From the NCBI GenBank assembly GCA_030583865.1, contig CP129479.1, forward strand, positions 124,001 through 188,000: a stretch of 64,000 nucleotides of DNA. Reading direction: 5' to 3'. The notes below the pieces were generated by a model that worked only from the letters and a program-made list of their open reading frames with translations, made no database searches and had not been told where the DNA came from. This document shows positions 1 through 64,000 of this stretch, piece after piece. The translations under genes and the position numbers were made by a program. Source of the DNA: Thermodesulfobacteriota bacterium. Lineage in GTDB: Bacteria > Desulfobacterota > GWC2-55-46. Each line of letters opens with the position of its first letter. Position 1 is the first letter of the stretch.

Positions 1-1564
1 TGATCTCGATCTCCGCCCTGAGCTCAAGGGCAAAGTCCCTCACGAATTCCTTTTTCATGCCGTTTTCTGCGATCAGCTCCTCTATGCCCCTCCTTTCGAC
101 CGCCGATATCCCGGTTCCCACTATTGAGATAAGCTCCCTGAAAGCCTCTTCCATGCTGGCGTATGTCGTGGTGTCGAACGGGTCCTCGATTTCGCGCTCG
201 GTCTCCCTAATAGGCAGCTCGACTATGCGCCCGTCCTTTTCCCGCGATTCCGTATAGGGCAGGGCGGCGTCCGAGATATTGAGGCTCGCCGCTTCCTTTA
301 CGGCCTTCTGGTGCGGCGTTTCCGGGTGGGCCCTGTATTCCCCAAGGGGGACCGGCGCGAACCTCATGACTTCGTATTTGTCACCGGTCGATATCTCCTG
401 GACTACGAGCCTGTCCTCAAAGACCCCTTCAAAGACCCATACCTCGGCCTCATGCAGGCCCTTGACCTCGTATATGCCACCCTCGTATTGCAGGATACCG
501 TCCGCGCCGACCTTCCTCTTTGCCCGGCGCGCCGCTGTCGCCAGCGCGTTCTCGGGTATAGTGACAATGCCTCCGTGCAGGCGTATCCTGCCCCACGCCT
601 GCATCCGGGTTATCTCCCGCTCGAAGCGGTGCGGCATGCTGTTGTACTCTTCAAGGTATGCATCGAGCCGCCTGTTAAGCTCCGCCTCGGTAATCTCGTA
701 TTTCTGCCAGTCGTCCACCGCGAAGAAGGGCTTCTCGAACCGTTGCCATGCAGTCCGCCAGGGCCGCTCTATCTTGCCGTGAGCTTCCTTTTCGTATGGC
801 ATCATCTCCGGCAGGGCGACATCGAGCCGTCTTATGAGGTCCTGCGAGGGGAGGCCTTTTTTGAGGACGCCCTGGTCCGCGAGGAGTTGCTCGGGAAGGC
901 CTATCTCCGACCACGCCCGCTGGAGGAAGAGGAGGGCATCGGCCATCGATTCGCCGGCGGCAATCGTGTAGCGGGCGAGCATGCGCCCCGAGTGGTCGTC
1001 CACCAGGCCGTATATCCAGGGCCTTAGCCGGTCGCACGGGATCGGCTTGTTCTTGTAGCCGTTCGCGCCGGGCCGGTGGATCCTGAGCACGTAGTCGTTG
1101 CCGACCCTGCGGTGAACGTAGAAGAACTTCGACGATGAGGCGTCTATGTGGTGGGCCAGGTTGGGCCTCTCGGCCTGGTAGCGTGTGAAGCGTCGCTTCC
1201 TTCTCGTCACGCCGGTTTCCCGCATTATCCTGTCGAAGGTGCCGATTGCCACTGATAGGGCCTCTTCCGGTATGAGGCCGCGCCTGGCGGCTATCTCAAC
1301 GGCCTGGTCCGTCGATATCTCCCCGGCGCCGTCGGGCGGGCGCTTCTTAACCATCGCGACTGCCTTCGCCCACGCGCGGTATTCGGGCCGCCGCGCGCTT
1401 GACGACCGGGCCTTTTTCGGGCCGTCAGCGGCAATGCGGTACACCTGCTGGAGACTTACGCCAAGGACCTCGGCCCACCGCCGGGCTATGACCGACTTGT
1501 GTCCGTGCGGGGCTTCCCGGAGCTCGCGCCTTATCTGCTCGACTATCGCGGACGAGACCGCCAT
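1..1564 (-). CDS. Mu-type DDE transposase, 3' end outside window
   Basis: The frame is open from an ATG at 1564 to the left edge (521 codons seen), so the C-terminus is missing. I translated it directly. The product has an N-terminal helix-turn-helix-like DNA-binding part (residues 1-130) and an integrase-type catalytic core: Asp141 (HIDAS), Asp230 (LADQG) and Glu266 (HGKIERPW), with exactly 35 residues between the last two, the classical D,D(35)E triad. VDDHSGR at 188-194 is typical of the rve fold. It would cut and join prophage ends during transposition. It follows the DUF3102 gene by 3 bp, as the last visible gene of a minus-strand early operon. A MuB-like ATPase would be expected just left of the window. 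Relation to Mu A is inferred from the domain and gene order; a large solitary IS transposase is less likely given the phage-like neighbours. Confidence 0.88.
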   Translation of the reverse strand, partial: MAVSSAIVEQIRRELREAPHGHKSVIARRWAEVLGVSLQQVYRIAADGPKKARSSSARRPEYRAWAKAVAMVKKRPPDGAGEISTDQAVEIAARRGLIPEEALSVAIGTFDRIMRETGVTRRKRRFTRYQAERPNLAHHIDASSSKFFYVHRRVGNDYVLRIHRPGANGYKNKPIPCDRLRPWIYGLVDDHSGRMLARYTIAAGESMADALLFLQRAWSEIGLPEQLLADQGVLKKGLPSQDLIRRLDVALPEMMPYEKEAHGKIERPWRTAWQRFEKPFFAVDDWQKYEITEAELNRRLDAYLEEYNSMPHRFEREITRMQAWGRIRLHGGIVTIPENALATAARRAKRKVGADGILQYEGGIYEVKGLHEAEVWVFEGVFEDRLVVQEISTGDKYEVMRFAPVPLGEYRAHPETPHQKAVKEAASLNISDAALPYTESREKDGRIVELPIRETEREIEDPFDTTTYASMEEAFRELISIVGTGISAVERRGIEELIAENGMKKEFVRDFALELRAEIEI

Positions 1565-1567
1565 CGG

Positions 1568-2398
1568 CTATTGGGCCTCCCCGTTCACATAGGCATCCCA
1601 GTCCGAGACGAAGAGCTTGAAGCGTTTCTCAACCCTGGTCTGGATGGCCTCGACCTTTGCCTGGAGTTCCGGGTGGTCGAGGATGCGCGAGTCTTTCATG
1701 AACCTCCGGAGCGCCGTGTCGAACTCGTCGGCGAGCTCGTCAATGAGCTGCATCTGCCCGACGCACCAGGAGGCGTCCTTGCCCTCGGGGTCGAAGGCCT
1801 TGAGGCGCTCGACCTCCTTGATCAGGGCCTTTTTCTCGGTCTCGATGTTCTTGACCTCGGCCTTGACGACCTTCTCTGTCTCGTTTTTGAGCTTTTTAAT
1901 GAGGTCGCGCATTTCCTTGACGGACATGCGATGGAGTTCATCGATGGTGTTTCCTGCCAGAACCCCCTTAGACTCAAGCTCTTTCAGGTCTTCTTCTGGG
2001 GCTTCGAGGAGGGTATAAACGTTGCTCAAATTCCCAAGTTTGGGAAAACTGGAGGCTAAGGTTGGGTACTTTTCAGCTTTTAAGGCGGCGTTCATGAATC
2101 GGTAGGCCGTCGTATGAGGAATGCCGATCTCTTCCTCGAGGACCTTCACGAACTCGCCATAGCCTTCTTTTTCCTTGATGACAAGGAGCCTTTTGCCTGC
2201 CTCGACAATACCCTCGGCGGTCCTTTGCATATAGAATTTCACGCCGTCAACATAGACTCGCCTTGAGTAAGGCAGGTCGCCCTCGATCTGCATTGTCTTG
2301 GATGCCCTCGCGAGCTTCTCGATGTCGTTCTTTTTAAGCGCCTCCCGTATCTCGGGCGATACCTTCCCGTGCTTATCCTCTTGCTTCTTGTTCGCCAT
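1568..2398 (-). CDS. DUF3102-like phage protein
   Basis: The 276-residue product has a central segment (about 58-107) with the pattern of the DUF3102 family: an I-x-EAGKRLLxIKEK helix, then GEFxxxLEEEIGIPxTTAYRFMxAA. This family is common in phage and plasmid early regions and probably binds DNA or a replication partner; its biochemical role is not established. A charged coiled-coil-like stretch (about 160-200, ELHRMSVKEMRDLIKKLKNE onward) follows. It overlaps the upstream winged-helix gene by 26 bp and is followed 3 bp later by the transposase, so the three are almost certainly co-transcribed. Start ATG at 2398 is the only good one in frame. Confidence 0.75.
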   Translation of the reverse strand: MANKKQEDKHGKVSPEIREALKKNDIEKLARASKTMQIEGDLPYSRRVYVDGVKFYMQRTAEGIVEAGKRLLVIKEKEGYGEFVKVLEEEIGIPHTTAYRFMNAALKAEKYPTLASSFPKLGNLSNVYTLLEAPEEDLKELESKGVLAGNTIDELHRMSVKEMRDLIKKLKNETEKVVKAEVKNIETEKKALIKEVERLKAFDPEGKDASWCVGQMQLIDELADEFDTALRRFMKDSRILDHPELQAKVEAIQTRVEKRFKLFVSDWDAYVNGEAQ

Positions 2399-2705
2399 GC
2401 TGCTTTCCCTCCTCGACCGGTACCAGGTATTTTTTTAGCGTATCCGCGACCGCCTGCCTGAGCCTGTCCGCCATGAGCGTGAGGCGGGGGCTCAGGCGGT
2501 AGCCGTAGGCCCCTTCCTCGACCCACCCCACGTCCTTCAGGTTCCAGAGGGTCCTGAAGGTGACGTCCCTCGATAGGTTGAGGGCCTCCATGACCTCCTT
2601 CATGGTCTTGGGCGTGAGGATGTCCTGCGCGAGGTACATGGTCACCCGCGCCATGTTCTGCTGGTTCTCGTTCGTGTACTGCCGCTTGTCTTTCGCTTCT
2701 TCCAT
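2373..2705 (-). CDS. Small winged-helix protein of prophage early region
   Basis: This 110-residue protein has a plausible winged helix at residues 18-70: a helix ending TPKTMKEVMEAL, a recognition-like helix LSRDVTFRTLWNL, and a wing ending GAYGYRLSP. That order resembles the N-terminal DNA-binding domain of IclR-type regulators and small phage regulators. It overlaps the DUF3102 gene by 26 bp in the same operon. Function as a transcriptional or transposition accessory factor is inferred from fold and place only. Confidence 0.7.
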   Translation of the reverse strand: MEEAKDKRQYTNENQQNMARVTMYLAQDILTPKTMKEVMEALNLSRDVTFRTLWNLKDVGWVEEGAYGYRLSPRLTLMADRLRQAVADTLKKYLVPVEEGKQHGEQEARG

Positions 2706-2750
2706 CTCCGCCTCCGCATCCGCTTTTCCCCCTCCCCGATGGGAGGGGGA

Positions 2751-2966
2751 TTACCTTCCGAACATCCTGTCGAGCCGTGCATCGTCATTGTGCTGCGAAA
2801 GGGCTATGTAGCTCGCCCGCCTGAACCGCGTCGCGTCGGGCAGGCGCCGGTTCCTCCGCCTGGCAAGGGCAGTCGCTATGCGCTCCCAGGCAAGGAGGCC
2901 GACGAGCACAAAAGCCGCCCCCGTGAAAAACCCGCTTGCGAAACCCTGCTGGAATAAGGTGAACAT
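2751..2966 (-). CDS. Small single-span membrane protein
   Basis: This encodes 71 residues from an ATG at 2966 (MFTLFQQ). That start is preferred over one 33 bp upstream because AGGAGG sits five bases before it. One hydrophobic span (about residues 11-27, FFTGAAFVLVGLLAW) is followed by a basic arginine-rich cytoplasmic segment. No family recognised. It lies in the prophage early operon between a zinc-ribbon-like gene and the winged-helix gene. Small membrane proteins of unknown role are common in such operons. Confidence 0.6.
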   Translation of the reverse strand: MFTLFQQGFASGFFTGAAFVLVGLLAWERIATALARRRNRRLPDATRFRRASYIALSQHNDDARLDRMFGR

Positions 2967-3003
2967 CCGTTCCTCCTGTGTAGGGTGGGCACCGCCCACC
3001 GGC

Positions 3004-3297
3004 TCAACCGCAGAACTCGCATGTGGTGAAACCCGCCCTGGCTTCCTGCGCCGAAAAAAGGCGTCCGCACCTCTTGCATGGCGTGCCTGAGAATTGCGGG
3101 CCCGCGAGCGGTATAAGACAGTTGATGCAGACCTCCGGCGCTGCCTTCCGGCTTGCCTCGCACGTCGCGTCGGTAATGCCCATCCCCGTTGCCGGGCAGA
3201 CGAATCTCCTGGCCTCGGGGGTGGGCGTGGCCGCGAACCCCCTGAACCTGTAAGCGGTTTTTTTGTGCACTTCCGTCAATGCCTCATCCATTGCCAT
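3004..3297 (-). CDS. Cysteine-rich zinc-ribbon-like phage protein
   Basis: The 97-residue product has eight cysteines in paired positions: C34 and C46, C57-x2-C60, C74-x2-C77, C93-x2-C96. The last four look like a zinc ribbon; the first four may form a second metal site. It probably binds zinc structurally and may contact nucleic acid or protein. GGAGG lies just upstream of the ATG at 3297, and the gene overlaps the 3' end of the preceding 49-codon membrane gene by 14 bp, suggesting translational coupling. No named family recognised. Confidence 0.65.
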   Translation of the reverse strand: MAMDEALTEVHKKTAYRFRGFAATPTPEARRFVCPATGMGITDATCEASRKAAPEVCINCLIPLAGPQFSGTPCKRCGRLFSAQEARAGFTTCEFCG

Positions 3298-3433
3298 CCA
3301 CCTCCTCCATCGATTTTTCAGCGTTCTCGTTCAGGACGGAAGCCGAATAGAGCAGGGCATATCCTGCAACCCCGAACAAGAACACCGCCAACACAGCGCC
3401 GGTCAGTTTCCCCAGGTAAACCCACTCTTCCAT
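3284..3433 (-). CDS. 49-residue membrane peptide, prophage early operon
   Basis: A short gene with start ATG at 3433, preceded by AGGAGGTGA at ideal spacing (five bases from GGAGG). The peptide begins MEEWVYLGKL and has one clear membrane span (about residues 10-30). The same frame stays open much further upstream, but that extension is arginine-rich read-through opposite the next gene and is not credible. It lies between the 160-residue phage gene (2 bp gap) and the zinc-ribbon gene (14 bp overlap). Role unknown. Confidence 0.6.
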   Translation of the reverse strand: MEEWVYLGKLTGAVLAVFLFGVAGYALLYSASVLNENAEKSMEEVDGNG

Positions 3434-3435
3434 CC

Positions 3436-3918
3436 TCACCTCCTGTTCTTGCCCCCGAGCTCTTCGAGGGTCTGCCTTACGAGTTTTTCCTTTTTCGCCA
3501 GCTCTTCCTTGGTCTTCTCGATGCGACCGAGCTCTGTTAATAGCGCGTCCTCGCCCTCGACCAGGTAGCAGCCGGTCATCTCTGCCATGACCTTGAGGAT
3601 TTCCCTGTCGCCGGTGGCCTCGATGAATGCAGGCAGGTACTTGGCCGGGAACCTGTGCTTGGCCTTGGAGCTCGCGGTCCATGCATCTATCGTTGTTTTG
3701 GTTATCTCTTCGCCGGTGAGCTCGCTCATTTTGCCTGCCACGAGCTCCCTGGAGAGGGGGCAATGCTTGAGGGCCTTTGAAAGGAGGGCGTTCAGCCGGT
3801 GCTCCATGCTGAACGATCCGGCAATGGTGCGGTCCTCTTTTTTCCGCTCTTCTATCTTTTTGATAACGTCGAAGAGCGACAGCTGGTTCGTATCCGCTTT
3901 TTTCTTTTTCGTAGACAT
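3436..3918 (-). CDS. Conserved phage-type protein of unknown function
   Basis: This encodes 160 residues. The middle part (about 50-115) has the pattern LSRELVAGKMSELTGEEIT followed by TIDAWTA and HRFPAKYLPAFIEATGD. This looks like a small protein seen in Mu-like and other transposable phages, in which a helix-turn-helix-like domain precedes an HRFPAxYLPAF motif. The C-terminus is a short charged coiled coil (about 125-155). It begins the cluster of small early genes nearest the transposase. The role is not known to me; DNA binding is inferred. Confidence 0.65.
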   Translation of the reverse strand: MSTKKKKADTNQLSLFDVIKKIEERKKEDRTIAGSFSMEHRLNALLSKALKHCPLSRELVAGKMSELTGEEITKTTIDAWTASSKAKHRFPAKYLPAFIEATGDREILKVMAEMTGCYLVEGEDALLTELGRIEKTKEELAKKEKLVRQTLEELGGKNRR

Positions 3919-4184
3919 CCGACGGCCTTCTCCGGCTTGCGACGTGCTTCGCGTGTCTATTTTTAATTCGTACTTAGATATGTACTTTTCTTCCCGGTTT
4001 TGGTAATTTCACCTAAACAAAAAGTGGGACGGGCCGTCCGCCCCTTAAACGTCCGGCCCGCCCCCGCGCGAACACCCGTTTTTCTTCCTCTCCCCTTGCG
4101 GGAGAGGACTGAGGAGAGGGGGGGTAGCCCCTTTCCTGTTCCGGGCGTTCCCTTGTCCCGCCCTTTTGGGGCAGGAGGTGAAAG
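3919..4184. other. Intergenic region with small GC-rich inverted repeat
   Basis: No gene is supported here. It contains a GTAC...GTAC palindromic patch (about 3970-3986) that could be a regulator site for the minus-strand operon. It also holds a short inverted repeat built of CTCTCCCCTTGCGGGAGAGG (about 4089-4108), followed by a second G-rich half, a common type of dispersed bacterial intergenic repeat. Confidence 0.4.
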
Positions 4185-4655
4185 GTGAATGAAAGTCCCC
4201 TTGTTAATTACGACCTGTACCTGATTGCAAAGCATCTTAAAAATGTTGGCTTTGATATTGAGCTGCCTGATCCAGTGCCTATCGGGCCTCATATGCCTGG
4301 CAATTACAGGGTATATTTCGCTACCTCGCGCGGGGAAGTCATTGCTGGCTTTGATGGCCCTGGCAGCACAAGCCTCCTCTTTACCAAGGCTGTTGCCAGT
4401 GGACGCAAGGGCACCTGTTTCATTTTTATATTCAGGGATACTCATTTAATCGAAATCCTCACGCCTGAGCCGGAGCAGATGGCCCTTGCGCTATCCGCTT
4501 TCGCAGGATCAAACGTATGTTCTCCTCTATTTCAGACCAACTTACTGGGGACAGTGTCCCTCTGGAGAGAGCGGCTGTGGAGAGAAGGTATGGCTGATAT
4601 TGCCCAGCTTTCCGATGACGATCTCCTGGACTGGCTTTACCGCGATCAGTCATAA
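4185..4655 (+). CDS. Hypothetical protein, opposite orientation in the prophage
   Basis: The 156-residue protein starts with GTG at 4185, with AGGAGG placed six bases upstream. I recognise no family. The first 110 residues look like a compact alpha/beta domain (VNYDLYLIAKHLKNVGFDIEL, then beta-rich NYRVYFATSRGEVIAGFDG), and the tail ends with an acidic helix (LSDDDLLDWLYRDQS). It runs against the minus-strand early operon and is richer in A+T than the genes around it. Both are typical of an independently expressed cargo gene (a moron), which is an inference. A 76-codon minus-strand frame (4459-4689) overlaps it but looks like an antisense shadow. Confidence 0.55.
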   Translation: MNESPLVNYDLYLIAKHLKNVGFDIELPDPVPIGPHMPGNYRVYFATSRGEVIAGFDGPGSTSLLFTKAVASGRKGTCFIFIFRDTHLIEILTPEPEQMALALSAFAGSNVCSPLFQTNLLGTVSLWRERLWREGMADIAQLSDDDLLDWLYRDQS

Positions 4656-4681
4656 GGATCGCGGTTTCGGTTCTCGGCTCT

Positions 4682-4789
4682 TTATTCATGTGGCTTATTC
4701 TCCTGTGCGGGTTTGGCTTCTTTTAGGATTGACCGCGGTTCATCGGTTGCCGCCGCGAGCTCTTCTAAGGTGATCCGACTATGGTCCAT
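4682..4789 (-). CDS. 35-residue peptide after the Ner-like gene
   Basis: A very short frame: ATG at 4789, stop TAA at 4682-4684. AAGGAG sits five bases upstream of the ATG. The peptide begins MDHSRITLEELAAATDE and is charged and helical, with no recognised domain. It directly follows the Ner-like gene (9 bp gap) in the same orientation. The Shine-Dalgarno match is the main reason to call it. Confidence 0.45.
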   Translation of the reverse strand: MDHSRITLEELAAATDEPRSILKEAKPAQENKPHE

Positions 4790-4798
4790 AATGTCTCC

Positions 4799-5002
4799 TT
4801 ATGCGGCTTTATTGTTCCCGTTCGGCCAGAGGTCCTCGACCGTCATATCCAGGGCCTCGGCAACTGCCTTCTGTATCCGGCGGGACTTGCCCTTGCCGGA
4901 CAGGACGACATATACGGTTGTGGGGCTGACTCCGAGTTTCTTCGCTATATCCACGCCCTTGATGTTATTGAGGACCATCAGGGCTTTTACTTTGCGATTC
5001 AT
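4799..5002 (-). CDS. Ner/Cro-like helix-turn-helix regulator
   Basis: A 67-residue single-domain DNA-binding protein. Residues 9-62 form a lambda-repressor-like helix-turn-helix: LNNIKGVDIAKKLGVSPTTVYVVLSGKGKS, ending MTVEDLWP. That ending is typical of Ner of phage Mu and of small Cro-like proteins, which damp early transcription. It is encoded immediately after the 128-residue gene with a 1-bp overlap (TAATG), and both are read from the promoter near 5433-5461. Its likely target is the divergent operator region at 5420-5461. Confidence 0.8.
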   Translation of the reverse strand: MNRKVKALMVLNNIKGVDIAKKLGVSPTTVYVVLSGKGKSRRIQKAVAEALDMTVEDLWPNGNNKAA

Positions 5003-5388
5003 TAGAGGACTCCATCTATGCCGAACTCTTTAAGTTCGCCTGCCTTCGCGCTCAGCCAAAAGCGGTGGGCCGCTGATTTGGACACATGTTTTTCGGGCTC
5101 GTTGGGGAACGCCTTTTTCACTGCGACTGCAATATCTATAAACGCCATGCCTGAGGCGCGTAATTTAAGAACCAGTTCCCTTACATCTGAATGTCTGAAG
5201 GCACCCTCTCTGCGCCAGTTGGGGCTTTTGTTTCTACCTTTGGATTCGAGCAACTCTATGGGTGATTCCGGGATTGGAAAATACAAACACTGCCCCTTGA
5301 ATTTTCCAACGACCGACTTTGTTGCCGTAGCCCCAATAAGGTCATGGAGTTCTTGATACAGCTCATGCCCAAGGAATTTTTCGCTCAT
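5002..5388 (-). CDS. Possible Mor-like phage regulator
   Basis: A 128-residue protein, first gene of the early operon. The N-terminal segment LHDLIGATATKSVVGKFKGQCLYFP resembles the dimerisation region of Mor/C-type activators of transposable phages (an xxLIGxxAxxxVxxFxGxxLYxP pattern). The C-terminal half (about 65-115) has a helix-turn-helix-like stretch, GMAFIDIAVAVKKAF...HVSKSAAHRF. In Mu, Mor acts later than Ner, so an early position would be unusual. The call rests on pattern memory only. It ends with TAATG shared with the Ner-like gene. Confidence 0.4.
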   Translation of the reverse strand: MSEKFLGHELYQELHDLIGATATKSVVGKFKGQCLYFPIPESPIELLESKGRNKSPNWRREGAFRHSDVRELVLKLRASGMAFIDIAVAVKKAFPNEPEKHVSKSAAHRFWLSAKAGELKEFGIDGVL

Positions 5389-5419
5389 ATTTTTTTTGCC
5401 CTCTGGCGTAAAGGTTGCT

Positions 5420-5461
5420 TTATGCAGAAAGCATATTAATCAAATTTTAAATAGTGGTCAA
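5420..5461 (-). promoter_or_regulatory. Early promoter and operator of the prophage
   Basis: On the minus strand, TTGACC (5456-5461) and TAATAT (5433-5438) are separated by exactly 17 bp, a near-ideal sigma-70 promoter for the early operon. A short inverted repeat TATGC-AGAAA-GCATA (5421-5435) overlaps the -10 box and start region. It is well placed to be bound by the divergent repressor or the Ner-like protein. Promoter fit is seen; operator function is inferred. Confidence 0.65.
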
Positions 5462-5469
5462 GTAAAAAA

Positions 5470-6057
5470 ATGAATAATAGGGATTCCAGTTATAAAAAAA
5501 TTGATTTAAAGGCGCTTGGAGAACGCATAAGGGGACTGCGCGGAGTGGAAAGCCAAGGCTCATTTGCTGAGCGATTTGGGGTGTCTCAAGTGGATGTTAG
5601 CCGCTTGGAAAGGGGCTCTGTTATAAACCCACCCCCGGAATTATTATTTAATATTTGTATAAGATTTAATGTAAATTTTGATTGGCTTCTTACTGGAGAG
5701 GGGCCTAAAGAGAAAGAACTCCAGGTGTTTAATCTTATTAGGCGGGCAGAGGAATATGGAGCTTCCCTTTATGCCACAAACGAGGGCCCCCTCCCAGAAT
5801 GTTTGATCGAGGAACGATTAGGTTTAGAAGCAGGAACACTTGATAATTGGCTCGCTGGAAAAAAAGAAGGTGTTGAGAAACCTGAATTGAGCGAGGAGGA
5901 TCAAATATTAAAAGGTCTTTTAGATAAGGCAAGGTCCGTCTATAAGGAAGGGGACTTCGATGTTAAAGCCCGGTTACGAGGAACTATTGATATTTTATAT
6001 GATGAACTGATGGCAAAAAAGAAGAGTTCTACTGAGAACATTAAAAAAGGGGCATAG
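5470..6057 (+). CDS. Prophage repressor, HTH_3 family
   Basis: A 195-residue protein with an N-terminal helix-turn-helix (about 14-68: LGERIRGLRGVESQGSFAERFGVSQVDVSRLERG, then FDWLLTGEG), typical of the xenobiotic-response/CI-like family. The rest (about 90-190) has a segment resembling a second small DNA-binding domain (LIEERLGLEAGTLDNWLAGKK) and a helical tail. There is no Ser-Lys protease domain, so inactivation would not be LexA-like. It is transcribed away from the early operon across an 81-bp regulatory gap, the layout of the Mu c repressor opposite ner. The gene is distinctly A+T-rich relative to the chromosome. Confidence 0.8.
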   Translation: MNNRDSSYKKIDLKALGERIRGLRGVESQGSFAERFGVSQVDVSRLERGSVINPPPELLFNICIRFNVNFDWLLTGEGPKEKELQVFNLIRRAEEYGASLYATNEGPLPECLIEERLGLEAGTLDNWLAGKKEGVEKPELSEEDQILKGLLDKARSVYKEGDFDVKARLRGTIDILYDELMAKKKSSTENIKKGA

Positions 6058-6207
6058 TTGTCCAATTGTACAGTTTCCTCGACGCCTGCGCTCATGGTAT
6101 TCTGAGCGGATAAAAGGCAGAGGTGCCCTTATCGTTTACTCCATTAAGGACAGAGGGCCAGTGTTTATATTGGTTTAGTATTAAAATACCGAATAGGGAG
6201 GGGGACT

Positions 6208-6891
6208 ATGAAAAGGCTTTTTGCGTGTTTATTTGCGGGGGTATTACTATCAAGCTGTGCTGCTGTCACTCCGGTTTTTATGCCGCTCGAGCATAAAAAA
6301 AGCACATCTTTTCAGCTTGGAGAAATTCAGGAGGCGAGCCTGGGTGATGCCATGGTTGTTGAAGAGGATATTTTTTTCTATGAGGGCATGGTTGCATCAG
6401 ACGATTTTCAGCCGCCAGCTCAATTGGGCTCCCCCGCATACCCGATGATTCCTAAGGGATCTGCATTTAAAATCTACGGCAAATTACAGAACGGGACAAC
6501 TCTATATAAGGAACCTATGAAGCTGGTTTCAAGGGATGGCGTTTGGAGTTATTGCCTGGCGGTGAACAAAGTGAACCAGGTCTATGGAGATACGGCCTGT
6601 GAAATAGGTCTAATACGGGATTGGAAACTACCAGAAACTCCTTTTAAGCTCTCGAAGGTTTATGAGAAAGGGTCTTTCAAGTCTGAGTTGCTCTATAACG
6701 GAAAATCTGGCGATACAATTAAAGTCTCATATCGCGAATACAAGGACGATCTGGCACGCCCGTCCTTTTACCAGGACATCTCCTATGACCTCTCAGAGTC
6801 CACTGAGATTGGCTTCAAAAAGATGAAAATAGAGGTCCTCAAGGCAACCAACTCCTCCATAGAATATATCGTTAAATCACCTATGAATTGA
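6208..6891 (+). CDS. Predicted outer-membrane or periplasmic lipoprotein
   Basis: The 227-residue product begins with a lipoprotein signal: basic MKR, a hydrophobic core and lipobox LLSSC (Cys at about 17). The mature part is beta-rich with no recognised domain. GGAGGGGG lies just before the ATG. It is low in G+C like the repressor gene upstream, so it was probably acquired together with or near the prophage. It could be a lysogenic-conversion gene inside the prophage end or a flanking chromosomal gene; the prophage boundary cannot be fixed from one end. Confidence 0.65.
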   Translation: MKRLFACLFAGVLLSSCAAVTPVFMPLEHKKSTSFQLGEIQEASLGDAMVVEEDIFFYEGMVASDDFQPPAQLGSPAYPMIPKGSAFKIYGKLQNGTTLYKEPMKLVSRDGVWSYCLAVNKVNQVYGDTACEIGLIRDWKLPETPFKLSKVYEKGSFKSELLYNGKSGDTIKVSYREYKDDLARPSFYQDISYDLSESTEIGFKKMKIEVLKATNSSIEYIVKSPMN

Positions 6892-6898
6892 ATTATAT

Positions 6899-6938
6899 AA
6901 GAGCGCATGCCTCAGGCGGCCCTGGGGTGTGCGCTCTT
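6899..6938 (+). terminator. Hairpin after lipoprotein gene
   Basis: AAGAGCGCA pairs with TGCGCTCTT nine bases into each arm, with a further internal pairing of CCTCAGG-like arms. It lies 8 bp after the lipoprotein stop. No T-run follows, so it may be a factor-dependent terminator or stabilising hairpin. Confidence 0.45.
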
Positions 6939-7327
6939 ACTGAACTTTGTGAGTCAAAAAAATGTTGATTCTATCCCGCATCAGCACGCATCATTCATGC
7001 AAGTCCCACACGCCGCGGCGCGATTTTTAGCATTTCCCCTTACTTCCTTTAACAATCCCCAATACTCTTAGGGTTCACAATACCCCGGCGGCTTGCCACG
7101 TTTTTCCCCCTCCCCTTAATCCCCTTCCGTCGAGGGAGGGGAAGTATAAGGAGACACACCCGGCTTGCTGCGGGGTAGTTCATTCCCCGGCCTTCCGGGA
7201 AAAGCGGGAAAAATCTTCTGATTTTTGGAGGTTGCCTGAAGGTGTAGGTTAGAGCCGGCTTAAGGCGTACTTCGGATAAGGCAGGACTATACGGGGAATT
7301 TCGTCGGCCAGTACAGGCGGCGGGAGG
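6939..7327. other. Non-coding gap at possible prophage boundary
   Basis: No supported gene. The left part (6939-7080) is A+T-richer, like the prophage genes. The middle has a GC-rich inverted repeat near 7108-7142. The right part contains a remnant of repeat family A. If the prophage end lies downstream of its repressor, as in Mu, it should fall between 6058 and about 7080. Confidence 0.4.
7176..7237 (+). repeat. Truncated copy of palindromic repeat family A
   Basis: Only the right arm of the family A element remains: the ATTCCCCGGCCTTCC and GCGGGAAAAATC segments and the terminal GGAGGTTGCCT. A GTAGTTCATT junction joins part of the left interior to the right interior. The left terminal repeat is not found nearby, so the copy is degraded. 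Confidence 0.6.
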
Positions 7328-7510
7328 CTACTTCAAATGCTCCTTTTTGTCCCTCGGGGCGGCGTCCATATCGGTTTCGCTTGAAGACCTCTTGAAATTC
7401 TTTATGGCCTTGCCGAGGCCAGAGCCTATCTCAGGCAGCTTCCCGGCCCCGAAGATGAGTAGGACCACGACCAGTATCAGTATAAGCTCCGTTGTGCCGA
7501 GCCCGAACAT
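7328..7510 (-). CDS. tatA: Twin-arginine translocase subunit TatA/E
   Basis: A 60-residue protein with the standard Tat layout: N-terminal [28 protein letters not shown] (membrane helix, FG hinge and LPE motif), then the amphipathic helix [14 protein letters not shown] and a charged tail. TatA oligomers form the pore that moves folded proteins with twin-arginine signals across the inner membrane. No tatB or tatC is adjacent, so this is an orphan tatA/E. It is convergent with nothing and sits between two repeat elements. The Shine-Dalgarno is weak. Confidence 0.93.
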
Positions 7511-7551
7511 TGTATTACCCCGCTCTTAAGTGTAAAATACGGATAGGCCAC

Positions 7552-7708
7552 TTAACAGGCTGCTGAAAAAGCCCAATCTGCGGCGTCGTCTTCAAAATTC
7601 GTCATTGCGGCGTACAAGGAGAGTACGCCTCATTCCTCATTTTTCGACTCCTTGCATCTTGAGCTTTTTGAGCAGCCTGAATATGATTTTGAGTTTTTTA
7701 ACTGTTAA
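7552..7708 (+). repeat. Dispersed repeat family B, copy 1
   Basis: An element of about 155 bp bounded by CTTAACAG and CTGTTAAG. The left end AGGCTGCTGAAAAAGCCCAA is inversely repeated inside as TTGAGCTTTTTGAGCAGCCT, with a second weaker right arm (GATTTTGAGTTTTTTAAC). A central GTAC-containing hairpin (GGCGTAC/GTACGCC) is present. The second copy is at 23659-23815. It resembles a non-autonomous mobile palindromic element and encodes no transposase. Confidence 0.85.
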
Positions 7709-7745
7709 GTCAACCCACTTGAAATTCTGACAGAAATACAGGTGC

Positions 7746-8729
7746 ATGTCAATCGAAACCTTCCAGGGCCCCCAGGGCCATATGCCGCGTACCTTTTTGA
7801 TTTTCCTTGCGCTTTCCGTGCTCTTGCACGTCCTTGCGCTTTGGGCGGCTACACTTTTCCCGAAGGACGCCGTCCGGAGCAGGGAGGCTGCCGCGCCCAT
7901 ACCCGTGGAGATACTGGACCCGCCCCGGCCAGTAGAGGAAAAGAGGAGCATCCCCGTAGCCGAGGCCCCTCAGGCCGAACCGGATAATTTATCCCCCCTA
8001 AAAAAACCGCCTTCGGTCTTTGCGGACAAAGACCAGAGCGTTAAAAAGGAGACCGTGCCTCCTCCGGCCCCGCCGGGCCCGATGACCCAAAGAGCCCGCC
8101 CGGCAATGCCGGAGAGCAAGCCGTCGTTGGAGGAATCCGGGGACAAAACCGGGGAGGCCGGGAGAGGTCCCGGAGCAAGCGCCGGAAAAACAGGCGAGAA
8201 GCCGGGCCCCCCTGCCGCCGAAATTGACGGACCGGTCCGGACCGGTCCGGATAGGCCCGCCTCTCCGGGAGCACAGGCGGAGCCGCGCATATTGCAGGGA
8301 GAACAGAAAAGGCCGAGCCTCTTTCCCTCTGACGAAAGGATAGCCGAGCTTACCAGGAACTACGAGGCCGGGACCCATGAAAAGGAGACGGGCAAGACCC
8401 TTCAGCTCAATACGGCGGAGCTCAAGTACCAGAAGTACCTCCTGGACATGAAGAGGAAAATTGAGTTCTACTGGGACTACCCGGCCCTGGCGGCGCGTAA
8501 CGGCTGGCAGGGGAGCCTCTTCATAAACTTCACGATAAACAGGGACGGCACCGTATCAGGGGTACGCCTCGAAAGGTCTTCGGGCTACCCCATGCTCGAC
8601 GACGCGGCAATAACCGCCATCAGGCTTGCGGCCCCGTTCCCGCCCTTCCCGGCCGACTTCACTGTCGAGGACCTGAGCATAAAGGGGCAGTTCCAGTACC
8701 ATATCGTCTCGACGAGAGGCGGCGGTTAG
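7746..8729 (+). CDS. TonB-family energy-transducing protein
   Basis: The 327-residue product has one N-terminal membrane span (about 14-36), a long proline-, lysine- and glutamate-rich linker (about 45-190), and a C-terminal TonB-type domain (about 235-325). The latter has the YPALAARNGWQGSLFINFTINRDG...LERSSGYPMLDDAAITAI pattern. It would span the periplasm and couple proton-motive force to outer-membrane transport, or act as a TolA/TonB-like structural protein. No exbB/exbD is in the window. The start is uncertain: the ATG at 7746 and a second at 7782 (MPRTF) both lack a strong Shine-Dalgarno. Confidence 0.85.
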   Translation: MSIETFQGPQGHMPRTFLIFLALSVLLHVLALWAATLFPKDAVRSREAAAPIPVEILDPPRPVEEKRSIPVAEAPQAEPDNLSPLKKPPSVFADKDQSVKKETVPPPAPPGPMTQRARPAMPESKPSLEESGDKTGEAGRGPGASAGKTGEKPGPPAAEIDGPVRTGPDRPASPGAQAEPRILQGEQKRPSLFPSDERIAELTRNYEAGTHEKETGKTLQLNTAELKYQKYLLDMKRKIEFYWDYPALAARNGWQGSLFINFTINRDGTVSGVRLERSSGYPMLDDAAITAIRLAAPFPPFPADFTVEDLSIKGQFQYHIVSTRGGG

Positions 8730-8786
8730 GCAGAGTTTTCGGCAAACTGCTGAAATAACAGAACGATTCTCACACCGCCTTCCGCC

Positions 8787-10214
8787 TTGAAAGACCTGCC
8801 TGAAAAAGATAAGATGCCGTTTCAGAAAGAGAATTCAAACCGTTCCGTTCCTTCTCGATATATGGCTTATATTTCAGAAGAGACCATAAAGGCGTACCCG
8901 CGCCGGGCCTTTGCTTTCGCATTCCTTGTGCTTGCGAGCGCCGCTGTCTTTCTTTCGCTCGTCCTTGTGGTCGACTCCCGGATGGAGATTATCCATAATA
9001 GCGACGACGGGCATTATTTTTCGTACGTCAGGTCGGCTGTCATCGACAGGGACATGGACCTTCTGAACGAATACGAGCGCCTCGGCATCACGGATTTCCG
9101 CCTGACGCCCGCGGGGCTCCCCGCGAACAAATATTCGATAGGCCTTCCGCTCGCGGTCCTGCCCTTCTATGCTTTAACACACACGGCCGTGCTCGCATTG
9201 AACGCGCTCGGGCTCGCTTTCGACAGCTCGGGTTATTCCATCCCCTATCAGCTGTCGTTTTCCCTCGGGAGCATCTTTTACGGGTACCTCGGGCTCCTTG
9301 TCTCGTACAGGCTCGCAAGGAGGTACTACCCGGAAGCGGTCTCCTTCCTCTCAACGGCCTTCATCTTCCTGGCCTCGAATCTCGTCTACTACTTCATGAG
9401 GGAGCCGTTCATGTCGCATCTGGTCTCCTTCTTTGCGGCGGCCCTATTTTTCTACATGTGGAGCGTTACGAGGGAGGGGGAGGGCGGCAAGAGGGCCTAC
9501 TTCGTGATGGGGCTTTCCGCCGGACTCATGGTCATAACGAGGCAGCAGGACGCGGTATTCCTCATGGTGCCGCTCGTGGACGGCGTTATCGGCTTTATCA
9601 GAGAGAGGAGGCTTCCCTGGTTCCTGGCCGCCGGAAGGCTTTTCCCGTTCATGGCCGGGCTCGTTCCCGCGGCCTTTGTCCAAACCCTTGTGTGGAAGCT
9701 CATATTCGGCTCTTTCCTCGTCTACTCCTATGGCGGCGAATCCTTCATCCATGCGGCCTCGCCGAAGGTGGTCGAGGTCCTCTTCTCCTCGAAGCACGGG
9801 CTCTTGAGCTGGAACCCGATAATAATATTCGCCCTTTTCGGACTTATTTGCTTCGTAAAGGCCGAGCGGCGGCAAGGAGGCCTGCTCCTCATGGCTTTCA
9901 TGCTGCAGCTCTATGTGAACGCGTCGTGGTTCATGTGGTGGTTCGGGCATTCATTCGGGCACAGGGCCTTCATAAGCTCGGCTCCTATCTTCATCATCGG
10001 GCTCGCGGCGCTTTTTGAGAAGCTCGACAGCAGAATGCTCCTTGCCTGGGGCATAGGCCTCGCCGCCTTCCTCTCCGTCTGGAACATGGTGATGATATTG
10101 GCCTATCTTTCGGAGATGATACCTTACGCGGATTACTTCAGCTGGAAGGAGCTCTTCCTGAACCTACTGGAGCTGCCGGACGCGGTCTTTAAAAAGCTGC
10201 TTTCCCTTTCCTGA
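8787..10214 (+). CDS. Multi-span membrane protein, GT39-like
   Basis: 475 residues, with about ten hydrophobic spans after a short cytoplasmic N-terminus. Between the first two spans is HNSDDGHYFSYVRS, an acidic pair in the first external loop followed by a tyrosine, the place where ArnT/PMT-type GT-C glycosyltransferases keep their catalytic Asp or Glu. It may move a sugar from a lipid-linked donor at the outer face of the inner membrane; the acceptor is unknown. The longest frame starts with TTG at 8787; an ATG at 8814 is equally possible. It converges with the glycerate kinase gene with 1 bp between stops. Confidence 0.65.
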   Translation: MKDLPEKDKMPFQKENSNRSVPSRYMAYISEETIKAYPRRAFAFAFLVLASAAVFLSLVLVVDSRMEIIHNSDDGHYFSYVRSAVIDRDMDLLNEYERLGITDFRLTPAGLPANKYSIGLPLAVLPFYALTHTAVLALNALGLAFDSSGYSIPYQLSFSLGSIFYGYLGLLVSYRLARRYYPEAVSFLSTAFIFLASNLVYYFMREPFMSHLVSFFAAALFFYMWSVTREGEGGKRAYFVMGLSAGLMVITRQQDAVFLMVPLVDGVIGFIRERRLPWFLAAGRLFPFMAGLVPAAFVQTLVWKLIFGSFLVYSYGGESFIHAASPKVVEVLFSSKHGLLSWNPIIIFALFGLICFVKAERRQGGLLLMAFMLQLYVNASWFMWWFGHSFGHRAFISSAPIFIIGLAALFEKLDSRMLLAWGIGLAAFLSVWNMVMILAYLSEMIPYADYFSWKELFLNLLELPDAVFKKLLSLS

Positions 10215-10215
10215 T

Positions 10216-11559
10216 CTATTCCGAAATCCCGATTGCGATGTCCATAACGTTCGTGCCGGTCGGCCCGGTCATGAAAAGACCGCCCAGAGGTTTAAAGAAA
10301 TTATAGGAATCGTTCCGGGAGAGGAAGTCCGCAGGGTCGAGGCCGAGGGCCGAGGCCTTTTTTAGCGTCCCTGGAAGGGCAAATGCCCCTGCGGCGTCTG
10401 TCGGGCCGTCAGTGCCGTCCGTGCCCGCCGAGAGGATGTATATCCCCTCTTCGCCGCCAAGCGCGAGGGCCGCGCTCAACGCGAACTCCTGGTTTCTTCC
10501 GCCCTTCCCCTTTCCGGCCACCTTCAGGGTCGTCTCCCCGCCCATGAGGAGGCAGACGGGCGGCCTTGCCGGGTTACCGGACCTCTTAATTTCCATGAGT
10601 ACCGACGAGAAGAGACGGGCCGCTTCGCGCGTATTGCCGGTCGCCGTTGAAGATAGTATGAGAGGGCGATAGCCCAGCAAGGCGGCCTTCTCCTTTGCAG
10701 CCAGAAGGGCCGTTAAGTTGTCGGCAAGGACGATATTTGCTGTACGGCTGAACGCCTTGTGGCCGGGCTTGGGCGTCTCGGCTTCATCGCCTTTTGCGCC
10801 GCCATTGAGGAGCTTGAGCGCGTTTGCAGGTACTTTCTCTTTCAGGCCGTATTTCCCGATTATGCGGATACAGTCCCCGAAAGTCGAGGGGTCGGGCGCT
10901 GTCGGCCCAGAGCCGATCGAAGAGAGGTCGCTGCCGACTACGTCCGAGATGATGAGTGTGAGGACTCGCGCGGGCCACGCAAGCTCGGCGAGGCGTCCGC
11001 CCTTCAATCGCGAGAGGTGTTTACGTACAGCGTTTATCTCGTTAATCGAGGCACCGGAATTTATGAGAAGCCTCGATACGGCCTGCTTCTCCTTGAGGGT
11101 AATCCCCCCTGCCGGCGCCGGGAGCAATGCCGAAGCGCCCCCGGTAAGGAGGAACAGGACGAGGTCGCCCTCGCCCGCGTCTTCGGCTATCCTGATAATC
11201 CTCTCCGCAGCCCGTATACCGTTACGGTCGGGTATGGGATGGCCCGCCTCCACGACGTCCATGCTCTTAAGCGGAAGCGAGTGGCCGTACTTGGTCACGA
11301 CGAGGCCGCCGGAAATCCTCTTGCCGAGGATGCCCTCCACTGCCCGGGCCATCGCAGGCGCGCCCTTGCCCGCGCCTATGACAAAGATCCTGCCCCCTTT
11401 TTCGAGGCCGATCGAAGTGTTTTTTATTTTGAGGACTGATTTACCGGCTGAACGGGCTAAGCGGAGGTTTTCACGGACTGCCGCGTAAGGCGAGGCGGCC
11501 CTGACCGCCGCCTCGAATATCTTCCTCAGAGGTGCCTTAATATCTGCCGCCGTTCTCAT
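10216..11559 (-). CDS. Glycerate 2-kinase (DUF4147/MOFRL type)
   Basis: A 447-residue protein of the family that phosphorylates D-glycerate to 2-phosphoglycerate. The N-terminal DUF4147 part has GAGKGAPAMARAVE and HPIPDRNG; LLTGGASALLPAPAGGITLKEK is a family signature. The C-terminal MOFRL part has GGETTLKVAGKGKGGRNQEFALS and SAGTDGTDGPTDAAGA. The product feeds lower glycolysis, consistent with ppdK, gap and pgk nearby. Its start overlaps the end of nadE by 23 bp, so the two are likely co-transcribed with nadE first. Confidence 0.88.
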   Translation of the reverse strand: MRTAADIKAPLRKIFEAAVRAASPYAAVRENLRLARSAGKSVLKIKNTSIGLEKGGRIFVIGAGKGAPAMARAVEGILGKRISGGLVVTKYGHSLPLKSMDVVEAGHPIPDRNGIRAAERIIRIAEDAGEGDLVLFLLTGGASALLPAPAGGITLKEKQAVSRLLINSGASINEINAVRKHLSRLKGGRLAELAWPARVLTLIISDVVGSDLSSIGSGPTAPDPSTFGDCIRIIGKYGLKEKVPANALKLLNGGAKGDEAETPKPGHKAFSRTANIVLADNLTALLAAKEKAALLGYRPLILSSTATGNTREAARLFSSVLMEIKRSGNPARPPVCLLMGGETTLKVAGKGKGGRNQEFALSAALALGGEEGIYILSAGTDGTDGPTDAAGAFALPGTLKKASALGLDPADFLSRNDSYNFFKPLGGLFMTGPTGTNVMDIAIGISE

Positions 11560-13270
11560 AGCGGTTCGTAATAGGCATGCGCCTGTCCTTGCCGAGGGCC
11601 CTCGGGGTTATCTTTATGCCTGGCGGGGCCTGCCGCCTTTTGTATTCGCTCCGGTCGACCATGCGGGCCACCTTCCTTACAAGCTTCATTTCAAAGCCCA
11701 GGGCCGCTATTTCCTCTATGGAGCGGTCCTCTTCAACATAGGCCTTGAGGACCCTGTCGAGCACGTCATAGGGTGGGAGCGTGTCCTGGTCGGTCTGGTT
11801 TGGCCGTAGCTCCGCGGTCGGCACTTTTGTAAAGACCCGCTCGGGAATGACCTCCCTGCCTTCAAGCTCGTTTATCTTTCCCGACACCTTGTATACGAGC
11901 GTCTTGGGAAGGTCCTTTATGACCGCGAACCCCCCTGCCATGTCGCCGTAGAGGGTCGCATAGCCCACGCTCATCTCGCTCTTATTTCCCGTCGTAAGCA
12001 CAAGCCAGCCGAATTTGTTGCTCAAGGCCATGAGGATATTTCCGCGTATCCTGGCCTGCATGTTTTCCTCTGCCTCGTTGGGCCTCGTCCCCCTGAAGGC
12101 GTCCCTCATGGTCTCGAGATAGGCCTTGAAGGGCTTCTCTATGGGTATGGTAAGGGTCTTCATCCCGATGTTCCGGGCAAGGAGCTTCGCGTCTTCGATG
12201 CTCTCATTAGAAGTATACCTGGAAGGCATGAGAACGCCCGTGACGTTCTCTTTTCCGAGCGCGAGCCCGGCAACGCAGGCCACGAGAGACGAATCTATCC
12301 CGCCGCTCAGGCCTATTACCGCGTGCCTGAACCCGTTCTTCCGGAGATAATCCCGGGTGCCGAGTACGAGCGCCTTGAGGACCTCCTCCTTCTCTTCTAT
12401 TATCAGGGGCTTCCGCTTCGGCAGGCCGAGGTTCGCTTTGGCCTTGCCGTTCCCGAGGTCTATGGTCCTGACGACGGGTGAGCCCCTCTTCCCGGCCTTA
12501 ATCCTTTTTCTGCGTTCAAGGCGGGCCGCTGATACCGTGTCCGCGTCCAGGTCGGCAATGACGAGGTCCTCTTGAAAGGGCTTGCCCCTTGCGATGACCT
12601 CGCCTTTCTCGTTTACCACCATTCCGGCTCCGTCAAAGACGAGCTCGTCCTGTCCGCCAACAGTGTTGTTGTAGGCTATGATGGCGGTGTTGTCCGTTGA
12701 GCGGGCCTTTAAAAGATCCTCCCTTATGAGCGGCTTTCCCATGTGGTATGGTGAGGCGTTTATGTTCACGATGACCTCTGCTCCAGCGAGCGCCTGCGCC
12801 CTCGCGGGCCCTTCCGGGAACCAGATGTCCTCGCAAATCTCGAGGCCGAAGGTTATGCCGTTAAGGACGAAGTTCAAGGGGGTCTTCCCGGCACGGAAAT
12901 AGCGCTCCTCGTCGAAGACGCCGTAGTTCGGGAGATGCATCTTGTGGTAGACCGCCGAAACCTGGCCTTTGTGCACCAGTGCCGCCGCGTTGTAGAGCCC
13001 GGCCTCCCTGTCCACAAAGCCGACGACGGCGGTTATGCCGCGTATTTTTCTGGCGAGGCTTTCGATGGCCGCGAGGTTATCGTCTATGAAGCGGGGCTTA
13101 AGGAGGAGGTCCTCCGGCGGATAGCCGGTAAGGGCGAGCTCAGGGAAAAGGACGAGCGCAGCGCCGGCCTTCCTGGCCTTTTCCGCGTACGAGAGGATCT
13201 TTTTGGCGTTGCCTCCGATGTCCCCGACCACCGGGTTTATCTGGGCCATGGCGAGCCTGAGATTGCGCAT
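11537..13270 (-). CDS. nadE: Glutamine-hydrolysing NAD+ synthase
   Basis: A 577-residue two-domain enzyme. The N-terminal nitrilase-fold amidase (about 1-260) shows the Glu-Lys-Cys triad in LFPELALTGYP, YHKMHLPNYG and EICEDIWFPEG; it releases ammonia from glutamine. The C-terminal synthetase (about 290-577) has the ATP pyrophosphatase loop GLSGGIDSSL and the TTGNKSE motif; it amidates deamido-NAD. Length matches the bacterial two-domain type. It overlaps the downstream glycerate kinase gene by 23 bp and diverges from the TPR gene. Confidence 0.97.
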   Translation of the reverse strand: MRNLRLAMAQINPVVGDIGGNAKKILSYAEKARKAGAALVLFPELALTGYPPEDLLLKPRFIDDNLAAIESLARKIRGITAVVGFVDREAGLYNAAALVHKGQVSAVYHKMHLPNYGVFDEERYFRAGKTPLNFVLNGITFGLEICEDIWFPEGPARAQALAGAEVIVNINASPYHMGKPLIREDLLKARSTDNTAIIAYNNTVGGQDELVFDGAGMVVNEKGEVIARGKPFQEDLVIADLDADTVSAARLERRKRIKAGKRGSPVVRTIDLGNGKAKANLGLPKRKPLIIEEKEEVLKALVLGTRDYLRKNGFRHAVIGLSGGIDSSLVACVAGLALGKENVTGVLMPSRYTSNESIEDAKLLARNIGMKTLTIPIEKPFKAYLETMRDAFRGTRPNEAEENMQARIRGNILMALSNKFGWLVLTTGNKSEMSVGYATLYGDMAGGFAVIKDLPKTLVYKVSGKINELEGREVIPERVFTKVPTAELRPNQTDQDTLPPYDVLDRVLKAYVEEDRSIEEIAALGFEMKLVRKVARMVDRSEYKRRQAPPGIKITPRALGKDRRMPITNRYENGGRY

Positions 13271-13375
13271 GGGTAGAAGATTATCAAAAGGGGTTTTCCG
13301 TGTAAAGGAGAAGGATGGGCCGCGGGCGCTCTCTCCTTTACAATCGCTCCCCGGAGGTCTATAATCACCATTCCG

Positions 13376-14404
13376 ATGGGCAACCCTTACTCCATATTCG
13401 ACAAGGCCGAGCGGAAAAGGTCTGTTTCCAGGTTCCTGGAGGCAATCCCCCTTTACCTCGAGGCAAGGAGGCTGGCCGGGCTCGACGACGAGCTGAAGAG
13501 CGCCTGCTATTTTTCGCTCGGCGACACCTACAGGATGGTCGGCGAGTTCACCAGGGCGGGGAAGTGCTATGCCGAGTCGCGGAAACTCCTTCTCGCCCTC
13601 GGCGACGAGGAAAGGGCGCTTGACGCTATGGTGGGGCTGGGCCTGAGTCTACGCGCAACCGGCGAGGTGAAAGAGTCGCTTGCCATATTCAACAGGGCGC
13701 TCAAGGCCTATGAAAAACTTGGCGACAGGGCAGGGGCCGCGTTCACGCTGTGGGCAAGGGCAGGGGCGCTCCGCTTGAAGGGCGACCTCAAGGCCGCGAT
13801 TGCAGGCTTCAAGGAGGCCAGGAAAGGCTTTACGCGCCTCAAGGACAGGAGCGGTGTCGGCTACTGCCTTACCGGCCTCGGCGGCGCGTCGAGGGTGTCA
13901 GGCGACTTCAAAGCGTCTTTCAGGTATTATAGCGAGGCGAACGCCCTCTTCAGGGAGCTTAAGGACACGTTCGGGGTCGCGTACTCGTACTGCGGCATAG
14001 CAAACTCAATGCGCATGAACGGGGACTTCCCGGGGTCTCTCAAGTTCTTCAGGAAGGCCCGGGAGAACTATAAGAGGATCGGCGACAAGGTGAGCTACGC
14101 CTATACGTTATGGGGCGAGGGAACGGCCCTTCAGATGCTCGGAAGGGACAGGGAGGCGCTCAGGGATTTCGAGGAGGCCTGGTCGCTATTCAGGGAAACG
14201 AAAGACAGGAGAGGGCTTATCTATTGCCTTATCTCCATCGGAGAGCTTGATTTCAAAAAAGACCCTAAAAAGGGATTGCGCGCGTTCAATACGGCCCTCA
14301 AGAGGGCCGAGGCCCTCGGCCTCGGGGTGGAGGCGCGCTACGCCAAATCGCTCATCCAGGCCGGAATGAAGGAGCCGGGGGCGATACCCCTCAATCTTGC
14401 GTAG
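13376..14404 (+). CDS. Tetratricopeptide repeat protein
   Basis: 342 residues made almost wholly of repeats of about 40 residues with the TPR pattern (ACYFSLGDTYRMVGEFTRAGKCY, AFTLWARAGALRLKGDLKAAI, YSYCGIANSMRMNGDFPGSLKFF, YTLWGEGTALQMLGRDREAL); about seven can be traced. No signal peptide or membrane span, so it is probably a cytoplasmic scaffold. It lies 3 bp before uppP, so the two are co-transcribed. A partner is not evident. Confidence 0.88.
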   Translation: MGNPYSIFDKAERKRSVSRFLEAIPLYLEARRLAGLDDELKSACYFSLGDTYRMVGEFTRAGKCYAESRKLLLALGDEERALDAMVGLGLSLRATGEVKESLAIFNRALKAYEKLGDRAGAAFTLWARAGALRLKGDLKAAIAGFKEARKGFTRLKDRSGVGYCLTGLGGASRVSGDFKASFRYYSEANALFRELKDTFGVAYSYCGIANSMRMNGDFPGSLKFFRKARENYKRIGDKVSYAYTLWGEGTALQMLGRDREALRDFEEAWSLFRETKDRRGLIYCLISIGELDFKKDPKKGLRAFNTALKRAEALGLGVEARYAKSLIQAGMKEPGAIPLNLA

Positions 14405-14407
14405 AAG

Positions 14408-15217
14408 ATGGACATAACCCAGGCCCTTGTGCTCGCTCTGGTCCAGGGCATAACCGAATTCCTCCCAATATCATCGACGGCGCACCTCATCATGGTGCCG
14501 CTCTTTACAGGATGGCCGGACCAGGGCCTCCCCTTCGACGTCTCGTTGAATACCGCGACCTGGCTCGCGGTAGTCGTGTACTTCAGGAGAGACATTATCT
14601 GCATTTCAATGGGTTTCGGCAGGAGCCTCTCGGAGCGGACCCTTAAGGGGAACCACGAGGGCGCGCTCGCGTGGATGGCGATTGCCGCGACCGTTCCCGT
14701 ATTGCTCGCCGGGGCGTTCGCCCACGACATCATAGCGCATGACCTCCGTACCTTCGAGGTCATAGGCTGGTCCTCGGTAATATGGGGGCTCGTGCTCTGG
14801 GCCGCGGACAGGAGGCCGGGGAAGACCGAGATAGAAGGGATAGGCTGGAAGGAGGCGATCCTGGTGGGCCTTGCGCAGGCGCTCGCGCTCATACCCGGGA
14901 CCAGCCGCTCGGGCATTACGATCACGGCCGGGCTATTTGCCGGGCTTTCTCGGACCGCCGCAGCCCGGTTCTCGTTCCTGCTGGCGATCATCGTGGGCGC
15001 CCTTGCCGGCGCGCGCGAGGGCGCCGAAGTGGCAGGCGCGGGATATGAGGCGCCCTGGCCCGCCCTCATCGCGGGCTTTGTTGTCGCCTTTGCCTCGGCC
15101 TATCTCGCCATACATTATTTTCTTAAGCTCATCTCCCGCTCGTCCATGCTCCCCTTCGTGGTCTACAGGGTTGGACTCGGCGCGCTGATACTCGCATACG
15201 CATACGGCGCGTTCTGA
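14408..15217 (+). CDS. uppP: Undecaprenyl-diphosphatase UppP/BacA
   Basis: A 269-residue membrane enzyme that removes a phosphate from undecaprenyl diphosphate to recycle the cell-wall lipid carrier. Both family motifs are clear: GITEFLPISSTAHL near the N-terminus, with the catalytic glutamate, and PGTSRSGITITAGL near 160-175. There are about seven or eight membrane spans and the length is usual. It is 3 bp downstream of the TPR gene. Confidence 0.97.
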   Translation: MDITQALVLALVQGITEFLPISSTAHLIMVPLFTGWPDQGLPFDVSLNTATWLAVVVYFRRDIICISMGFGRSLSERTLKGNHEGALAWMAIAATVPVLLAGAFAHDIIAHDLRTFEVIGWSSVIWGLVLWAADRRPGKTEIEGIGWKEAILVGLAQALALIPGTSRSGITITAGLFAGLSRTAAARFSFLLAIIVGALAGAREGAEVAGAGYEAPWPALIAGFVVAFASAYLAIHYFLKLISRSSMLPFVVYRVGLGALILAYAYGAF

Positions 15218-15351
15218 GGGCGGCTGGCTTCCACAAAAAAAGTCAGACTAGAATAAGCCAAGCGCCTGTTCCTGCTGGGAAAACCGGGCCGCCCGCCCTC
15301 GCATGCGCGCGTCTTCAATAAGGAAAAATCCGATTGCAGAGCAGATCCAGC

Positions 15352-15384
15352 TTGACAATCCAAATGAAAATGATTATTATTTTC
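15352..15384 (+). promoter_or_regulatory. Sigma-70 promoter with overlapping Fur box before bfd
   Basis: TTGACA (15352-15357) and TATTAT (15375-15380) are separated by exactly 17 bp. GAAAATGATTATTATTTTC (15366-15384) is a 19-bp near-palindrome of the Fur-box type and covers the -10 element. Iron-loaded Fur bound there would block transcription, so the downstream bfd gene should be induced when iron is scarce. Confidence 0.85.
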
Positions 15385-15403
15385 AAAAAGGGGGTGGAGC
15401 GCC

Positions 15404-15586
15404 ATGTATATTTGCCTCTGCAAGGGAATAACGACTTCGGCCGTAAGGAGCGTCTGCCGCCCGGATATGTCCGCTGACGAGCTTGCCTCTTGCCTCGGGA
15501 TAGACAAGGACGGGTGCTGCGGCAAATGCGTGCGTAATATCCAATCGATCGCCGAGCTCGCGTCGGGCGCACAGGCCGGGGTCTGA
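15404..15586 (+). CDS. bfd: Bacterioferritin-associated [2Fe-2S] ferredoxin
   Basis: A 60-residue BFD-type protein with the ligand arrangement C4-x-C6 and C39-x2-C42 (ICLCKGIT and GCCGKC). Bfd reduces the haem of bacterioferritin so that stored iron is released as Fe2+. It has its own strong promoter overlapped by a Fur box, and lies 87 bp before bfr, matching this role. GGGTGGAG lies upstream of the ATG. An alternative is the BFD-like domain of another reductase, but genomic place and length favour true Bfd. Confidence 0.88.
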   Translation: MYICLCKGITTSAVRSVCRPDMSADELASCLGIDKDGCCGKCVRNIQSIAELASGAQAGV

Positions 15587-15622
15587 GCCCCGGCTTGACG
15601 TTATCCGCGGTTTTGATATGAT
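15575..15622 (+). promoter_or_regulatory. Hairpin and internal promoter between bfd and bfr
   Basis: GCCGGGG-TCTGA-GCCCCGGC (15575-15594) forms an eight-pair stem containing the bfd stop codon. Immediately after it, TTGACG (15595-15600) and TATGAT (15617-15622), 16 bp apart, fit a sigma-70 promoter for bfr. The arrangement would let bfr be expressed separately from the Fur-controlled bfd transcript. No Fur box is seen at this second promoter. Confidence 0.6.
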
Positions 15623-15673
15623 TGTCCAGAAAACCCGAGTGGGTAAATCTTTCTTTGAAGGAGGCGTTCCGAG

Positions 15674-16153
15674 GTGAAGGCAAAAGAAGGTATACTGGAT
15701 ATGCTGAACGACATCCTTACCTCAGAGCTCACAAAGGTAAACCAGTATTTCGTGCACGCGGAGATGTGCCGCAACTGGGGCTATGAGAGGCTCTACAAAA
15801 AGATAAGGACCGAGTCGATACGGGAGATGAAGCATGCCGAAAGGATAATCGAGCACATACTGTACCTCGAAGGCGTGCCTAACATGCAGAGGCTCGGGGA
15901 CGTGCTCGTGGGGGAGACGGTCCCGGAACAGCTTAAGCTCGACCTCAAGAAGGAGCAGGACTCGGCCGTGTCTCTCAACAAGGCCATAGCTAAGTGTACA
16001 GCCGCGGGGGACAACAATACCAGGCACAAGCTCGAAGAGATGCTCGAAGAGGCAGAGGAGCAGATAGACTGGCTTGAGACCCAGCTCGAGGCAATAAGGC
16101 AGGTGGGGCTTGAGAACTACCTGAGCGAGCAGCTTAAAAAAGAGGAGTCCTGA
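15674..16153 (+). CDS. bfr: Bacterioferritin with altered ferroxidase site
   Basis: A 159-residue four-helix ferritin starting at GTG, with AAGGAGG nine bases upstream. Compared from memory with E. coli Bfr it keeps Glu18, Tyr25, Glu51, haem ligand Met52, His54 and Glu94. At the places of Glu127 and His130 it has Ala127 and Gln130 (sequence EEAEEQIDWLE instead of DEEGHIDWLE). It should therefore bind haem at the dimer interface, but its di-iron site lacks two usual ligands unless a neighbouring glutamate (126 or 128) substitutes. It stores iron in the cytoplasm with Bfd as reductant. Confidence 0.92.
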   Translation: MKAKEGILDMLNDILTSELTKVNQYFVHAEMCRNWGYERLYKKIRTESIREMKHAERIIEHILYLEGVPNMQRLGDVLVGETVPEQLKLDLKKEQDSAVSLNKAIAKCTAAGDNNTRHKLEEMLEEAEEQIDWLETQLEAIRQVGLENYLSEQLKKEES

Positions 16154-16177
16154 AGCAGCACCGGGAATAGACGATTT

Positions 16178-16210
16178 AAAGAAACGGCCCGCATGGGCCG
16201 TTTCTTTTTC
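16178..16210. terminator. Terminator between bfr and dipeptidase gene
   Basis: AAAGAAACGGCCC-GCAT-GGGCCGTTTCTTTTT: a ten-pair stem with a T-run on the plus strand for bfr and an A-run that serves the convergent minus-strand gene. Confidence 0.9.
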
Positions 16211-16223
16211 TTCGGATACCGAG

Positions 16224-16949
16224 CTACTCTACTATCTGATAGGTTTTGCGTATGAATTTCTTGTCGAGCGCCTCGAAATGCCACCATTCTATCGGGATCC
16301 CCTGAAAACCCGCGGCGTACATCACCTTCCGGAGGAGCCTCCGGTTTGATAGCTGCTCTTCAGTAAGCTTTCCTTCCTTCAAGAACCTCTCCTCGAAGCG
16401 GGGCTCGGCGAGCTCCCCGAAATAATCTATAGGCGTGCCCATGTCGAGCCTGTTCCCCTCCATGTCGCAAATGGTTATGTCCACGGCAAAGCCGTAGTTG
16501 TGGATCGAGCCCCTGCTCGGGTCTGCCACGTAGCGCTGCATGGGGCTCCTTGAAAGGCGGGTCCACATCATTTGGGATACCCTCCTGGGACGGAGCGCGT
16601 CTGCCACAAGGAGCGTAAGCTCCGGTCTCATTTCCCTGAGATATTTGTTCGCGAGGGCGAGCTTTACTGCCGCCTCTTCCCGCAAATAGGCCCTCTTCAA
16701 GCCGCCGTATACGGCCTCGCGCATGAAATTGTCCTCGGAAGCGTACTTGAGCTCCACCCTGATATGGGGGTCGAGCGCCTGGACGTCAACGAAACCGAGC
16801 GGCACGAGGGCGGCTTCGGAAAAAGGAAGCATCTCACCGGCTGCCTGGGCCAGTGGATCGCTTTCAGCCTGTGCAGCAGAATGGGGGAAAAGAGGAACGA
16901 GCGAAAGCGCGAGCAAGGCCGGGAAAAGATGGAAACGGAAAGAAACCAA
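16224..16949 (-). CDS. D-alanyl-D-alanine dipeptidase-like (peptidase M15D, VanX/DdpX)
   Basis: About 241 residues from a TTG at 16949, chosen because it starts a clean signal peptide (hydrophobic FPALLALSLVPLFP, cleavage after AAQA). The frame stays open to 17099 but that would overlap the upstream gene. The mature protein has the zinc-peptidase motifs SIHNYGFAVDI (SxHxxGxAxD) and EWWHFE, plus the substrate-binding arginine in LRPRR. Such enzymes cleave D-Ala-D-Ala in the periplasm for peptidoglycan recycling. No vanA/vanH genes are near, so resistance is unlikely to be its role. Confidence 0.82.
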   Translation of the reverse strand: MVSFRFHLFPALLALSLVPLFPHSAAQAESDPLAQAAGEMLPFSEAALVPLGFVDVQALDPHIRVELKYASEDNFMREAVYGGLKRAYLREEAAVKLALANKYLREMRPELTLLVADALRPRRVSQMMWTRLSRSPMQRYVADPSRGSIHNYGFAVDITICDMEGNRLDMGTPIDYFGELAEPRFEERFLKEGKLTEEQLSNRRLLRKVMYAAGFQGIPIEWWHFEALDKKFIRKTYQIVE

Positions 16950-17046
16950 TGAAGACCCTTTCTGGAATAAGAGTAAACCAGATTTCTTCCAATATTTCCA
17001 GAGGTTTGTGCGCCGGGAAGGATGCGGGTACCGTGGGGCCGTGAGC

Positions 17047-19167
17047 TTATCTCTTCTGACCCGCAAGCCAGGCAAGGCCCGCGTTGTAGACGACGTCATG
17101 GCTGCCCTTGTAGATCTTCACTACCGCGCTCTCCGATTCCCTTTCATAGAGGAACGGCACGCCCGCGTCCTCGTAAAGGCGGTCTGAATATGCGACGCCT
17201 CCCAGCCCTGAAGGGAGCGCGTGCCGCCTTGAGACGTACTCTATTTCTTCCTCGGAAAAACGGTCTTCCTCGTCTGCAAGGTCGTTGAAGGCGCGTAGCG
17301 AATGCGCGGGCGGAACGAACTTGTCTTCAGACCCTACGGCAATATAGACCGGGACCTTGCCCCTCGCGTTTTCAAGGTATGTGCTGGGGCTGCGCCTCCG
17401 GCATTCAGCCTCGTGCGCGGTGCCGGAGAGCGGCGGCCCGCCGCAGGAGCTTGCTATCTGGCTTGAGTAGTCGTGGGTGGCGTTCCTGGTATGCGCGTAC
17501 CAGTCCACAAGGTCGTATACGGCGCCCCAGGCAACGACCCCTGCCCATTTTTCCGGGAACCTCCCGGCCATCAGGAGGGCCGCCATGCCGCCGCCCGAAA
17601 AGCCCGCCAGGTATATGCGCGACTCATCGATGCGGGCGCTCCTCTCGGCATATGCGAGCGCGTCCAGGATATCTTTGACCGCCGGTTCAGAGGCGGTTGA
17701 GAGCGGGTTTGTGAAGGCGCCCCTGAAATCGGGCTGGATAAAGACCCAGTCGTTTTTTACGGCCCAGAGCCCGTATGGTATGCCGAAGGACTGGAGGTAG
17801 TCCTCGCTCCAGCTGTGGAGGACTATGAGTAGCGGCTTTTTCCGGGGCGAGCCTGAATCATAAAAAAGGGCAGGCTGGCTGGTCCAGTCGTGGCTGGACT
17901 CGATTGAAACCATAGAGACCTGGGGGACGGCCTTTTTCCAGGCATCCCGCTCCGGCATGCCCCTGAGTGGCGTTTTGGCAAGGCGGGTCAGGGTCTTGAA
18001 TTCTTCCTTTTCGATAAGGCCCGTCTCTTCCGCCGCGTAAAGTACCGGGTTTAAGACTGTGACAAGGATGAGGACAGCCGGGACCGTGTATTTGACGAGC
18101 GGCAGGACCTTGATGGCCATGACCACCGAGAGGGACGCGAGGAATATGCCCAGCGCGAATACGGGGATGCCTATGAAGGGGTCCATCAGGTCCGGCGTGA
18201 ACCTGAAGCCAAGCATCCCCCTTTTGGCAACGGCGATGAATATGGCGTGCACGAGATAGATTCCTGGCACGCAGGCCGCGGTCAGGCGGATGAGCTTCCT
18301 GAGATAGCCGGGATTGCCGGAGAGGACCGAAAGCCGAAGGCCCTTTACCAGAACATATATGGAGACGGACATAAGAAGGACGCTGAAGCTGAAGTATTCG
18401 TAAAATATGCCGCTGAATTGGCCGTTGTTTTTTATAACACTCGCGATATACGTGCCGTAGGCGGTTATGAAAAGGCCGAAAAGGAAAAGCAGGAGGAAGA
18501 GGGATTTTTTCAAGGGCGTTAGCTTGAGGTCCTTGAGCATCCATCCCAGCGCGAAATACCCGACGAAGTTGAATACGGAATTCCCGGCGTCCGGAGTGAG
18601 ATAGGTCGCTACCCCGCACCAGGTATCGATAAAGGTGAGGCCCGGGGCAAGCGCAACCCACAAGGCCAGATAATACCAGAGGTGGCGCTGGCGAGTGCCC
18701 CTTGCGTAAAGGCCGATAACGGGGGTAAGGATGTAGAGGCCTAAAATGAGGTACATGAACCACAGGTGGTAATAGACGGGCTCCTTGAGGAGCATGGGGA
18801 TAAAATAGGAAAAGGAGAGGTCTTCGTTGTTCGCGTATATCCTCCAGAGGAAGTAAATCAAGCTCCATATGAGAAGGGGGACGAGGACCCTGGAGAACCT
18901 CCTCATGAAAAAGCTCCCGAGCTTCTCATCCCGGTAGTTGCCTATGAGAAAAAAACCGCTAAGCATTACGAAGACGGGGATGCACCATCTGGAAATCGAA
19001 TCGTAGATATTGCCCGCCCACCAGCGGTAAAGGCTGCCGGCTTCCCCAAGCAGGAGATACGGGGCTGCGGTATGGATAACGATGACCGCGTAAACCGCGG
19101 CTATTTTGAGCACGTCCGGCCAGACGAGATGGTCTTTTCTTTCCGCGCCTCCGCTGTCGTTCGCCAT
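17047..19167 (-). CDS. Acyltransferase-3 / alpha-beta hydrolase fusion
   Basis: 706 residues in two parts. Residues 1 to about 385 are an acyltransferase-3 membrane domain with around ten spans, opening with DVLKIAAVYAVIVIHTAAPY (conserved His) and MLSGFFL. Residues about 400-706 are a soluble serine hydrolase: nucleophile in LAGFSGGGMAALL, acid in VGSEDKFVPP, His in GSHDVVY, the layout of the prolyl-oligopeptidase/esterase group. It could O-acylate and de-acylate a surface glycan, with the hydrolase outside the membrane. The usual fusion partner of acyltransferase-3 is an SGNH domain, so this pairing is less common. It is transcribed alone or with the dipeptidase gene. Confidence 0.85.
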   Translation of the reverse strand: MANDSGGAERKDHLVWPDVLKIAAVYAVIVIHTAAPYLLLGEAGSLYRWWAGNIYDSISRWCIPVFVMLSGFFLIGNYRDEKLGSFFMRRFSRVLVPLLIWSLIYFLWRIYANNEDLSFSYFIPMLLKEPVYYHLWFMYLILGLYILTPVIGLYARGTRQRHLWYYLALWVALAPGLTFIDTWCGVATYLTPDAGNSVFNFVGYFALGWMLKDLKLTPLKKSLFLLLFLFGLFITAYGTYIASVIKNNGQFSGIFYEYFSFSVLLMSVSIYVLVKGLRLSVLSGNPGYLRKLIRLTAACVPGIYLVHAIFIAVAKRGMLGFRFTPDLMDPFIGIPVFALGIFLASLSVVMAIKVLPLVKYTVPAVLILVTVLNPVLYAAEETGLIEKEEFKTLTRLAKTPLRGMPERDAWKKAVPQVSMVSIESSHDWTSQPALFYDSGSPRKKPLLIVLHSWSEDYLQSFGIPYGLWAVKNDWVFIQPDFRGAFTNPLSTASEPAVKDILDALAYAERSARIDESRIYLAGFSGGGMAALLMAGRFPEKWAGVVAWGAVYDLVDWYAHTRNATHDYSSQIASSCGGPPLSGTAHEAECRRRSPSTYLENARGKVPVYIAVGSEDKFVPPAHSLRAFNDLADEEDRFSEEEIEYVSRRHALPSGLGGVAYSDRLYEDAGVPFLYERESESAVVKIYKGSHDVVYNAGLAWLAGQKR

Positions 19168-19295
19168 TATTAAAGCTTAGCAGAGGCCGGAGGGGATGCA
19201 AAAGGCGATGGGACGGGATCTTATGCCGCTCGACCGCGTCGGATATGATCACATTGAATTGAAGAAAGTAAAAATGTTTTTGAAAGACTTAAAGC

Positions 19296-19426
19296 GGCGG
19301 GACTTTAAGGGCTCCGTCCGGCGCCCGGCCGTTCGCTCTGCCCCGCGTTTGCTCGCTTACGCGCCATCTCCCGATGGCGCTCATCCTCGCATCCGCTCGG
19401 CGCTCGCAAACTGTTCGAGTCCCGCC
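19296..19426. repeat. GC-rich structured element (family C), copy 1
   Basis: Bounded by the inverted repeat GGCGGGACT / AGTCCCGCC. The interior is GC-rich with a small hairpin (GCGCCATC-TCCC-GATGGCGC) and ends CGCTCGGCGC...CTGTTCGAGTCCC. The same order of motifs occurs at 19490-19608. It is non-coding and has a T-arm-like right end. Confidence 0.55.
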
Positions 19427-19443
19427 AACTTGATATCGAAATT

Positions 19444-19471
19444 AAAAAAACCGGCCGAAGCCGGTTTTTTT
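19444..19471. terminator. Bidirectional terminator-like hairpin
   Basis: AAAAAAA-CCGGC-CGAA-GCCGG-TTTTTTT: perfect five-pair GC stem with A and T runs on both sides. It lies next to the duplicate tRNA-Leu 3' end and ends minus-strand transcripts from the tRNA side. Confidence 0.8.
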
Positions 19472-19498
19472 AATTTGGTGCCGAAGGGGGGACTCGAA
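19472..19498 (-). repeat. Duplicate of the tRNA-Leu 3' end (27 bp)
   Basis: These 27 bases are identical to 19659-19685, covering the CCA end, acceptor strand and half of the T-arm of tRNA-Leu plus four flanking bases. A direct repeat of a tRNA 3' end is typical of an attachment site left by an integrative element, or of a partial duplication. Confidence 0.8.
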
Positions 19499-19608
19499 GG
19501 CCGCCGCTCGATGCTCCCGCATCTCGCTCTGACCCGCGCGCCTTCCGGCCTTTCTCCCGAAAGGCCTCTTCCTCGCGTCCGCTCGGCGCAAAAGCGCTGT
19601 TCGAGTCC
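19490..19608. repeat. GC-rich structured element (family C), copy 2
   Basis: Bounded by GGACTCGAA and TTCGAGTCC, perfect nine-base inverted repeats of T-arm type. Inside are GC-rich palindromic patches (GGCCTTT-CTCCCG-AAAGGCC) and CGTCCGCTCGGCGC, shared with the copy at 19296-19426. The left boundary lies inside the duplicated tRNA end. Confidence 0.55.
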
Positions 19609-19616
19609 TACCGTCG

Positions 19617-19657
19617 CAAAAAAATAAGGGGCTTGGTCTTTTTTTGACCAAACCCCT
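19617..19657 (-). terminator. Rho-independent terminator of secG/tRNA-Leu
   Basis: On the minus strand GGGGTTTGGTC pairs with GACCAAGCCCC (11 pairs, one G-T) around a seven-A loop, followed by TTATTTTTTT. It starts 5 bp after the tRNA CCA. Confidence 0.92.
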
Positions 19658-19662
19658 CAATT

Positions 19663-19747
<85 letters not shown>

Positions 19748-19885
19748 TTTCAGAGGGACTTTAAGACTAAAAAAAGGCCTTTGCGGGCCCTTTTAGAAGC
19801 GTCTTACTCCTGTCCCGATGCGCCCATCGGTAGCTGAAAAATTAACATGAAGCCCTGATGCCAGTCAAGGGATTAATCCCCTTTC

Positions 19886-20218
19886 CTACTCTGCGGGCGT
19901 GCCCGGCTGTGTAGAAGGCGTTTCAGGCGGGGCTGCCGGCGCGGTCGCGGCCGGCACATCGTCCATTATCGACCTGGTCCGGTCTTTCCCGGACATGTAA
20001 GTCAGGGCAAGCGAGGTCAGCATGAAGGTCGCAGCGCACGCGTATGTTATCTTGGCGAGCATTGTCGCCGGCCCGGCGCTCCCGAAGATCGTCTGGGACG
20101 AGGAAGACGAGCCGCCGAATGTGGAGCCTATGGAAGCCCCCTTCCCGACCTGCAGGAGCACGGCCCCTATCATAACGATGCTAACAAGAATATGTATTAT
20201 GAGGAGAACAGTAAACAC
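19886..20218 (-). CDS. secG: Protein-export membrane protein SecG
   Basis: A 110-residue SecG with two membrane spans (about 3-22 and 52-72) and the conserved cytoplasmic loop LLQVGKGASIGSTFGGSSSSSQTIFG. SecG assists SecYE in export. The C-terminal tail is alanine- and proline-rich, longer than usual but ordinary. It follows tpiA with a gap of about 150 bp, giving the frequent order gap-pgk-tpiA-secG-tRNA-Leu. Confidence 0.96.
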   Translation of the reverse strand: MFTVLLIIHILVSIVMIGAVLLQVGKGASIGSTFGGSSSSSQTIFGSAGPATMLAKITYACAATFMLTSLALTYMSGKDRTRSIMDDVPAATAPAAPPETPSTQPGTPAE

Positions 20219-20372
20219 CAGAATCCTCCGGAATGCCCGAATGCGCTTACGGCCTAACGGGCGCAGGTTTTGCCCTTAAAATAGGTATTTTAACCATACC
20301 GAAAGGAAAAAGCAAGAGGGAAGATTGCGGAAGCTGCGAAGGGGCTGTCCCCGGGGAAACCGGGCGGCTGTA

Positions 20373-21128
20373 TCAGAGCGGCTGGAAGCCGACTATCCGG
20401 GCGAAGTCCTCGGCCTTGAGGCTAGCGCCCCCCACGAGCGCGCCATCGATGTTCGGCTGGGCCATGAGCTCGTCAATGTTGTCGGGCTTTACGGACCCCC
20501 CGTAGATTATGCGGACATTACGGACCGACTCGCGGTCAGAAAGCTCATGCAGGAGCTCGCGTATGGAGTTATGCACCTCCTCGGCCTCCTGGGACTTTGC
20601 CGTCTTTCCGGTGCCTATGGCCCAGACCGGCTCGTAGGCTATCGTGACCTCCTTCATCGCGGAGCCCGCTAGCCCCGAAAGTGCGCCGGAAACCTGCGTC
20701 CTTACCCTTGAGAGGGTCTTCCCGGCCTCCCGCTCATCAAGCGTTTCGCCCACGCAGACTATAGGCCTAAGCCCGTGCCTCAAAGCGGCAAGGACTTTCC
20801 TGTTGACGGTCTCGTCGGACTCGCCGAAGAGCTGGCGGCGCTCCGAGTGGCCGATTATCACATACTTGCATCCCGTTGACTTGAGCATCTCCCCGGATAT
20901 CTCTCCGGTATATGCCCCGCTCTTCTCCCAGAAGAGGTCCTGGCCGGCGAGCTTGATGTCGCTATCGGCAAGGAGGTGGTTCAGGTGATGGAGGGATGTA
21001 AACGGGGGGGCTATTACTATTTCGACCGCATGGACGTTCCTGAGGAGGTCCCTGAGCCTGAAGACCAGGGCGGCCCCCTGGTCAATGTCCATGTTCATCT
21101 TCCAGTTTCCGGCAATTAGCGGCAGCAT
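20373..21128 (-). CDS. tpiA: Triosephosphate isomerase
   Basis: 251 residues with all key sites: NWKMN (Lys), IIGHSERR (His), [14 protein letters not shown] (catalytic Glu) and [11 protein letters not shown] phosphate loop. It interconverts glyceraldehyde 3-phosphate and dihydroxyacetone phosphate. It lies 114 bp downstream of pgk. Confidence 0.99.
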
Positions 21129-21242
21129 TCGGCAGTCCCGGGTAGTTTTCGGAGTGGTTTCCTGTCCTCTTCCGCGTTCATCCTGCAGGCGCGTATCGCT
21201 TGCGAATACCCCCTGCCTCGTGCCGAGGCGAGGAGGGATAAA

Positions 21243-22460
21243 TCAGTTTGCCGCCCTGGGCTTTTCCTTCTTCTGCCTGAGCGCCGCTATGCCCGGCAGC
21301 TCGGCGCCTTTCAGGAGCTCGAGGAAGGCGCCGCCGCCTGTGGAAATGTAGCTCATCTTGGCGTACTCCCCGGCCCTGTGCACGGCGACGTCGGTATCGC
21401 CCCCGCCCACTATGGTCATTGCATAGGTGCTGGCAACGCTCGATACCATCGCAAAGGTGCCCCGGCTGAAGGCGTCTATCTCGAAAACGCCCATCGGGCC
21501 GTTCCATACTATGGTCTTCGCGTTCTGAATGGCCTCGGTAAAGAGGGTCACGGTGGCCGGGCCTATGTCAAGCGCCATCCATCCCTTGGGAATCTCCTGG
21601 TAGGTGACTACCTTCGTCTCCGCGTCCGCTGCAAACCTGTCCGCCACTACGAAGTCTACTGGCATGAAAAGCTTGATGTGCTTCTGGCGGGCCTTTTCAA
21701 TGACCTCCCTGGCTGTATCCAGGGCGTCTTCCTCGGCGAAGGAGCTTCCCACCTCGTAGCCGAGCGCCTTGAAGAACGTAAGCGCCATGCCGCCGCCGAT
21801 TATGAGCTTGTCGACCCGGTCGCAGAGCGAAAGGAGCACTCCGACCTTGTCAGAGACCTTTTTCCCCCCTATTATGGCCACGAGCGGCCTAGTGGGCTTT
21901 TCAAGGGCCATGCTGAAATAGGTGAGCTCCTTTTTCATGAGGAACCCGGCCCCTGCCTCTTTTACGAAGTTGGTTATGGCCACGTTCGAGGCGTGCGCCC
22001 TGTGGGCCATCGCGAATGCGTCGTTTATGTAGACGTCGGCGAGCCCGGCGAGCTTCTTGCCGAAGCCCTGGTCGTTCTTCTCCTCCTCGGGGTGGAAGCG
22101 GAGGTTTTCAAGGAGGAGGACGTCCCCGGGGCTCATCGCGTCCACCATCTTTTTCGTCTCGTCGCCCACGCAGTCCGGGGCCATTGCAACGTCCTTTTCA
22201 AGGAGCCTGCCGAGCCTCTTGGCCACCGGCGTAAGGCTCATCTCAGGGACCCTCTTCCCCTTGGGGCGGCCGAGGTGAGAGGCCAGTATGACCTTTGCGT
22301 TCTCGTCCAGGGCGTAGTTTATGGTGGGGAGTACGCCCCGTATCCGGGTGTCTTCCCTTATGTTCTGGTTCTCGTCGAGCGGGACGTTGAAGTCCACCCT
22401 TATGAGGACCCTTTTGCCCCTGAGATTGATCTCGTCAATGTATTTGAGCCCCTGGTTCAA
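21243..22460 (-). CDS. pgk: Phosphoglycerate kinase, TTG start
   Basis: The product has about 405 residues, the standard length, when started at TTG 22460, which has GGAGG six bases upstream; the peptide begins with NQGLKYIDEINLRGKRVLIRVDFNVPLDE. The frame stays open to 22697, but that 79-residue extension is unlike any Pgk. Other marks: SHLGRPKG, GGKKVSDKVGVL, and the C-terminal nucleotide loop GGGDTDVAVHRAG. It makes ATP and 3-phosphoglycerate from 1,3-bisphosphoglycerate. It lies 76 bp after gap. Confidence 0.97.
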   Translation of the reverse strand: MNQGLKYIDEINLRGKRVLIRVDFNVPLDENQNIREDTRIRGVLPTINYALDENAKVILASHLGRPKGKRVPEMSLTPVAKRLGRLLEKDVAMAPDCVGDETKKMVDAMSPGDVLLLENLRFHPEEEKNDQGFGKKLAGLADVYINDAFAMAHRAHASNVAITNFVKEAGAGFLMKKELTYFSMALEKPTRPLVAIIGGKKVSDKVGVLLSLCDRVDKLIIGGGMALTFFKALGYEVGSSFAEEDALDTAREVIEKARQKHIKLFMPVDFVVADRFAADAETKVVTYQEIPKGWMALDIGPATVTLFTEAIQNAKTIVWNGPMGVFEIDAFSRGTFAMVSSVASTYAMTIVGGGDTDVAVHRAGEYAKMSYISTGGGAFLELLKGAELPGIAALRQKKEKPRAAN

Positions 22461-22536
22461 AACCCACCTCCAGCCGCTGGAGACAATATGTCCGTTCGAA
22501 TCGTCAAGAGTGCAGCAGATATCGCGCCGCCGAGGA

Positions 22537-23547
<1,011 letters not shown>

Positions 23548-23607
23548 TTACCTCCATAAGCCGTCATATTTTACCCCCTCAGGGGAGAAAATTCCGAGCG
23601 AAGACGT

Positions 23608-23636
23608 ATCTTAATTCAACAGGCTTATAATGTCAA
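23608..23636 (-). promoter_or_regulatory. Sigma-70 promoter of the gap operon
   Basis: On the minus strand TTGACA (23631-23636) and TAAGAT (23608-23613) are separated by exactly 17 bp, about 60 bp upstream of the gap start. Confidence 0.8.
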
Positions 23637-23658
23637 TCGGACGGCACATGCGAATACT

Positions 23659-23815
23659 TTAGCAGGCTGCTGAAAAAGCCCAATCTGCTGTGTCGTCTTC
23701 AAACTTGGACACTCCGGCGTACAAAATAGTACGCCCCATTCCTCATTTTTCGACTCCTTGCATCTTGAGCTTTTTGAGCAGTCTGCATGATTTTGAGTTT
23801 TTCAGCACCCTGTTA
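23659..23815 (+). repeat. Dispersed repeat family B, copy 2
   Basis: Matches copy 1 (7552-7708) over its length: TTAGCAGGCTGCTGAAAAAG at the left, central hairpin GGCGTAC...GTACGCC, inner arm CTTGAGCTTTTTGAGCAG and outer arm GTTTTTCAGCACCCTGTTA. Its last base is shared with the first base of the adjoining family A copy. Confidence 0.85.
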
Positions 23816-23961
23816 GGCAACCTCTGAAAATTGTTCTTTTCCCCGGATTCCAGGTAGTTATGGGAATAAAGATGCTCGCATATTATAATAATATGCTCCG
23901 CTTTTTATCCCCGGCCTTCCTTGACTGCGGGAAAAACCCTAATTTTTTTATGAGGTTGCCT
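23815..23961 (+). repeat. Palindromic repeat family A, copy joined to family B
   Basis: A 147-bp copy from AGGCAACCTCTGAAAATT to ATGAGGTTGCCT. The inner arms ATGGGAATAAAGATGC and the later GCTCCGC...TATCCCCGG match the family, and the centre (CATATTATAATAATATG) is a fresh palindrome of different sequence from the other copies. Confidence 0.88.
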
Positions 23962-23991
23962 TGAATGATTCCTTCAGGCGCCGCCGCACGC

Positions 23992-24684
23992 TCAAAAACC
24001 GTAACGCTCGAATTCCTTTTTCAGGGCCCCAAGCGAGAGCTGGCCCGGGGCCGTCTTCCTTGAGACCGACCCGTACGTCACAAGGGAGCCTATCATGGGG
24101 AAAAAGACCCTTGAGGCGGCCCCAAGGGCGCCCATGCCGATAACGATCAGGTCTTTATGGGCGAAAAGGAGCCGGGCAAGCCTCCTCAAATCCCCAGGCG
24201 AGCCCACGAATGTAGCGAGCTTTATTATATCAGCGCCCGCTGAGCGGCCTGACTCGATGATTTCGTTGAGCTTTTTATCCCCGGGTGTGGACCTGAAGTT
24301 ATGATAGGATGCTATGACCTTTTTTCTTTTTCCTTTGGCAGATTTTACCACATCTTTGAAGATCCCGCTTGAGCGGGCCTCTATGTCGACGTAATCCGCG
24401 TAAGGTATAAGCGCCCTGAATAATTCGAGCCGTTCACTTTCGGTCAGGCGGGCCGTTCCGCCCTCCGCCCTGCTCCTTATGGTGAGTATGACGGGCAACC
24501 CTGTGATTTTTTTCAATCTTTTGATCGAAGAAGAGACAGGGCCGGGGTCGAGCGAGCGGAAGGTGTCGACCCGGGCCTCGATGAGGCCCGCCCCGCCCGA
24601 GACAGCTTTCCTTGCCGCGGAATCGTTTGCCCCTCCTGTAATGACGGCGGCAGTCCTGGCCTTTCCAAGGCCCCTGGAAGACAT
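23992..24684 (-). CDS. aroD: Type I 3-dehydroquinate dehydratase
   Basis: 230 residues. Type I active-site features: EARVD near the N-terminus (substrate arginine region), His in IASYHNF, Schiff-base Lys in IIKLATF, and GSVSRKTAPGQLSL near the end. It removes water from 3-dehydroquinate in the shikimate pathway. It stands alone, separated from the gap operon by repeats A and B. A fused shikimate dehydrogenase domain is absent. Confidence 0.93.
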   Translation of the reverse strand: MSSRGLGKARTAAVITGGANDSAARKAVSGGAGLIEARVDTFRSLDPGPVSSSIKRLKKITGLPVILTIRSRAEGGTARLTESERLELFRALIPYADYVDIEARSSGIFKDVVKSAKGKRKKVIASYHNFRSTPGDKKLNEIIESGRSAGADIIKLATFVGSPGDLRRLARLLFAHKDLIVIGMGALGAASRVFFPMIGSLVTYGSVSRKTAPGQLSLGALKKEFERYGF

Positions 24685-25023
24685 GGCTGATATCCTTTAA
24701 ACAAATTATTGAAGAGCGGCTGGCCGGAACATGTGAATCGGTATACGTTTACTTAAAAGAAGGCTGGAAGTCAAGGATAAAGCAACTTTCCGGAAGTCAC
24801 TGGCGGGATAGAAAATTTTTTTAATGTAAACCATTTCCAAGATTTAATTTTATGGTTTGATAATATCCTCCGGATTGTATTCGGGGCCGCTCTGTCCCAG
24901 TCATGTTTTCGGCGGCTTTTTTTGCCCCGCACTATTGAAAATCGCAAGTTCCCGAGGTATAATCCCGCTACCGGAACAATTTTTTTCTGGCTTGAACCGA
25001 TTCCAAACGCATTCGGAGTTTAG
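24685..25023. other. Divergent intergenic region, nothing firm
   Basis: An A+T-richer spacer between aroD and the large coiled-coil gene. A TGATAATAT -10-like patch near 24858 lacks a good -35, so no promoter is called. GGAG precedes the start at 25024. Confidence 0.4.
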
Positions 25024-28000
25024 ATGGGCGGCGTAGGCATAGTACTCGGTCTTTTTCTCGTCTTTTCCGTTGCCGTCTCCTGGGTCTCTGGAGACAAGGA
25101 GAAGAACAGGCTCGAGCTCTCCATGAAGGAGAGGGGCGCCAAGGAGAAGCAGCTCGAGGAAGAGATAAAGAAGGCCAAGATAAAGTTCGCACAGGACGCC
25201 GAGGCCCTGAAGGACATAGAGAGCAAGCTAAAGGCCGAGGTCGCTGAAAAGAGGAAGGTAGAGAGGGCGCTCGCGCAAGAGGAGCGCCAGAGGAGGATGC
25301 TCGAGAAGGCGGGCGCTACCGTCGATATAGAGCAGGAAAGAGAAAAGATCAGGTCAGAAATTGAGGCCAGGACGAAACAGGAGATCGCGAGCCTCGAAGA
25401 AAGATTGAACGCCGTCGAGGAGGCCAGGAAGAGGCTTGAGGCTGAGATGAAGCTCAAGCTTGAGGAGGGGGCCAGGAAAAAGGCCGAGGACGCCTGGACC
25501 CAGGCCGAGCTTGCCAGGGCAAAGGCGCAGGAGTCGGCTGCGCGAGCCGGCGAGCTGGAATCAAGGCTCAAGGAGCTTGAAAAGGCCGGGAAGGAAATGG
25601 AGGCCCGCCTCCAGCAGCACGAGTTCGCGAGGATGGACGCAGAGCGCCGCCTTGCCCAGGAAAAAGAGGCCAGGGACTCCATGGAAGCCATGCTCAAGGA
25701 GTCTGAAGAGGCCCTTGCGGCGGCGCGGGCCCAGGCCGAGGCCGTAAAGGAAACAGCGCTTGAAGAGGCTTCGCCAGCAAAGCCTGAACCAGCCATAGCA
25801 GCCCGGGAAGCGGCCGCGGAAAGGTCCGCATCCCCCACGGCTCCCGCAACCCCAAAAGATGACCGGCTCATCGCCGACCTCGAAAGCGCGAGAGACGAGG
25901 CCAGGGCAAGGCTCGACGAGAGCCTTGCGGCACTGACCAGGCTCGAGGGCGAGGTCGGCTCGCTCACCGCCGAAAGAGACCAGCTCAAAACAGATTCCGC
26001 TCAAAAGGAAGAGGTGATCGCCTCTCTACGCCAGGAGCTCGAAATGGCGCGGGAGTCGGAGGCCGGGCTCAAAAGGGAGCTCGCCTCCCTTAACGCCGCA
26101 GCCATTCAGGCCAAGGCCAATGCGGAGGCCGAAATAAGGGCGCGGCTCGAGGTCGAGACGGCGAAGGCAGCCGAGGCCCTTGGCCAGGCGGAGCTCGCGC
26201 TCAAGCAGGCAGAGGAGGCCGGGAAAAGGAGCGCGGAGCTCGAGATAAGGCTCGCCGAGACCGAGAAGATAAGCCAGGCTTTTGAGGCGACTCTTCGCGA
26301 GCAGGAAACCCTTAAGAAAGAGGAAGAGCTTAAGCTCGAAAATGCGCTCAAGGAGAAGGAGGCCATCGAGGCGAGGCTCGCCGAGGCAGAGGAGCAATTG
26401 AAAGCGGCCGTTGCTTCGGCGGAAGGTGCCGGGGAGCCCGCTCCCGGACCGGAGACGACTGTAGCCGCAGGGCCGTCCGGCGGTAAGGGGGCCGAGGAAG
26501 CGTTTGCAAAGGTCGCGGAACTTGAGAAGTCAAGGGACGAGGCCAGGGCGGCGCTCTCGGAGCTTGAGGATGAGCTCAAGAGTATTAACGCCGACCGCGA
26601 GCTCATGGCCGGCGAGATTTCCGGCCAGGCCGATACGATAGAGGCGCTCCGGTCAGAGCTCGAAGAATCGAGAAGGGCCGAGGCGGCCTTGAGGGGCGAG
26701 ATAGAGGCGAGGCTTGCTGAGCTTGAGAACGCAAGGCTCGAGCTTGCCAGTGAGACTGGCCTTGGCAGCAAAGAGGAATCCGACAGTGTCAGGGCGGCTT
26801 TGGAAGAGGCCGAGATTGCGAAGAAGAGCGCCCGGGAAGAGGCGGCCAGGGGCGCGGCGCTGGAAGCCAAATACGCGGAGCTTGAGACCGCGAAAAAGTC
26901 CATGGAGGCTTCGCTTCGCCGGCACGAAGAGGTCCGGGCCGAGGCCGAGCTCAAGCTCTCGCGCGAAAAGGAGGCGAAGGACCAGCTCGAGGCCAGGCTC
27001 AAGGAGGCGGAAGAGGCTCTCATTTCGGCAAGGGCCTCGATGGACGCGGTAAGCGAGAAGTCCCTCGCGGAACCCGCTGATACCGATGTTACGGCCTCGA
27101 TGGAAGAGGAGCTGGAAAAGGCCAGGAGGGAAGCAAGGGCGGCGGAAGAGGAAGCCGTCTCCGCAAGGAAAGAGACCGAGGCCGCGAACCTCATAATAGC
27201 AGAGCTCGAGAGGTCAAGGGACGAGGCCAGGGTAAGGCTCGAAGAGAGCATGGCTTCCATTTCCACGCTTCGCGAGGAGATGGCCAGGACACAGGGCGAG
27301 GCAGAGCTTATTAGGAAGAACGAGTCCGAGGGGGCAAAGGCGCTGGCCCTCCTCAAGGAGGAGCTTAAAGAAGCCCGTGGGGCAGAGGCAGGGCTCAAGG
27401 CTGAATTCGAGAGTCTGGAAGCCGTCTCCAGAGAGGCGCTTCTGAAAAAGGAGACAGAGAGGGAAGGGCTGGCAGCCAGGGCCGCGGCCCTTGAAGAGAA
27501 GCTCGCGGCCGCGGAAGCGGCCCGCGTGAAATCAGAAGAGGCCGCAAAGGCCGGCCTTGAGTCGATCGTGGCGCTCGAAAGGGAGGCCGCAAGGCTCAGA
27601 GACGAGAGAGAGCTTGCGGTAAATGACGCTGCCCATAAGGCCCAGGCAATTGCCGCGCTCAGGAACGAGCTTGACGAGACGAGAAAGGCCGGGGTCGGAC
27701 CGGGGGAGAGGACAGAGGAGCTGGCCGCCGTGCCGGTTGAGACAGCGCCTGCGTCCGTTGAAGAGCCCTCGACGAGAATAAAGGAGCTTGAGACGAGGCT
27801 TGCGGAGGCGGTAGCGGCGCGCATGAGATCAGATGATGCCGCGAAAGCCGTAGCAGAGGCCCTCGCCGCGCTCGAAAAGGATTCCGCGCTCCTCAGGAAG
27901 GAGAATGAGCTTGCGGTGAACAAGGCGTCTCAGGAGGCCCAGGCAGCGGCCTCGCTCCGTAGCGAACTCGAATCTCAAAGGGAGAAAGAGGCAGCGCTTA

Positions 28001-29634
28001 TGGGCGAGCTCGATGAAGCGAGAAGGCTCGCGTCCGCTGAAGCCGCCAGGCTGGAAGCGGAAGAGCGAGAGCTCGGGGGCCGGACGGCCGCGCTTGAGGA
28101 GAAGCTCGCCAAGGCCGAAGAGGCCCGCGTTAAGTCGGAGGAGGCCTCGAAGGCCGAGCTCGCGAGGCTCGGCGCCCTGAATATCGACCTGGAGGCCAGG
28201 AACCGGGACCTCGAGGAAAGGCTCAAGGAGACGAATACCGCGCTTGCCAGGGCAGAGGCCGCCGGCGAGGTCGCAAAGGAGCTCATAGTTAAAAATTCGG
28301 AGCTCGAGCAGAAGCTCAAGGAGGCCGGACTTGCCAACCTCCAGGGCAAGGCGTCAAGCTATGTCGCGCAGAAGCTCATAGAACGCAATACCGAGCTTGA
28401 GATGAGGCTTAAGAAGGCCGAGCTCGCGCTCGCGCAGTCTGAAGCTGCAAGGGCGCAGGCCGAGGCCGTAATCAGCAGGAATACCGAGCTTGCCTCCATG
28501 CTCAAGGAAGCTGAGATGACGCTTGCGAGGACGGGCGACCAGGCCCCCCTGCTTGAGACCCTGAACAAGAGGAACTCCGAGCTCGAGACGAGGATACGGG
28601 AGGCCGAGGGGGCGCTTGCCGAGGCCGAGGCGGCACGTTTCATGGTCGAGGAGCTTAAGGCAAGGAATAACGAGCTTGAGGAAAAGCTCAAGGCCGGCGG
28701 AAGCGGCGCGGACCCCAGGGCCTTTGATGAGCTGAGGAAGGCGAGGCTTGAAACCGAGGCCATGCTCAGGCTGGAATCCGAGGCCCGGAGCTCGCTTGAG
28801 GCGCGCCTCCGCGAGGCCCAGGCGGCCAAGGGCGCGGGCGAGGCGGCGATAAAGGAGCTTACGGTCATGGCCCGGGAGACCGAGACGAAGCTCGGCCAGG
28901 AGGCTGCCGCAAGGAGCGCGCTGGAGGCCCAGCTCAGGGAAGCGATTGCGTCGAGGGAGGCCAATGAGGCCTCGTTCACGGAGCTCAATGCCGCAAAAGC
29001 GGAGCTGGAAGCCCGGCTTGGCCGTGAGGTCGAATCCAGGCGCGTGATGGAAGCGCGCTTAAGAGACATGGAGACCTCCGAGGGCGCGCGGAAGGCGGCA
29101 ATGTCGGAGCTTGAAAAGGCGCTTGCCGAGACAAGGGAAAGGCTCGCCAGTGAAACGGACGCGCGCAAGCGTCTCGAGCTCGAGATCTCCAGGCTCAGCA
29201 AGGAGACGGAGCTCGTTTCAAGGTCGGGCATGGACCCGGCCGGGCTTGCGAAGCTCCAGGACGAGTTCGCAAACCTCCGGACGAGCATCGCAAGGAAGCT
29301 CAAGTCAGGCGACATAAAAAGCGATGAGCTCATCAGGCTCATGCAGGCCGACGACGTCATAGGCTTCTACATAGTTAAGAAGGGAGACACGCTCTGGAAG
29401 ATCGCCAAAGAGGATTCCTACGGGAACCCCTGGAAATGGCCGCTCCTTTACAGGTATAACGTGTCGAGGCTCAAAAACCCCGATATCATAAAGCCGGGGA
29501 ACGTATTGATATTCATGAAGAACGTAAGCGAGAAAGAGGCAAGGGACGCTGTCAGGAAGGCAAAGCTCAGAGGTGACTGGAAGAAGTGGTCCGAGGGCGA
29601 CAGGAAATCCTGGCTCGAAGACTGGCTGAACTGA
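25024..29634 (+). CDS. Giant membrane-anchored coiled-coil protein with C-terminal LysM
   Basis: 1536 residues. One N-terminal membrane span (about 5-22) is followed by some 1400 residues of nearly continuous coiled coil rich in Ala, Glu, Lys, Arg and Leu, then a LysM domain (about 1448-1498: YIVKKGDTLWKIAKE...PDIIKPGNVLIF) and a short tryptophan-rich tail. Short proline/alanine breaks occur near 245-280, 465-490 and 900-920. A module opening ELExSRDEAR recurs near residues 280, 500 and 725. Five exact 31-residue repeats with an RN[ST]EL-type motif lie at about 1090-1220. LysM binds peptidoglycan, so it could tether or space the envelope like a long strut. Topology with LysM in the periplasm is inferred. 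Confidence 0.88.
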   Translation: MGGVGIVLGLFLVFSVAVSWVSGDKEKNRLELSMKERGAKEKQLEEEIKKAKIKFAQDAEALKDIESKLKAEVAEKRKVERALAQEERQRRMLEKAGATVDIEQEREKIRSEIEARTKQEIASLEERLNAVEEARKRLEAEMKLKLEEGARKKAEDAWTQAELARAKAQESAARAGELESRLKELEKAGKEMEARLQQHEFARMDAERRLAQEKEARDSMEAMLKESEEALAAARAQAEAVKETALEEASPAKPEPAIAAREAAAERSASPTAPATPKDDRLIADLESARDEARARLDESLAALTRLEGEVGSLTAERDQLKTDSAQKEEVIASLRQELEMARESEAGLKRELASLNAAAIQAKANAEAEIRARLEVETAKAAEALGQAELALKQAEEAGKRSAELEIRLAETEKISQAFEATLREQETLKKEEELKLENALKEKEAIEARLAEAEEQLKAAVASAEGAGEPAPGPETTVAAGPSGGKGAEEAFAKVAELEKSRDEARAALSELEDELKSINADRELMAGEISGQADTIEALRSELEESRRAEAALRGEIEARLAELENARLELASETGLGSKEESDSVRAALEEAEIAKKSAREEAARGAALEAKYAELETAKKSMEASLRRHEEVRAEAELKLSREKEAKDQLEARLKEAEEALISARASMDAVSEKSLAEPADTDVTASMEEELEKARREARAAEEEAVSARKETEAANLIIAELERSRDEARVRLEESMASISTLREEMARTQGEAELIRKNESEGAKALALLKEELKEARGAEAGLKAEFESLEAVSREALLKKETEREGLAARAAALEEKLAAAEAARVKSEEAAKAGLESIVALEREAARLRDERELAVNDAAHKAQAIAALRNELDETRKAGVGPGERTEELAAVPVETAPASVEEPSTRIKELETRLAEAVAARMRSDDAAKAVAEALAALEKDSALLRKENELAVNKASQEAQAAASLRSELESQREKEAALMGELDEARRLASAEAARLEAEERELGGRTAALEEKLAKAEEARVKSEEASKAELARLGALNIDLEARNRDLEERLKETNTALARAEAAGEVAKELIVKNSELEQKLKEAGLANLQGKASSYVAQKLIERNTELEMRLKKAELALAQSEAARAQAEAVISRNTELASMLKEAEMTLARTGDQAPLLETLNKRNSELETRIREAEGALAEAEAARFMVEELKARNNELEEKLKAGGSGADPRAFDELRKARLETEAMLRLESEARSSLEARLREAQAAKGAGEAAIKELTVMARETETKLGQEAAARSALEAQLREAIASREANEASFTELNAAKAELEARLGREVESRRVMEARLRDMETSEGARKAAMSELEKALAETRERLASETDARKRLELEISRLSKETELVSRSGMDPAGLAKLQDEFANLRTSIARKLKSGDIKSDELIRLMQADDVIGFYIVKKGDTLWKIAKEDSYGNPWKWPLLYRYNVSRLKNPDIIKPGNVLIFMKNVSEKEARDAVRKAKLRGDWKKWSEGDRKSWLEDWLN

Positions 29635-29662
29635 AAACGGCCCTGAGGGGCCGCAAATAACG

Positions 29663-29696
29663 AAAAAAAGGGGGCTCAATCGAGCCCCTTTTTTAT
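29663..29696. terminator. Bidirectional terminator
   Basis: AAAAAAAGGGGGCTC-AATC-GAGCCCCTTTTTT: a nine-pair stem with A- and T-runs between the convergent coiled-coil and small secreted-protein genes. Confidence 0.92.
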
Positions 29697-29728
29697 TAAA
29701 TGAGTTTCATAAAGAGCCTTACGCGGTA

Positions 29729-30253
29729 TCAGCCGACCATGTCCTCGTCCTCTGTCCCGTAGAGGACCTGTACGTGCACGACCTCGTTCGTCTCAGGGTT
29801 GCCAATGAGGAGCACCCTCTTGTCTTCCTCGGCAATAGGGCCTATCTCTTCTATGTTGGCGAGTATCTCCCATCCCCTTTCAGCCGCGAAAAAGGACTCG
29901 CAATTGAAGACAGACCTGAAGCATACCCCTATAGTGGTGTCCGGCCCGGTCTGGAACGGCACGTCCGCAAGCTGCGGCCCGAGGAGCCCCGGCACCTCTG
30001 TCTTCATGACGAGTTCGTTCCTTTCGGGGTCTATCCCGGTAAGGGTACCCATGTAAAAGACGCCCTCGCCCTCGCCTACCACGCCAGAGTCGAAGATAAG
30101 GTCGCCGCCGAGCGGCGGGGACGGCTCTGCCCCCTGGAAGGGCGGCTCTATTCTTGACGTCATGCCCGGGTCCTGGTGCTGGGCGCTCGCCGGAACGGAC
30201 AGGAATAGCGCAAAAAGGATGGGCATTATTCCCAAACCCTTGATTATCTTCAT
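29729..30253 (-). CDS. Small secreted or periplasmic protein, unknown
   Basis: 174 residues from the ATG at 30253, preferred over the GTG at 30262 because AAGGAGG overlaps the latter and is eight bases from the ATG. A signal peptide is clear (MKIIKGLGIMPILFALFLSVPASA, cleavage before QHQDPG). The mature part has two cysteines (CFRSVFNC) that may form a disulphide, a beta-rich core and an acidic end (GTEDEDM). No family recognised. A TATAAT at 30285-30290 on the minus strand is a likely -10. Confidence 0.7.
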   Translation of the reverse strand: MKIIKGLGIMPILFALFLSVPASAQHQDPGMTSRIEPPFQGAEPSPPLGGDLIFDSGVVGEGEGVFYMGTLTGIDPERNELVMKTEVPGLLGPQLADVPFQTGPDTTIGVCFRSVFNCESFFAAERGWEILANIEEIGPIAEEDKRVLLIGNPETNEVVHVQVLYGTEDEDMVG

Positions 30254-30556
30254 TAAAAACACCTCCTTTACGGTTCCTTAATAAATTATAGCTCAATACA
30301 GCCATCCGGAGTTGAAGGGCTTCCTTATTCCTGCCTGATATGGCATCCGCATCCAAGACGGTACGGACCGGGCCGATTGGTCATCTTCCGGCGAGCGTCC
30401 TTCAAATCCAGGCCCTTCCTCCTTTTTGTGCCGCTCCTTTCCGCTACCCCTATATATGGTGTTTCTCTTTTCAAATTAACACTTTGTATTGTATTTTTCC
30501 GCTTTACAAGAATGAGAAACTCTGTTACCATTCACGGCTACAAACCCGGGTGAAAG
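30254..30556. other. Divergent intergenic region before smc
   Basis: It contains the minus-strand TATAAT described for the secreted-protein gene. Toward smc the last 80 bp are A+T-rich (CAAATTAACACTTTG), but no well-spaced pair of boxes was found. No coding signal. Confidence 0.35.
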
Positions 30557-33500
30557 ATGAAAATAAAAAAACTCACTATCCACGGCTTTAAATCCTTCGT
30601 TGACAAGGTCACGCTGAATTTCCCTTCCGGCACTTCCGGCATAATAGGCCCCAACGGCTGCGGAAAGAGCAACATAGTGGACGCCATCAGGTGGGTCCTG
30701 GGGGAGCAGAACGCCCGGCACCTTCGCGGCAAGCAGATGGAGGACATTATCTTCAACGGCTCGGAGTCCAGAAAGCCCCTGGGCATGGCCGAGGTCGTCC
30801 TTACCTTTTCGAACGAGGAAGGGCTTGCGCCGGCGCACTTCGCCAACTTCTCCGAAATAGAGATATCGCGCCGCCTCTACAGGTCCGGCGAGAGCGAGTA
30901 TTACGTAAACAGGGTCCAGTCGAGGCTCAGGGACATAGTAGACCTCTTTACCGATACCGGCATAGGAACCCGCGCGTACTCCATTATCGAGCAGGGGCAG
31001 GTGGGCTGGCTCATAAGCGCCAAGCCCGAGGACAGGAGAAGCGTATTCGAGGAAGCGGCCGGCATAAACAAGTTCAAGCACAAGAAGGACGCGGCGCTCC
31101 GGAGGCTCGAATCAACGAGGGAGAACCTCACCAGGGTAAGCGACATCATAAGCGAGGTAAAGCGCCAGCTCAATTCGCTCAACAGGCAGGCCAGGAAGGC
31201 CGAGAGGTACAAGGCGCTCCGGGAGGAGCTAAAGGAGCTGGAACTCCTCCTTTCATCGATAGAGCATTCAAGGATGAAGGCCGAGCTTTCAGACCTCATG
31301 AGGCGGCTTGAGGCAGTAAAGGACGAGGAGGTATCGCTCGGGGCGCTCTCCACTGCCAAAGAGGAGCAGGCGGAGGAGCTCAAGGTCGAGTTCCTCGGCG
31401 TCGAGGGCGAGTACAAGGCCATACGGGAGAGGTCCTTCGGGCTTGAGCGCTCCATCCAGGACGAGGAGAGGAAGAGCGCGCTCGCCGGAATGAGGGTAGA
31501 GGAGCTCAAGAGGGCGGAGGAGCGCCTTTCAACCGAAATAAGCGAGCTTTCAGGCGCAAGGGACGCGGCGGCGGCTGAAATAGAGGCGCTTTCCGCTTCT
31601 CTGTCGGCCCTGGGCTCCGAGATAGAGGCGGAATCAGGGCTCCTTGCCGGCCATTCGTCTTCATTAGAAGGCGTATCGTCCGAGCTAAGGGGCAAGGAAG
31701 AGGCGCGCTCGGGGCTGAAGGCCGAATCTCTCAAGCTGTCCACGAGGCTCACCGAGACAAGGCACGCCATCCAGAACTGCCTCCGGGAGGAGGAGGACCT
31801 TCGCGCAAGGGAAGCGCGTTCGAGGAAAGAGCTTGAGAACGTCTCCATTGAGCTCGCGTCCAGGGAGGGCCCGCTTGGGGCGCTAAAGGCCCGCATAGCC
31901 GAGGCGGAATCCGGGAAAGGCGCGATAGAGGCTGAAATAGGGGCCATAAGGTCCATGCTCGAATCCCTCGAATCCGAGCGGGCCGCAAAAAGCAACGAAA
32001 CCCAGAGGGCCAGGGACGAATACTCCAAGGCATCCGCCACGCTCGCCACACTCGAGGAGATGGAGAGGAATTTCGAGAGCGTAAAGGGCGGGGCAAAGGC
32101 CATAATGCAGCGGGCGGACAGGTCAGGCGTCTACGGGCTCATAGCCGACTGCATCGAGACCAGCCCCGGATACGAAAAGGCCGTTGAGGCGGTCCTTGCC
32201 GACAAGCTCCAGTACGTGCTGGTCGAGAGCGCGAAGGAAGGCATCGAGGCCATAGAATACCTGAGGTCAAAGGGCGCCGGCAGGGGGAGCTTCGTTCCTG
32301 TAAGGGACGCCCGCCCCGTGGCGAGCCCTGTGCCTGCAGAGGGCTGGGGCGCCGGGAATATCCGCGCGCTCGGCTCCGAGATGAAGATAAAGAACGGCTA
32401 CGAGGAGATAGTGAACTATCTCCTCGGCGACGTCTTCCTCGCGGACAGCCTTGAGGACGCGCTCTCAGCCTGGAGGGAAAGCGGCGGCTTCCGCGCCTTC
32501 GTAACACCCGAGGGCGACATGGTAGACGCGCAGGGCGTCATCACGGGCGGAGGGGCCATCTCAGACGGCGGCATCCTCCAGAGGAGGAACGAGACCAGGA
32601 AGGTGCGGGCCAGGGCCGGGGAGCTTGAAAAGGCCATAGCCGCGCTTGAAGAGGCGCTGCGCTCCGTCCAGGAGGCCATACAGTCAGAGGGCGCCCGCCT
32701 CGAAAGCTCAAGGGAAAGGCTCCATGCAGCGGACATAGAAAAGGTTAACCTCCTGAGCGAGCTCAAGAGGGAGGAAACCGAGATCGAGAGGCTCGGGCGC
32801 CTTCGGGGCACGCTTCTGGCCGAGTCCTCGCAGGCGGCGGAAAGGCTCCTCGGGACTTCCGAAAGAAAGGCTTCGCTCTCTTCGGAGCTGGAAGGGACCG
32901 AGCGGGAGCTTGCCGAAAAGGAGCGCTCCATCAGCGGCCTCTCGGATGAAATTGGCGCGCTCGCCGCAAGGAAAGAGGAGATCTCGAACATAGTGACCGA
33001 GGCCAGGGTGCGGCTTGCGAGCTCCAGAGAGCGCCTCGAGGCGCAAAAGAGGGCGCTTGCCGAGAAGGAGCGCGCGGTAAGCGATACCGGGCTTCGGATA
33101 CAGTCCAGGCAGGCCGACATCGAAAAGGGCCGCGTTGAAGCGGAAGAGAAAAAAGAGGAGCTCGCCCTTATAAAGGAGCGGCTCGAAGGCCTGCTCGCAA
33201 AGGTCGACGAGATAAAGAAGGAAGAGACTGAGAAGGCGGAGGCGCTCGAAAACATAACGGGCCAGATAAAGACCGCCGAGCACGAGCTCAAGGAAGTAAA
33301 GGCCAGGTATTCCGAGCTCGGCGAGCTCAAGGGCGAACTGACGATTGAGATACGCGAAAAGGAGCTCGCCATCGCGAACCTCATCGAGAGGATGCGCGAG
33401 AAGTATTCTTCGGCGGTCGGGGAGTTCAGGCCAGCCGAGGGCGAGGCAATCCCGAGCGTCGAGGAGCTCGAGGAGAAGCGCTCGGATATGCGCGAAAAGA

Positions 33501-34099
33501 TAGCCTCCCTCGGGGAAGTGAGCCTCTCGGCGCTCGAGGAGTACAACGACCTCGAGAGGAGGCACCAGTTCCTCCTCGACCAGCAGGCCGACCTGACGAA
33601 ATCCGTCGAGAGCCTCCATACCGCCATACAGAGGATAAACAGGACCACCCGCGAAAGGTTCAAGACCACATTCGACGAGATAAACGCGAAGTTCCAGGAG
33701 ACCTTCCCGAGGTTCTTCAGCGGCGGCAGGGCGGAGCTAAGGCTCACGGACGATTCCGACATACTCGAGGCCGGGGTCGAGATAGTGGCCCAGCCGCCTG
33801 GCAAAAGGCTCCAGAACATAACGCTCCTTTCCGGCGGCGAGAAGGCCCTCACCGCGACCGCGCTCATCTTCGCCATATTCCTCATCAAGCCGAGCCCGTT
33901 CTGCCTCCTTGACGAGGTGGACGCGCCCCTTGACGACGCGAACATCGACAGGTTCAACCTCTTCGTGAGGGACATGTCGAAGATAAGCCAGTTCCTCCTC
34001 ATAACGCACAATAAAAAGACTATGGAGATGGCCGACTCGCTCTACGGCATCACCATGCAGGAGCCCGGGGTCTCGAAGGTAATCACGCTTAAGTTCTGA
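30557..34099 (+). CDS. smc: Chromosome segregation ATPase SMC
   Basis: 1180 residues, the usual size. N-terminal Walker A in GIIGPNGCGKSNIVDAI, then about 330 residues of coiled coil, a hinge (about 510-660, with YGLIADCIETSPGYEKAVEAVLADKLQYV and GGAISDGG), a second coiled coil, and the head with LSGGEKALTA signature and Walker B CLLDEVDAPLDD. SMC dimers compact and segregate DNA with ScpA and ScpB, neither of which is in the window. GGGTGAAAG precedes the ATG. The roadblock gene follows about 100 bp later. Confidence 0.98.
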   Translation: MKIKKLTIHGFKSFVDKVTLNFPSGTSGIIGPNGCGKSNIVDAIRWVLGEQNARHLRGKQMEDIIFNGSESRKPLGMAEVVLTFSNEEGLAPAHFANFSEIEISRRLYRSGESEYYVNRVQSRLRDIVDLFTDTGIGTRAYSIIEQGQVGWLISAKPEDRRSVFEEAAGINKFKHKKDAALRRLESTRENLTRVSDIISEVKRQLNSLNRQARKAERYKALREELKELELLLSSIEHSRMKAELSDLMRRLEAVKDEEVSLGALSTAKEEQAEELKVEFLGVEGEYKAIRERSFGLERSIQDEERKSALAGMRVEELKRAEERLSTEISELSGARDAAAAEIEALSASLSALGSEIEAESGLLAGHSSSLEGVSSELRGKEEARSGLKAESLKLSTRLTETRHAIQNCLREEEDLRAREARSRKELENVSIELASREGPLGALKARIAEAESGKGAIEAEIGAIRSMLESLESERAAKSNETQRARDEYSKASATLATLEEMERNFESVKGGAKAIMQRADRSGVYGLIADCIETSPGYEKAVEAVLADKLQYVLVESAKEGIEAIEYLRSKGAGRGSFVPVRDARPVASPVPAEGWGAGNIRALGSEMKIKNGYEEIVNYLLGDVFLADSLEDALSAWRESGGFRAFVTPEGDMVDAQGVITGGGAISDGGILQRRNETRKVRARAGELEKAIAALEEALRSVQEAIQSEGARLESSRERLHAADIEKVNLLSELKREETEIERLGRLRGTLLAESSQAAERLLGTSERKASLSSELEGTERELAEKERSISGLSDEIGALAARKEEISNIVTEARVRLASSRERLEAQKRALAEKERAVSDTGLRIQSRQADIEKGRVEAEEKKEELALIKERLEGLLAKVDEIKKEETEKAEALENITGQIKTAEHELKEVKARYSELGELKGELTIEIREKELAIANLIERMREKYSSAVGEFRPAEGEAIPSVEELEEKRSDMREKIASLGEVSLSALEEYNDLERRHQFLLDQQADLTKSVESLHTAIQRINRTTRERFKTTFDEINAKFQETFPRFFSGGRAELRLTDDSDILEAGVEIVAQPPGKRLQNITLLSGGEKALTATALIFAIFLIKPSPFCLLDEVDAPLDDANIDRFNLFVRDMSKISQFLLITHNKKTMEMADSLYGITMQEPGVSKVITLKF

Positions 34100-34197
34100 T
34101 ACCCAGGCCTGACATGCGCGCGAAGGAATGCATACCGGCCCCCGTCCAGGCATACCCGCCCTGAAAGCGTATTGGCCGTAACGCGAAGAGAAAAGAA

Positions 34198-34554
34198 ATG
34201 GCGTTTGACAGCATACTCGAAGACCTTTCGATGAGGGCCGGGGCAAACGGCGCGATACTCATAGACTGGGACGGGGAGATAGTAGCTTCCTGGGCGGCAT
34301 CCAGGGACGTCAATATCGACCTCATCGGCGCCCACCATGAGATTATCCTTGATATAGTGAAGGAGGCCGCCTCTCGCCACGACAGGCAGGATGTCAGGCA
34401 TCTGGCCATAACGACGGATAAGGCCAAGCTCGCCATATCGACCGTGAAGGAAGGCTATTGCCTTGTTGTCGCGCTCGGGAATGAACGGCCAATGGGAAAG
34501 GCCCTCTTCGAATCGAAGAGGGCGGTGGAGAGGATAGAAGAGGAGATGGGATGA
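34198..34554 (+). CDS. Roadblock/LC7 domain protein (MglB-like)
   Basis: A 118-residue single-domain protein with the roadblock/LC7 pattern: ILEDLSMRAGANGAILIDWDGEIVAS, then a long helix, and HLAITTDKAKLAISTVKEGYCLVVALG. In bacteria such proteins pair with small Ras-like GTPases (MglA) to set cell polarity or regulate motility. No such GTPase is in the window. It lies downstream of smc in the same direction, 98 bp away, and ends before a bidirectional terminator; it may be co-transcribed with smc. Confidence 0.85.
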   Translation: MAFDSILEDLSMRAGANGAILIDWDGEIVASWAASRDVNIDLIGAHHEIILDIVKEAASRHDRQDVRHLAITTDKAKLAISTVKEGYCLVVALGNERPMGKALFESKRAVERIEEEMG

Positions 34555-34649
34555 AAACGGGGCTTTTAGCGACCCGGGCTGGCTGTATGTAGTCGAAATG
34601 CAAGAAGGTCCGGATGAGGACCGCTTGAAAGCGATACGCAGGAAATGGG

Positions 34650-34687
34650 AAAAGGGGGCGAGCCTTTTTGGAGCTCGCCCCCTTTTT
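34650..34687. terminator. Bidirectional terminator between roadblock gene and ppdK
   Basis: AAAAGGGGGCGAGC pairs with GCTCGCCCCCTTTTT around a nine-base loop. It serves both convergent genes. Confidence 0.92.
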
Positions 34688-34710
34688 AATTATCGGTCCA
34701 GGCCTTTTTT

Positions 34711-37440
34711 CTATCCTACTATCTTCATCGTGACCTGGCGCTTGCCCTTGACTGGCATGGGGTGCCGTATCTCGGCCTGCGCTGCCGCGAGCCTTGCTAT
34801 GGGGACCCTGAAAGGAGAGCACGAGACGTAGTCGAAATAGTTCAGATGGCAGAACCGGACAGAATCCGGGTCGCCGCCGTGCTCGCCGCAGATGCCGATC
34901 TTGAGCTTCTCTTTCCTGGCCCTGCCCTTCATTATCGCGAGCTTCATGAGGAACCCGACCCCGTCCTGGTCTATGGACTGGAAGGGGTCGCCTTTCAGTA
35001 TGCCGGTCTTCTTCTCGTCTATGTAGTCGGGCAGGAACCTCCCGGCGTCGTCCCTCGACATGCCGAGGGTCATCTGCGTGAGGTCGTTCGTGCCGAATGA
35101 GAAAAAGTCCGCCTGCTCCGCTATCTGGTCGGCAAGGAGCGCGGCCCTCGGCACCTCGATCATGGTGCCGATGAGGAACTCCACGGTTATCTCCTGCTCC
35201 TTCATCACATCCGAGGCTATCTCCCTGGCCCTTGCCGCGAGTATCTGGAGCTCCTTGGCGTCTATTATGAGGGGGAGCATTATCTCCGGGAATACCTTTA
35301 TCCTCTTCCTCTTGCAGTCGCAGGCGGCCTCTATGATGGCGCGTACCTGCATGTCGAGTATCTCCCTGTAGGTGATAAGGAGCCTCGAGCCCCTGTGCCC
35401 GAGCATGGGGTTCGCCTCATGCAGGCGCTCTATCCTCCGCTTTACCTGGTGGAATGGCACGCCGAGCTTGCTCGCGAGCTGCTTCTGCTCGCTCTCGGTA
35501 TGGGGAACGAACTCATGGAGCGGCGGGTCTATGAGCCTTATGGTGACTGGTTTTCCGTCCATTGCCCTGAAGATGCCGACGAAGTCCTTCCTCTGGAAGG
35601 GCAGGAGCTCGTAGAGGGACTTTTTCCTGGTCTTCTGGTCTTCCGAGATTATCATCCGCTGGATGGCTAATCTCCGCTCCTCGGTATCGAAGAACATGTG
35701 CTCGGTCCTGCATAGGCCGATGCCCTCTGCCCCGAGCCTTATGGCGTTCTCGGCGTCGTATGGCGTATCCACGTTCGTCCGGACCTTGAGGCTCCGGGTC
35801 TCGTCAGCCCACCTCATGAGCGTGTGGTAGGCCTCGGGCAGCTCCGGCTTTATGAGGTTCATGGATGCCTTGAAGACCTCGCCAGTGGAGCCGTTTATGG
35901 TAAGGGGGTCGCCCTCCTTGAGGACGGTCTTCCCGACGGTGACGGTCTTGGCGTTATAGTCAATGTTCAGGTCCTCGCATCCTACTATGCAGCACTTGCC
36001 CCATCCCCTTGCGACGACCGCCGCGTGTGAGGTCTTGCCGCCGGTCGCGGTGAGGATCCCCTTGGCCGCGTGCATGCCGCCCACGTCCTCGGGGCTCGTC
36101 TCTTTCCTTACGAGGATCACGGCCTTGCCCTCGGCGGTCCGGTCCTCGGCGTCCTTGGCGGTAAATACGATCGAGCCGGTGGCCGCGCCGGGAACGGCGG
36201 CTATGCCTGTGGCAAAGAGGTTCTGCTGGAGCGTCTCTATCGGTATCTTGGGGTCTATTACGGGATAAAAAAGCCCTTCTATTTCCTTGTCGGAAATTCT
36301 GAGTATGGCGTCCTTCTTGGTTATGAGCTTCTCCTTCACCATGTTCACGGCGATCCTGAAGGCCGCCATGGGGGAGCGTTTCCCGGCCCTGGTCTGGAGG
36401 ATGTAGAGTTTGCCAGTCTCGATGGTGAACTCGATGTCCTGCATGTCCTTGTAGTGCCGTTCGAGCTTCTTCCTGACGTCAAGGAGCTCCTTGTACGCCT
36501 TCGGCATGAGCTTCTGGAGGTCCGAGAGGTGGAGCGGCGTCCTTATGCCGGCTACCACGTCCTCGCCCTGCGCGTTCATCAGGAGGTCGCCGTAAAAGAT
36601 GTTCTCGCCCGTATTCGGCTCCCTCGTGAAGCAGACGCCTGTGCCGGAGTTCTCGCCCATGTTGCCGAAGACCATCTGGACTATGTTCACGGCAGTGCCG
36701 CGCAGCCCGTTTATCTTCTCGACCCTCCTGTAGGTAACGGCTTTTTCCGCCATCCACGATCCGATGACCGCGTTTATCGCGCCCTCAAGCTGCTCATTTG
36801 GTTCCTGCGGGAAGGGCTTCTTCGTGTGCTCCTCGTAGACCTTCTTCAGGCGGGGTATGAGGACTTCCAGTTCCTGCTCGTTCACGTCCGTATCGAGCAC
36901 TGGACGGGACCTCGGTATGTGGAGCCTGAGCCTGCTCTTCCTGTCCTTTATGTCGTCGAACTCGTAGTCGAACCTGTGCCTCGGCACCCCCATCGCCGTA
37001 GAGCCGTACATGGTTATGAAGCGCCTGTAGGCGTCGAGTGCGAACCGGCGGTTCCCGGTCTTCTTCGCGAGCCCCTCGACCGAGGAGTCGTTAAGGCCGA
37101 GGTTGAGGATGGTCTCCATCATGCCGGGCATGGACCTTGCCGCGCCCGAGCGGACTGAGACGAGTAGCGGGTCCTCGGGGTCGCCGACCTTTTTGCCCGT
37201 AAGCCTCTCAAGCTTCTTGATATTCTTCTCAAGCTCGACGTGGAAGCCCTGGGGGTATTTACGGTCGTTCTTGTAGAAAAAGTCGCAGACCTCGGTGGTG
37301 ATGGTGAAGCCGGCAGGCACGGGAAGCCCGATGTTCGTCATCTCGGCGAGCCCCGCGCCCTTGCCGCCAAGGAGGTCTTTCATGTCCCCCCTGCCTTCGG
37401 CCTTTCCGCCGCCGAAAAAATAGACATATTTCTTGGCCAT
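34711..37440 (-). CDS. ppdK: Pyruvate, phosphate dikinase
   Basis: 909 residues. N-terminal ATP-grasp domain (LLGGKGAGLAEM, SVRSGAARSMPGMMETILNLGLND), central phosphohistidine domain with GGKTSHAAVVARGWGKCC (catalytic His and regulatory Thr), and C-terminal PEP/pyruvate barrel with GICGEHGGDP (catalytic Cys) and SFGTNDLTQMTLG. It interconverts pyruvate, ATP and phosphate with PEP, AMP and diphosphate, so glycolysis can run with a PPi-linked last step or in reverse. It diverges from gyrA. Confidence 0.98.
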   Translation of the reverse strand: MAKKYVYFFGGGKAEGRGDMKDLLGGKGAGLAEMTNIGLPVPAGFTITTEVCDFFYKNDRKYPQGFHVELEKNIKKLERLTGKKVGDPEDPLLVSVRSGAARSMPGMMETILNLGLNDSSVEGLAKKTGNRRFALDAYRRFITMYGSTAMGVPRHRFDYEFDDIKDRKSRLRLHIPRSRPVLDTDVNEQELEVLIPRLKKVYEEHTKKPFPQEPNEQLEGAINAVIGSWMAEKAVTYRRVEKINGLRGTAVNIVQMVFGNMGENSGTGVCFTREPNTGENIFYGDLLMNAQGEDVVAGIRTPLHLSDLQKLMPKAYKELLDVRKKLERHYKDMQDIEFTIETGKLYILQTRAGKRSPMAAFRIAVNMVKEKLITKKDAILRISDKEIEGLFYPVIDPKIPIETLQQNLFATGIAAVPGAATGSIVFTAKDAEDRTAEGKAVILVRKETSPEDVGGMHAAKGILTATGGKTSHAAVVARGWGKCCIVGCEDLNIDYNAKTVTVGKTVLKEGDPLTINGSTGEVFKASMNLIKPELPEAYHTLMRWADETRSLKVRTNVDTPYDAENAIRLGAEGIGLCRTEHMFFDTEERRLAIQRMIISEDQKTRKKSLYELLPFQRKDFVGIFRAMDGKPVTIRLIDPPLHEFVPHTESEQKQLASKLGVPFHQVKRRIERLHEANPMLGHRGSRLLITYREILDMQVRAIIEAACDCKRKRIKVFPEIMLPLIIDAKELQILAARAREIASDVMKEQEITVEFLIGTMIEVPRAALLADQIAEQADFFSFGTNDLTQMTLGMSRDDAGRFLPDYIDEKKTGILKGDPFQSIDQDGVGFLMKLAIMKGRARKEKLKIGICGEHGGDPDSVRFCHLNYFDYVSCSPFRVPIARLAAAQAEIRHPMPVKGKRQVTMKIVG

Positions 37441-37798
37441 AATAAGGTGTCCTCCGGTATATGTCGAAAGATTCAGTAGAGAGCTGGAGGGGAACCCGCC
37501 TCATCAAAGGTTTTGAAGGGGCTCCTGATTCAAAACATTGAGATTAGCAAAATTAACAGGGAATGTCATTAAAAATGGGTAAAAAAATACCGTATTAAAG
37601 CCCTGGCCGGGGCTGTCCCGGGGACCTGTTAAACTCCTTGACACACTTGCAAAACCTTCGGTATTATTTAATATTGACCCATTAAGTATACACCCTATTT
37701 CCACGCCTTGCACCCTGGGAAGCCTCGGTTCAGGTCCTTCGGCGGTTGTCCGGGGTGGAATTTCAATAGCATTTTTAAAGCTTTAGGGAAGAGGAAAA
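37441..37798. other. Divergent intergenic region of ppdK and gyrA
   Basis: 358 bp without a gene. A plus-strand promoter is annotated separately. The patch CCCTGGCCGGGGCTGTCCCGGGG (37602-37624) is GC-palindromic. A long A+T-rich tract near 37540-37600 probably holds the ppdK promoter, but no clear pair of boxes was found. Confidence 0.4.
37638..37667 (+). promoter_or_regulatory. Sigma-70 promoter of gyrA
   Basis: TTGACA (37638-37643) and TATTAT (37662-37667) with an 18-bp spacer, about 130 bp upstream of the gyrA start. Confidence 0.7.
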
Positions 37799-40246
37799 AT
37801 GGCACAGGAGCAAAGACCGGTCTATATAGAAGACGAGATGAAAAAGTCCTACCTGGACTACGCCATGTCGGTCATAATCGGCAGGGCGTTGCCGGACGTG
37901 AGGGACGGCCTTAAGCCGGTCCACAGGAGGATACTCTACGCCATGCACGAGATGGGGGTAGAGTGGAACAAGCCCTACAAAAAATCCGCCCGCGTGGTCG
38001 GTGACGTCATAGGCAAGTACCACCCCCACGGAGATTCCGCGGTCTACGACGCCATAACCAGGATGGTGCAGGACTTCTCGCTCCGGTACCCGCTCATAGA
38101 CGGCCAGGGCAACTTCGGCTCCATAGACGGCGACCCTCCGGCTGCCATGAGGTACACGGAAGTCAGGATGGCGAAGCTTGCAAGCGAGCTCCTGAAGGAC
38201 ATCGACAAGGAGACCGTCGATTTCCAGCCTAACTATGACGAGTCGCTCAAAGAGCCGATGGTGCTCCCAGCGGCCTTCCCCTGCCTGCTTGTGAACGGCT
38301 CATCCGGCATAGCGGTCGGCATGGCTACCAACATGCCGCCTCACAACCTCTCCGAAATAATAGACGCGCTCATCCATATAATCGGAAAGCCGGAGGCGAC
38401 CGTAAAGGAGCTGATGCAGCTCGTCCCGGGTCCGGACTTCCCGACAGCCGGGTTCATAAGCGGCAGGAAGGGCATAAGAGACGCCTACGAGACCGGGAGG
38501 GGAGTGCTTCAGCTCCGCGCAAAGGCCAGCATAGAGAAAAACCCCCGGACGGGCCGCCAGGCGATCGTCATAACCGAAATACCTTACCAGGTAAACAAGT
38601 CCAAGCTCATCGAGAGCATCGCCGAGCTTGTGCGCGAAAAGAAGGTCGAGGGCATCTCGGACGTCCGGGACGAGAGCGACCGCGAGGGCATGAGGATCGT
38701 GGTGGAATTGAAGAAGGACGAGGTCGCCGAGGTCATCCTCAACAACCTCTACCACCACACCCAGATGAAGACCTCCTTCGGAATAATAAACCTCGCTATA
38801 GTCGACGGCCAGCCCAGGGTCCTGCCCCTCAGCCAGCTCCTTAAGGAGTTCGTCCGGTTCAGGAAAGAGGTGGTCGCGAGGAGGACCGTATTCGAGCTAA
38901 GGAAGGCCCGCGAGCGGGCGCATATATTGGAGGGCCTGAAGATAGCCCTCGACAACCTTGACGCGGTCATAAAGCTCATACGCGCATCGAAGAGCCCGCA
39001 GGAGGCCAAGACCGGCCTTGTAAAGAACTTCAAGCTCTCGGAGATACAGGCCCAGGCCATCCTGGACATGAGGCTCCAGAGGCTTACGGCACTCGAAAGG
39101 GACAAGATAATAGAGGAGTACCGGGAGCTCCTCAAGCTCATAAAGATGCTCGAAGAGAGGCTCGCCAGCGAAAAGCTCCTCATGGCCGTGGTCGTCGACG
39201 AGTTGAAGGACATAAAGGAGAGGTTCGGAAGCGCCAGGCGTACCCAGATCGTGGACGAAGCCGGGGAGATAACCCTCGAGGACATCATCGCCGAAGAGGA
39301 CATGGTGGTCACCATAACGAGCGGCGGCTACATAAAGAGGAACCCCACCAGCCTTTTCAAGATCCAGAAGCGGGGCGGCAAGGGGAAGACCGGCATGACC
39401 ACCAAGGAAGAGGACTTTGTCTCGAACCTCTTCATAGCCTCGACCCACAGCCATATCCTCTTCTTCACGGACAAGGGCAAGGCCTACTCTCTCAAGGTCT
39501 ATGACATACCGCAGGCCGGGAGGGCGGCCAAGGGCAAGGCCATTGTGAATATCCTCAATATCGCCCAGGGCGAGCACATAACCGCCTTCCTTCCTGTCCG
39601 CGAGTTCAGGGAAGGAAACTTCATAACCATGGCGACCGCCCACGGGGTCATCAAGAAATCCGACCTCATGAGCTTTTCCCACATACGCTCGGGAGGGCTC
39701 ATAGCCGTGAGCCTCGACGAGGGCGACAGCCTCATCGCCGCGCGCCTGACCGACGGCAAGACAGACCTCTTCCTGGGCACCCGCCTCGGGCAGGCCATAA
39801 GGTTCCACGAGGACGAGGTGAGGGAGATGGGCCGCCAGGCCAGGGGCGTAAAGGGCATCAAGCTCGACGAGGGCGACCGCGTGGTCTCCATGGAGACAGT
39901 CGAGGAGAACTCGACCGTCCTTACCGTCACGGAGAACGGCCACGGGAAAAGGACCGAGTTCGCAGAGTACCGCGGCCAGGGCCGGGGCGGAAGCGGCCTC
40001 ATAAACATCAAGATAACCGAGAAGAACGGGCCCGTCGCAGGCATAGTCAAGGTGACCGACGCGGACGAGCTCATGATTTCCACGAGTTCCGGGAAGATAA
40101 TAAGGATAGCCATGAAGGACGTCCCGGTCATAGGCAGGAACACCCAGGGCGTCAAGCTCATGGACATCGAAAAAGGCGAGCATATATCCGGAATGGCCCC
40201 CATAGCCGAGAAGGACGATTCCGGCGAGGCGGAAGAAGAGGAGTGA
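37799..40246 (+). CDS. gyrA: DNA gyrase subunit A
   Basis: 815 residues. Breakage-reunion domain with [32 protein letters not shown] and the catalytic tyrosine in [14 protein letters not shown]; coiled-coil tower; C-terminal beta-pinwheel beginning with the GyrA box [10 protein letters not shown], which separates GyrA from ParC. The tail is acidic (ending EAEEEE). It introduces negative supercoils with GyrB, which is not in this window. GAAGAGG precedes the ATG. gpsA follows 70 bp later. Confidence 0.97.
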
Positions 40247-40316
40247 GCCGCTTGGGTAACCGGGCCGGAATGCCGGGATTCGAGATGCCTGAGCGGGCCT
40301 TAAAAGGACGGGGCTG

Positions 40317-41312
40317 ATGGGACGGATTGCCGTGCTCGGGGCAGGGAGCTGGGGAACGACGCTCGCCCAGGTGCTGGCCCATAAGGGAAAAGACGTAAGC
40401 CTGTGGGCAAGGGAGGAAGAGGTCAGGGCCTCCATCGCCGAAAGGCGCGAGAACAGCATGTATTTGCCGGGGGTGGAGCTCTCTTCGGGCATAACTCCCT
40501 TCACGAGCATTGAAGAGGCCCTGGACGGCTCGGATTTCATCGTAAGCGTCATCCCTTCCCACGGCTTGAGGGGCGTATTTTCCGGGGCCAGGGGCTTTAT
40601 CCGGGACGGCGCACTCGTCGTTAGCGCCACCAAGGGCATAGAGGAAGGGAGCATGATGCCCCCTTCGGGTGTCATCTCCGAGGCCCTTTCAGGCAAGGCC
40701 TTTTCATTCGCGGTCCTCTCCGGACCCTCTTTCGCAAAAGAGGTTAGCCGCGCTCTCCCCGCGGCCCTGACCGCCGCATCCGCTTCCGTTGAGTCGGCCC
40801 GCAGGGTGCAGGACGAGTTCTCGACGAACTACTTCAGGGTCTATACTAACGACGACGTGACCGGCGTTGAGCTCGGCGGCGCTCTTAAGAACGTCGTTGC
40901 CGTGGCCTCGGGCATATCCGACGGGCTGGGGCTCGGCCACAACGCCAGGGCCGCGCTCATCACCCGGGGCCTTGCCGAGATGGCCCGCCTCGGCGTAAAG
41001 ATGGGCGCGCGTAAAGAGACCTTCTCGGGCCTCTCGGGCCTGGGGGACCTGGTCCTTACCTGCACAGGGCCCTTGAGCCGGAACTATTCGGTCGGAGTCT
41101 CGATAGGCAAAGGCGAGGCAATAGGCGACATCACGGGCCGCATGCTCGAGGTTGCCGAGGGCGTCAAGACCTCGCGGGCGACAAGGGAGCTTGCCTTGAG
41201 AAACGGGGTCGAGATGCCCATTGCCGAGGCGGTATACAGCGTTATCTACGAAGGAAAGCAGCCCAGGGAGGCTGTGCTCGATCTAATGGGCCGCGACCTC
41301 AAAGGCGAGTAG
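40317..41312 (+). CDS. gpsA: Glycerol-3-phosphate dehydrogenase [NAD(P)+]
   Basis: 331 residues. N-terminal dinucleotide fold IAVLGAGSWGTTLAQVLA, SATKGIEEGS, LSGPSFAKEV and the catalytic lysine in LGGALKNVVAVASGI, then GLSGLGDLVLTCTGPLSRN. It makes sn-glycerol 3-phosphate for phospholipids. Usual length. Same strand as gyrA and the sensor kinase. Confidence 0.98.
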   Translation: MGRIAVLGAGSWGTTLAQVLAHKGKDVSLWAREEEVRASIAERRENSMYLPGVELSSGITPFTSIEEALDGSDFIVSVIPSHGLRGVFSGARGFIRDGALVVSATKGIEEGSMMPPSGVISEALSGKAFSFAVLSGPSFAKEVSRALPAALTAASASVESARRVQDEFSTNYFRVYTNDDVTGVELGGALKNVVAVASGISDGLGLGHNARAALITRGLAEMARLGVKMGARKETFSGLSGLGDLVLTCTGPLSRNYSVGVSIGKGEAIGDITGRMLEVAEGVKTSRATRELALRNGVEMPIAEAVYSVIYEGKQPREAVLDLMGRDLKGE

Positions 41313-41516
41313 CATCCTCCTCTCCAGCAGCCCCTTTTTTTTCTACCCGGCCCATTCAAAATGGGCTAAAATATTCCAGCTTTCGTCCGATAAGAGTAGA
41401 TATCCAGAAAAGATAAAGCGCCTCTTCCGCGGTATTGATGGGAAAGTGCGCGTAAAATCAGCCTGAAAGGGGCCTCAGCGGGTCCGTTAGCCGAATCCCG
41501 GGCGCTCTGTATCGGT

Positions 41517-43877
41517 ATGCTCAAGAAAAGCCTACATTCCAGGATACTCGTCCTCATCATCGGGCTCATCACCATCGGCGTCGTCATCTCCATATACTGG
41601 GAAATCAGCAACAAGGAAAGGGAACTCCTGGAGGAGAAGCTCCGGGCATCCCGGTTCATGGCCCAGCCCATACTTACCGCCATATACGAGGACATGATAG
41701 AGGAGAGGGCGGACCTCGCGCGCCACCTGATAAACTCCTTGAGCAAGACGCCGGGCATCGAGAGCGTCTACATAGTGCGGAGCAACGGCGTTGAAGAGGC
41801 CTTCAAGGACCTTAAGACCATAAGGGCCGTAGAGAAGGAGTTCGGCGAGATACGGCCGGAATGGCTCGCGGGCCACCCCGACCTTGAGGAGAGCCCCCCG
41901 GCCAGGGGCGTCGGCAACCCCGAGTTCAGGGACGCGCTTGCGAAGTTCAGGAAGGACTGGCAGAGAGGCGAGGTATACTACATAGACAGGAGCGGTCCGG
42001 AGCCGCTCTTCACCTATCTTCAGCCGATTGAGAAGAAGCCCAAGTGCCAGAGCTGCCATGTGAGCGAGGACGCAAGGGGCATACTCGTCATAAGGACCCC
42101 GCTTTCCGACATGTACGGGATGCTCTCGCAAAGCAGGAACCAGTGGGTCCTCTCCGGCATCTTCGCAATAGGCGTTGGCGGGATACTCCTTTCGCTGCTC
42201 ATCCGCAAATCCATAACAGGCCCCATCAGGAAGAACGTCGAGATAATAAGGCGGATAGCCGACGGCGAGGCGGGCATAAACGAGCGGATAAAGGTCGAGG
42301 CCGAGGACGAGATAGGGTACCTGGCCACGGCCTTCAACAGCATGCTCGACTCCCTTGAGAAGAGGGCCGAGGAGAACACGAAGCTCTTCGGGCTCGTCAT
42401 GAAGAGCAAGGAGGAGTGGGTCGCCACCTTCGACGCCATCCAGGACCTCATCTCCATTCACGATAACGAGTACAAGATAATAAAGATAAACAAGGCGCTC
42501 GCCCGTAAGTTCAACTCCACGCCCGAGGAGCTCATAGGGAGGAAGTGCTACCAGCTCCTTTACTGCAGGCACGAGCAGAAGGAGATGTGCCCCCATTCGA
42601 GGACCCTTGCCACCGGCGAGGTGGCCAACGCCGAGGTGGAGGACCTGGTTTTCGAGGGCAGCTATAAGATTACCACCTTCCCGGTCTTCAACGCCGAGGG
42701 GAAGGTATGGGCGAGCGTGCACGTCGCCAGGGACATAACCCACGAGAAGCTCCTGCGCGAGCAGCTCCTGCACTCCGAGAAGCTATCGAGCCTCGGAAAG
42801 CTCGTCGCGGGCATAGCGCACGAGCTCAACAACCCCCTCATGGGCATCATGGGATTCAGCCAGATACTCATGGACACGCCCGGGGACAAGAAGCTCGACG
42901 ACATCAAGGACAAGCTCCGGAAGATCTACCACGAGTCGCTCAGGACCGCCAAGATAGTCCAGAACCTCCTTACCTTCGCCAGGGCCAAGAAGACCGAGAG
43001 GGAGTACCACAGCGTAAACGAGATAATAAGGCACACGATAGAGCTCAGGGAGTATTCGCTCAAGGCCAACAACATCCAGGTGGCGCTTAAGCTCGAGAAC
43101 GGGCTCCCGCGGACGATGGTCGACCTCTTCCAGATGCAGCAGGTCTTCATAAACATCATAAACAACGCCGAAGACGCGATGGTCGCGAAGAAGGGCAAGG
43201 GCAAGATAGAGATATCCACCCGTGTAGAGGGCAAGAGGATCGTAATCTCCTTCAAGGACGACGGGCCGGGGGTATCGAGAGACGTCATACACAAGGTCTT
43301 CGACCCGTTCTTCACTACCAAGGACGTGGGCAAGGGCACGGGCCTCGGCCTCTCCATAACCCACGGCATAGTGACGGAGCACGGCGGCTCCATAGACATC
43401 ACGAGCCCTGAGGAGGGAGGGGCCGTCGTGACCGTCGAGCTCCCGGTCGTCGAGATGGCGCAGTGGGCGGCAAAATCCGGGAAGCCCGCCGAGGCCGGGG
43501 ATGTATCGGCCTCGGGGAAAAAGGTCCTCATAGTAGACGACGAGAAGTCCATAAGGGAGACCCTCGAGGACATATTCACCCGGGAGGGCTACAGGGTCGA
43601 GACCGCGAGGGACGGAAGGGAAGCCCTTGACATCCTGGACAAGGAGAAAGTGGCCCTGGTCGTCACCGACCTCAAGATGCCGGGCTACGGCGGGACAGAC
43701 CTCTACGACAATATCCTCAAGAAGCACGCCTACCTTAAAGACAAGGTCATAATCCTCACCGGAGACGTCTTCAGCCAGGACGCGAAGGAATTCCTTTCCG
43801 GAAGCGGCTGCCCTTGCGTGTTGAAGCCCTTTGAGCCCAAAAAGCTCATAGAGCTCGCAAGGGAGCTCCTGAAATAG
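41517..43877 (+). CDS. Hybrid sensor histidine kinase with haem-c motif sensor domain
   Basis: 786 residues. Membrane span 1 (about 9-25), periplasmic domain (about 26-208) holding CQSCH (Cys177-x-x-Cys180-His181), a c-type haem attachment motif, span 2 (about 210-230), HAMP (about 231-285), a PAS domain (about 300-405) with cysteines in RKCYQLLYCRHEQKEMCPH, HisKA with His435 in AGIAHELNNPL, HATPase (DDGPGV, GKGTGLGLSIT) and a C-terminal receiver with Asp718 in VVTDLKMPG. It probably senses redox state or a gas through the haem and signals by phosphorelay. No separate output regulator is adjacent. Confidence 0.92.
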   Translation: MLKKSLHSRILVLIIGLITIGVVISIYWEISNKERELLEEKLRASRFMAQPILTAIYEDMIEERADLARHLINSLSKTPGIESVYIVRSNGVEEAFKDLKTIRAVEKEFGEIRPEWLAGHPDLEESPPARGVGNPEFRDALAKFRKDWQRGEVYYIDRSGPEPLFTYLQPIEKKPKCQSCHVSEDARGILVIRTPLSDMYGMLSQSRNQWVLSGIFAIGVGGILLSLLIRKSITGPIRKNVEIIRRIADGEAGINERIKVEAEDEIGYLATAFNSMLDSLEKRAEENTKLFGLVMKSKEEWVATFDAIQDLISIHDNEYKIIKINKALARKFNSTPEELIGRKCYQLLYCRHEQKEMCPHSRTLATGEVANAEVEDLVFEGSYKITTFPVFNAEGKVWASVHVARDITHEKLLREQLLHSEKLSSLGKLVAGIAHELNNPLMGIMGFSQILMDTPGDKKLDDIKDKLRKIYHESLRTAKIVQNLLTFARAKKTEREYHSVNEIIRHTIELREYSLKANNIQVALKLENGLPRTMVDLFQMQQVFINIINNAEDAMVAKKGKGKIEISTRVEGKRIVISFKDDGPGVSRDVIHKVFDPFFTTKDVGKGTGLGLSITHGIVTEHGGSIDITSPEEGGAVVTVELPVVEMAQWAAKSGKPAEAGDVSASGKKVLIVDDEKSIRETLEDIFTREGYRVETARDGREALDILDKEKVALVVTDLKMPGYGGTDLYDNILKKHAYLKDKVIILTGDVFSQDAKEFLSGSGCPCVLKPFEPKKLIELARELLK

Positions 43878-44297
43878 CTTTCACGTGAAATTATTCTGCT
43901 ATACTGATTGGGCAACCTCTAAAAATTGATCTTTTCCCCGGACCCTGGGTAGTTACGGGAAGCGGGTAAAATCTCCAATTTTCAGAGGTTCCCGGATAAA
44001 AGCCGGGTCCGACAGTGGACTCCGGAAACTCCCCTTGATGGAACAGGCCTGTTGTGTTAGAAGGTAAAGGGGCGGGAACCAATATTCCCACGGGGCAGGT
44101 CGTTTTCCCAGCCGGCAGACCGAAATCCAGATGGGCGGGACAGGCGGCGTAATGTAAAGACCTTTCCTGCGCCCTTTCGAACCACCCTTCAAAAGGCTTA
44201 GAGGCGCTGTTATCCCGGAAGATGTTCCGGTTTTGTAGCAGCCTTGAAATTATCCAAAAATATGGTTTGACCGGAAGCGGCGAAAGGAGGTTTTTCA
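43878..44297. other. Intergenic leader before the aldolase gene
   Basis: It contains the deleted family A copy (43910-43993). The remaining 300 bp are GC-mixed, with no coding signal and no riboswitch that I recognise. AAAGGAGG precedes the aldolase ATG. Confidence 0.4.
43910..43993 (+). repeat. Internally deleted copy of palindromic repeat family A
   Basis: 84 bp: left arm GGGCAACCTCTAAAAATTG through CTTTTCCCCGGACCCTGG, then a jump from GTAGTTACGGGAAGCGGG to AAAATCTCCAATTTTCAGAGGTTCCC. The central hairpin part is missing, while both outer arms remain and still pair. Confidence 0.85.
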
Positions 44298-45659
44298 ATG
44301 GAGTTCAAGTCCATCGGCAGTCTCTATGACGCCCTCAAGGGCGCCGTAAAGGAGGTCAGGGAAGGGGCGGTCGAGGTCCTCGACGAGAGGCTCGTGCGCG
44401 GCGCGGCCATAGACAGGCTCGTCTACAACGCCGTCTTCAGCTCAAATGGCGAGGTCCGGGACACCTCAAGAAAGCTTATAAAGTACATCGCGCTTGGGCT
44501 CGGCATACGCTCCGCCTCCATACAGGGCCTTTACGAGGCAATGGGCAGGGGCGAGTGCGGGGGCTTCACGGTCCCGGCCATAAACATCCGCGGCCTCACA
44601 TACGATACGGCCCGGGCCATATTCAGGTCGGCCCAGAGGAACAACTCGGCTACCTTCATATTCGAGATAGCGAAGAGCGAGATAGGATACACCGAGCAGA
44701 GGCCTGCCGAATACACGGCCTGCTGCCTGGCTGCCGCCATAAAAGAGGGGTGGAGGGGCCCGGTATTCCTCCAGGGCGACCACTTCCAGATAAACGCGAA
44801 GAAATACGTCCAGGACAGGGAAGCGGAGATACGGGACCTCAAGAAGCTCATAAAGGAGGCGATAGACGGGGGTTTCCTCAATATCGACATAGACGCCTCG
44901 ACCGTCGTGGACCTCTCGAAGCCCACCGTCACCGAGCAGCAGAGGCCGAACTTCGAGACCACCGCCGTCCTTACGGACTACATAAGGGAGAACGAGCCAA
45001 AGGGCGCGACCATCTCGGTCGGAGGCGAGATAGGCGAGGTCGGCGGAAAGAACTCGACCGAGGAAGAGCTTCGCGCCTTCATGGACGGCTTCCTTGCGGC
45101 CCTGCCAAAGGGCAGGAAGGGCATAAGCAAGATAAGCATACAGACCGGCACCTCTCACGGCGGGGTCGTGCTCCCGGACGGCACGATAGCGAAAGTGAAG
45201 GTGGACTTCGACACCATAGCGAGGCTCTCGAAGGTCGCGAGGGAGGCATATCAGCTCTCTGGTGTAGTCCAGCACGGCGCATCGACCCTTCCGGACGACG
45301 CCTTCGACCTCTTCACCAAGAACGGCGCCTCGGAGGTGCACCTCGCGACCGGCTTCCAGAACATAATCTACGACAACCCGGCCTTCCCCGAGGGGCTCAA
45401 GAAGGAGATTTACGCCCACCTTGCCGATAAGCACTCGGACGAAAGGAAGCCCGCGGACACCGAAGAGCAGTTCATCTATAAGACAAGGAAAAAGGGCTTC
45501 GGCCCGTTCAAGGAGAAGATCTGGACCCTCGACGAGGACAGGAAGAAGGCCATAGCAGATGAGACCGAGAAGAAACTCGACCTCTATTTCCGGACGCTCA
45601 ACGCGCGGAATACGAAAGACCTGGTCTCCAAGTACGTAAAGGCAACCTCTAAAAATTGA
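44298..45659 (+). CDS. Class II aldolase, long form
   Basis: 453 residues. The class II (zinc) aldolase fold shows FLQGDHFQINA (zinc His region), IDIDASTVVDL, SVGGEIGEVGG, QTGTSHGGVVLPDG and VVQHGASTLPDDAF. It is longer than ordinary fructose-bisphosphate aldolases, with an extra N-terminal helical part (about 1-85) and a C-terminal extension (about 375-453). Fructose-1,6-bisphosphate is the likely substrate, but tagatose-bisphosphate-type activity cannot be excluded. The last five residues (ATSKN) and the stop are read from the left end of repeat A, so the original C-terminus has been replaced. Confidence 0.85.
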   Translation: MEFKSIGSLYDALKGAVKEVREGAVEVLDERLVRGAAIDRLVYNAVFSSNGEVRDTSRKLIKYIALGLGIRSASIQGLYEAMGRGECGGFTVPAINIRGLTYDTARAIFRSAQRNNSATFIFEIAKSEIGYTEQRPAEYTACCLAAAIKEGWRGPVFLQGDHFQINAKKYVQDREAEIRDLKKLIKEAIDGGFLNIDIDASTVVDLSKPTVTEQQRPNFETTAVLTDYIRENEPKGATISVGGEIGEVGGKNSTEEELRAFMDGFLAALPKGRKGISKISIQTGTSHGGVVLPDGTIAKVKVDFDTIARLSKVAREAYQLSGVVQHGASTLPDDAFDLFTKNGASEVHLATGFQNIIYDNPAFPEGLKKEIYAHLADKHSDERKPADTEEQFIYKTRKKGFGPFKEKIWTLDEDRKKAIADETEKKLDLYFRTLNARNTKDLVSKYVKATSKN

Positions 45660-45783
45660 TCTTTTCCCCGGACCCTTTGTCAGGCCGGGAATAAAAATGC
45701 TCACATATTGTCATATATGCTCCGCTTTTTATTCCCGGCCTTCCTTGATTGCGGGAAAAATCTCTAATTTTTAGAGGTTGCCT
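45640..45783 (+). repeat. Palindromic repeat family A, full copy in aldolase 3' end
   Basis: 144 bp. AGGCAACCTCTAAAAATT at the left and AATTTTTAGAGGTTGCCT at the right are a perfect inverted repeat. Inside, TTTTCCCCG/CGGGAAAAA and CGGGAATAAAAATGC/GCTTTTTATTCCCGG also pair, so the whole element can fold as one long hairpin with a loop near CACATATTGTCATATATG. It lies between the aldolase and efp genes and provides the aldolase stop codon. Confidence 0.95.
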
Positions 45784-45854
45784 AAAATAATGAAATACGG
45801 CGCGGCCGTATGTTATAATGTCCGCACAAGTTCTTGAAAGGAGCCGAGAGGCAG

Positions 45855-46424
45855 ATGATAGCCGCAACGCAATTGAGAGTCGGGATGACGATCCTCTTCA
45901 ACGGGGAGCCGTACAGGGTCGTATCCGTGCAGCACATAACGCCCGGGAACTGGCGCGGCATGGTTCAGACGAAGCTGAAGCACCTTAAGACCGGTTCGAG
46001 CGTCGAGAACAGGTTCCGCTCGGAGGACAAGCTCGAGAAGGCGCACCTCGAGCAGCACGAGATGGAGTACCTTTATAACGACGGCGACGACTACCATTTC
46101 ATGAACAGCGAAAACTACGAGCAGGTCTCGCTCTCAAAGGAGATACTCGGCGACAACACCTTTTACCTCATACCCAATATCAAGTTCATGGTGGAGTACT
46201 ATAACGACGCGCCAGTCGGGGTGGACCCGCCGAAGGTAGTGGAGCTCAAGGTGGTGGATACCGTCCCGTTCATGAAGACGGCGACCGTGACCGCGTCCCA
46301 GAAGCCGGCCACCCTGGAGACCGGCCTCGTCGTGAACGTGCCCGGATTCATAGAGGCGGGGGAGGTCATAAGGGTCGATACGACCGAGGGTAGGTACCTC
46401 GAAAGGGCAAAGGCGGCGCAGTAG
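45855..46424 (+). CDS. efp: Elongation factor P
   Basis: 189 residues from ATG 45855 (MIAATQLRVGM); an in-frame TTG at 45834 would add seven residues that are not family-like. The three beta-barrel domains are complete, ending GEVIRVDTTEGRYLERA. EF-P relieves ribosome stalling at proline runs. The tip of the first domain reads TPGNWRG, with Asn32 where EpmA-modified proteins have Lys34 and EarP-modified ones have Arg32. A TATAAT at 45814-45819 is a possible -10, just right of a repeat A copy. Confidence 0.95.
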   Translation: MIAATQLRVGMTILFNGEPYRVVSVQHITPGNWRGMVQTKLKHLKTGSSVENRFRSEDKLEKAHLEQHEMEYLYNDGDDYHFMNSENYEQVSLSKEILGDNTFYLIPNIKFMVEYYNDAPVGVDPPKVVELKVVDTVPFMKTATVTASQKPATLETGLVVNVPGFIEAGEVIRVDTTEGRYLERAKAAQ

Positions 46425-46449
46425 ACCGCCAGCTTAACGCGGACATCAG

Positions 46450-46484
46450 AAAGGCCCCGCCCGGAAACGGACGGGGCCTTTTAA
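46450..46484 (+). terminator. Terminator of efp
   Basis: AAAGGCCCCG(C)CCG-GAAA-CGG(A)CGGGGCCTTTT: a GC-rich stem of about ten pairs followed by TTTTAATTT, 26 bp after the efp stop. Confidence 0.92.
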
Positions 46485-47128
46485 TTTCGGGATAGCAAGA
46501 TCGGTAAATGCGAAAGGACGAGTAGCGTGCTGCCGCGTTTTATGGTTTATGCGAAAAGGCCTTTTCCGCACTGCCGTGCGGTTTTGAGGGTAAGGCTCGC
46601 TTGCTTAGCCCCCTCCCCCACCCCGTGAACACACAAAAGCGAGCAGAGACCCGAGTTTTATGGGGTCGAGCGAGCGGATGCAAATCCGGAAAACTTCCTC
46701 TTGTGTCGGAGATTCCCGGCGGAATGCCGGGAATCTTCAACGGGCCCCTAAAGTCGCTTCGCTCCTCTCATCCCCGGCCCGTTCACGCTCTTCCTCCCTT
46801 ATGCTGCGCTCGCCTTACCCTCCGGGTTTTGTTTCAAGACATAGGAATTTACTGTTCTTTTGTTTTTGCATTTCAAGATAACCAGGGGCATAAGGCTTAT
46901 GCGAATAAGGCTGGGGGAAGGGCGAGCGAGGCGGGGAAGCAGGAGCTCGGCCCCAAGGGGCCGAGCGACATAAGGGCCGAGCGAGGAGGATGGGGGCGGG
47001 TAGCGAGAGCCTTATGCCCAAAAAAGCGCGGCAGCGCGCAAAAGTTCTTCGCACAAGGGTTTTTGAATTGTGGATAGTATGAAAACCGGTTTGTATTCCA
47101 GAAATCTCCTGTGAGATAATATATCGAT
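46485..47128. other. Non-coding region rich in inverted repeats
   Basis: More than 600 bp without a supported gene. Perfect or near-perfect hairpins: AGATTCCCGGC-GGAAT-GCCGGGAATCT (46710-46736); AACGGGCC/GGCCCGTT (46739-46783); CTCGGCCCC-AA-GGGGCCGAG (about 46951-46970); and a wide pair GGGCATAAGGCT/AGCCTTATGCCC (46886-47019). GAGCGAG and GCTCGGC patches resemble the family C element near tRNA-Leu. It could be a degraded repeat cluster or a structured RNA. Confidence 0.5.
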
Positions 47129-48976
47129 ATGACCGCCATCGAAGAAAAACTCGCGAAACTGCCCCAGCTCCCTGGCGTTTACATGATGAAGGGAGCATCG
47201 GGCGAGGTCCTCTACATCGGGAAGGCAAAGGACCTCCGGGCGCGGGTGCGCTCGTATTTCAGGGAGGGCGGGGACGGCAGGTACGCCGTCAGGTTCCTCT
47301 CATCCAGGACAGCCGATATCGACTATATAGTCACCACGAACGAGAAGGAGGCCCTTCTCCTCGAAGACACGCTCCTTAAGAGGCACAAGCCCAGGTACAA
47401 CATACGCCTCAAGGACAGCAAGACCTATGTGAGCATCAAGATAACGATGAAGGAGAAGTTCCCCCGCATACTCGTTACCAGGCAGAGGAAAAAGGACGGA
47501 TCGAGGTACTTCGGCCCCTACATCTCGGCCCGCGAGGTGAGGGACACGATAAAGTTCATCCGGAGGATATTCCCGCTCTGCGTCTGCTCGGAGGGCGAGT
47601 TCAGGAACAGGGTAAGGCCGTGCCTCGACTACCAGATAGGGCTCTGCGCGGCCCCGGCTGCCGGGCTCATATCCGAAGAGGCCTACAGTGAGCTCGTGGA
47701 CGGTGCGATAATGTTCCTTGAAGGGAAGAACAGGGAGCTCCTTAGAATGCTCCGGGAGAAGATGAAGGAGGCTTCGGCGGCGCTCGAGTTCGAGAAGGCC
47801 GCAAGGCTCAGGGACAGGGTGCTGTCGATAGAGGGGATGCTCGAGGAGCAGAAGGTGGTTGCGGCCAGGGCGGCCGACCAGGACGTTTTCGCATTTATCA
47901 GGGAAAGGGAATCGATAGTGCTGCAGGCCCTCTACATACGCGACGGCAGGCTCACGGGCGGGAGCGACTACTTCTTTCACGACGCGGGACTGCCGGACGA
48001 GGAGATACTCTCTTCGTTTGTCGCGGAGTACTACAGGGGCGAGCGTTTCGTGCCTGACGAGGCCATCGTGCAGACGGAGCTGGATGACAGGGAATTACTG
48101 GAGGACTGGCTCTCCGAGAAAAAGGGGAGAAGGGTCGCCATTACTATGCCGCATAGGGGCGGAAAGGCGAAGCTTCTTCAAATGGCCCGATCGAACGCGG
48201 CAGAGGCCCTCCGGAAGCGCTCCGAGGCCGCTCTTTCCAAGGCTGGTGTGGTAGAGGAGCTTCAAAAGAGGCTCCGCCTGAAGGGCGCGCCGCACAGGAT
48301 CGAGGCCTTCGACATATCCAACATAGGCGGAAGCCAGGCCGTGGGCGCGATGGTCGCCTTCAGGGACGGCGAGCCGGACAAGGACTCCTACAGGCTCTTC
48401 CGGATAAGGGGGCTCGAAGGGCCTGACGACTATGCGATGATGTACCAGGTCCTGTCGCGGAGGTTCCTTATGGAGGGGGCCGGAAAGGGCCCGGGCTTCC
48501 CCGACCTCGTCCTGGTGGACGGGGGCAAGGGGCAGCTCAATATAGCGATCGAAGCCCTTAAGGAGCTCGGCGTGAGGGGTGTCGAGGCGAGGGCGCTCGC
48601 AAAGGACAGGGATAACGGGCCTCCGGCAAAGGGCGCCAAGCCAAAAGGCGAGCGTGTCTTCATCCCTGGAGTAAAAGACCCCATACTACTCAAGGAGGGC
48701 TCGAAACCGGACCTCCTCGTACGGAGGATACGGGACGAGGTCCACAGGTTCGCAATTTCCTACCATAGGAAACTGAGGTCAAAAGAGATCGGCTCGCTCC
48801 TTGACCGGGTGCCGGGCATAGGAGGAAAAAAGAAAAAGGCCCTCTTCGAGAGGTTCGGAGACCTGGAGTCTATACTGAACGCCGACTTACAGGAGCTCAT
48901 GTCTATACCGGGGATAACGGAAAGGCTCGCGGAAGAGATAAGGAAGCTAAAGGGCCAGGGCAGCGGCGGGGAATAG
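47129..48976 (+). CDS. uvrC: Excinuclease ABC subunit C
   Basis: 615 residues. N-terminal GIY-YIG nuclease (LPGVYMMKGASGEVLYIGKAKDLRARV), UVR motif near 200-235 (REKMKEASAALEFEKAARLRDRV), RNase H-like C-terminal nuclease (EAFDISNIGGSQAVGAMVAF, DLVLVDGGKGQLN) and helix-hairpin-helix pair at the end (VPGIGGKKKKALFERFG, IPGITERLAEEI). It makes both incisions in nucleotide excision repair with UvrAB, which are not in the window. The Shine-Dalgarno is weak. Confidence 0.98.
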   Translation: MTAIEEKLAKLPQLPGVYMMKGASGEVLYIGKAKDLRARVRSYFREGGDGRYAVRFLSSRTADIDYIVTTNEKEALLLEDTLLKRHKPRYNIRLKDSKTYVSIKITMKEKFPRILVTRQRKKDGSRYFGPYISAREVRDTIKFIRRIFPLCVCSEGEFRNRVRPCLDYQIGLCAAPAAGLISEEAYSELVDGAIMFLEGKNRELLRMLREKMKEASAALEFEKAARLRDRVLSIEGMLEEQKVVAARAADQDVFAFIRERESIVLQALYIRDGRLTGGSDYFFHDAGLPDEEILSSFVAEYYRGERFVPDEAIVQTELDDRELLEDWLSEKKGRRVAITMPHRGGKAKLLQMARSNAAEALRKRSEAALSKAGVVEELQKRLRLKGAPHRIEAFDISNIGGSQAVGAMVAFRDGEPDKDSYRLFRIRGLEGPDDYAMMYQVLSRRFLMEGAGKGPGFPDLVLVDGGKGQLNIAIEALKELGVRGVEARALAKDRDNGPPAKGAKPKGERVFIPGVKDPILLKEGSKPDLLVRRIRDEVHRFAISYHRKLRSKEIGSLLDRVPGIGGKKKKALFERFGDLESILNADLQELMSIPGITERLAEEIRKLKGQGSGGE

Positions 48977-49020
48977 GGCCGGCCTTCTTTTCCGTATTTA
49001 GTGCAAAAAAGGCCCGGCCT

Positions 49021-51483
49021 GTGTTAAAAAGGGACTGCCGACCCACAAAGCCCCTTATGCGCCCACTCGTCCCTGTTGCCCTTACCGTCCTGTCCGGGAT
49101 AGTAGTCTCGGACCAGCTGGACTTTTCCTACGGCCCGGTGCTCGCCGGGCTTTCACTCTCAATAATCGCTCTCGTACTGGCGTACGCGTTCAGGCTCGGG
49201 TTCAGCCGCCTCGCGGTCCTCCCGATTTTTTTCTTTACGGGCGCGCTTCTGATCCTCCCCCACTCAAGCCCGGAAATCCCGCCGGGCCACATACTTGACC
49301 GCATCCGGGCCGAAAATATCGAAGCCGTAATGTTAGGCCACGCGATAGAGGGGCGCGTACTCGAGATCGAGCCGGCCGGAAGGAGGACCAGGTTTCTAAT
49401 CGATATCGAGAGATACCGGGAAGGCGAAATTTGGGAATCTTCAAGCGGAAAGGCCCTTCTGACCGTCAACGGCAGGGTTGGCCTCAAGCCCGGGGATACG
49501 GTGCGGACATTTGCCATGCTCGGCGAGCCCCGTACCTTCGGCAACCCCGGAGAGTTCGACTACAAGCGCTGGCTCGGGAGAAGGGGTGTTTTCGTTACCG
49601 GGTTCATAAAGAGCGAGAGGCTAATAGAAATAACCGCGGAGTCCTCCGGAGGGCCGCTCAATGTCCACGGGATGCGGGACCGTATAGGGAAGTTCATCGA
49701 GTCGAGCGGGCTCAGGCACAGGGACTCCCTCAAGGCGCTCATCATATCCGGCCAGGGCGGCATAGACAAGGAACTCAGGGACGCGTTCGCCTCAACGGGC
49801 ACGGCCCACATACTTTCCATATCAGGCCTCCATGTGGGCATGGTCGCGGCATTCTGCTACGGGCTTTTTCTTCTCCTCATGAAGCGGTCAGAAACGCTCC
49901 TCCTTGCGGTTCCGGCTAAAAAGGCCGCTCTTGCGCTCTCGGCGGCGCCGGTCGTTTTCTACGGGATGCTTGCAGGCTTCCCGGTCCCCACCCAGAGGGC
50001 GGTCATAATGGCGCTCGCCTTCCTCCTCTCCTTCGCGCTCGGCAGGGGAAAGGACTACATCAATACGCTCGCCCTCGCGGCCATAATCGTCATGGCGCTT
50101 GCCCCCTATTCCGTGTGGGACGCCTCCTTCCAGCTGAGCTTCGTAGCGATGGCTTCCATCATAACCCTCGTCCCCGGGATGAGGAGCTATCTTGAAGGAA
50201 GTGGAAAAAAGGAAAATGATGACGGGCAAAAGACATTCAAAGCGCTCTCCCTCGCATTCCTTAAAGAACGGGCCGTGCCTTTGGTCCTGGTGACTGCAGC
50301 CGCGGGAATTGGTACCTCTCCCATTCTTGCGTGGCATTTCAACAGGGTGTCGATAGTCGGGCTTGCGGCAAACCTCGTCGTAGTGCCCCTTTCGGGCATA
50401 GTCGTGCCCTCTCTATTCGTCTCAGCCGGGCTACTCCCTTTTTCAGAGGCCCTGGCCTTGATGCCGCTCAAGATAGCCGACCTTGTCTTCAGCATCATGG
50501 CGGGCGCGGCACGGATTTTCTCTGCCATCCCCTACGCCTCCTCGTGGGTATCCCCGCCCCCGCTCCACGAATTAGCGATATTCTACGCCCTCGTTGTTTG
50601 CGCTGTCAGGCTTGAATGGAGGCGCGCGAGGCTCCCGGTCATTGCCCTTGCGGCTCTTTTATTGGCGAGCTACGGGGGCAGGGGATTTTTTTACGAAGGG
50701 GATTCAGGCAAGCTCACGGTCACTTTCCTGAGCGTGGGGCAGGGAGACTCCTCTTTTATAGAATTCCCTGACGGCACGACCATGCTCGTTGACGGAGGCG
50801 GGCTCAACAACCCGGACTTCGACACGGGCGAGAGGGTAGTTGCCCCGTTCCTGAGGTCAAAGGGAGTAATGAAGATAGATTACATGCTCTTGAGCCACGC
50901 CCAGCAGGACCACATGGGAGGCCTGCCGTTCATAGCTGAAAACTTCAGGGTTGGCGAGTTCTGGTGGAACGGCCGCGGGGATCTCGGCAGGCTCGGGACT
51001 ATCCTGGAAGAGAGGGGTGTGCGAGCCAGGGTCGTTAACGCCTCTACGCCTGAAATACCGATCGGCGGTGCAACGGTCGGAATACTCCATCCGGCTGAGA
51101 GCACGGAGGGCCTGGACCTGAACGAGTCGTCGGTTGTCATGAGGGTCTCATACGGCGAAGAAAGTTTCCTTTTTACCGGGGACATAGGGAAGAGCGAGGC
51201 GCTCCTTTCGGGCCCGGCCCTCGCCTCTACCGTGCTGAAGGTGCCGCACCACGGCTCCAGGAACTCGTCAAGCGCGGGGTTCCTTGCCGCCGTGGCCCCC
51301 GAGATAGCCGTAGTCTCGACGGCAAGGCTTAATTCCTTCGGGTTCCCTCACAGGGAGACGCTTGAGAGGTACTCGGCCCTGGGCGTACGGGTCATGCGGA
51401 CCGACTCGGGCGGGGCGATCGTGGTCACGACCGGCGGCAAGGGTGTGGACGCAAGGCAGTATTTGACTGGCAGCGGCCCGTAG
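49021..51483 (+). CDS. comEC: DNA internalisation protein ComEC/Rec2
   Basis: 820 residues. N-terminal spans and DUF4131 (about 20-190), the Competence membrane domain (about 230-500, SISGLHVGMVAAFCYGL and PVPTQRAVIMA), and a C-terminal metallo-beta-lactamase domain (about 560-800, SVGQGDSSFIEFPDGTTMLVDGGG and LSHAQQDHMGGLP, later VPHHGSRNSSS). It forms the channel for transformation DNA across the inner membrane. The start GTG at 49021 is the longest; ATG at 49057 is an alternative. It lies 44 bp after uvrC. Confidence 0.95.
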   Translation: MLKRDCRPTKPLMRPLVPVALTVLSGIVVSDQLDFSYGPVLAGLSLSIIALVLAYAFRLGFSRLAVLPIFFFTGALLILPHSSPEIPPGHILDRIRAENIEAVMLGHAIEGRVLEIEPAGRRTRFLIDIERYREGEIWESSSGKALLTVNGRVGLKPGDTVRTFAMLGEPRTFGNPGEFDYKRWLGRRGVFVTGFIKSERLIEITAESSGGPLNVHGMRDRIGKFIESSGLRHRDSLKALIISGQGGIDKELRDAFASTGTAHILSISGLHVGMVAAFCYGLFLLLMKRSETLLLAVPAKKAALALSAAPVVFYGMLAGFPVPTQRAVIMALAFLLSFALGRGKDYINTLALAAIIVMALAPYSVWDASFQLSFVAMASIITLVPGMRSYLEGSGKKENDDGQKTFKALSLAFLKERAVPLVLVTAAAGIGTSPILAWHFNRVSIVGLAANLVVVPLSGIVVPSLFVSAGLLPFSEALALMPLKIADLVFSIMAGAARIFSAIPYASSWVSPPPLHELAIFYALVVCAVRLEWRRARLPVIALAALLLASYGGRGFFYEGDSGKLTVTFLSVGQGDSSFIEFPDGTTMLVDGGGLNNPDFDTGERVVAPFLRSKGVMKIDYMLLSHAQQDHMGGLPFIAENFRVGEFWWNGRGDLGRLGTILEERGVRARVVNASTPEIPIGGATVGILHPAESTEGLDLNESSVVMRVSYGEESFLFTGDIGKSEALLSGPALASTVLKVPHHGSRNSSSAGFLAAVAPEIAVVSTARLNSFGFPHRETLERYSALGVRVMRTDSGGAIVVTTGGKGVDARQYLTGSGP

Positions 51484-51570
51484 ATTATACTTATTCAGCA
51501 ATTTGGAATACCTCTTGAGAAGCACGGAAGGTTCAAATCCACCCCTGGCCCGCAAAGAAAGAGGCCCCCT

Positions 51571-52092
51571 ATGAGGCTTATACCGTTTCTCCTCGCCGCG
51601 CTTGTCTTGGCCCCTCCGGCATACGCCGAGCTCTATTACTGGACCGACGGGCAGGGGAACGTCCACATAACCGACAGCCTGGAAAAGGTCCCCCAGGAAT
51701 GGCGCGGCAAAGTGAGGGTTCAGAAGGAAGAAGAGGCTCCAAAAGGGCCTCAGTTCGAAACCGAAACACCGCCCCCTCTCCCTGTCGAGCCAGGGGCTGT
51801 CCTCTATGGCGACCAGACGTTCGATTGGTGGCGGATTTCGCTGGCCCGGAAAAAAGGCGAGATTAACGAGCTCCAGCAGGCGATCAACGTGAAAACGAAT
51901 TACGTGGAGGTATTCGAGGCCGGAAGGAGGTTCGGGCAGGTCTTCGCATCCGAGCAGGTCGCGAAGTACAATCTCTACAAGGAGGAGCTTCCGGCGGACC
52001 TGAGGAACCTGGCCGCGTTGCGTGAGGAATACGGGGAGCTCCAGAGGAAGGCGCGGATAGCCGGGGTGCCCAAGGAGGCAAGGGAGCCCTGA
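51571..52092 (+). CDS. DUF4124-domain secreted protein
   Basis: 173 residues. Signal peptide MRLIPFLLAALVLAPPAYA, then the DUF4124 segment ELYYWTDGQGNVHITDSLEKVPQEWR, which is common at the N-terminus of small envelope proteins, a proline-rich linker and a helical C-terminal part (about 95-173). Role unknown. It follows comEC by about 90 bp on the same strand and converges with the metallo-hydrolase gene. Confidence 0.8.
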   Translation: MRLIPFLLAALVLAPPAYAELYYWTDGQGNVHITDSLEKVPQEWRGKVRVQKEEEAPKGPQFETETPPPLPVEPGAVLYGDQTFDWWRISLARKKGEINELQQAINVKTNYVEVFEAGRRFGQVFASEQVAKYNLYKEELPADLRNLAALREEYGELQRKARIAGVPKEAREP

Positions 52093-52117
52093 CGGGCCGG
52101 ACCGCAAACGCCGCGCG

Positions 52118-52960
52118 TCAGATCTCTATTTCAGTACCAGCCGCAACGGCCAGGCATTCGAGCCCTGAGCCGTTCTTTTTTATAAGTTCCCTGCATTCCT
52201 CGACGATGCCGTCGACCTGGTCGTCGGTCCTGTCCTGGTTCTGGTGGAACAGCCCCAGCTTCCTTACGCCAGCTTCCATCGCGAGCCGCACCGCGTCAAG
52301 GTAGGCCGAGTGACCCCAGCCTTTCGTGCCGGCCTCGTATTCCTCTTTTCGGTACTCGGCGTCGTGGAAGAGGAGGTCCGCCCCCTTGCTGAACTCGCGG
52401 TATCCCTCGTACCCGAGGCCGAAGGGGTGCCGGTAGGCAAGCTCGTTGTCCGTAAGGAATACGAAGGCCTTTCCGTCCTCTTCGAGCCTGTAGCCCACGC
52501 CCATGTTGGGATGGCTGAGCGGTATGGTCGAGACATTTACCGACCCTATGGAGTAGCCGTTGAAGCCCATGCCGAGAAAACTTATGTCCGCCTTGATGTC
52601 CTCGAACTCTACCGGGAAGTTGGGCGCGGTCATTGTCTTTGAGATTATGCGCTTCAAGGAATCCTGCGTGGGCTGCGGCCCGTATATCTTTATCTCGCTC
52701 CCCTTCGAGTAAATCGGCTTGAAGAACGGGAACCCGAAGAGGTGGTCCCAGTGGGCGTGCGTAAGGAGGAGGTTTATCTTCCGGGTCCCGTTGTTGGAGA
52801 GCCTGTTCCCCAGGAGCCTTATGCCGGTCCCCGCGTCCAGTATTATGAGGTCGCCCGAGGCGCTCACGACTTCTACGCAGGTCGTGTCGCCGCCGTATTT
52901 TATGAACTCCCTGCCGGACACAGGGACGGAACCCCTCGAACCCCAGCACCTGATAAGCAT
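52118..52960 (-). CDS. Metallo-beta-lactamase-fold hydrolase
   Basis: 280 residues. The zinc motif is LTHAHWDHLFGFPFF; other ligands are in IPLSHPNMG, FLTDNE and LLFHDAEY, with a late His in LGLFHQNQDRTDD. The opening MLIRCWGSRGSVPVSGREFIKYGGDTTCVEV is typical of a group related to PhnP and cyclic-nucleotide phosphodiesterases, sometimes fused to signalling domains. The substrate is not known; a phosphodiester is the best guess. AAGGA lies five bases before the ATG, and a good promoter lies at 53091-53120. Confidence 0.85.
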   Translation of the reverse strand: MLIRCWGSRGSVPVSGREFIKYGGDTTCVEVVSASGDLIILDAGTGIRLLGNRLSNNGTRKINLLLTHAHWDHLFGFPFFKPIYSKGSEIKIYGPQPTQDSLKRIISKTMTAPNFPVEFEDIKADISFLGMGFNGYSIGSVNVSTIPLSHPNMGVGYRLEEDGKAFVFLTDNELAYRHPFGLGYEGYREFSKGADLLFHDAEYRKEEYEAGTKGWGHSAYLDAVRLAMEAGVRKLGLFHQNQDRTDDQVDGIVEECRELIKKNGSGLECLAVAAGTEIEI

Positions 52961-53090
52961 GAAAATCCTTCTTGAAGACGAAAGTATGGAGGGAATTCTT
53001 GCCCTGGAGGGCTGCGGAAAGCTTGTCTTCCCGGCGTCCTGGAAAAATCATCCAGGCCGGAATCCACTCCAGGTAAAATTATAACACCGC

Positions 53091-53120
53091 ATTATAAAAA
53101 GGTTTTGTGACTTAAGTCAA
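53091..53120 (-). promoter_or_regulatory. Sigma-70 promoter of the metallo-hydrolase gene
   Basis: On the minus strand TTGACT (53115-53120) and TATAAT (53091-53096) are 18 bp apart, about 130 bp upstream of the ATG at 52960. Confidence 0.7.
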
Positions 53121-53142
53121 CGGAGGCAGCCTCGCCTAAAAT

Positions 53143-54318
53143 TTACCCCAATCTTTCCAGCGCCGCTGCCTTTGCGGAATCCATTACCACTTTAAGCGCC
53201 ACGCCCTTCTTCTCGGCCAGCAAGCGGCAGTCCTCGTACTCGGGCTGCGCGTTTACGGCCCTGCCTGAAAGGTACGATGCCTTGACGCTTACGGTGCCAA
53301 AAGGGGTCCTGACCTTGAGGACCTTCCTGTCAAGGCAGTGCCTCTCCACCGGATAGGACCTTACCCCTATGGAGGTGGATTCCCTGAATATCATCTCCAT
53401 GAGCCGCGCCCGGTCTTCTTCTTTCGCAAGGACAGTGAGGAGGACGCCGGGCCTGGACTTTTTCATCTGGACCGCGGTATGGAATGCGTCGAGCGCGCCG
53501 GAACTGATAAGCTTCTCGATAAGATAGCCCGAAAGCTCAGGGCTCATGTCGTCTATGTTCGTCTCAATGACGTGGAGCCTCTCGCCTTCGGGCCCGCCCA
53601 GGGCGCCTTTAGAGCCGAGGACCGCCCTTACGATATTCGCCCGCTCCTTAAGGTCTTTTTTCCCGGCCCCGTACCCGACCCTCTCGACTGTCATGGCGGG
53701 CATGGGCCCGAATGAGGCGGCAGCTTTCATGATGGCCGCGCCCGTGGGCGTCGTAAGCTCGAACTCGATTGGCGAGGACGCTACCGGAGCGCCCTTCAGT
53801 ATCTCAAGCGTGGCGGGTGCGGGGATGGGGAGCTTCCCGTGCATGGTAGTTGTCCAGCCCGAGCCGAGCGGCAGAGGGGAGCATATTACCCTCTCCGGCC
53901 CGATCGCCTCGAGCGCCACAGCCGCTCCCACGATGTCGATTATCGAGTCCATCGCGCCTATCTCGTGGAAATGGACCTCATCCGCGCTTATGCCGTGGAC
54001 CTTGCCCTCGGCCTCCGCGATTATCCTGAATATTTCGGTACTCAGTTTTTTTACGCCGGGCGAAAGGGAGCTTCCGGAGATTATTCTTTTTATGTCCCTG
54101 AAGGTCCTGTGGTGGCTGCTCTCGCGTAGTTTCACCCTGAAGGAGGTGCAGGATATGGAATGGCGAAGCTCTTTGCCCACGGCCACTTCTATCCTGTCGA
54201 CCTTGAGCTTTCGGACCTCTTTCAATATGAGCCGCCTGTCGACCCCGAGGTCTATTAGGGAAGCAAGGAACATGTCGCCGCTTATGCCCATCGGGCAGTC
54301 GAAGTAGAGGAGTTTCAT
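53143..54318 (-). CDS. larC: Nickel-pincer cofactor metallochelatase LarC
   Basis: 391 residues in one uninterrupted frame (in some bacteria it is split by a programmed frameshift). Family marks: YFDCPMGISGDMFLASLIDLG at the N-terminus, VHFHEIGAMDSIIDIVGAA, the internal TPTGAAI, and IETNIDDMSPE. LarC inserts nickel into the pyridinium bis-thiocarboxylate mononucleotide to complete the cofactor of lactate racemase-type enzymes. AAAGG is five bases before the ATG, adjoining a repeat A copy that separates larC from larB. Confidence 0.94.
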   Translation of the reverse strand: MKLLYFDCPMGISGDMFLASLIDLGVDRRLILKEVRKLKVDRIEVAVGKELRHSISCTSFRVKLRESSHHRTFRDIKRIISGSSLSPGVKKLSTEIFRIIAEAEGKVHGISADEVHFHEIGAMDSIIDIVGAAVALEAIGPERVICSPLPLGSGWTTTMHGKLPIPAPATLEILKGAPVASSPIEFELTTPTGAAIMKAAASFGPMPAMTVERVGYGAGKKDLKERANIVRAVLGSKGALGGPEGERLHVIETNIDDMSPELSGYLIEKLISSGALDAFHTAVQMKKSRPGVLLTVLAKEEDRARLMEMIFRESTSIGVRSYPVERHCLDRKVLKVRTPFGTVSVKASYLSGRAVNAQPEYEDCRLLAEKKGVALKVVMDSAKAAALERLG

Positions 54319-54329
54319 CTGAACCTTTC

Positions 54330-54473
54330 AGGCAACTTCTTAAAATTGATCTTTTCCCCGGACTCTGCGTAGTTACGGGAATAAAAATGCTCACATAATA
54401 TCATATATGCTCCTCTTTTTATTCCCGGCCTTCCTTATTTGCGGGAAAAACCTCAAATTTTCAGAAGTTGCCT
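54330..54473 (+). repeat. Palindromic repeat family A, full copy between larB and larC
   Basis: 144 bp. The arms read AGGCAACTTCTTAAAATT and AATTTTCAGAAGTTGCCT. Relative to the aldolase copy, both arms carry the matching change (CCTCT to CTTCT and AGAGG to AGAAG), so pairing is kept. The inner arms GGGAATAAAAATGC and TTTTTATTCCCGG are unchanged. It fills almost the whole larB-larC gap. Confidence 0.95.
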
Positions 54474-54494
54474 GTAGTCTGTCTTCAGGGGGCT

Positions 54495-55244
54495 TTATCC
54501 CCTGTTTATAAGGCTCGCCACGTAAGCAGCGCCGAAGCCGTTGTCTATGTTCACGACCGAGATCCCCGAGGCGCAGGAATTGAGCATGGCCATGAGGGTG
54601 GTAATGCCCCCGAGGTTTGCGCCGTAGCCCACGCTAGTGGGCACCGCGATTACGGGCCTTGAGACAAGGCCCGCGACCACGCTCGGGAGAGCGCCTTCCA
54701 TCCCGGCCACGACTATTATGACGTTAGCGTCCCAGAGCTCCTCTTTCCTGTGAAGGAGCCTGTGTATGCCGGCGACACCGACATCGTAAAGCCGTTTTAC
54801 CCGGTTCCCCATGCACTCGGCCGTTATGGCCGCCTCTTCGGCGACCGGCACGTCTGATGTGCCCGCAGATATCACGAGCACCGTGCCCTTGCCGGAGGGG
54901 GCTATTGCGTGCGACTTGACGAAGAACGTGCGCGCGATCTCGCTATGCTCCGCCCTGGGGAAGGCCCTCTTGAGGGCCCTTCCGCTTTTCGTGTCGAGCC
55001 TGGTAACGAGGACGTTCTCCTTCCTCTTCAGCATGCTCGTAATGATGGCCTTCATCTGGGGCACACTCTTCCCCTGGCCGAATATGACCTCAGGGAAACC
55101 CTGGCGTAGCGCCCTGTGTGTGTCGAGCGTTGCGAATTCGAGGTCCTCGAACGGGAGCTTCCTGAGCGCTTCGAGCGCGCCGTCAACGCTTGTTTTGCCG
55201 TCCTTCACGTCTTCAAGGAGCTTTTTTAAGATGCCGACATTCAT
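54495..55244 (-). CDS. larB: Nickel-pincer cofactor carboxylase LarB
   Basis: 249 residues. The C-terminal half (about 120-245) is a PurE/AIR-carboxylase-like domain with ISAGTSDVPVAEEAAITAECMG, YDVGVAGIHR, VAGMEGALPSVVAGL and PTSVGYG. LarB carboxylates and hydrolyses nicotinic acid adenine dinucleotide as the first step to the nickel-pincer nucleotide. The larE sulphur transferase and larA are not in the window. Its start overlaps the cheA stop (ATGA), so it is translationally coupled to the chemotaxis genes. Confidence 0.94.
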   Translation of the reverse strand: MNVGILKKLLEDVKDGKTSVDGALEALRKLPFEDLEFATLDTHRALRQGFPEVIFGQGKSVPQMKAIITSMLKRKENVLVTRLDTKSGRALKRAFPRAEHSEIARTFFVKSHAIAPSGKGTVLVISAGTSDVPVAEEAAITAECMGNRVKRLYDVGVAGIHRLLHRKEELWDANVIIVVAGMEGALPSVVAGLVSRPVIAVPTSVGYGANLGGITTLMAMLNSCASGISVVNIDNGFGAAYVASLINRG

Positions 55245-56857
55245 ATCGCCCTCTCAAGCGCCCTTGAGATCAGCTGCTGGACGTCAAGGAGAAAGACCGG
55301 GCTTCCGTCAACCATCATGGTCATGCCCGAGGCCCCCCAGAGCCTGGAGATGGGAGGGAGGAGGGGTTTCACGTACGCGTCTATCTCGGCGCCGAAGCCG
55401 TCCACCCTGAACGCGGCAAGCGGGCTTCCTCCGTCCTGCCCGAGCAGAGGGCTCCCGTCTACCAGCACGAGAGTATGGCCACCCCCGTCCCGCTCCGGGA
55501 GACCGAAAAGGGAGGCGAGAGAAACGACCGGGACCATTGCCCCCTCGTAGTTTAAGACGCCTCCTGCGCCCGTATCGGCCTCGATTACCTTCTCTATCTT
55601 TGATATCGGGATAAGGAAGCGCTCAGGGCCTATGCCCACGATAAGGGCCTTGGTTATCAGGGTAGTACGCGGCAGCTCCAGGATGACCTTCGTGCCCTTG
55701 CCCTCTTCCGATTCGATCTCGAGCGTTCCGCCGAGGCCTTCTATTGCGTCCTTTACGACATCCATCCCTACTCCCCTGCCAGATGTCTCCGATACCTTCC
55801 CGGCGGTCGAGAGGCCCGGCAGGCATACGAGCTTAAGGAGCTCCTTGTCGGGCATCGCGGCGGTCTTCTCAAGGGGGATCCCCCTTTCAGCGGCCTTTTT
55901 CCGGAGCGCCTCTTTCCGGATGCCCCTGCCGTCGTCCGATACCTCGATAACGGCACGGTCCTTCCGGGCATGGGCCCGGACCTTTATTGAGCCGATTGAG
56001 AGCTTGCCGCTGGCGATGCGCTCGCTTGACGTCTCTATGCCGTGGTCTATCGCGTTCCTTATGAGGTGCACGAGCGGCGAGGAGAGGCCTTCGAGTATGG
56101 CCCTGTCGAGGCTTATGTCCATGCCCTCCGTGTAAAGGGAGACCTCCTTGCCCGAGCCCGCCGTCAGGTCCCTTATTATCCTCGGGATGCCGGCTGCAAG
56201 GTCCTCAATGGGGAGCATGCGCGCTGAAAGAATGCTCCCGTGGAGCGAGCCGACGGTCTTCCCGAGCATGTGGACCCCGTCCTTGAGCTCTATTGAGCGC
56301 GACTCATGTGTAAGGGCCTTGAAGGAGGAGAGCACCATGAAGAGGTCGCCCACGGTAGCGAGCAGCTCGTCAAAGACCCTGCCCTCGACCCGCATGACAT
56401 TCGAGAGCCTCAGGCCGCCCGCGTGCGCCGCTGCCATTCCAGGCAGGTTGGCTGAAGGCCTTGGGACCGGTGCGGGCCCGCCCCTTAAAGCGGCAGCCAA
56501 TTCGTCAAGGAACGGGTCGATTGATACGTCAAGCGGCTCGCCGTTTTCGACCTTCCCGACCAGCTCGCGCTTAACGTCCAGGCATTTGAGAAGGGCCGAG
56601 GTCATCTCCCCAGTAAGGCCGAGCTTCCCTTCGCGGAGCTTGTCAAGCAAGTCTTCCTCGGCGTGCGCAAGCCTCATTATGGGCGTGTATCCCATGGACG
56701 CTGACATCCCCTTGATGGAATGGTAATGGCGGAAAAGGGAGTCGAGCGTGTCTTTCCCGTCCGGGTCCCGTTCGAGCGAGAGGAGCCCCGACTCGATATC
56801 GGAGAGGTGGGCCTTTGCCTCCTGCAGGTATATGCCTTTGTATTTGGAGGTATCCAT
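55241..56857 (-). CDS. cheA: Chemotaxis histidine kinase CheA
   Basis: 538 residues. The P1 phosphotransfer domain has His46 in HYHSIKGMSASMG. A short linker replaces the P2 CheY-docking domain. P3 dimerisation (about 150-215), P4 ATPase (HLIRNAIDHGIE, SDDGRGI, GRGVGMDVV) and a P5 CheW-like domain (about 395-535) follow. Without P2 it should phosphorylate its regulator less selectively. It lies between cheY (97 bp gap) and larB (4-bp overlap). Confidence 0.95.
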   Translation of the reverse strand: MDTSKYKGIYLQEAKAHLSDIESGLLSLERDPDGKDTLDSLFRHYHSIKGMSASMGYTPIMRLAHAEEDLLDKLREGKLGLTGEMTSALLKCLDVKRELVGKVENGEPLDVSIDPFLDELAAALRGGPAPVPRPSANLPGMAAAHAGGLRLSNVMRVEGRVFDELLATVGDLFMVLSSFKALTHESRSIELKDGVHMLGKTVGSLHGSILSARMLPIEDLAAGIPRIIRDLTAGSGKEVSLYTEGMDISLDRAILEGLSSPLVHLIRNAIDHGIETSSERIASGKLSIGSIKVRAHARKDRAVIEVSDDGRGIRKEALRKKAAERGIPLEKTAAMPDKELLKLVCLPGLSTAGKVSETSGRGVGMDVVKDAIEGLGGTLEIESEEGKGTKVILELPRTTLITKALIVGIGPERFLIPISKIEKVIEADTGAGGVLNYEGAMVPVVSLASLFGLPERDGGGHTLVLVDGSPLLGQDGGSPLAAFRVDGFGAEIDAYVKPLLPPISRLWGASGMTMMVDGSPVFLLDVQQLISRALERAI

Positions 56858-56954
56858 GAAAGTATGCGCGGAGGTGCGCTGTTTGCGTTTTCCTCCTCCG
56901 CACGCTCCTCGGGTTAATGATCGAGAGCAAGGTCCCCGGCCTGCGGACGCCCCC

Positions 56955-57314
56955 TTAGAGGGCTTTCAGGGCGGCCAGGACCTTTGATTCTGAAGGGGGT
57001 TTGATTATGTAGCCCGATGCGCCCGCCTTTACAGCCTCCTCCACAATCGGCTCGTAGCCGAGCGAGGTGCACATGACTATCTTTAACGGCAGGTTCAGAG
57101 CGGATATGGCCCTCGCGGCCTCGATCCCGTTCTTGGCCGGCATGACGACGTCGAGTATGACGAGGTCGGGCCTGAGCGTACTTGCAAGCTCTATCGCTTC
57201 AGCCCCGTTCGAGGCCTCGCCCACAACCTCGTATCCGGCCCTTGACAATATGTCTTTCAGGGCGGCCCTGAAAAACTCGGTGTCATCTGCTATGAGGACT
57301 CTCTTTGGCGGCAT
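56955..57314 (-). CDS. cheY: CheY-like response regulator
   Basis: A 119-residue single receiver domain: acidic pair in VLIADDTEFF, phospho-acceptor Asp55 in DLVILDVVMPAKNG, Thr/Ser in MCTSLG, and Lys in YIIKPPSE. No output domain. It overlaps the end of cheW by 32 bp. It should be phosphorylated by the adjacent CheA and act on a motor or another effector. Confidence 0.93.
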   Translation of the reverse strand: MPPKRVLIADDTEFFRAALKDILSRAGYEVVGEASNGAEAIELASTLRPDLVILDVVMPAKNGIEAARAISALNLPLKIVMCTSLGYEPIVEEAVKAGASGYIIKPPSESKVLAALKAL

Positions 57315-57747
57315 GGTCTTCAGCTGAAAGCATCCTTAGCGTCTCGTCGTACAGGGCCGGCCAGTCGACAATGTCGATGGGGCCGGTCCCCGCGTGTATC
57401 CTTCCAGAGGTGTAGAGCCCTTTTTCGGCCGTTACCTTGCCTTCGATATTCTCCTTCCAGAGAAAGGAGACCACTGAGCTGCCGACGTCGACCCCCAATA
57501 TCCGTCCCTTGTCCTTGAGCACTATGACCTTGTGCGAGGATGGCGGGGCGGACCCGAAATCGCCGAGCGCGGCCGGGAGGTCTATCACCGTAACGGGCTC
57601 GTTCCTGAAGGAGATTACGCCTGAAGCGAACCCCCTCCCGCCGGGCAGGAACGGGAGCCTCTCTTTTTCCACCACCCCTGCGACCGCGCTCGTGTCGAGC
57701 GCGTACCTGCCGAGGTCCAGGTCTATTACCAGCTTGTCTCCGCTCAT
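57283..57747 (-). CDS. cheW: Chemotaxis coupling protein CheW
   Basis: 154 residues with the CheW SH3-like double barrel pattern: VIDLDLGRYALDTSAVAGVVEKERLPFLPG...GVISFRNEPVTVIDLPAALG...VIVLKDKGRILGVDVGSSVVSF. It links receptors to CheA. No Shine-Dalgarno precedes the ATG, but an upstream short frame ends with TGA inside the ATGA, so translation may be coupled. It is divergent in sequence from classical CheW at the C-terminus. Confidence 0.87.
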   Translation of the reverse strand: MSGDKLVIDLDLGRYALDTSAVAGVVEKERLPFLPGGRGFASGVISFRNEPVTVIDLPAALGDFGSAPPSSHKVIVLKDKGRILGVDVGSSVVSFLWKENIEGKVTAEKGLYTSGRIHAGTGPIDIVDWPALYDETLRMLSAEDHAAKESPHSR

Positions 57748-57932
57748 GTCAGACCGCGAACCCGCCGGGGGCGAGCATACCTAACTGGATTTTGGACAAG
57801 TCCTTCCCGGACTTTTTCAACCACGGCCTGGCCGGAATGGATCCATCCGAGCCTCACAAACTGCCCGGCTGGGATATTCTTCGCGATTTGGCAATCCACC
57901 CGTGGATTGCCTGTCAGGGTGTTTTTAAACAC
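57744..57932 (-). CDS. Doubtful short frame between mcp and cheW
   Basis: A 62-codon frame with GTG start inside a hairpin, ending in TGA that overlaps the cheW ATG. The peptide (AKNIPAGQFVRLGWIHSGQAV in the middle) matches nothing I know, and there is no Shine-Dalgarno. It is listed only because of the overlap with cheW, which lacks its own ribosome-binding site. Confidence 0.2.
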   Translation of the reverse strand: MFKNTLTGNPRVDCQIAKNIPAGQFVRLGWIHSGQAVVEKVREGLVQNPVRYARPRRVRGLT

Positions 57933-57937
57933 CCTGA
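57893..57937 (-). terminator. Two tandem hairpins after mcp
   Basis: Directly after the mcp stop, CAGGGTGTTT/AAACACCCTG forms a hairpin, and GGCAATCCAC/GTGGATTGCC a second one. There is no T-run, so they may attenuate or process the transcript into cheW instead of ending it. Confidence 0.5.
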
Positions 57938-59266
57938 CTAAAGGGTGAACCTGGCGACCACGGCCCGGAGGTCTTTTGAAAGCCCCGACAGCTTTTCAGA
58001 CGCGGCAAGGGTTTCGCTTATCGCCGCCCCGTGCTTCTCGACGGCCGACTCGACCCGTTCGGTCGAGGCTACGTTTTCGCGGGCTATCTTGGCCACCTGC
58101 TCTATTATCTCGACGGTCTTTTCCGCCTTTTCCTTCTGCTTCTGCGTAAGGCCCAGTATTACCGTGGCCTTCTCGGCCACTTCCGAGGAGTAGTTGGTTA
58201 TCTCGACGAGTATCTCGCGTATCTTCCGGAGGTCGTCCCTGCCGCCCTTCAGGTTCGCGGTCCCCTCGCTCGCCGAGGCCACGACCCGCTCGACTTCCAT
58301 GCGGAGGTCCTTCACGATGGAAGAGACGTCTTCCACGCTGTTATTCGTGTTGTCGGCAAACCTCCTGACCTCCTCGGCCACTATGGCGAAGCCCCGGCCG
58401 TGCTCTCCGGCCTTTGACGCCTCTATCGTGGCGTTGAGCGCCAGGAGGTCGGTCTGCCTCGATATGTGCGTTATGACGTCGAGTATCCTCGGTATGTCGC
58501 CGAGCTTGTCCTTCAGGCGTATTGCCGCCCCCCCGGTGTTCTCGATGCCCCTGAATATGGTCTCCATTTTTTCCATGGCCGAGGTGGCCGCGGTCGCGCC
58601 CCTCTGCACCATGGAGTTCACCCTCTGCGAGGCGTTCGCGCTCTCGGTAACGCGGTCGGCAACGTCATCAGCGAGCTCTGACATGGATTTTACGGTGTGG
58701 GAGGCGTCGCCTATGTGGTTGGCCTGCTCGAGCGCGCCGTTGAAGATGTCCGAGGCGCCGGATATGACGTCTTTCGAGGTCTCGTGACCCCTGGCCACGA
58801 CCGACGAGAACGATTCCTGCGCCTCGGAAAGATCCGAGGCGGTCGATTTTATCTGCGTGACGAGGGTTTTAAGGCTCTCGGACATGAGGGAGACAGCCTG
58901 CGAGAGTTCCGCTATCTCGTCCTTTATGAGCCGGGCCTCGCCTGAATCGAGCTCGCCCGAGCCGGTGAGGTCGCCCTTGCTTATCTTCCCCGCTATGGCG
59001 GCGATGCGGTTGAAGTCTCTCGTGAAATTGCGGGTAAACACGGAGCCCAGGACAAGCCCCGTGACGATGGCGACGAGGAAGCTCAGGGGCTGCTTCATCC
59101 ATTCGGCTATTTCGAGCTTTTCGACGATGCCTGGCACGAAAGCCGCGGCCGCGACCACCGCGATGAAGCCGAGTATGAACTTGTATCCTATGGGTATCCT
59201 TATGGCCAGAACCCGCCTTTCTCCGATTTCGGCGGTATTATATGTCTCTTTCAAATCCATTGTCAA
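57938..59266 (-). CDS. Methyl-accepting chemotaxis protein without a large sensor domain
   Basis: 442 residues. Two membrane spans (about 25-47 and 58-80) lie so close that only about ten residues are outside the membrane. A HAMP-like region (about 80-135) and a cytoplasmic signalling hairpin follow, with the tip ITHISRQTDLLALNATIEASKAGEHGRGFAIVAEEVRRFADNT. It should gate CheA through CheW. With no periplasmic domain it must sense something in the membrane or cytoplasm. It is the first gene of the mcp-cheW-cheY-cheA-larB set. No cheR or cheB is seen. Confidence 0.92.
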   Translation of the reverse strand: MTMDLKETYNTAEIGERRVLAIRIPIGYKFILGFIAVVAAAAFVPGIVEKLEIAEWMKQPLSFLVAIVTGLVLGSVFTRNFTRDFNRIAAIAGKISKGDLTGSGELDSGEARLIKDEIAELSQAVSLMSESLKTLVTQIKSTASDLSEAQESFSSVVARGHETSKDVISGASDIFNGALEQANHIGDASHTVKSMSELADDVADRVTESANASQRVNSMVQRGATAATSAMEKMETIFRGIENTGGAAIRLKDKLGDIPRILDVITHISRQTDLLALNATIEASKAGEHGRGFAIVAEEVRRFADNTNNSVEDVSSIVKDLRMEVERVVASASEGTANLKGGRDDLRKIREILVEITNYSSEVAEKATVILGLTQKQKEKAEKTVEIIEQVAKIARENVASTERVESAVEKHGAAISETLAASEKLSGLSKDLRAVVARFTL

Positions 59267-59331
59267 TCCACAAGCGTTTTCCGGTATTTCGGACGTTAAT
59301 GCCGTTTGCTTTAGGGCCGCCCGAGAGTCCC

Positions 59332-60348
59332 TCAGAAGTGCTCGAACCCTTCCCTTTCGAGCGCAACCGGGCTTCCGTCCTCGCCTAAAACGGTAACGGC
59401 CCTTGCCGCCCTTTTTGCCGGGACTATCCTGCCTATGGGAGTGAACGGGAGCGAAAGCCCCCTGGACAGCCTGGAAAGCCTGTTAAGGTTACTTTCAGGG
59501 GAGGTGAATAGGAGCTCGTAGTCCTCTCCGCCCGTAAGGGCGAACTCGAACATGCGTCTCCGCCCTGTCTGTTTGCCGAATTTTTGAAGCTCTTTTGAGG
59601 CCGGGAGAGAGCTCATGCTGACGACCGCGGCCCTGCCGCTCTCGATGCAGAGCCTTTTGAGGTCAAGGACGAGGCCGTCGCTTAGATCCATCATCGCGGT
59701 TGCAAGCCCGGAGGCTGCAAGCGCTTTTCCGGCCGATAGGCGCGGCTCGGGGTCGAGGTGTTTGTTTACGGATTCCCTGTAAGGCCCTCTTGCCGCCGCT
59801 TTCCCGCGCTCTCCGAGCGCCCAGAGGCCGAGCGCCGAAGAGCCGAGCTCGCCCGTAACGAATATAAGGTCCCCGGCCCGCGCCCCTTTCCTGTATACGA
59901 CCCCTCCGGCAGGCGCCTCTCCGAAGACCGTAGTCGAAACCGTTATCCCGTGCCTGGATTTTGCCGTGTTTCCGCCGATAAGCAGGCACTTGCCCTTCCT
60001 GCCCGCCTCTCCGAGCCCGTCATAGAGCCCGTCGACGAACCTCTTGTCAGTCTCCGGCGGGAGCGCGATGGATACGAGGAAGAAAAGGGGCTCTCCGCCC
60101 ATTGCGGCTATGTCGGAGAGGGATATCGATAGCGCCTTTCTGCCCAGGAGGCGGGGAGGGGTGTAGCTCTGCCTGAAATGGGTGTCCTCGATCAGTACGT
60201 CGGTCGTGGCAAGGAGGGCCCTGCCGCCGAGCTCCCTTACGACGCAGGCGTCGTCGCCTATGCCCTTTTCAAGGCGCGGGTGCCTGGCAGCGAACCTCCT
60301 GGCAATGGCCGCTATGAGGGCGTCCTCGCCCCAGTCCTCAAGGCGCAT
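59332..60348 (-). CDS. thiL: Thiamine-monophosphate kinase
   Basis: 338 residues. EKGIGDDACVV and LLATTDVLIEDTHF (metal-binding aspartates), SLSDIAAMGGEP, LIGGNTAKS, MMDLSDGLVLDLKRLC and ALTGGEDYELLFT are all typical of ThiL. It converts thiamine phosphate to thiamine diphosphate. It lies 8 bp after lon and is co-transcribed with it. Confidence 0.96.
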   Translation of the reverse strand: MRLEDWGEDALIAAIARRFAARHPRLEKGIGDDACVVRELGGRALLATTDVLIEDTHFRQSYTPPRLLGRKALSISLSDIAAMGGEPLFFLVSIALPPETDKRFVDGLYDGLGEAGRKGKCLLIGGNTAKSRHGITVSTTVFGEAPAGGVVYRKGARAGDLIFVTGELGSSALGLWALGERGKAAARGPYRESVNKHLDPEPRLSAGKALAASGLATAMMDLSDGLVLDLKRLCIESGRAAVVSMSSLPASKELQKFGKQTGRRRMFEFALTGGEDYELLFTSPESNLNRLSRLSRGLSLPFTPIGRIVPAKRAARAVTVLGEDGSPVALEREGFEHF

Positions 60349-60356
60349 CCGGCTCT

Positions 60357-62780
60357 TCAGGGCCTTGCGTGCTTCCGGCCAGCGGGCCTGGCCTTTCTCG
60401 GCCCGGGCTTTTTCCCGCCGGGGAGCCTGTGCTTCCTGAATACGACCTTCAATACGTCATCCATGTGTTTTACGAATATGAAGTGTATCTTCTTTCTTAT
60501 GTCCTTGGGTATGTCCTCTATGTCTTTTTTATTCCGGTCGGGGATGATTATGTTATTTATCTTTGCCCTTAGCGCGGCAAGGCACTTCTCCTTTATGCCG
60601 CCGACCGGGAGCACCCGGCCCCGGAGAGTTATTTCGCCTGTCATGGCTATTCCCTTGTCGAGCGGCGTCTGGGTGAGCGCCGATATGAGGGAAGCGGCCA
60701 TGGTTATACCGGCCGAGGGCCCGTCCTTGGGTATCGCGCCCGAGGGCACATGGATGTGAATGTCAAGGTCCTTGTAGAAGTCCGGCGTGAGGTTGAAGAG
60801 GTCGGCCCTCGACCTGGCGTAGGAGAGGGCCGCGTGCGCGCTCTCCTTCATGACGTCTCCGAGGTGGCCGGTCAGCGTAAGCTGCCCCTTGCCGTTCATG
60901 ATCGTCGACTCGATGTGGAGTATTTCTCCCCCTACCGGCGTCCACGCAAGTCCGGTCGCAACGCCTATCTCCTCGGATTCGTGCTCGGTCTCGGGCAGGA
61001 ACTTGGGTATCCCGAGAAACTCCTGCACGAGCCTGGGCGAAACGGTCGTAAGGGTCGCTTTGCCGGAAGCCACCTTTTTCGCGACCTTCCTGCAAAGCGA
61101 CGCTATCTCGCGCTCGAGGTTCCGAAGCCCCGCCTCCCTCGTGTACTGGGATATTATCTTCTTTATGGCCTCGTCCTGGACGGTTATGAGCTTTTTATTC
61201 AGGCCGTGCTCCTTGATCTGGCGGGGCACGATGAATTTGCGCGCGATCTCGAGCTTCTCCTCCTCGGTGTAGCCCGGGAGGTTAAGGAGCTCCATCCTGT
61301 CGAGGAGCGGCTCCGGGATGGGGTCGGTCATGTTCGCGGTCGTTATGAACATCACCTTCGAGAGGTCGAAGGGGAGGTTCAGGTAATGGTCGCTGAATGC
61401 GTAGTTCTGCTCGGGGTCCAGCACCTCAAGCAGGGCCGAGGACGGGTCTCCCCTGAAGTCCATGCCTATCTTGTCTATCTCGTCCATCATGAAGACGGGG
61501 TTATTCGTGCCCGCCTGCTTTATGCCCTGTATTATGCGGCCCGGCAGCGCGCCGACATAGGTCCTCCTGTGCCCCCGTATCTCGGCCTCGTCCTTTATGC
61601 CGCCGAGCGAGATACGGACGAAGTTCCTGCCCATTGCCCTGGCAATGGAGCGGCCGAGCGAGGTCTTTCCCACGCCCGGGGGGCCTACGAAGCATAGTAT
61701 GGGCCCCTTTGTCTTTGGCTGGAGCTTCCTCACGGCAAGGTACTCTAAGATCCTCTCCTTGACCTTTTCGAGGTTGTAGTGGTCGGTATCGAGCACCTTC
61801 CTCGCCTTCTCTATGTCGAGGGTGTCCTTGGTCTGTTTGGCCCACGGGAGGTCCACCAGCCATTCTAAATAAGTGCGTATGAGGGCGGCCTCGGCAGCGT
61901 CCGGGTGCATCATCTCGAGCCTGTCGAGCTGCTTGCCGGCCTCCTTCTCGACGTCCTGCGGCATCTTCGCCTTCTTAATCTTCTCCCTGAACTCCTCGAG
62001 CTCCTCCGAGGGCTCCTCTATGTCGCCGAGCTCGTTCTTTATGGCCCTCATCTGCTCGCGGAGGTAGTACTCCCGCTGGCTCTTGTCCATTTCCTCTTTG
62101 GCCTGGGACTGTATCTTCACCTGCATCTGGGCGACCTGGAGCTCCTTTACGAGGAACTCGTTCACCTTCTCGAGCCTCTTCACGGGGTCGAGCGTTTCGA
62201 GCACGGACTGGGCCTCTTCGATCTTAAGGCCGAGGTTGGCGGCAACGAGGTCGGCCATCCTGCCCGGGTCGGCTATGTTGTCGAGGACCATCATGACTTC
62301 CTGGAAGACGACCTTCCCCAGGGTGGCGAGCTTCTCAAGCTGCTCCCTTACGGTCCTCATGAGGGCCTCTACCTCAAGGGAGAGCTCTGTTTCGTGCTGC
62401 TCTTCCACCTTCTCGATTGAGACGAGGTAGTTGGGCCTGGTCTGGGTAAAGCTGGCGATGTTTCCCCTGCTCAGGCCCTGGACGAGTATCTTGACCCTGC
62501 CGTCCGGGAGCTTGAGCATCCTCATTATCATGCAGACGGTCCCGGCCCTGTAGAGGTCCTCGGGGTCGGGGTCCTCCTTGGATATGTCCTTCTGGGTAGC
62601 CGTGAAGACGAGCCGGTCCTTAGTAAGCGCCGCGTCGACCGCGTTGATGGAGCGCTCCCGGCCCACGAAAAGAGGCACTATCATGAAAGGGAATATGACT
62701 ACGTCCCTTACCGGCAGGAGCGGCAGCACGTCCGGTATCTCGAGCTGCTGCTCCTCTTCTTCTCTTTTATCTTCTGGCAT
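60357..62780 (-). CDS. lon: ATP-dependent protease Lon
   Basis: 807 residues. N-terminal substrate domain (LPLLPVRDVVIFPFMIVPLFVGR), coiled coil, AAA+ module with LCFVGPPGVGKTSLGRS (Walker A) and PVFMMDEIDKIG (Walker B), and the Ser-Lys protease with catalytic Ser in PKDGPSAGITMA and Lys in GGIKEKCLAA. The tail is basic (RKARPAGRKHARP). It degrades damaged and regulatory proteins. It lies downstream of hsp20 with a repeat A copy in between. Confidence 0.98.
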   Translation of the reverse strand: MPEDKREEEEQQLEIPDVLPLLPVRDVVIFPFMIVPLFVGRERSINAVDAALTKDRLVFTATQKDISKEDPDPEDLYRAGTVCMIMRMLKLPDGRVKILVQGLSRGNIASFTQTRPNYLVSIEKVEEQHETELSLEVEALMRTVREQLEKLATLGKVVFQEVMMVLDNIADPGRMADLVAANLGLKIEEAQSVLETLDPVKRLEKVNEFLVKELQVAQMQVKIQSQAKEEMDKSQREYYLREQMRAIKNELGDIEEPSEELEEFREKIKKAKMPQDVEKEAGKQLDRLEMMHPDAAEAALIRTYLEWLVDLPWAKQTKDTLDIEKARKVLDTDHYNLEKVKERILEYLAVRKLQPKTKGPILCFVGPPGVGKTSLGRSIARAMGRNFVRISLGGIKDEAEIRGHRRTYVGALPGRIIQGIKQAGTNNPVFMMDEIDKIGMDFRGDPSSALLEVLDPEQNYAFSDHYLNLPFDLSKVMFITTANMTDPIPEPLLDRMELLNLPGYTEEEKLEIARKFIVPRQIKEHGLNKKLITVQDEAIKKIISQYTREAGLRNLEREIASLCRKVAKKVASGKATLTTVSPRLVQEFLGIPKFLPETEHESEEIGVATGLAWTPVGGEILHIESTIMNGKGQLTLTGHLGDVMKESAHAALSYARSRADLFNLTPDFYKDLDIHIHVPSGAIPKDGPSAGITMAASLISALTQTPLDKGIAMTGEITLRGRVLPVGGIKEKCLAALRAKINNIIIPDRNKKDIEDIPKDIRKKIHFIFVKHMDDVLKVVFRKHRLPGGKKPGPRKARPAGRKHARP

Positions 62781-62813
62781 TTAGTCTGTACTCTCCTTTT
62801 AGTCAATCTCTTA

Positions 62814-62957
62814 AGGCTACCTCTAAAAATGATTATTTTTCCTGATCTCTGTGTCAGGGCTGAAATAAAAATGCTCACATATTCCCATATATGCTGCGCT
62901 TTTTATTTCCGCCCTTCCTTGACCTCAGAAAAAATTCTTAATTTTTAGAGGTAGCCT
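62814..62957 (+). repeat. Palindromic repeat family A, full copy between hsp20 and lon
   Basis: 144 bp. The arms read AGGCTACCTCTAAAAAT and ATTTTTAGAGGTAGCCT. Both differ from the other copies at the same paired position (A/T swapped in GGCAACC and GGTTGCC), which keeps the palindrome. Flanked by TTA on the left and TAA on the right. Its last base is the final base of the hsp20 stop codon. Confidence 0.95.
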
Positions 62958-63406
62958 TAAATGGATTCCACCGGCACCTTTTTCGTAGAGTTTCTCTTAT
63001 CCTGGACCCTCGGAAGCGTTACAAGGAGTATGCCATTCCTGTACACTGCCTTTGCCCTGGCCGTGTCCACCGGGTACGGGAGGTCTATCGACCGGAAGAG
63101 CCTGCCGAAGGACCTCTCCATGCAGACGTAGTTTATCTTGTCCTCCTCGAAGCACTCGAATTTCACGGATCTGATGATGAGCTTGTCCCTGGACATGGTC
63201 AGGTCTATGTCTTCCCTCCTCACGCCCGGGAGCTCGACCTCGATTACGAGCTCGTCCTGGGTGGCGTACATGTCGAGGGCCGGCATGTGGGTTATGGGCT
63301 CGGGCTTGAAAAAGCTCTCGCCCTCGTCCAGGCAGTCGAAAAGGAAGCGGTTCAGGTGCTCTGTCTTTACTGGCGTCTTAGTCGGTTTTTTGGAGAATTT
63401 GGCCAT
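62957..63406 (-). CDS. Hsp20-family small heat-shock protein
   Basis: 149 residues with an alpha-crystallin domain (about 45-140): DELVIEVELPGVRREDIDLTMSRDKLIIRS, GRLFRSIDLPYPVDTARAKAVYRNGILLVTLPR. The N-terminal arm is basic. It acts as an ATP-independent holdase in the cytoplasm, consistent with lon next to it. The stop codon abuts the repeat A copy. No sigma-32-type promoter was found in the 57 bp upstream, so it may be read through from galU. Confidence 0.92.
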   Translation of the reverse strand: MAKFSKKPTKTPVKTEHLNRFLFDCLDEGESFFKPEPITHMPALDMYATQDELVIEVELPGVRREDIDLTMSRDKLIIRSVKFECFEEDKINYVCMERSFGRLFRSIDLPYPVDTARAKAVYRNGILLVTLPRVQDKRNSTKKVPVESI

Positions 63407-63463
63407 AAATAGCTCAAAGGTGTCCTGAAACCATGCCCTTAGGCGAAAGCCCCTGAGTACGCG

Positions 63464-64000
63464 TCAGAGGGCGAGGCCCTTGAGGAACTTCCTCAAGTCG
63501 CCTTTCAGTTCAGGGCGCTTAAGGGCAAGTGAGATGTTCGCCTTGAGAAAGCCTAGCTTGTCGCCGGCGTCATACCTTGTGCCCTCGAACTCCAGGGCGT
63601 ATATGTCCTGGCTGCGTAAGAGTATCTTGAGGGCGTCAGTAAGCTGTATCTCGCCGCCCTTTCCGGGCTTCGTCTCATCAAGCGCCGGGAATATGCCGGG
63701 GGTCAGTATGTACCGCCCTATTATCGCGAGGCTGGACGGCGGGTTGGACTTCGGCTTCTCCACAAGGTCCAGCACCTTGTAGATGCCCGGCGCAACCTTC
63801 TGCCCTTTTATCACCCCGTACATATGGGCCTGGCTCTTCGGCACCTTCTGCACGGCAAGGACCGAGGTTCCGAACTTACGGTTTACCTCGATCATCTGCT
63901 TCATCACGGGGACCTTAGAATCAATTATATCGTCCCCGAGGAATACCGCAAACGGCTCGTTATTTATGAGGTTCACGGTTATGCTTATGGCGTGGCCGAG
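63464..64000 (-). CDS. galU: UTP-glucose-1-phosphate uridylyltransferase, 5' end outside window
   Basis: 179 residues of the C-terminal part; the frame is open to the right edge, with LGHAISITVNLINNEPFAVFLGDDIID. GIYKVLDLVEKPKSNPPSSLAIIGRYILTPGIF and GKGGEIQLTDAL are GalU signatures. It makes UDP-glucose for surface glycans. It heads the visible minus-strand series leading to hsp20 and lon. Confidence 0.95.
   Translation of the reverse strand, partial: LGHAISITVNLINNEPFAVFLGDDIIDSKVPVMKQMIEVNRKFGTSVLAVQKVPKSQAHMYGVIKGQKVAPGIYKVLDLVEKPKSNPPSSLAIIGRYILTPGIFPALDETKPGKGGEIQLTDALKILLRSQDIYALEFEGTRYDAGDKLGFLKANISLALKRPELKGDLRKFLKGLAL

Follow-up and report, generated by a model that had tools for sequence, protein, structure and literature searches.

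A 64-kb stretch of the chromosome of a Thermodesulfobacteriota bacterium (the window) holds several copies of a palindrome in which changes in one arm are matched by changes in the other. Is the repeat kept by selection on its hairpin or spread as a mobile element, and, if it moves, what moves it? The preliminary description listed copies of 144 bp at 45640-45783, 54330-54473 and 62814-62957, a 147-bp copy at 23815-23961, an internally deleted copy (43910-43993), a remnant (7176-7237) and the paired arm changes CTTCT/AGAAG and GGCTACC/GGTAGCC, and each of these was recovered. The copies stood but the limits of the element did not: the outermost base on each side belongs to a 4-bp target duplication, so that the element itself is 142 bp long and the first copy runs from 45641 to 45782, with TAAA on both flanks. 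The features of the window are:

7176..7237 (+), remnant consisting of a copy's right-hand part
23816..23960 (+), older full copy of the AGTTA subtype, flanked by minus-strand genes for GAPDH and 3-dehydroquinase
43911..43993 (+), 83-bp short version in which the inner hairpin is missing
45637..45640, TAAA, target duplication to the left of the 45641 copy
45641..45782 (+), complete 142-bp copy of the MITE, with a class II aldolase-like gene on one side and an elongation factor P gene on the other
45783..45786, TAAA, target duplication to the right of the 45641 copy
54331..54472 (+), full copy of the AGTTA subtype with matched CTTCT/AGAAG ends
62811..62814, TTAA, target duplication to the left of the 62815 copy
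62815..62956 (+), full copy of subfamily B with GGCTACC/GGTAGCC ends, flanked by two minus-strand genes, lon and one for HSP20
62957..62960, TTAA, target duplication to the right of the 62815 copy

The open reading frame upstream of the 45641 copy (44298-45659) ends inside the element. At the 54331 copy, which is flanked by genes for a larC-like nickel insertion protein and an AIR carboxylase-like protein on the minus strand, the target duplication has faded beyond recognition.

A mobile element with 4-bp target duplications

The element is a non-coding, near-perfect palindrome with the ends GGCAACCTCT...AGAGGTTGCC. Its two ends are nearly identical, and the GGCAACCTCTAAAAATT ends lie in inverted orientation, constituting terminal inverted repeats. 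The central motif AATAAAAATGCTCACATAT occurs four times in the window (0.00 expected) and is absent from shuffled sequence. The strand forms a single long hairpin whose stability is far beyond chance (z of -11.3 as single-stranded DNA and -10.3 as RNA), and no Rfam covariance model matched the copies at either the gathering or a relaxed threshold. Short versions of 71-103 bp that lack the inner hairpin are present elsewhere in the genome.

The genome-wide search that the preliminary description had proposed was performed with a covariance model built from 33 copies. It detected 149 distinct copies, all on the closed chromosome of 2,751,635 bp, and the full copies of the window are a small part of this set. 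All but one (148/149) are intergenic when genes are called by a simple ORF method. Along the chromosome, the terminus-proximal 190 kb (G000:C1 1.21-1.40 Mb) is almost empty of copies and the interval from 500 to 700 kb holds ~26. By blastn the MITE was found in 25 of 40 relatives, mostly members of its own family plus a few genomes from sister families, and complete genomes of family members without it exist (e.g. G007 and G009). The named MAGs that carry the motif are uncultured groundwater 'Deltaproteobacteria'. The central motif was absent from viral contigs, where a single isolated end-motif match lacked the rest of the element, and blastn found no MITE on plasmids.

Evidence for transposition came from the flanks. 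Among the 108 copies with intact GG...CC ends, 39 are bordered by an exact 4-bp duplication, compared with 3.3 expected and a highest count of 8 in 300 shuffles; length 4 alone was enriched among the duplication lengths tested. The target consensus is palindromic and AT-rich (A-N5-TTAA-N5-T), with TTAA the commonest exact duplication (8/39) alongside many other tetramers. Empty sites were sought by joining the flanks of seven young copies with one copy of the target and comparing the result with five congeners. The insertions at 2072051 (ATAA), 686862 (TTAA) and 2638477 (TCAA) are filled in the own genome and precisely empty in congeners, where the empty sites hold a single target copy, and the site filled at 1457289 (TTAA) is empty in several relatives. 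Sites turn over between close species. Most of the relatives' copies tested lack an orthologous counterpart (16 of 59 matched).

The inverted ends, the 4-bp duplication and the empty orthologous sites support the identification of the family as a MITE, the first of the two possibilities (a MITE or a REP/RNA-like element) that the preliminary description had set side by side. Moreover, a palindromic target combined with a duplication of fixed length points to a DDE-type transposase acting on double-stranded DNA, by the established chemistry of transposition.

The element shares with described bacterial MITEs (Coxiella QMITE, ERIC, Correia/NEMIS; PMC10969869) a short non-coding sequence, inverted-repeat ends, a stable stem-loop, AT-rich intergenic sites and direct repeats that fade with age. 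It differs from them in that it was matched here to no described family, is strongly oriented with respect to replication and has no autonomous partner among the sequences searched.

Arm covariation between and within copies

The matching arm changes had been taken to imply that the hairpin itself is under selection or is copied from a template. Across subfamilies the pattern is borne out: 97.3% of cells are paired, seven pairs have changed on both sides, and the covariation score is 0.101, compared with 0.057 for shuffled and ≤0.055 for slid alignments. Most of this signal is one split, that between subfamilies A and B, and within subfamily B the compensated pairs number four and the broken ones seven. 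When the 149 copies were compared with their nearest neighbours, 66 paired sites had changed on both sides yet remained paired (~18 expected), and 738 had changed on one side, counting both breaking changes and those involving G·T.

Change in place was assessed at insertions that have orthologues in G005 or G001, using 15 of the 16 pairs found. Here 81 base pairs were broken, 24 had changed to or from G·T, 2 were compensated and 5 were otherwise double, with 4.7 double changes expected by independence. Paired sites had diverged by 8% per base and unpaired sites by 12%, which is only a weak contrast. With 81 pairs broken against 2 compensated, the hairpins of resident copies are not being kept paired; they decay neutrally in place, and for them the structural claim of the preliminary description, which depended on arm changes preserving the pairing, largely fails. 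Because compensation marks the differences between subfamilies, it arose in source lineages. Copies inherit their matched arms from source elements, in which transposition itself could demand like ends. Covariation is real between subfamilies, yet it is not evidence for a function of resident hairpins, and a repeat family can show it in its arms without any selection on resident copies.

Two further observations concern the sequence of the element. Subfamily B copies in the own genome (e.g. G000:C1 2435892, 1117110 and 520880) have unlike ends, the left GGCTACC and the right reading GGGTGCC, and in relatives the subfamily has matched GGCTACC/GGTAGCC ends; two end types may be recognised. Separately, a G006 copy (L039:1501-1642) with a left flank orthologous to L036 carries the change TGCTC to TGGAC at both direct-repeat positions in the loop region.

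Orientation relative to replication

The copies are not placed at random with respect to strand. On the chromosome, 134 of 149 (~90%) are co-oriented relative to replication, forming two arcs that meet near 25 kb and 1.45 Mb. These breakpoints were obtained by fitting to the orientation data, and the position of dnaA and the GC skew serve as independent markers, both of which agree. One of the two flips in orientation coincides with dnaA, at 26,360, and the other is near the terminus; skew in sampled DNA around the copies, with the elements masked, was +0.030 on the right replichore and -0.040 on the left. An unfitted division at dnaA and its antipode (1.40 Mb) reassigned a single copy (1427828).

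When copies were ranked by age using the model score, those in the anti-orientation numbered 3/50, 5/50 and 7/49 from the youngest to the oldest third. The small number among the youngest indicates that the bias is already present in young copies and then decays. All 24 copies of the AGTTA subtype in G000, including those at 54331 and 23816 in the window, are co-oriented with replication. The anti-oriented copy at 447941 has an orthologue in the congener G005 that agrees with every other copy on its contig, as expected if the neighbourhood had inverted later.

Strand runs were also observed in relatives. In G005, 72 of 81 neighbouring copies share a strand (40 expected), one 481-kb contig holds 24 of 24 on the same strand, and another shows a single clean switch. 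Among other genera, G016 shows a tendency in the same direction (7 of 8, P 0.04), and G014 has no strand runs (10 of 19 neighbours concordant), so that not every member of the family shows the orientation bias.

Orientation and replication both go unmentioned in the review of prokaryotic MITEs (PMC10969869), and the literature search returned no paper on the replication orientation of MITEs. Fork-directed orientation has been documented for Tn7 TnsE and IS200/IS605 (PMC5371812), and PMC5371812 and PMC4549789 describe it for IS families with beta clamp-binding transposases. The present element resembles IS200/IS605 and Tn7 TnsE in that its orientation mirrors replication direction (PMC5371812). 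However, IS200/IS605 elements move as single-stranded DNA without a duplication, whereas the MITE has one of 4 bp, and Tn7 is large and encodes its own targeting proteins, whereas the MITE is non-coding and nearly symmetric.

Taken together, this is a new MITE family whose replication-polar orientation is unusually strong and for which the searches found no mobiliser. A fork-polar orientation of ~90% in an element whose two ends are almost the same provides a clean natural signal that insertion is coupled to replication. The lineage is represented here only by uncultured genomes, and the signal makes testable how a near-symmetric pair of transposon ends becomes oriented at the fork. In such genomes, the copies could mark replichore arms and past inversions.

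Candidate mobilisers and the origin of the orientation

MITEs derived from the IS5 subgroup have GG ends, a 4-bp AT-rich target and a YTAR duplication. The GG termini and the 4-bp duplication with a TTAA-like centre are alike in the family described here, but its target is not strictly YTAR and no gene for an IS5-type transposase (PF01609) was found in 24 genomes, among them the closed own genome. Searches for PF13586 and PF13546 found no gene in 15 genomes each, and the four classes searched in the own genome and relatives yielded no IS4/IS5, IS701 or IS1380-type transposase. The one PF13701 hit was below threshold and was rejected; it lies in G005 on a short, GC-rich, foreign-looking contig (L407, G005:C32) that carries IS1380-like and IS21-like transposase fragments and is probably assembly contamination.

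The preliminary description had suggested looking for a full-length transposon with the same ends; none was found, whether among the orphan arms of the own genome or among arm pairs in 1.7 Mb of sampled DNA. The arm-pair search returned short versions, one chance pair across an ABC-transporter-like gene and a nested second MITE. This second palindrome has the ends GGAAGCTCTGATTAATTC, resembling those of the 142-bp MITE, and a core of the GTCATTCTGAGC or GTCATTGCGAGC type, and in several relatives it has inserted into copies of the 142-bp MITE at CTAA/TTAG-like (YTAR-like) targets (examples at L035:1640-1780, L036, L290, L293 and L265). Such nesting of an element with similar ends suggests a shared or related enzyme. 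What moves an abundant and recently active MITE becomes a testable question, four candidate transposase classes having been searched without a find.

Our favoured explanation, which we consider probable, is that an orphan MITE is inserted by a fork-coupled DDE-type transposase, where both the coupling and the enzyme class are what we infer from the pattern of insertion. The enzyme would act in trans, recognising GGC(A/T)ACCTCT ends and inserting the double-stranded MITE at palindromic, AT-rich A-N5-TTAA-N5-T targets, mostly intergenic, with formation of the 4-bp duplication. Insertion would be tied to the replication fork, with the beta clamp as one possible link, such that almost all new copies would have the C-rich '+' strand as template for the lagging strand. 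Reportedly, Gomez 2014 is the primary paper on the beta clamp and IS orientation. Orientation would later be lost only slowly, via inversions, and resident copies would decay neutrally while source copies retained matched arms. The failure of the searches to find a transposase, the near identity of the two ends, between which the enzyme would have to distinguish, and the unbiased G014 count against this explanation.

A trans-acting enzyme outside the IS4/IS5/IS701/IS1380 types, perhaps a host or unrecognised protein, might read an internal asymmetry of the element at the fork, a proposal that we make tentatively. If it were true, the MITE would be a genome-wide natural recorder of fork direction.

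Unlikely, on balance, is selection or deletion after insertion, in which both orientations land and copies with the stronger hairpin on the lagging-strand template are removed, for example by hairpin nucleases or fork stalling. The minus strand gives the stronger single-stranded DNA fold in nearly all copies, and co-oriented copies do carry the weaker-folding strand as lagging-strand template. However, the strand difference (~3 kcal/mol) is small relative to the total, anti-oriented copies do not differ in strand-fold asymmetry (P 0.14), and the youngest third is already 94% co-oriented, with the bias weakening rather than building up with age.

A repeat maintained by the host as an RNA, terminator or chromosome-organising site, its direction serving replication or segregation, would fit the intergenic placement, the tracking of replication and the stability of the family across many genera. 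We regard this reading, in which the element would not be a selfish MITE, as improbable, given that resident copies decay with broken pairing, that their sites turn over with few orthologues between close species, that Rfam gave no match and that the complete genomes G007 and G009 lack the element.

Mobilisation as a REP/REPIN system through lagging-strand single-stranded DNA would account for the orientation, since Y1 enzymes act on that strand, and a RAYT (Y1) gene is indeed present: it encodes 179 aa, occurs once (1702622-1702987; L306:1363-1902, about G000:C1 1702484-1703023) and has one intact copy in many relatives, among them MITE carriers. The MITE also resembles REP/REPIN-RAYT systems (PMC6006769) in being palindromic, intergenic, high in copy number and inherited vertically, in a genome that has a single RAYT. 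Nevertheless, the gene is surrounded by its own cognate REPs (GTAGGGTGCGC...GCGCACC, with GTAG), and arms of the 142-bp MITE are absent within 1.5 kb of it. Moreover, the MITE has no GTAG/GTGG foot (its ends are GGC...GCC) and makes 4-bp duplications, which the Y1 mechanism does not, rendering this route, and with it the REP alternative of the preliminary description, very improbable.

Finally, the orientation could be a by-product of gene orientation, the element inserting or being retained in a fixed direction relative to transcription, and genes flanking the copies are themselves leading-strand biased; this is scarcely credible, because, by simple ORF calls, copies follow the fork not only where both flanking genes are on the leading strand (69 with, 5 against) but also where both are on the lagging strand (25 with, 3 against). 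In the window, three of the four full copies lie between minus-strand genes, yet all four point plus. Matching of base composition was rejected as a cause as well, since the C-rich plus strand of the MITE (34 C, 27 G) sits on the G-rich leading strand.
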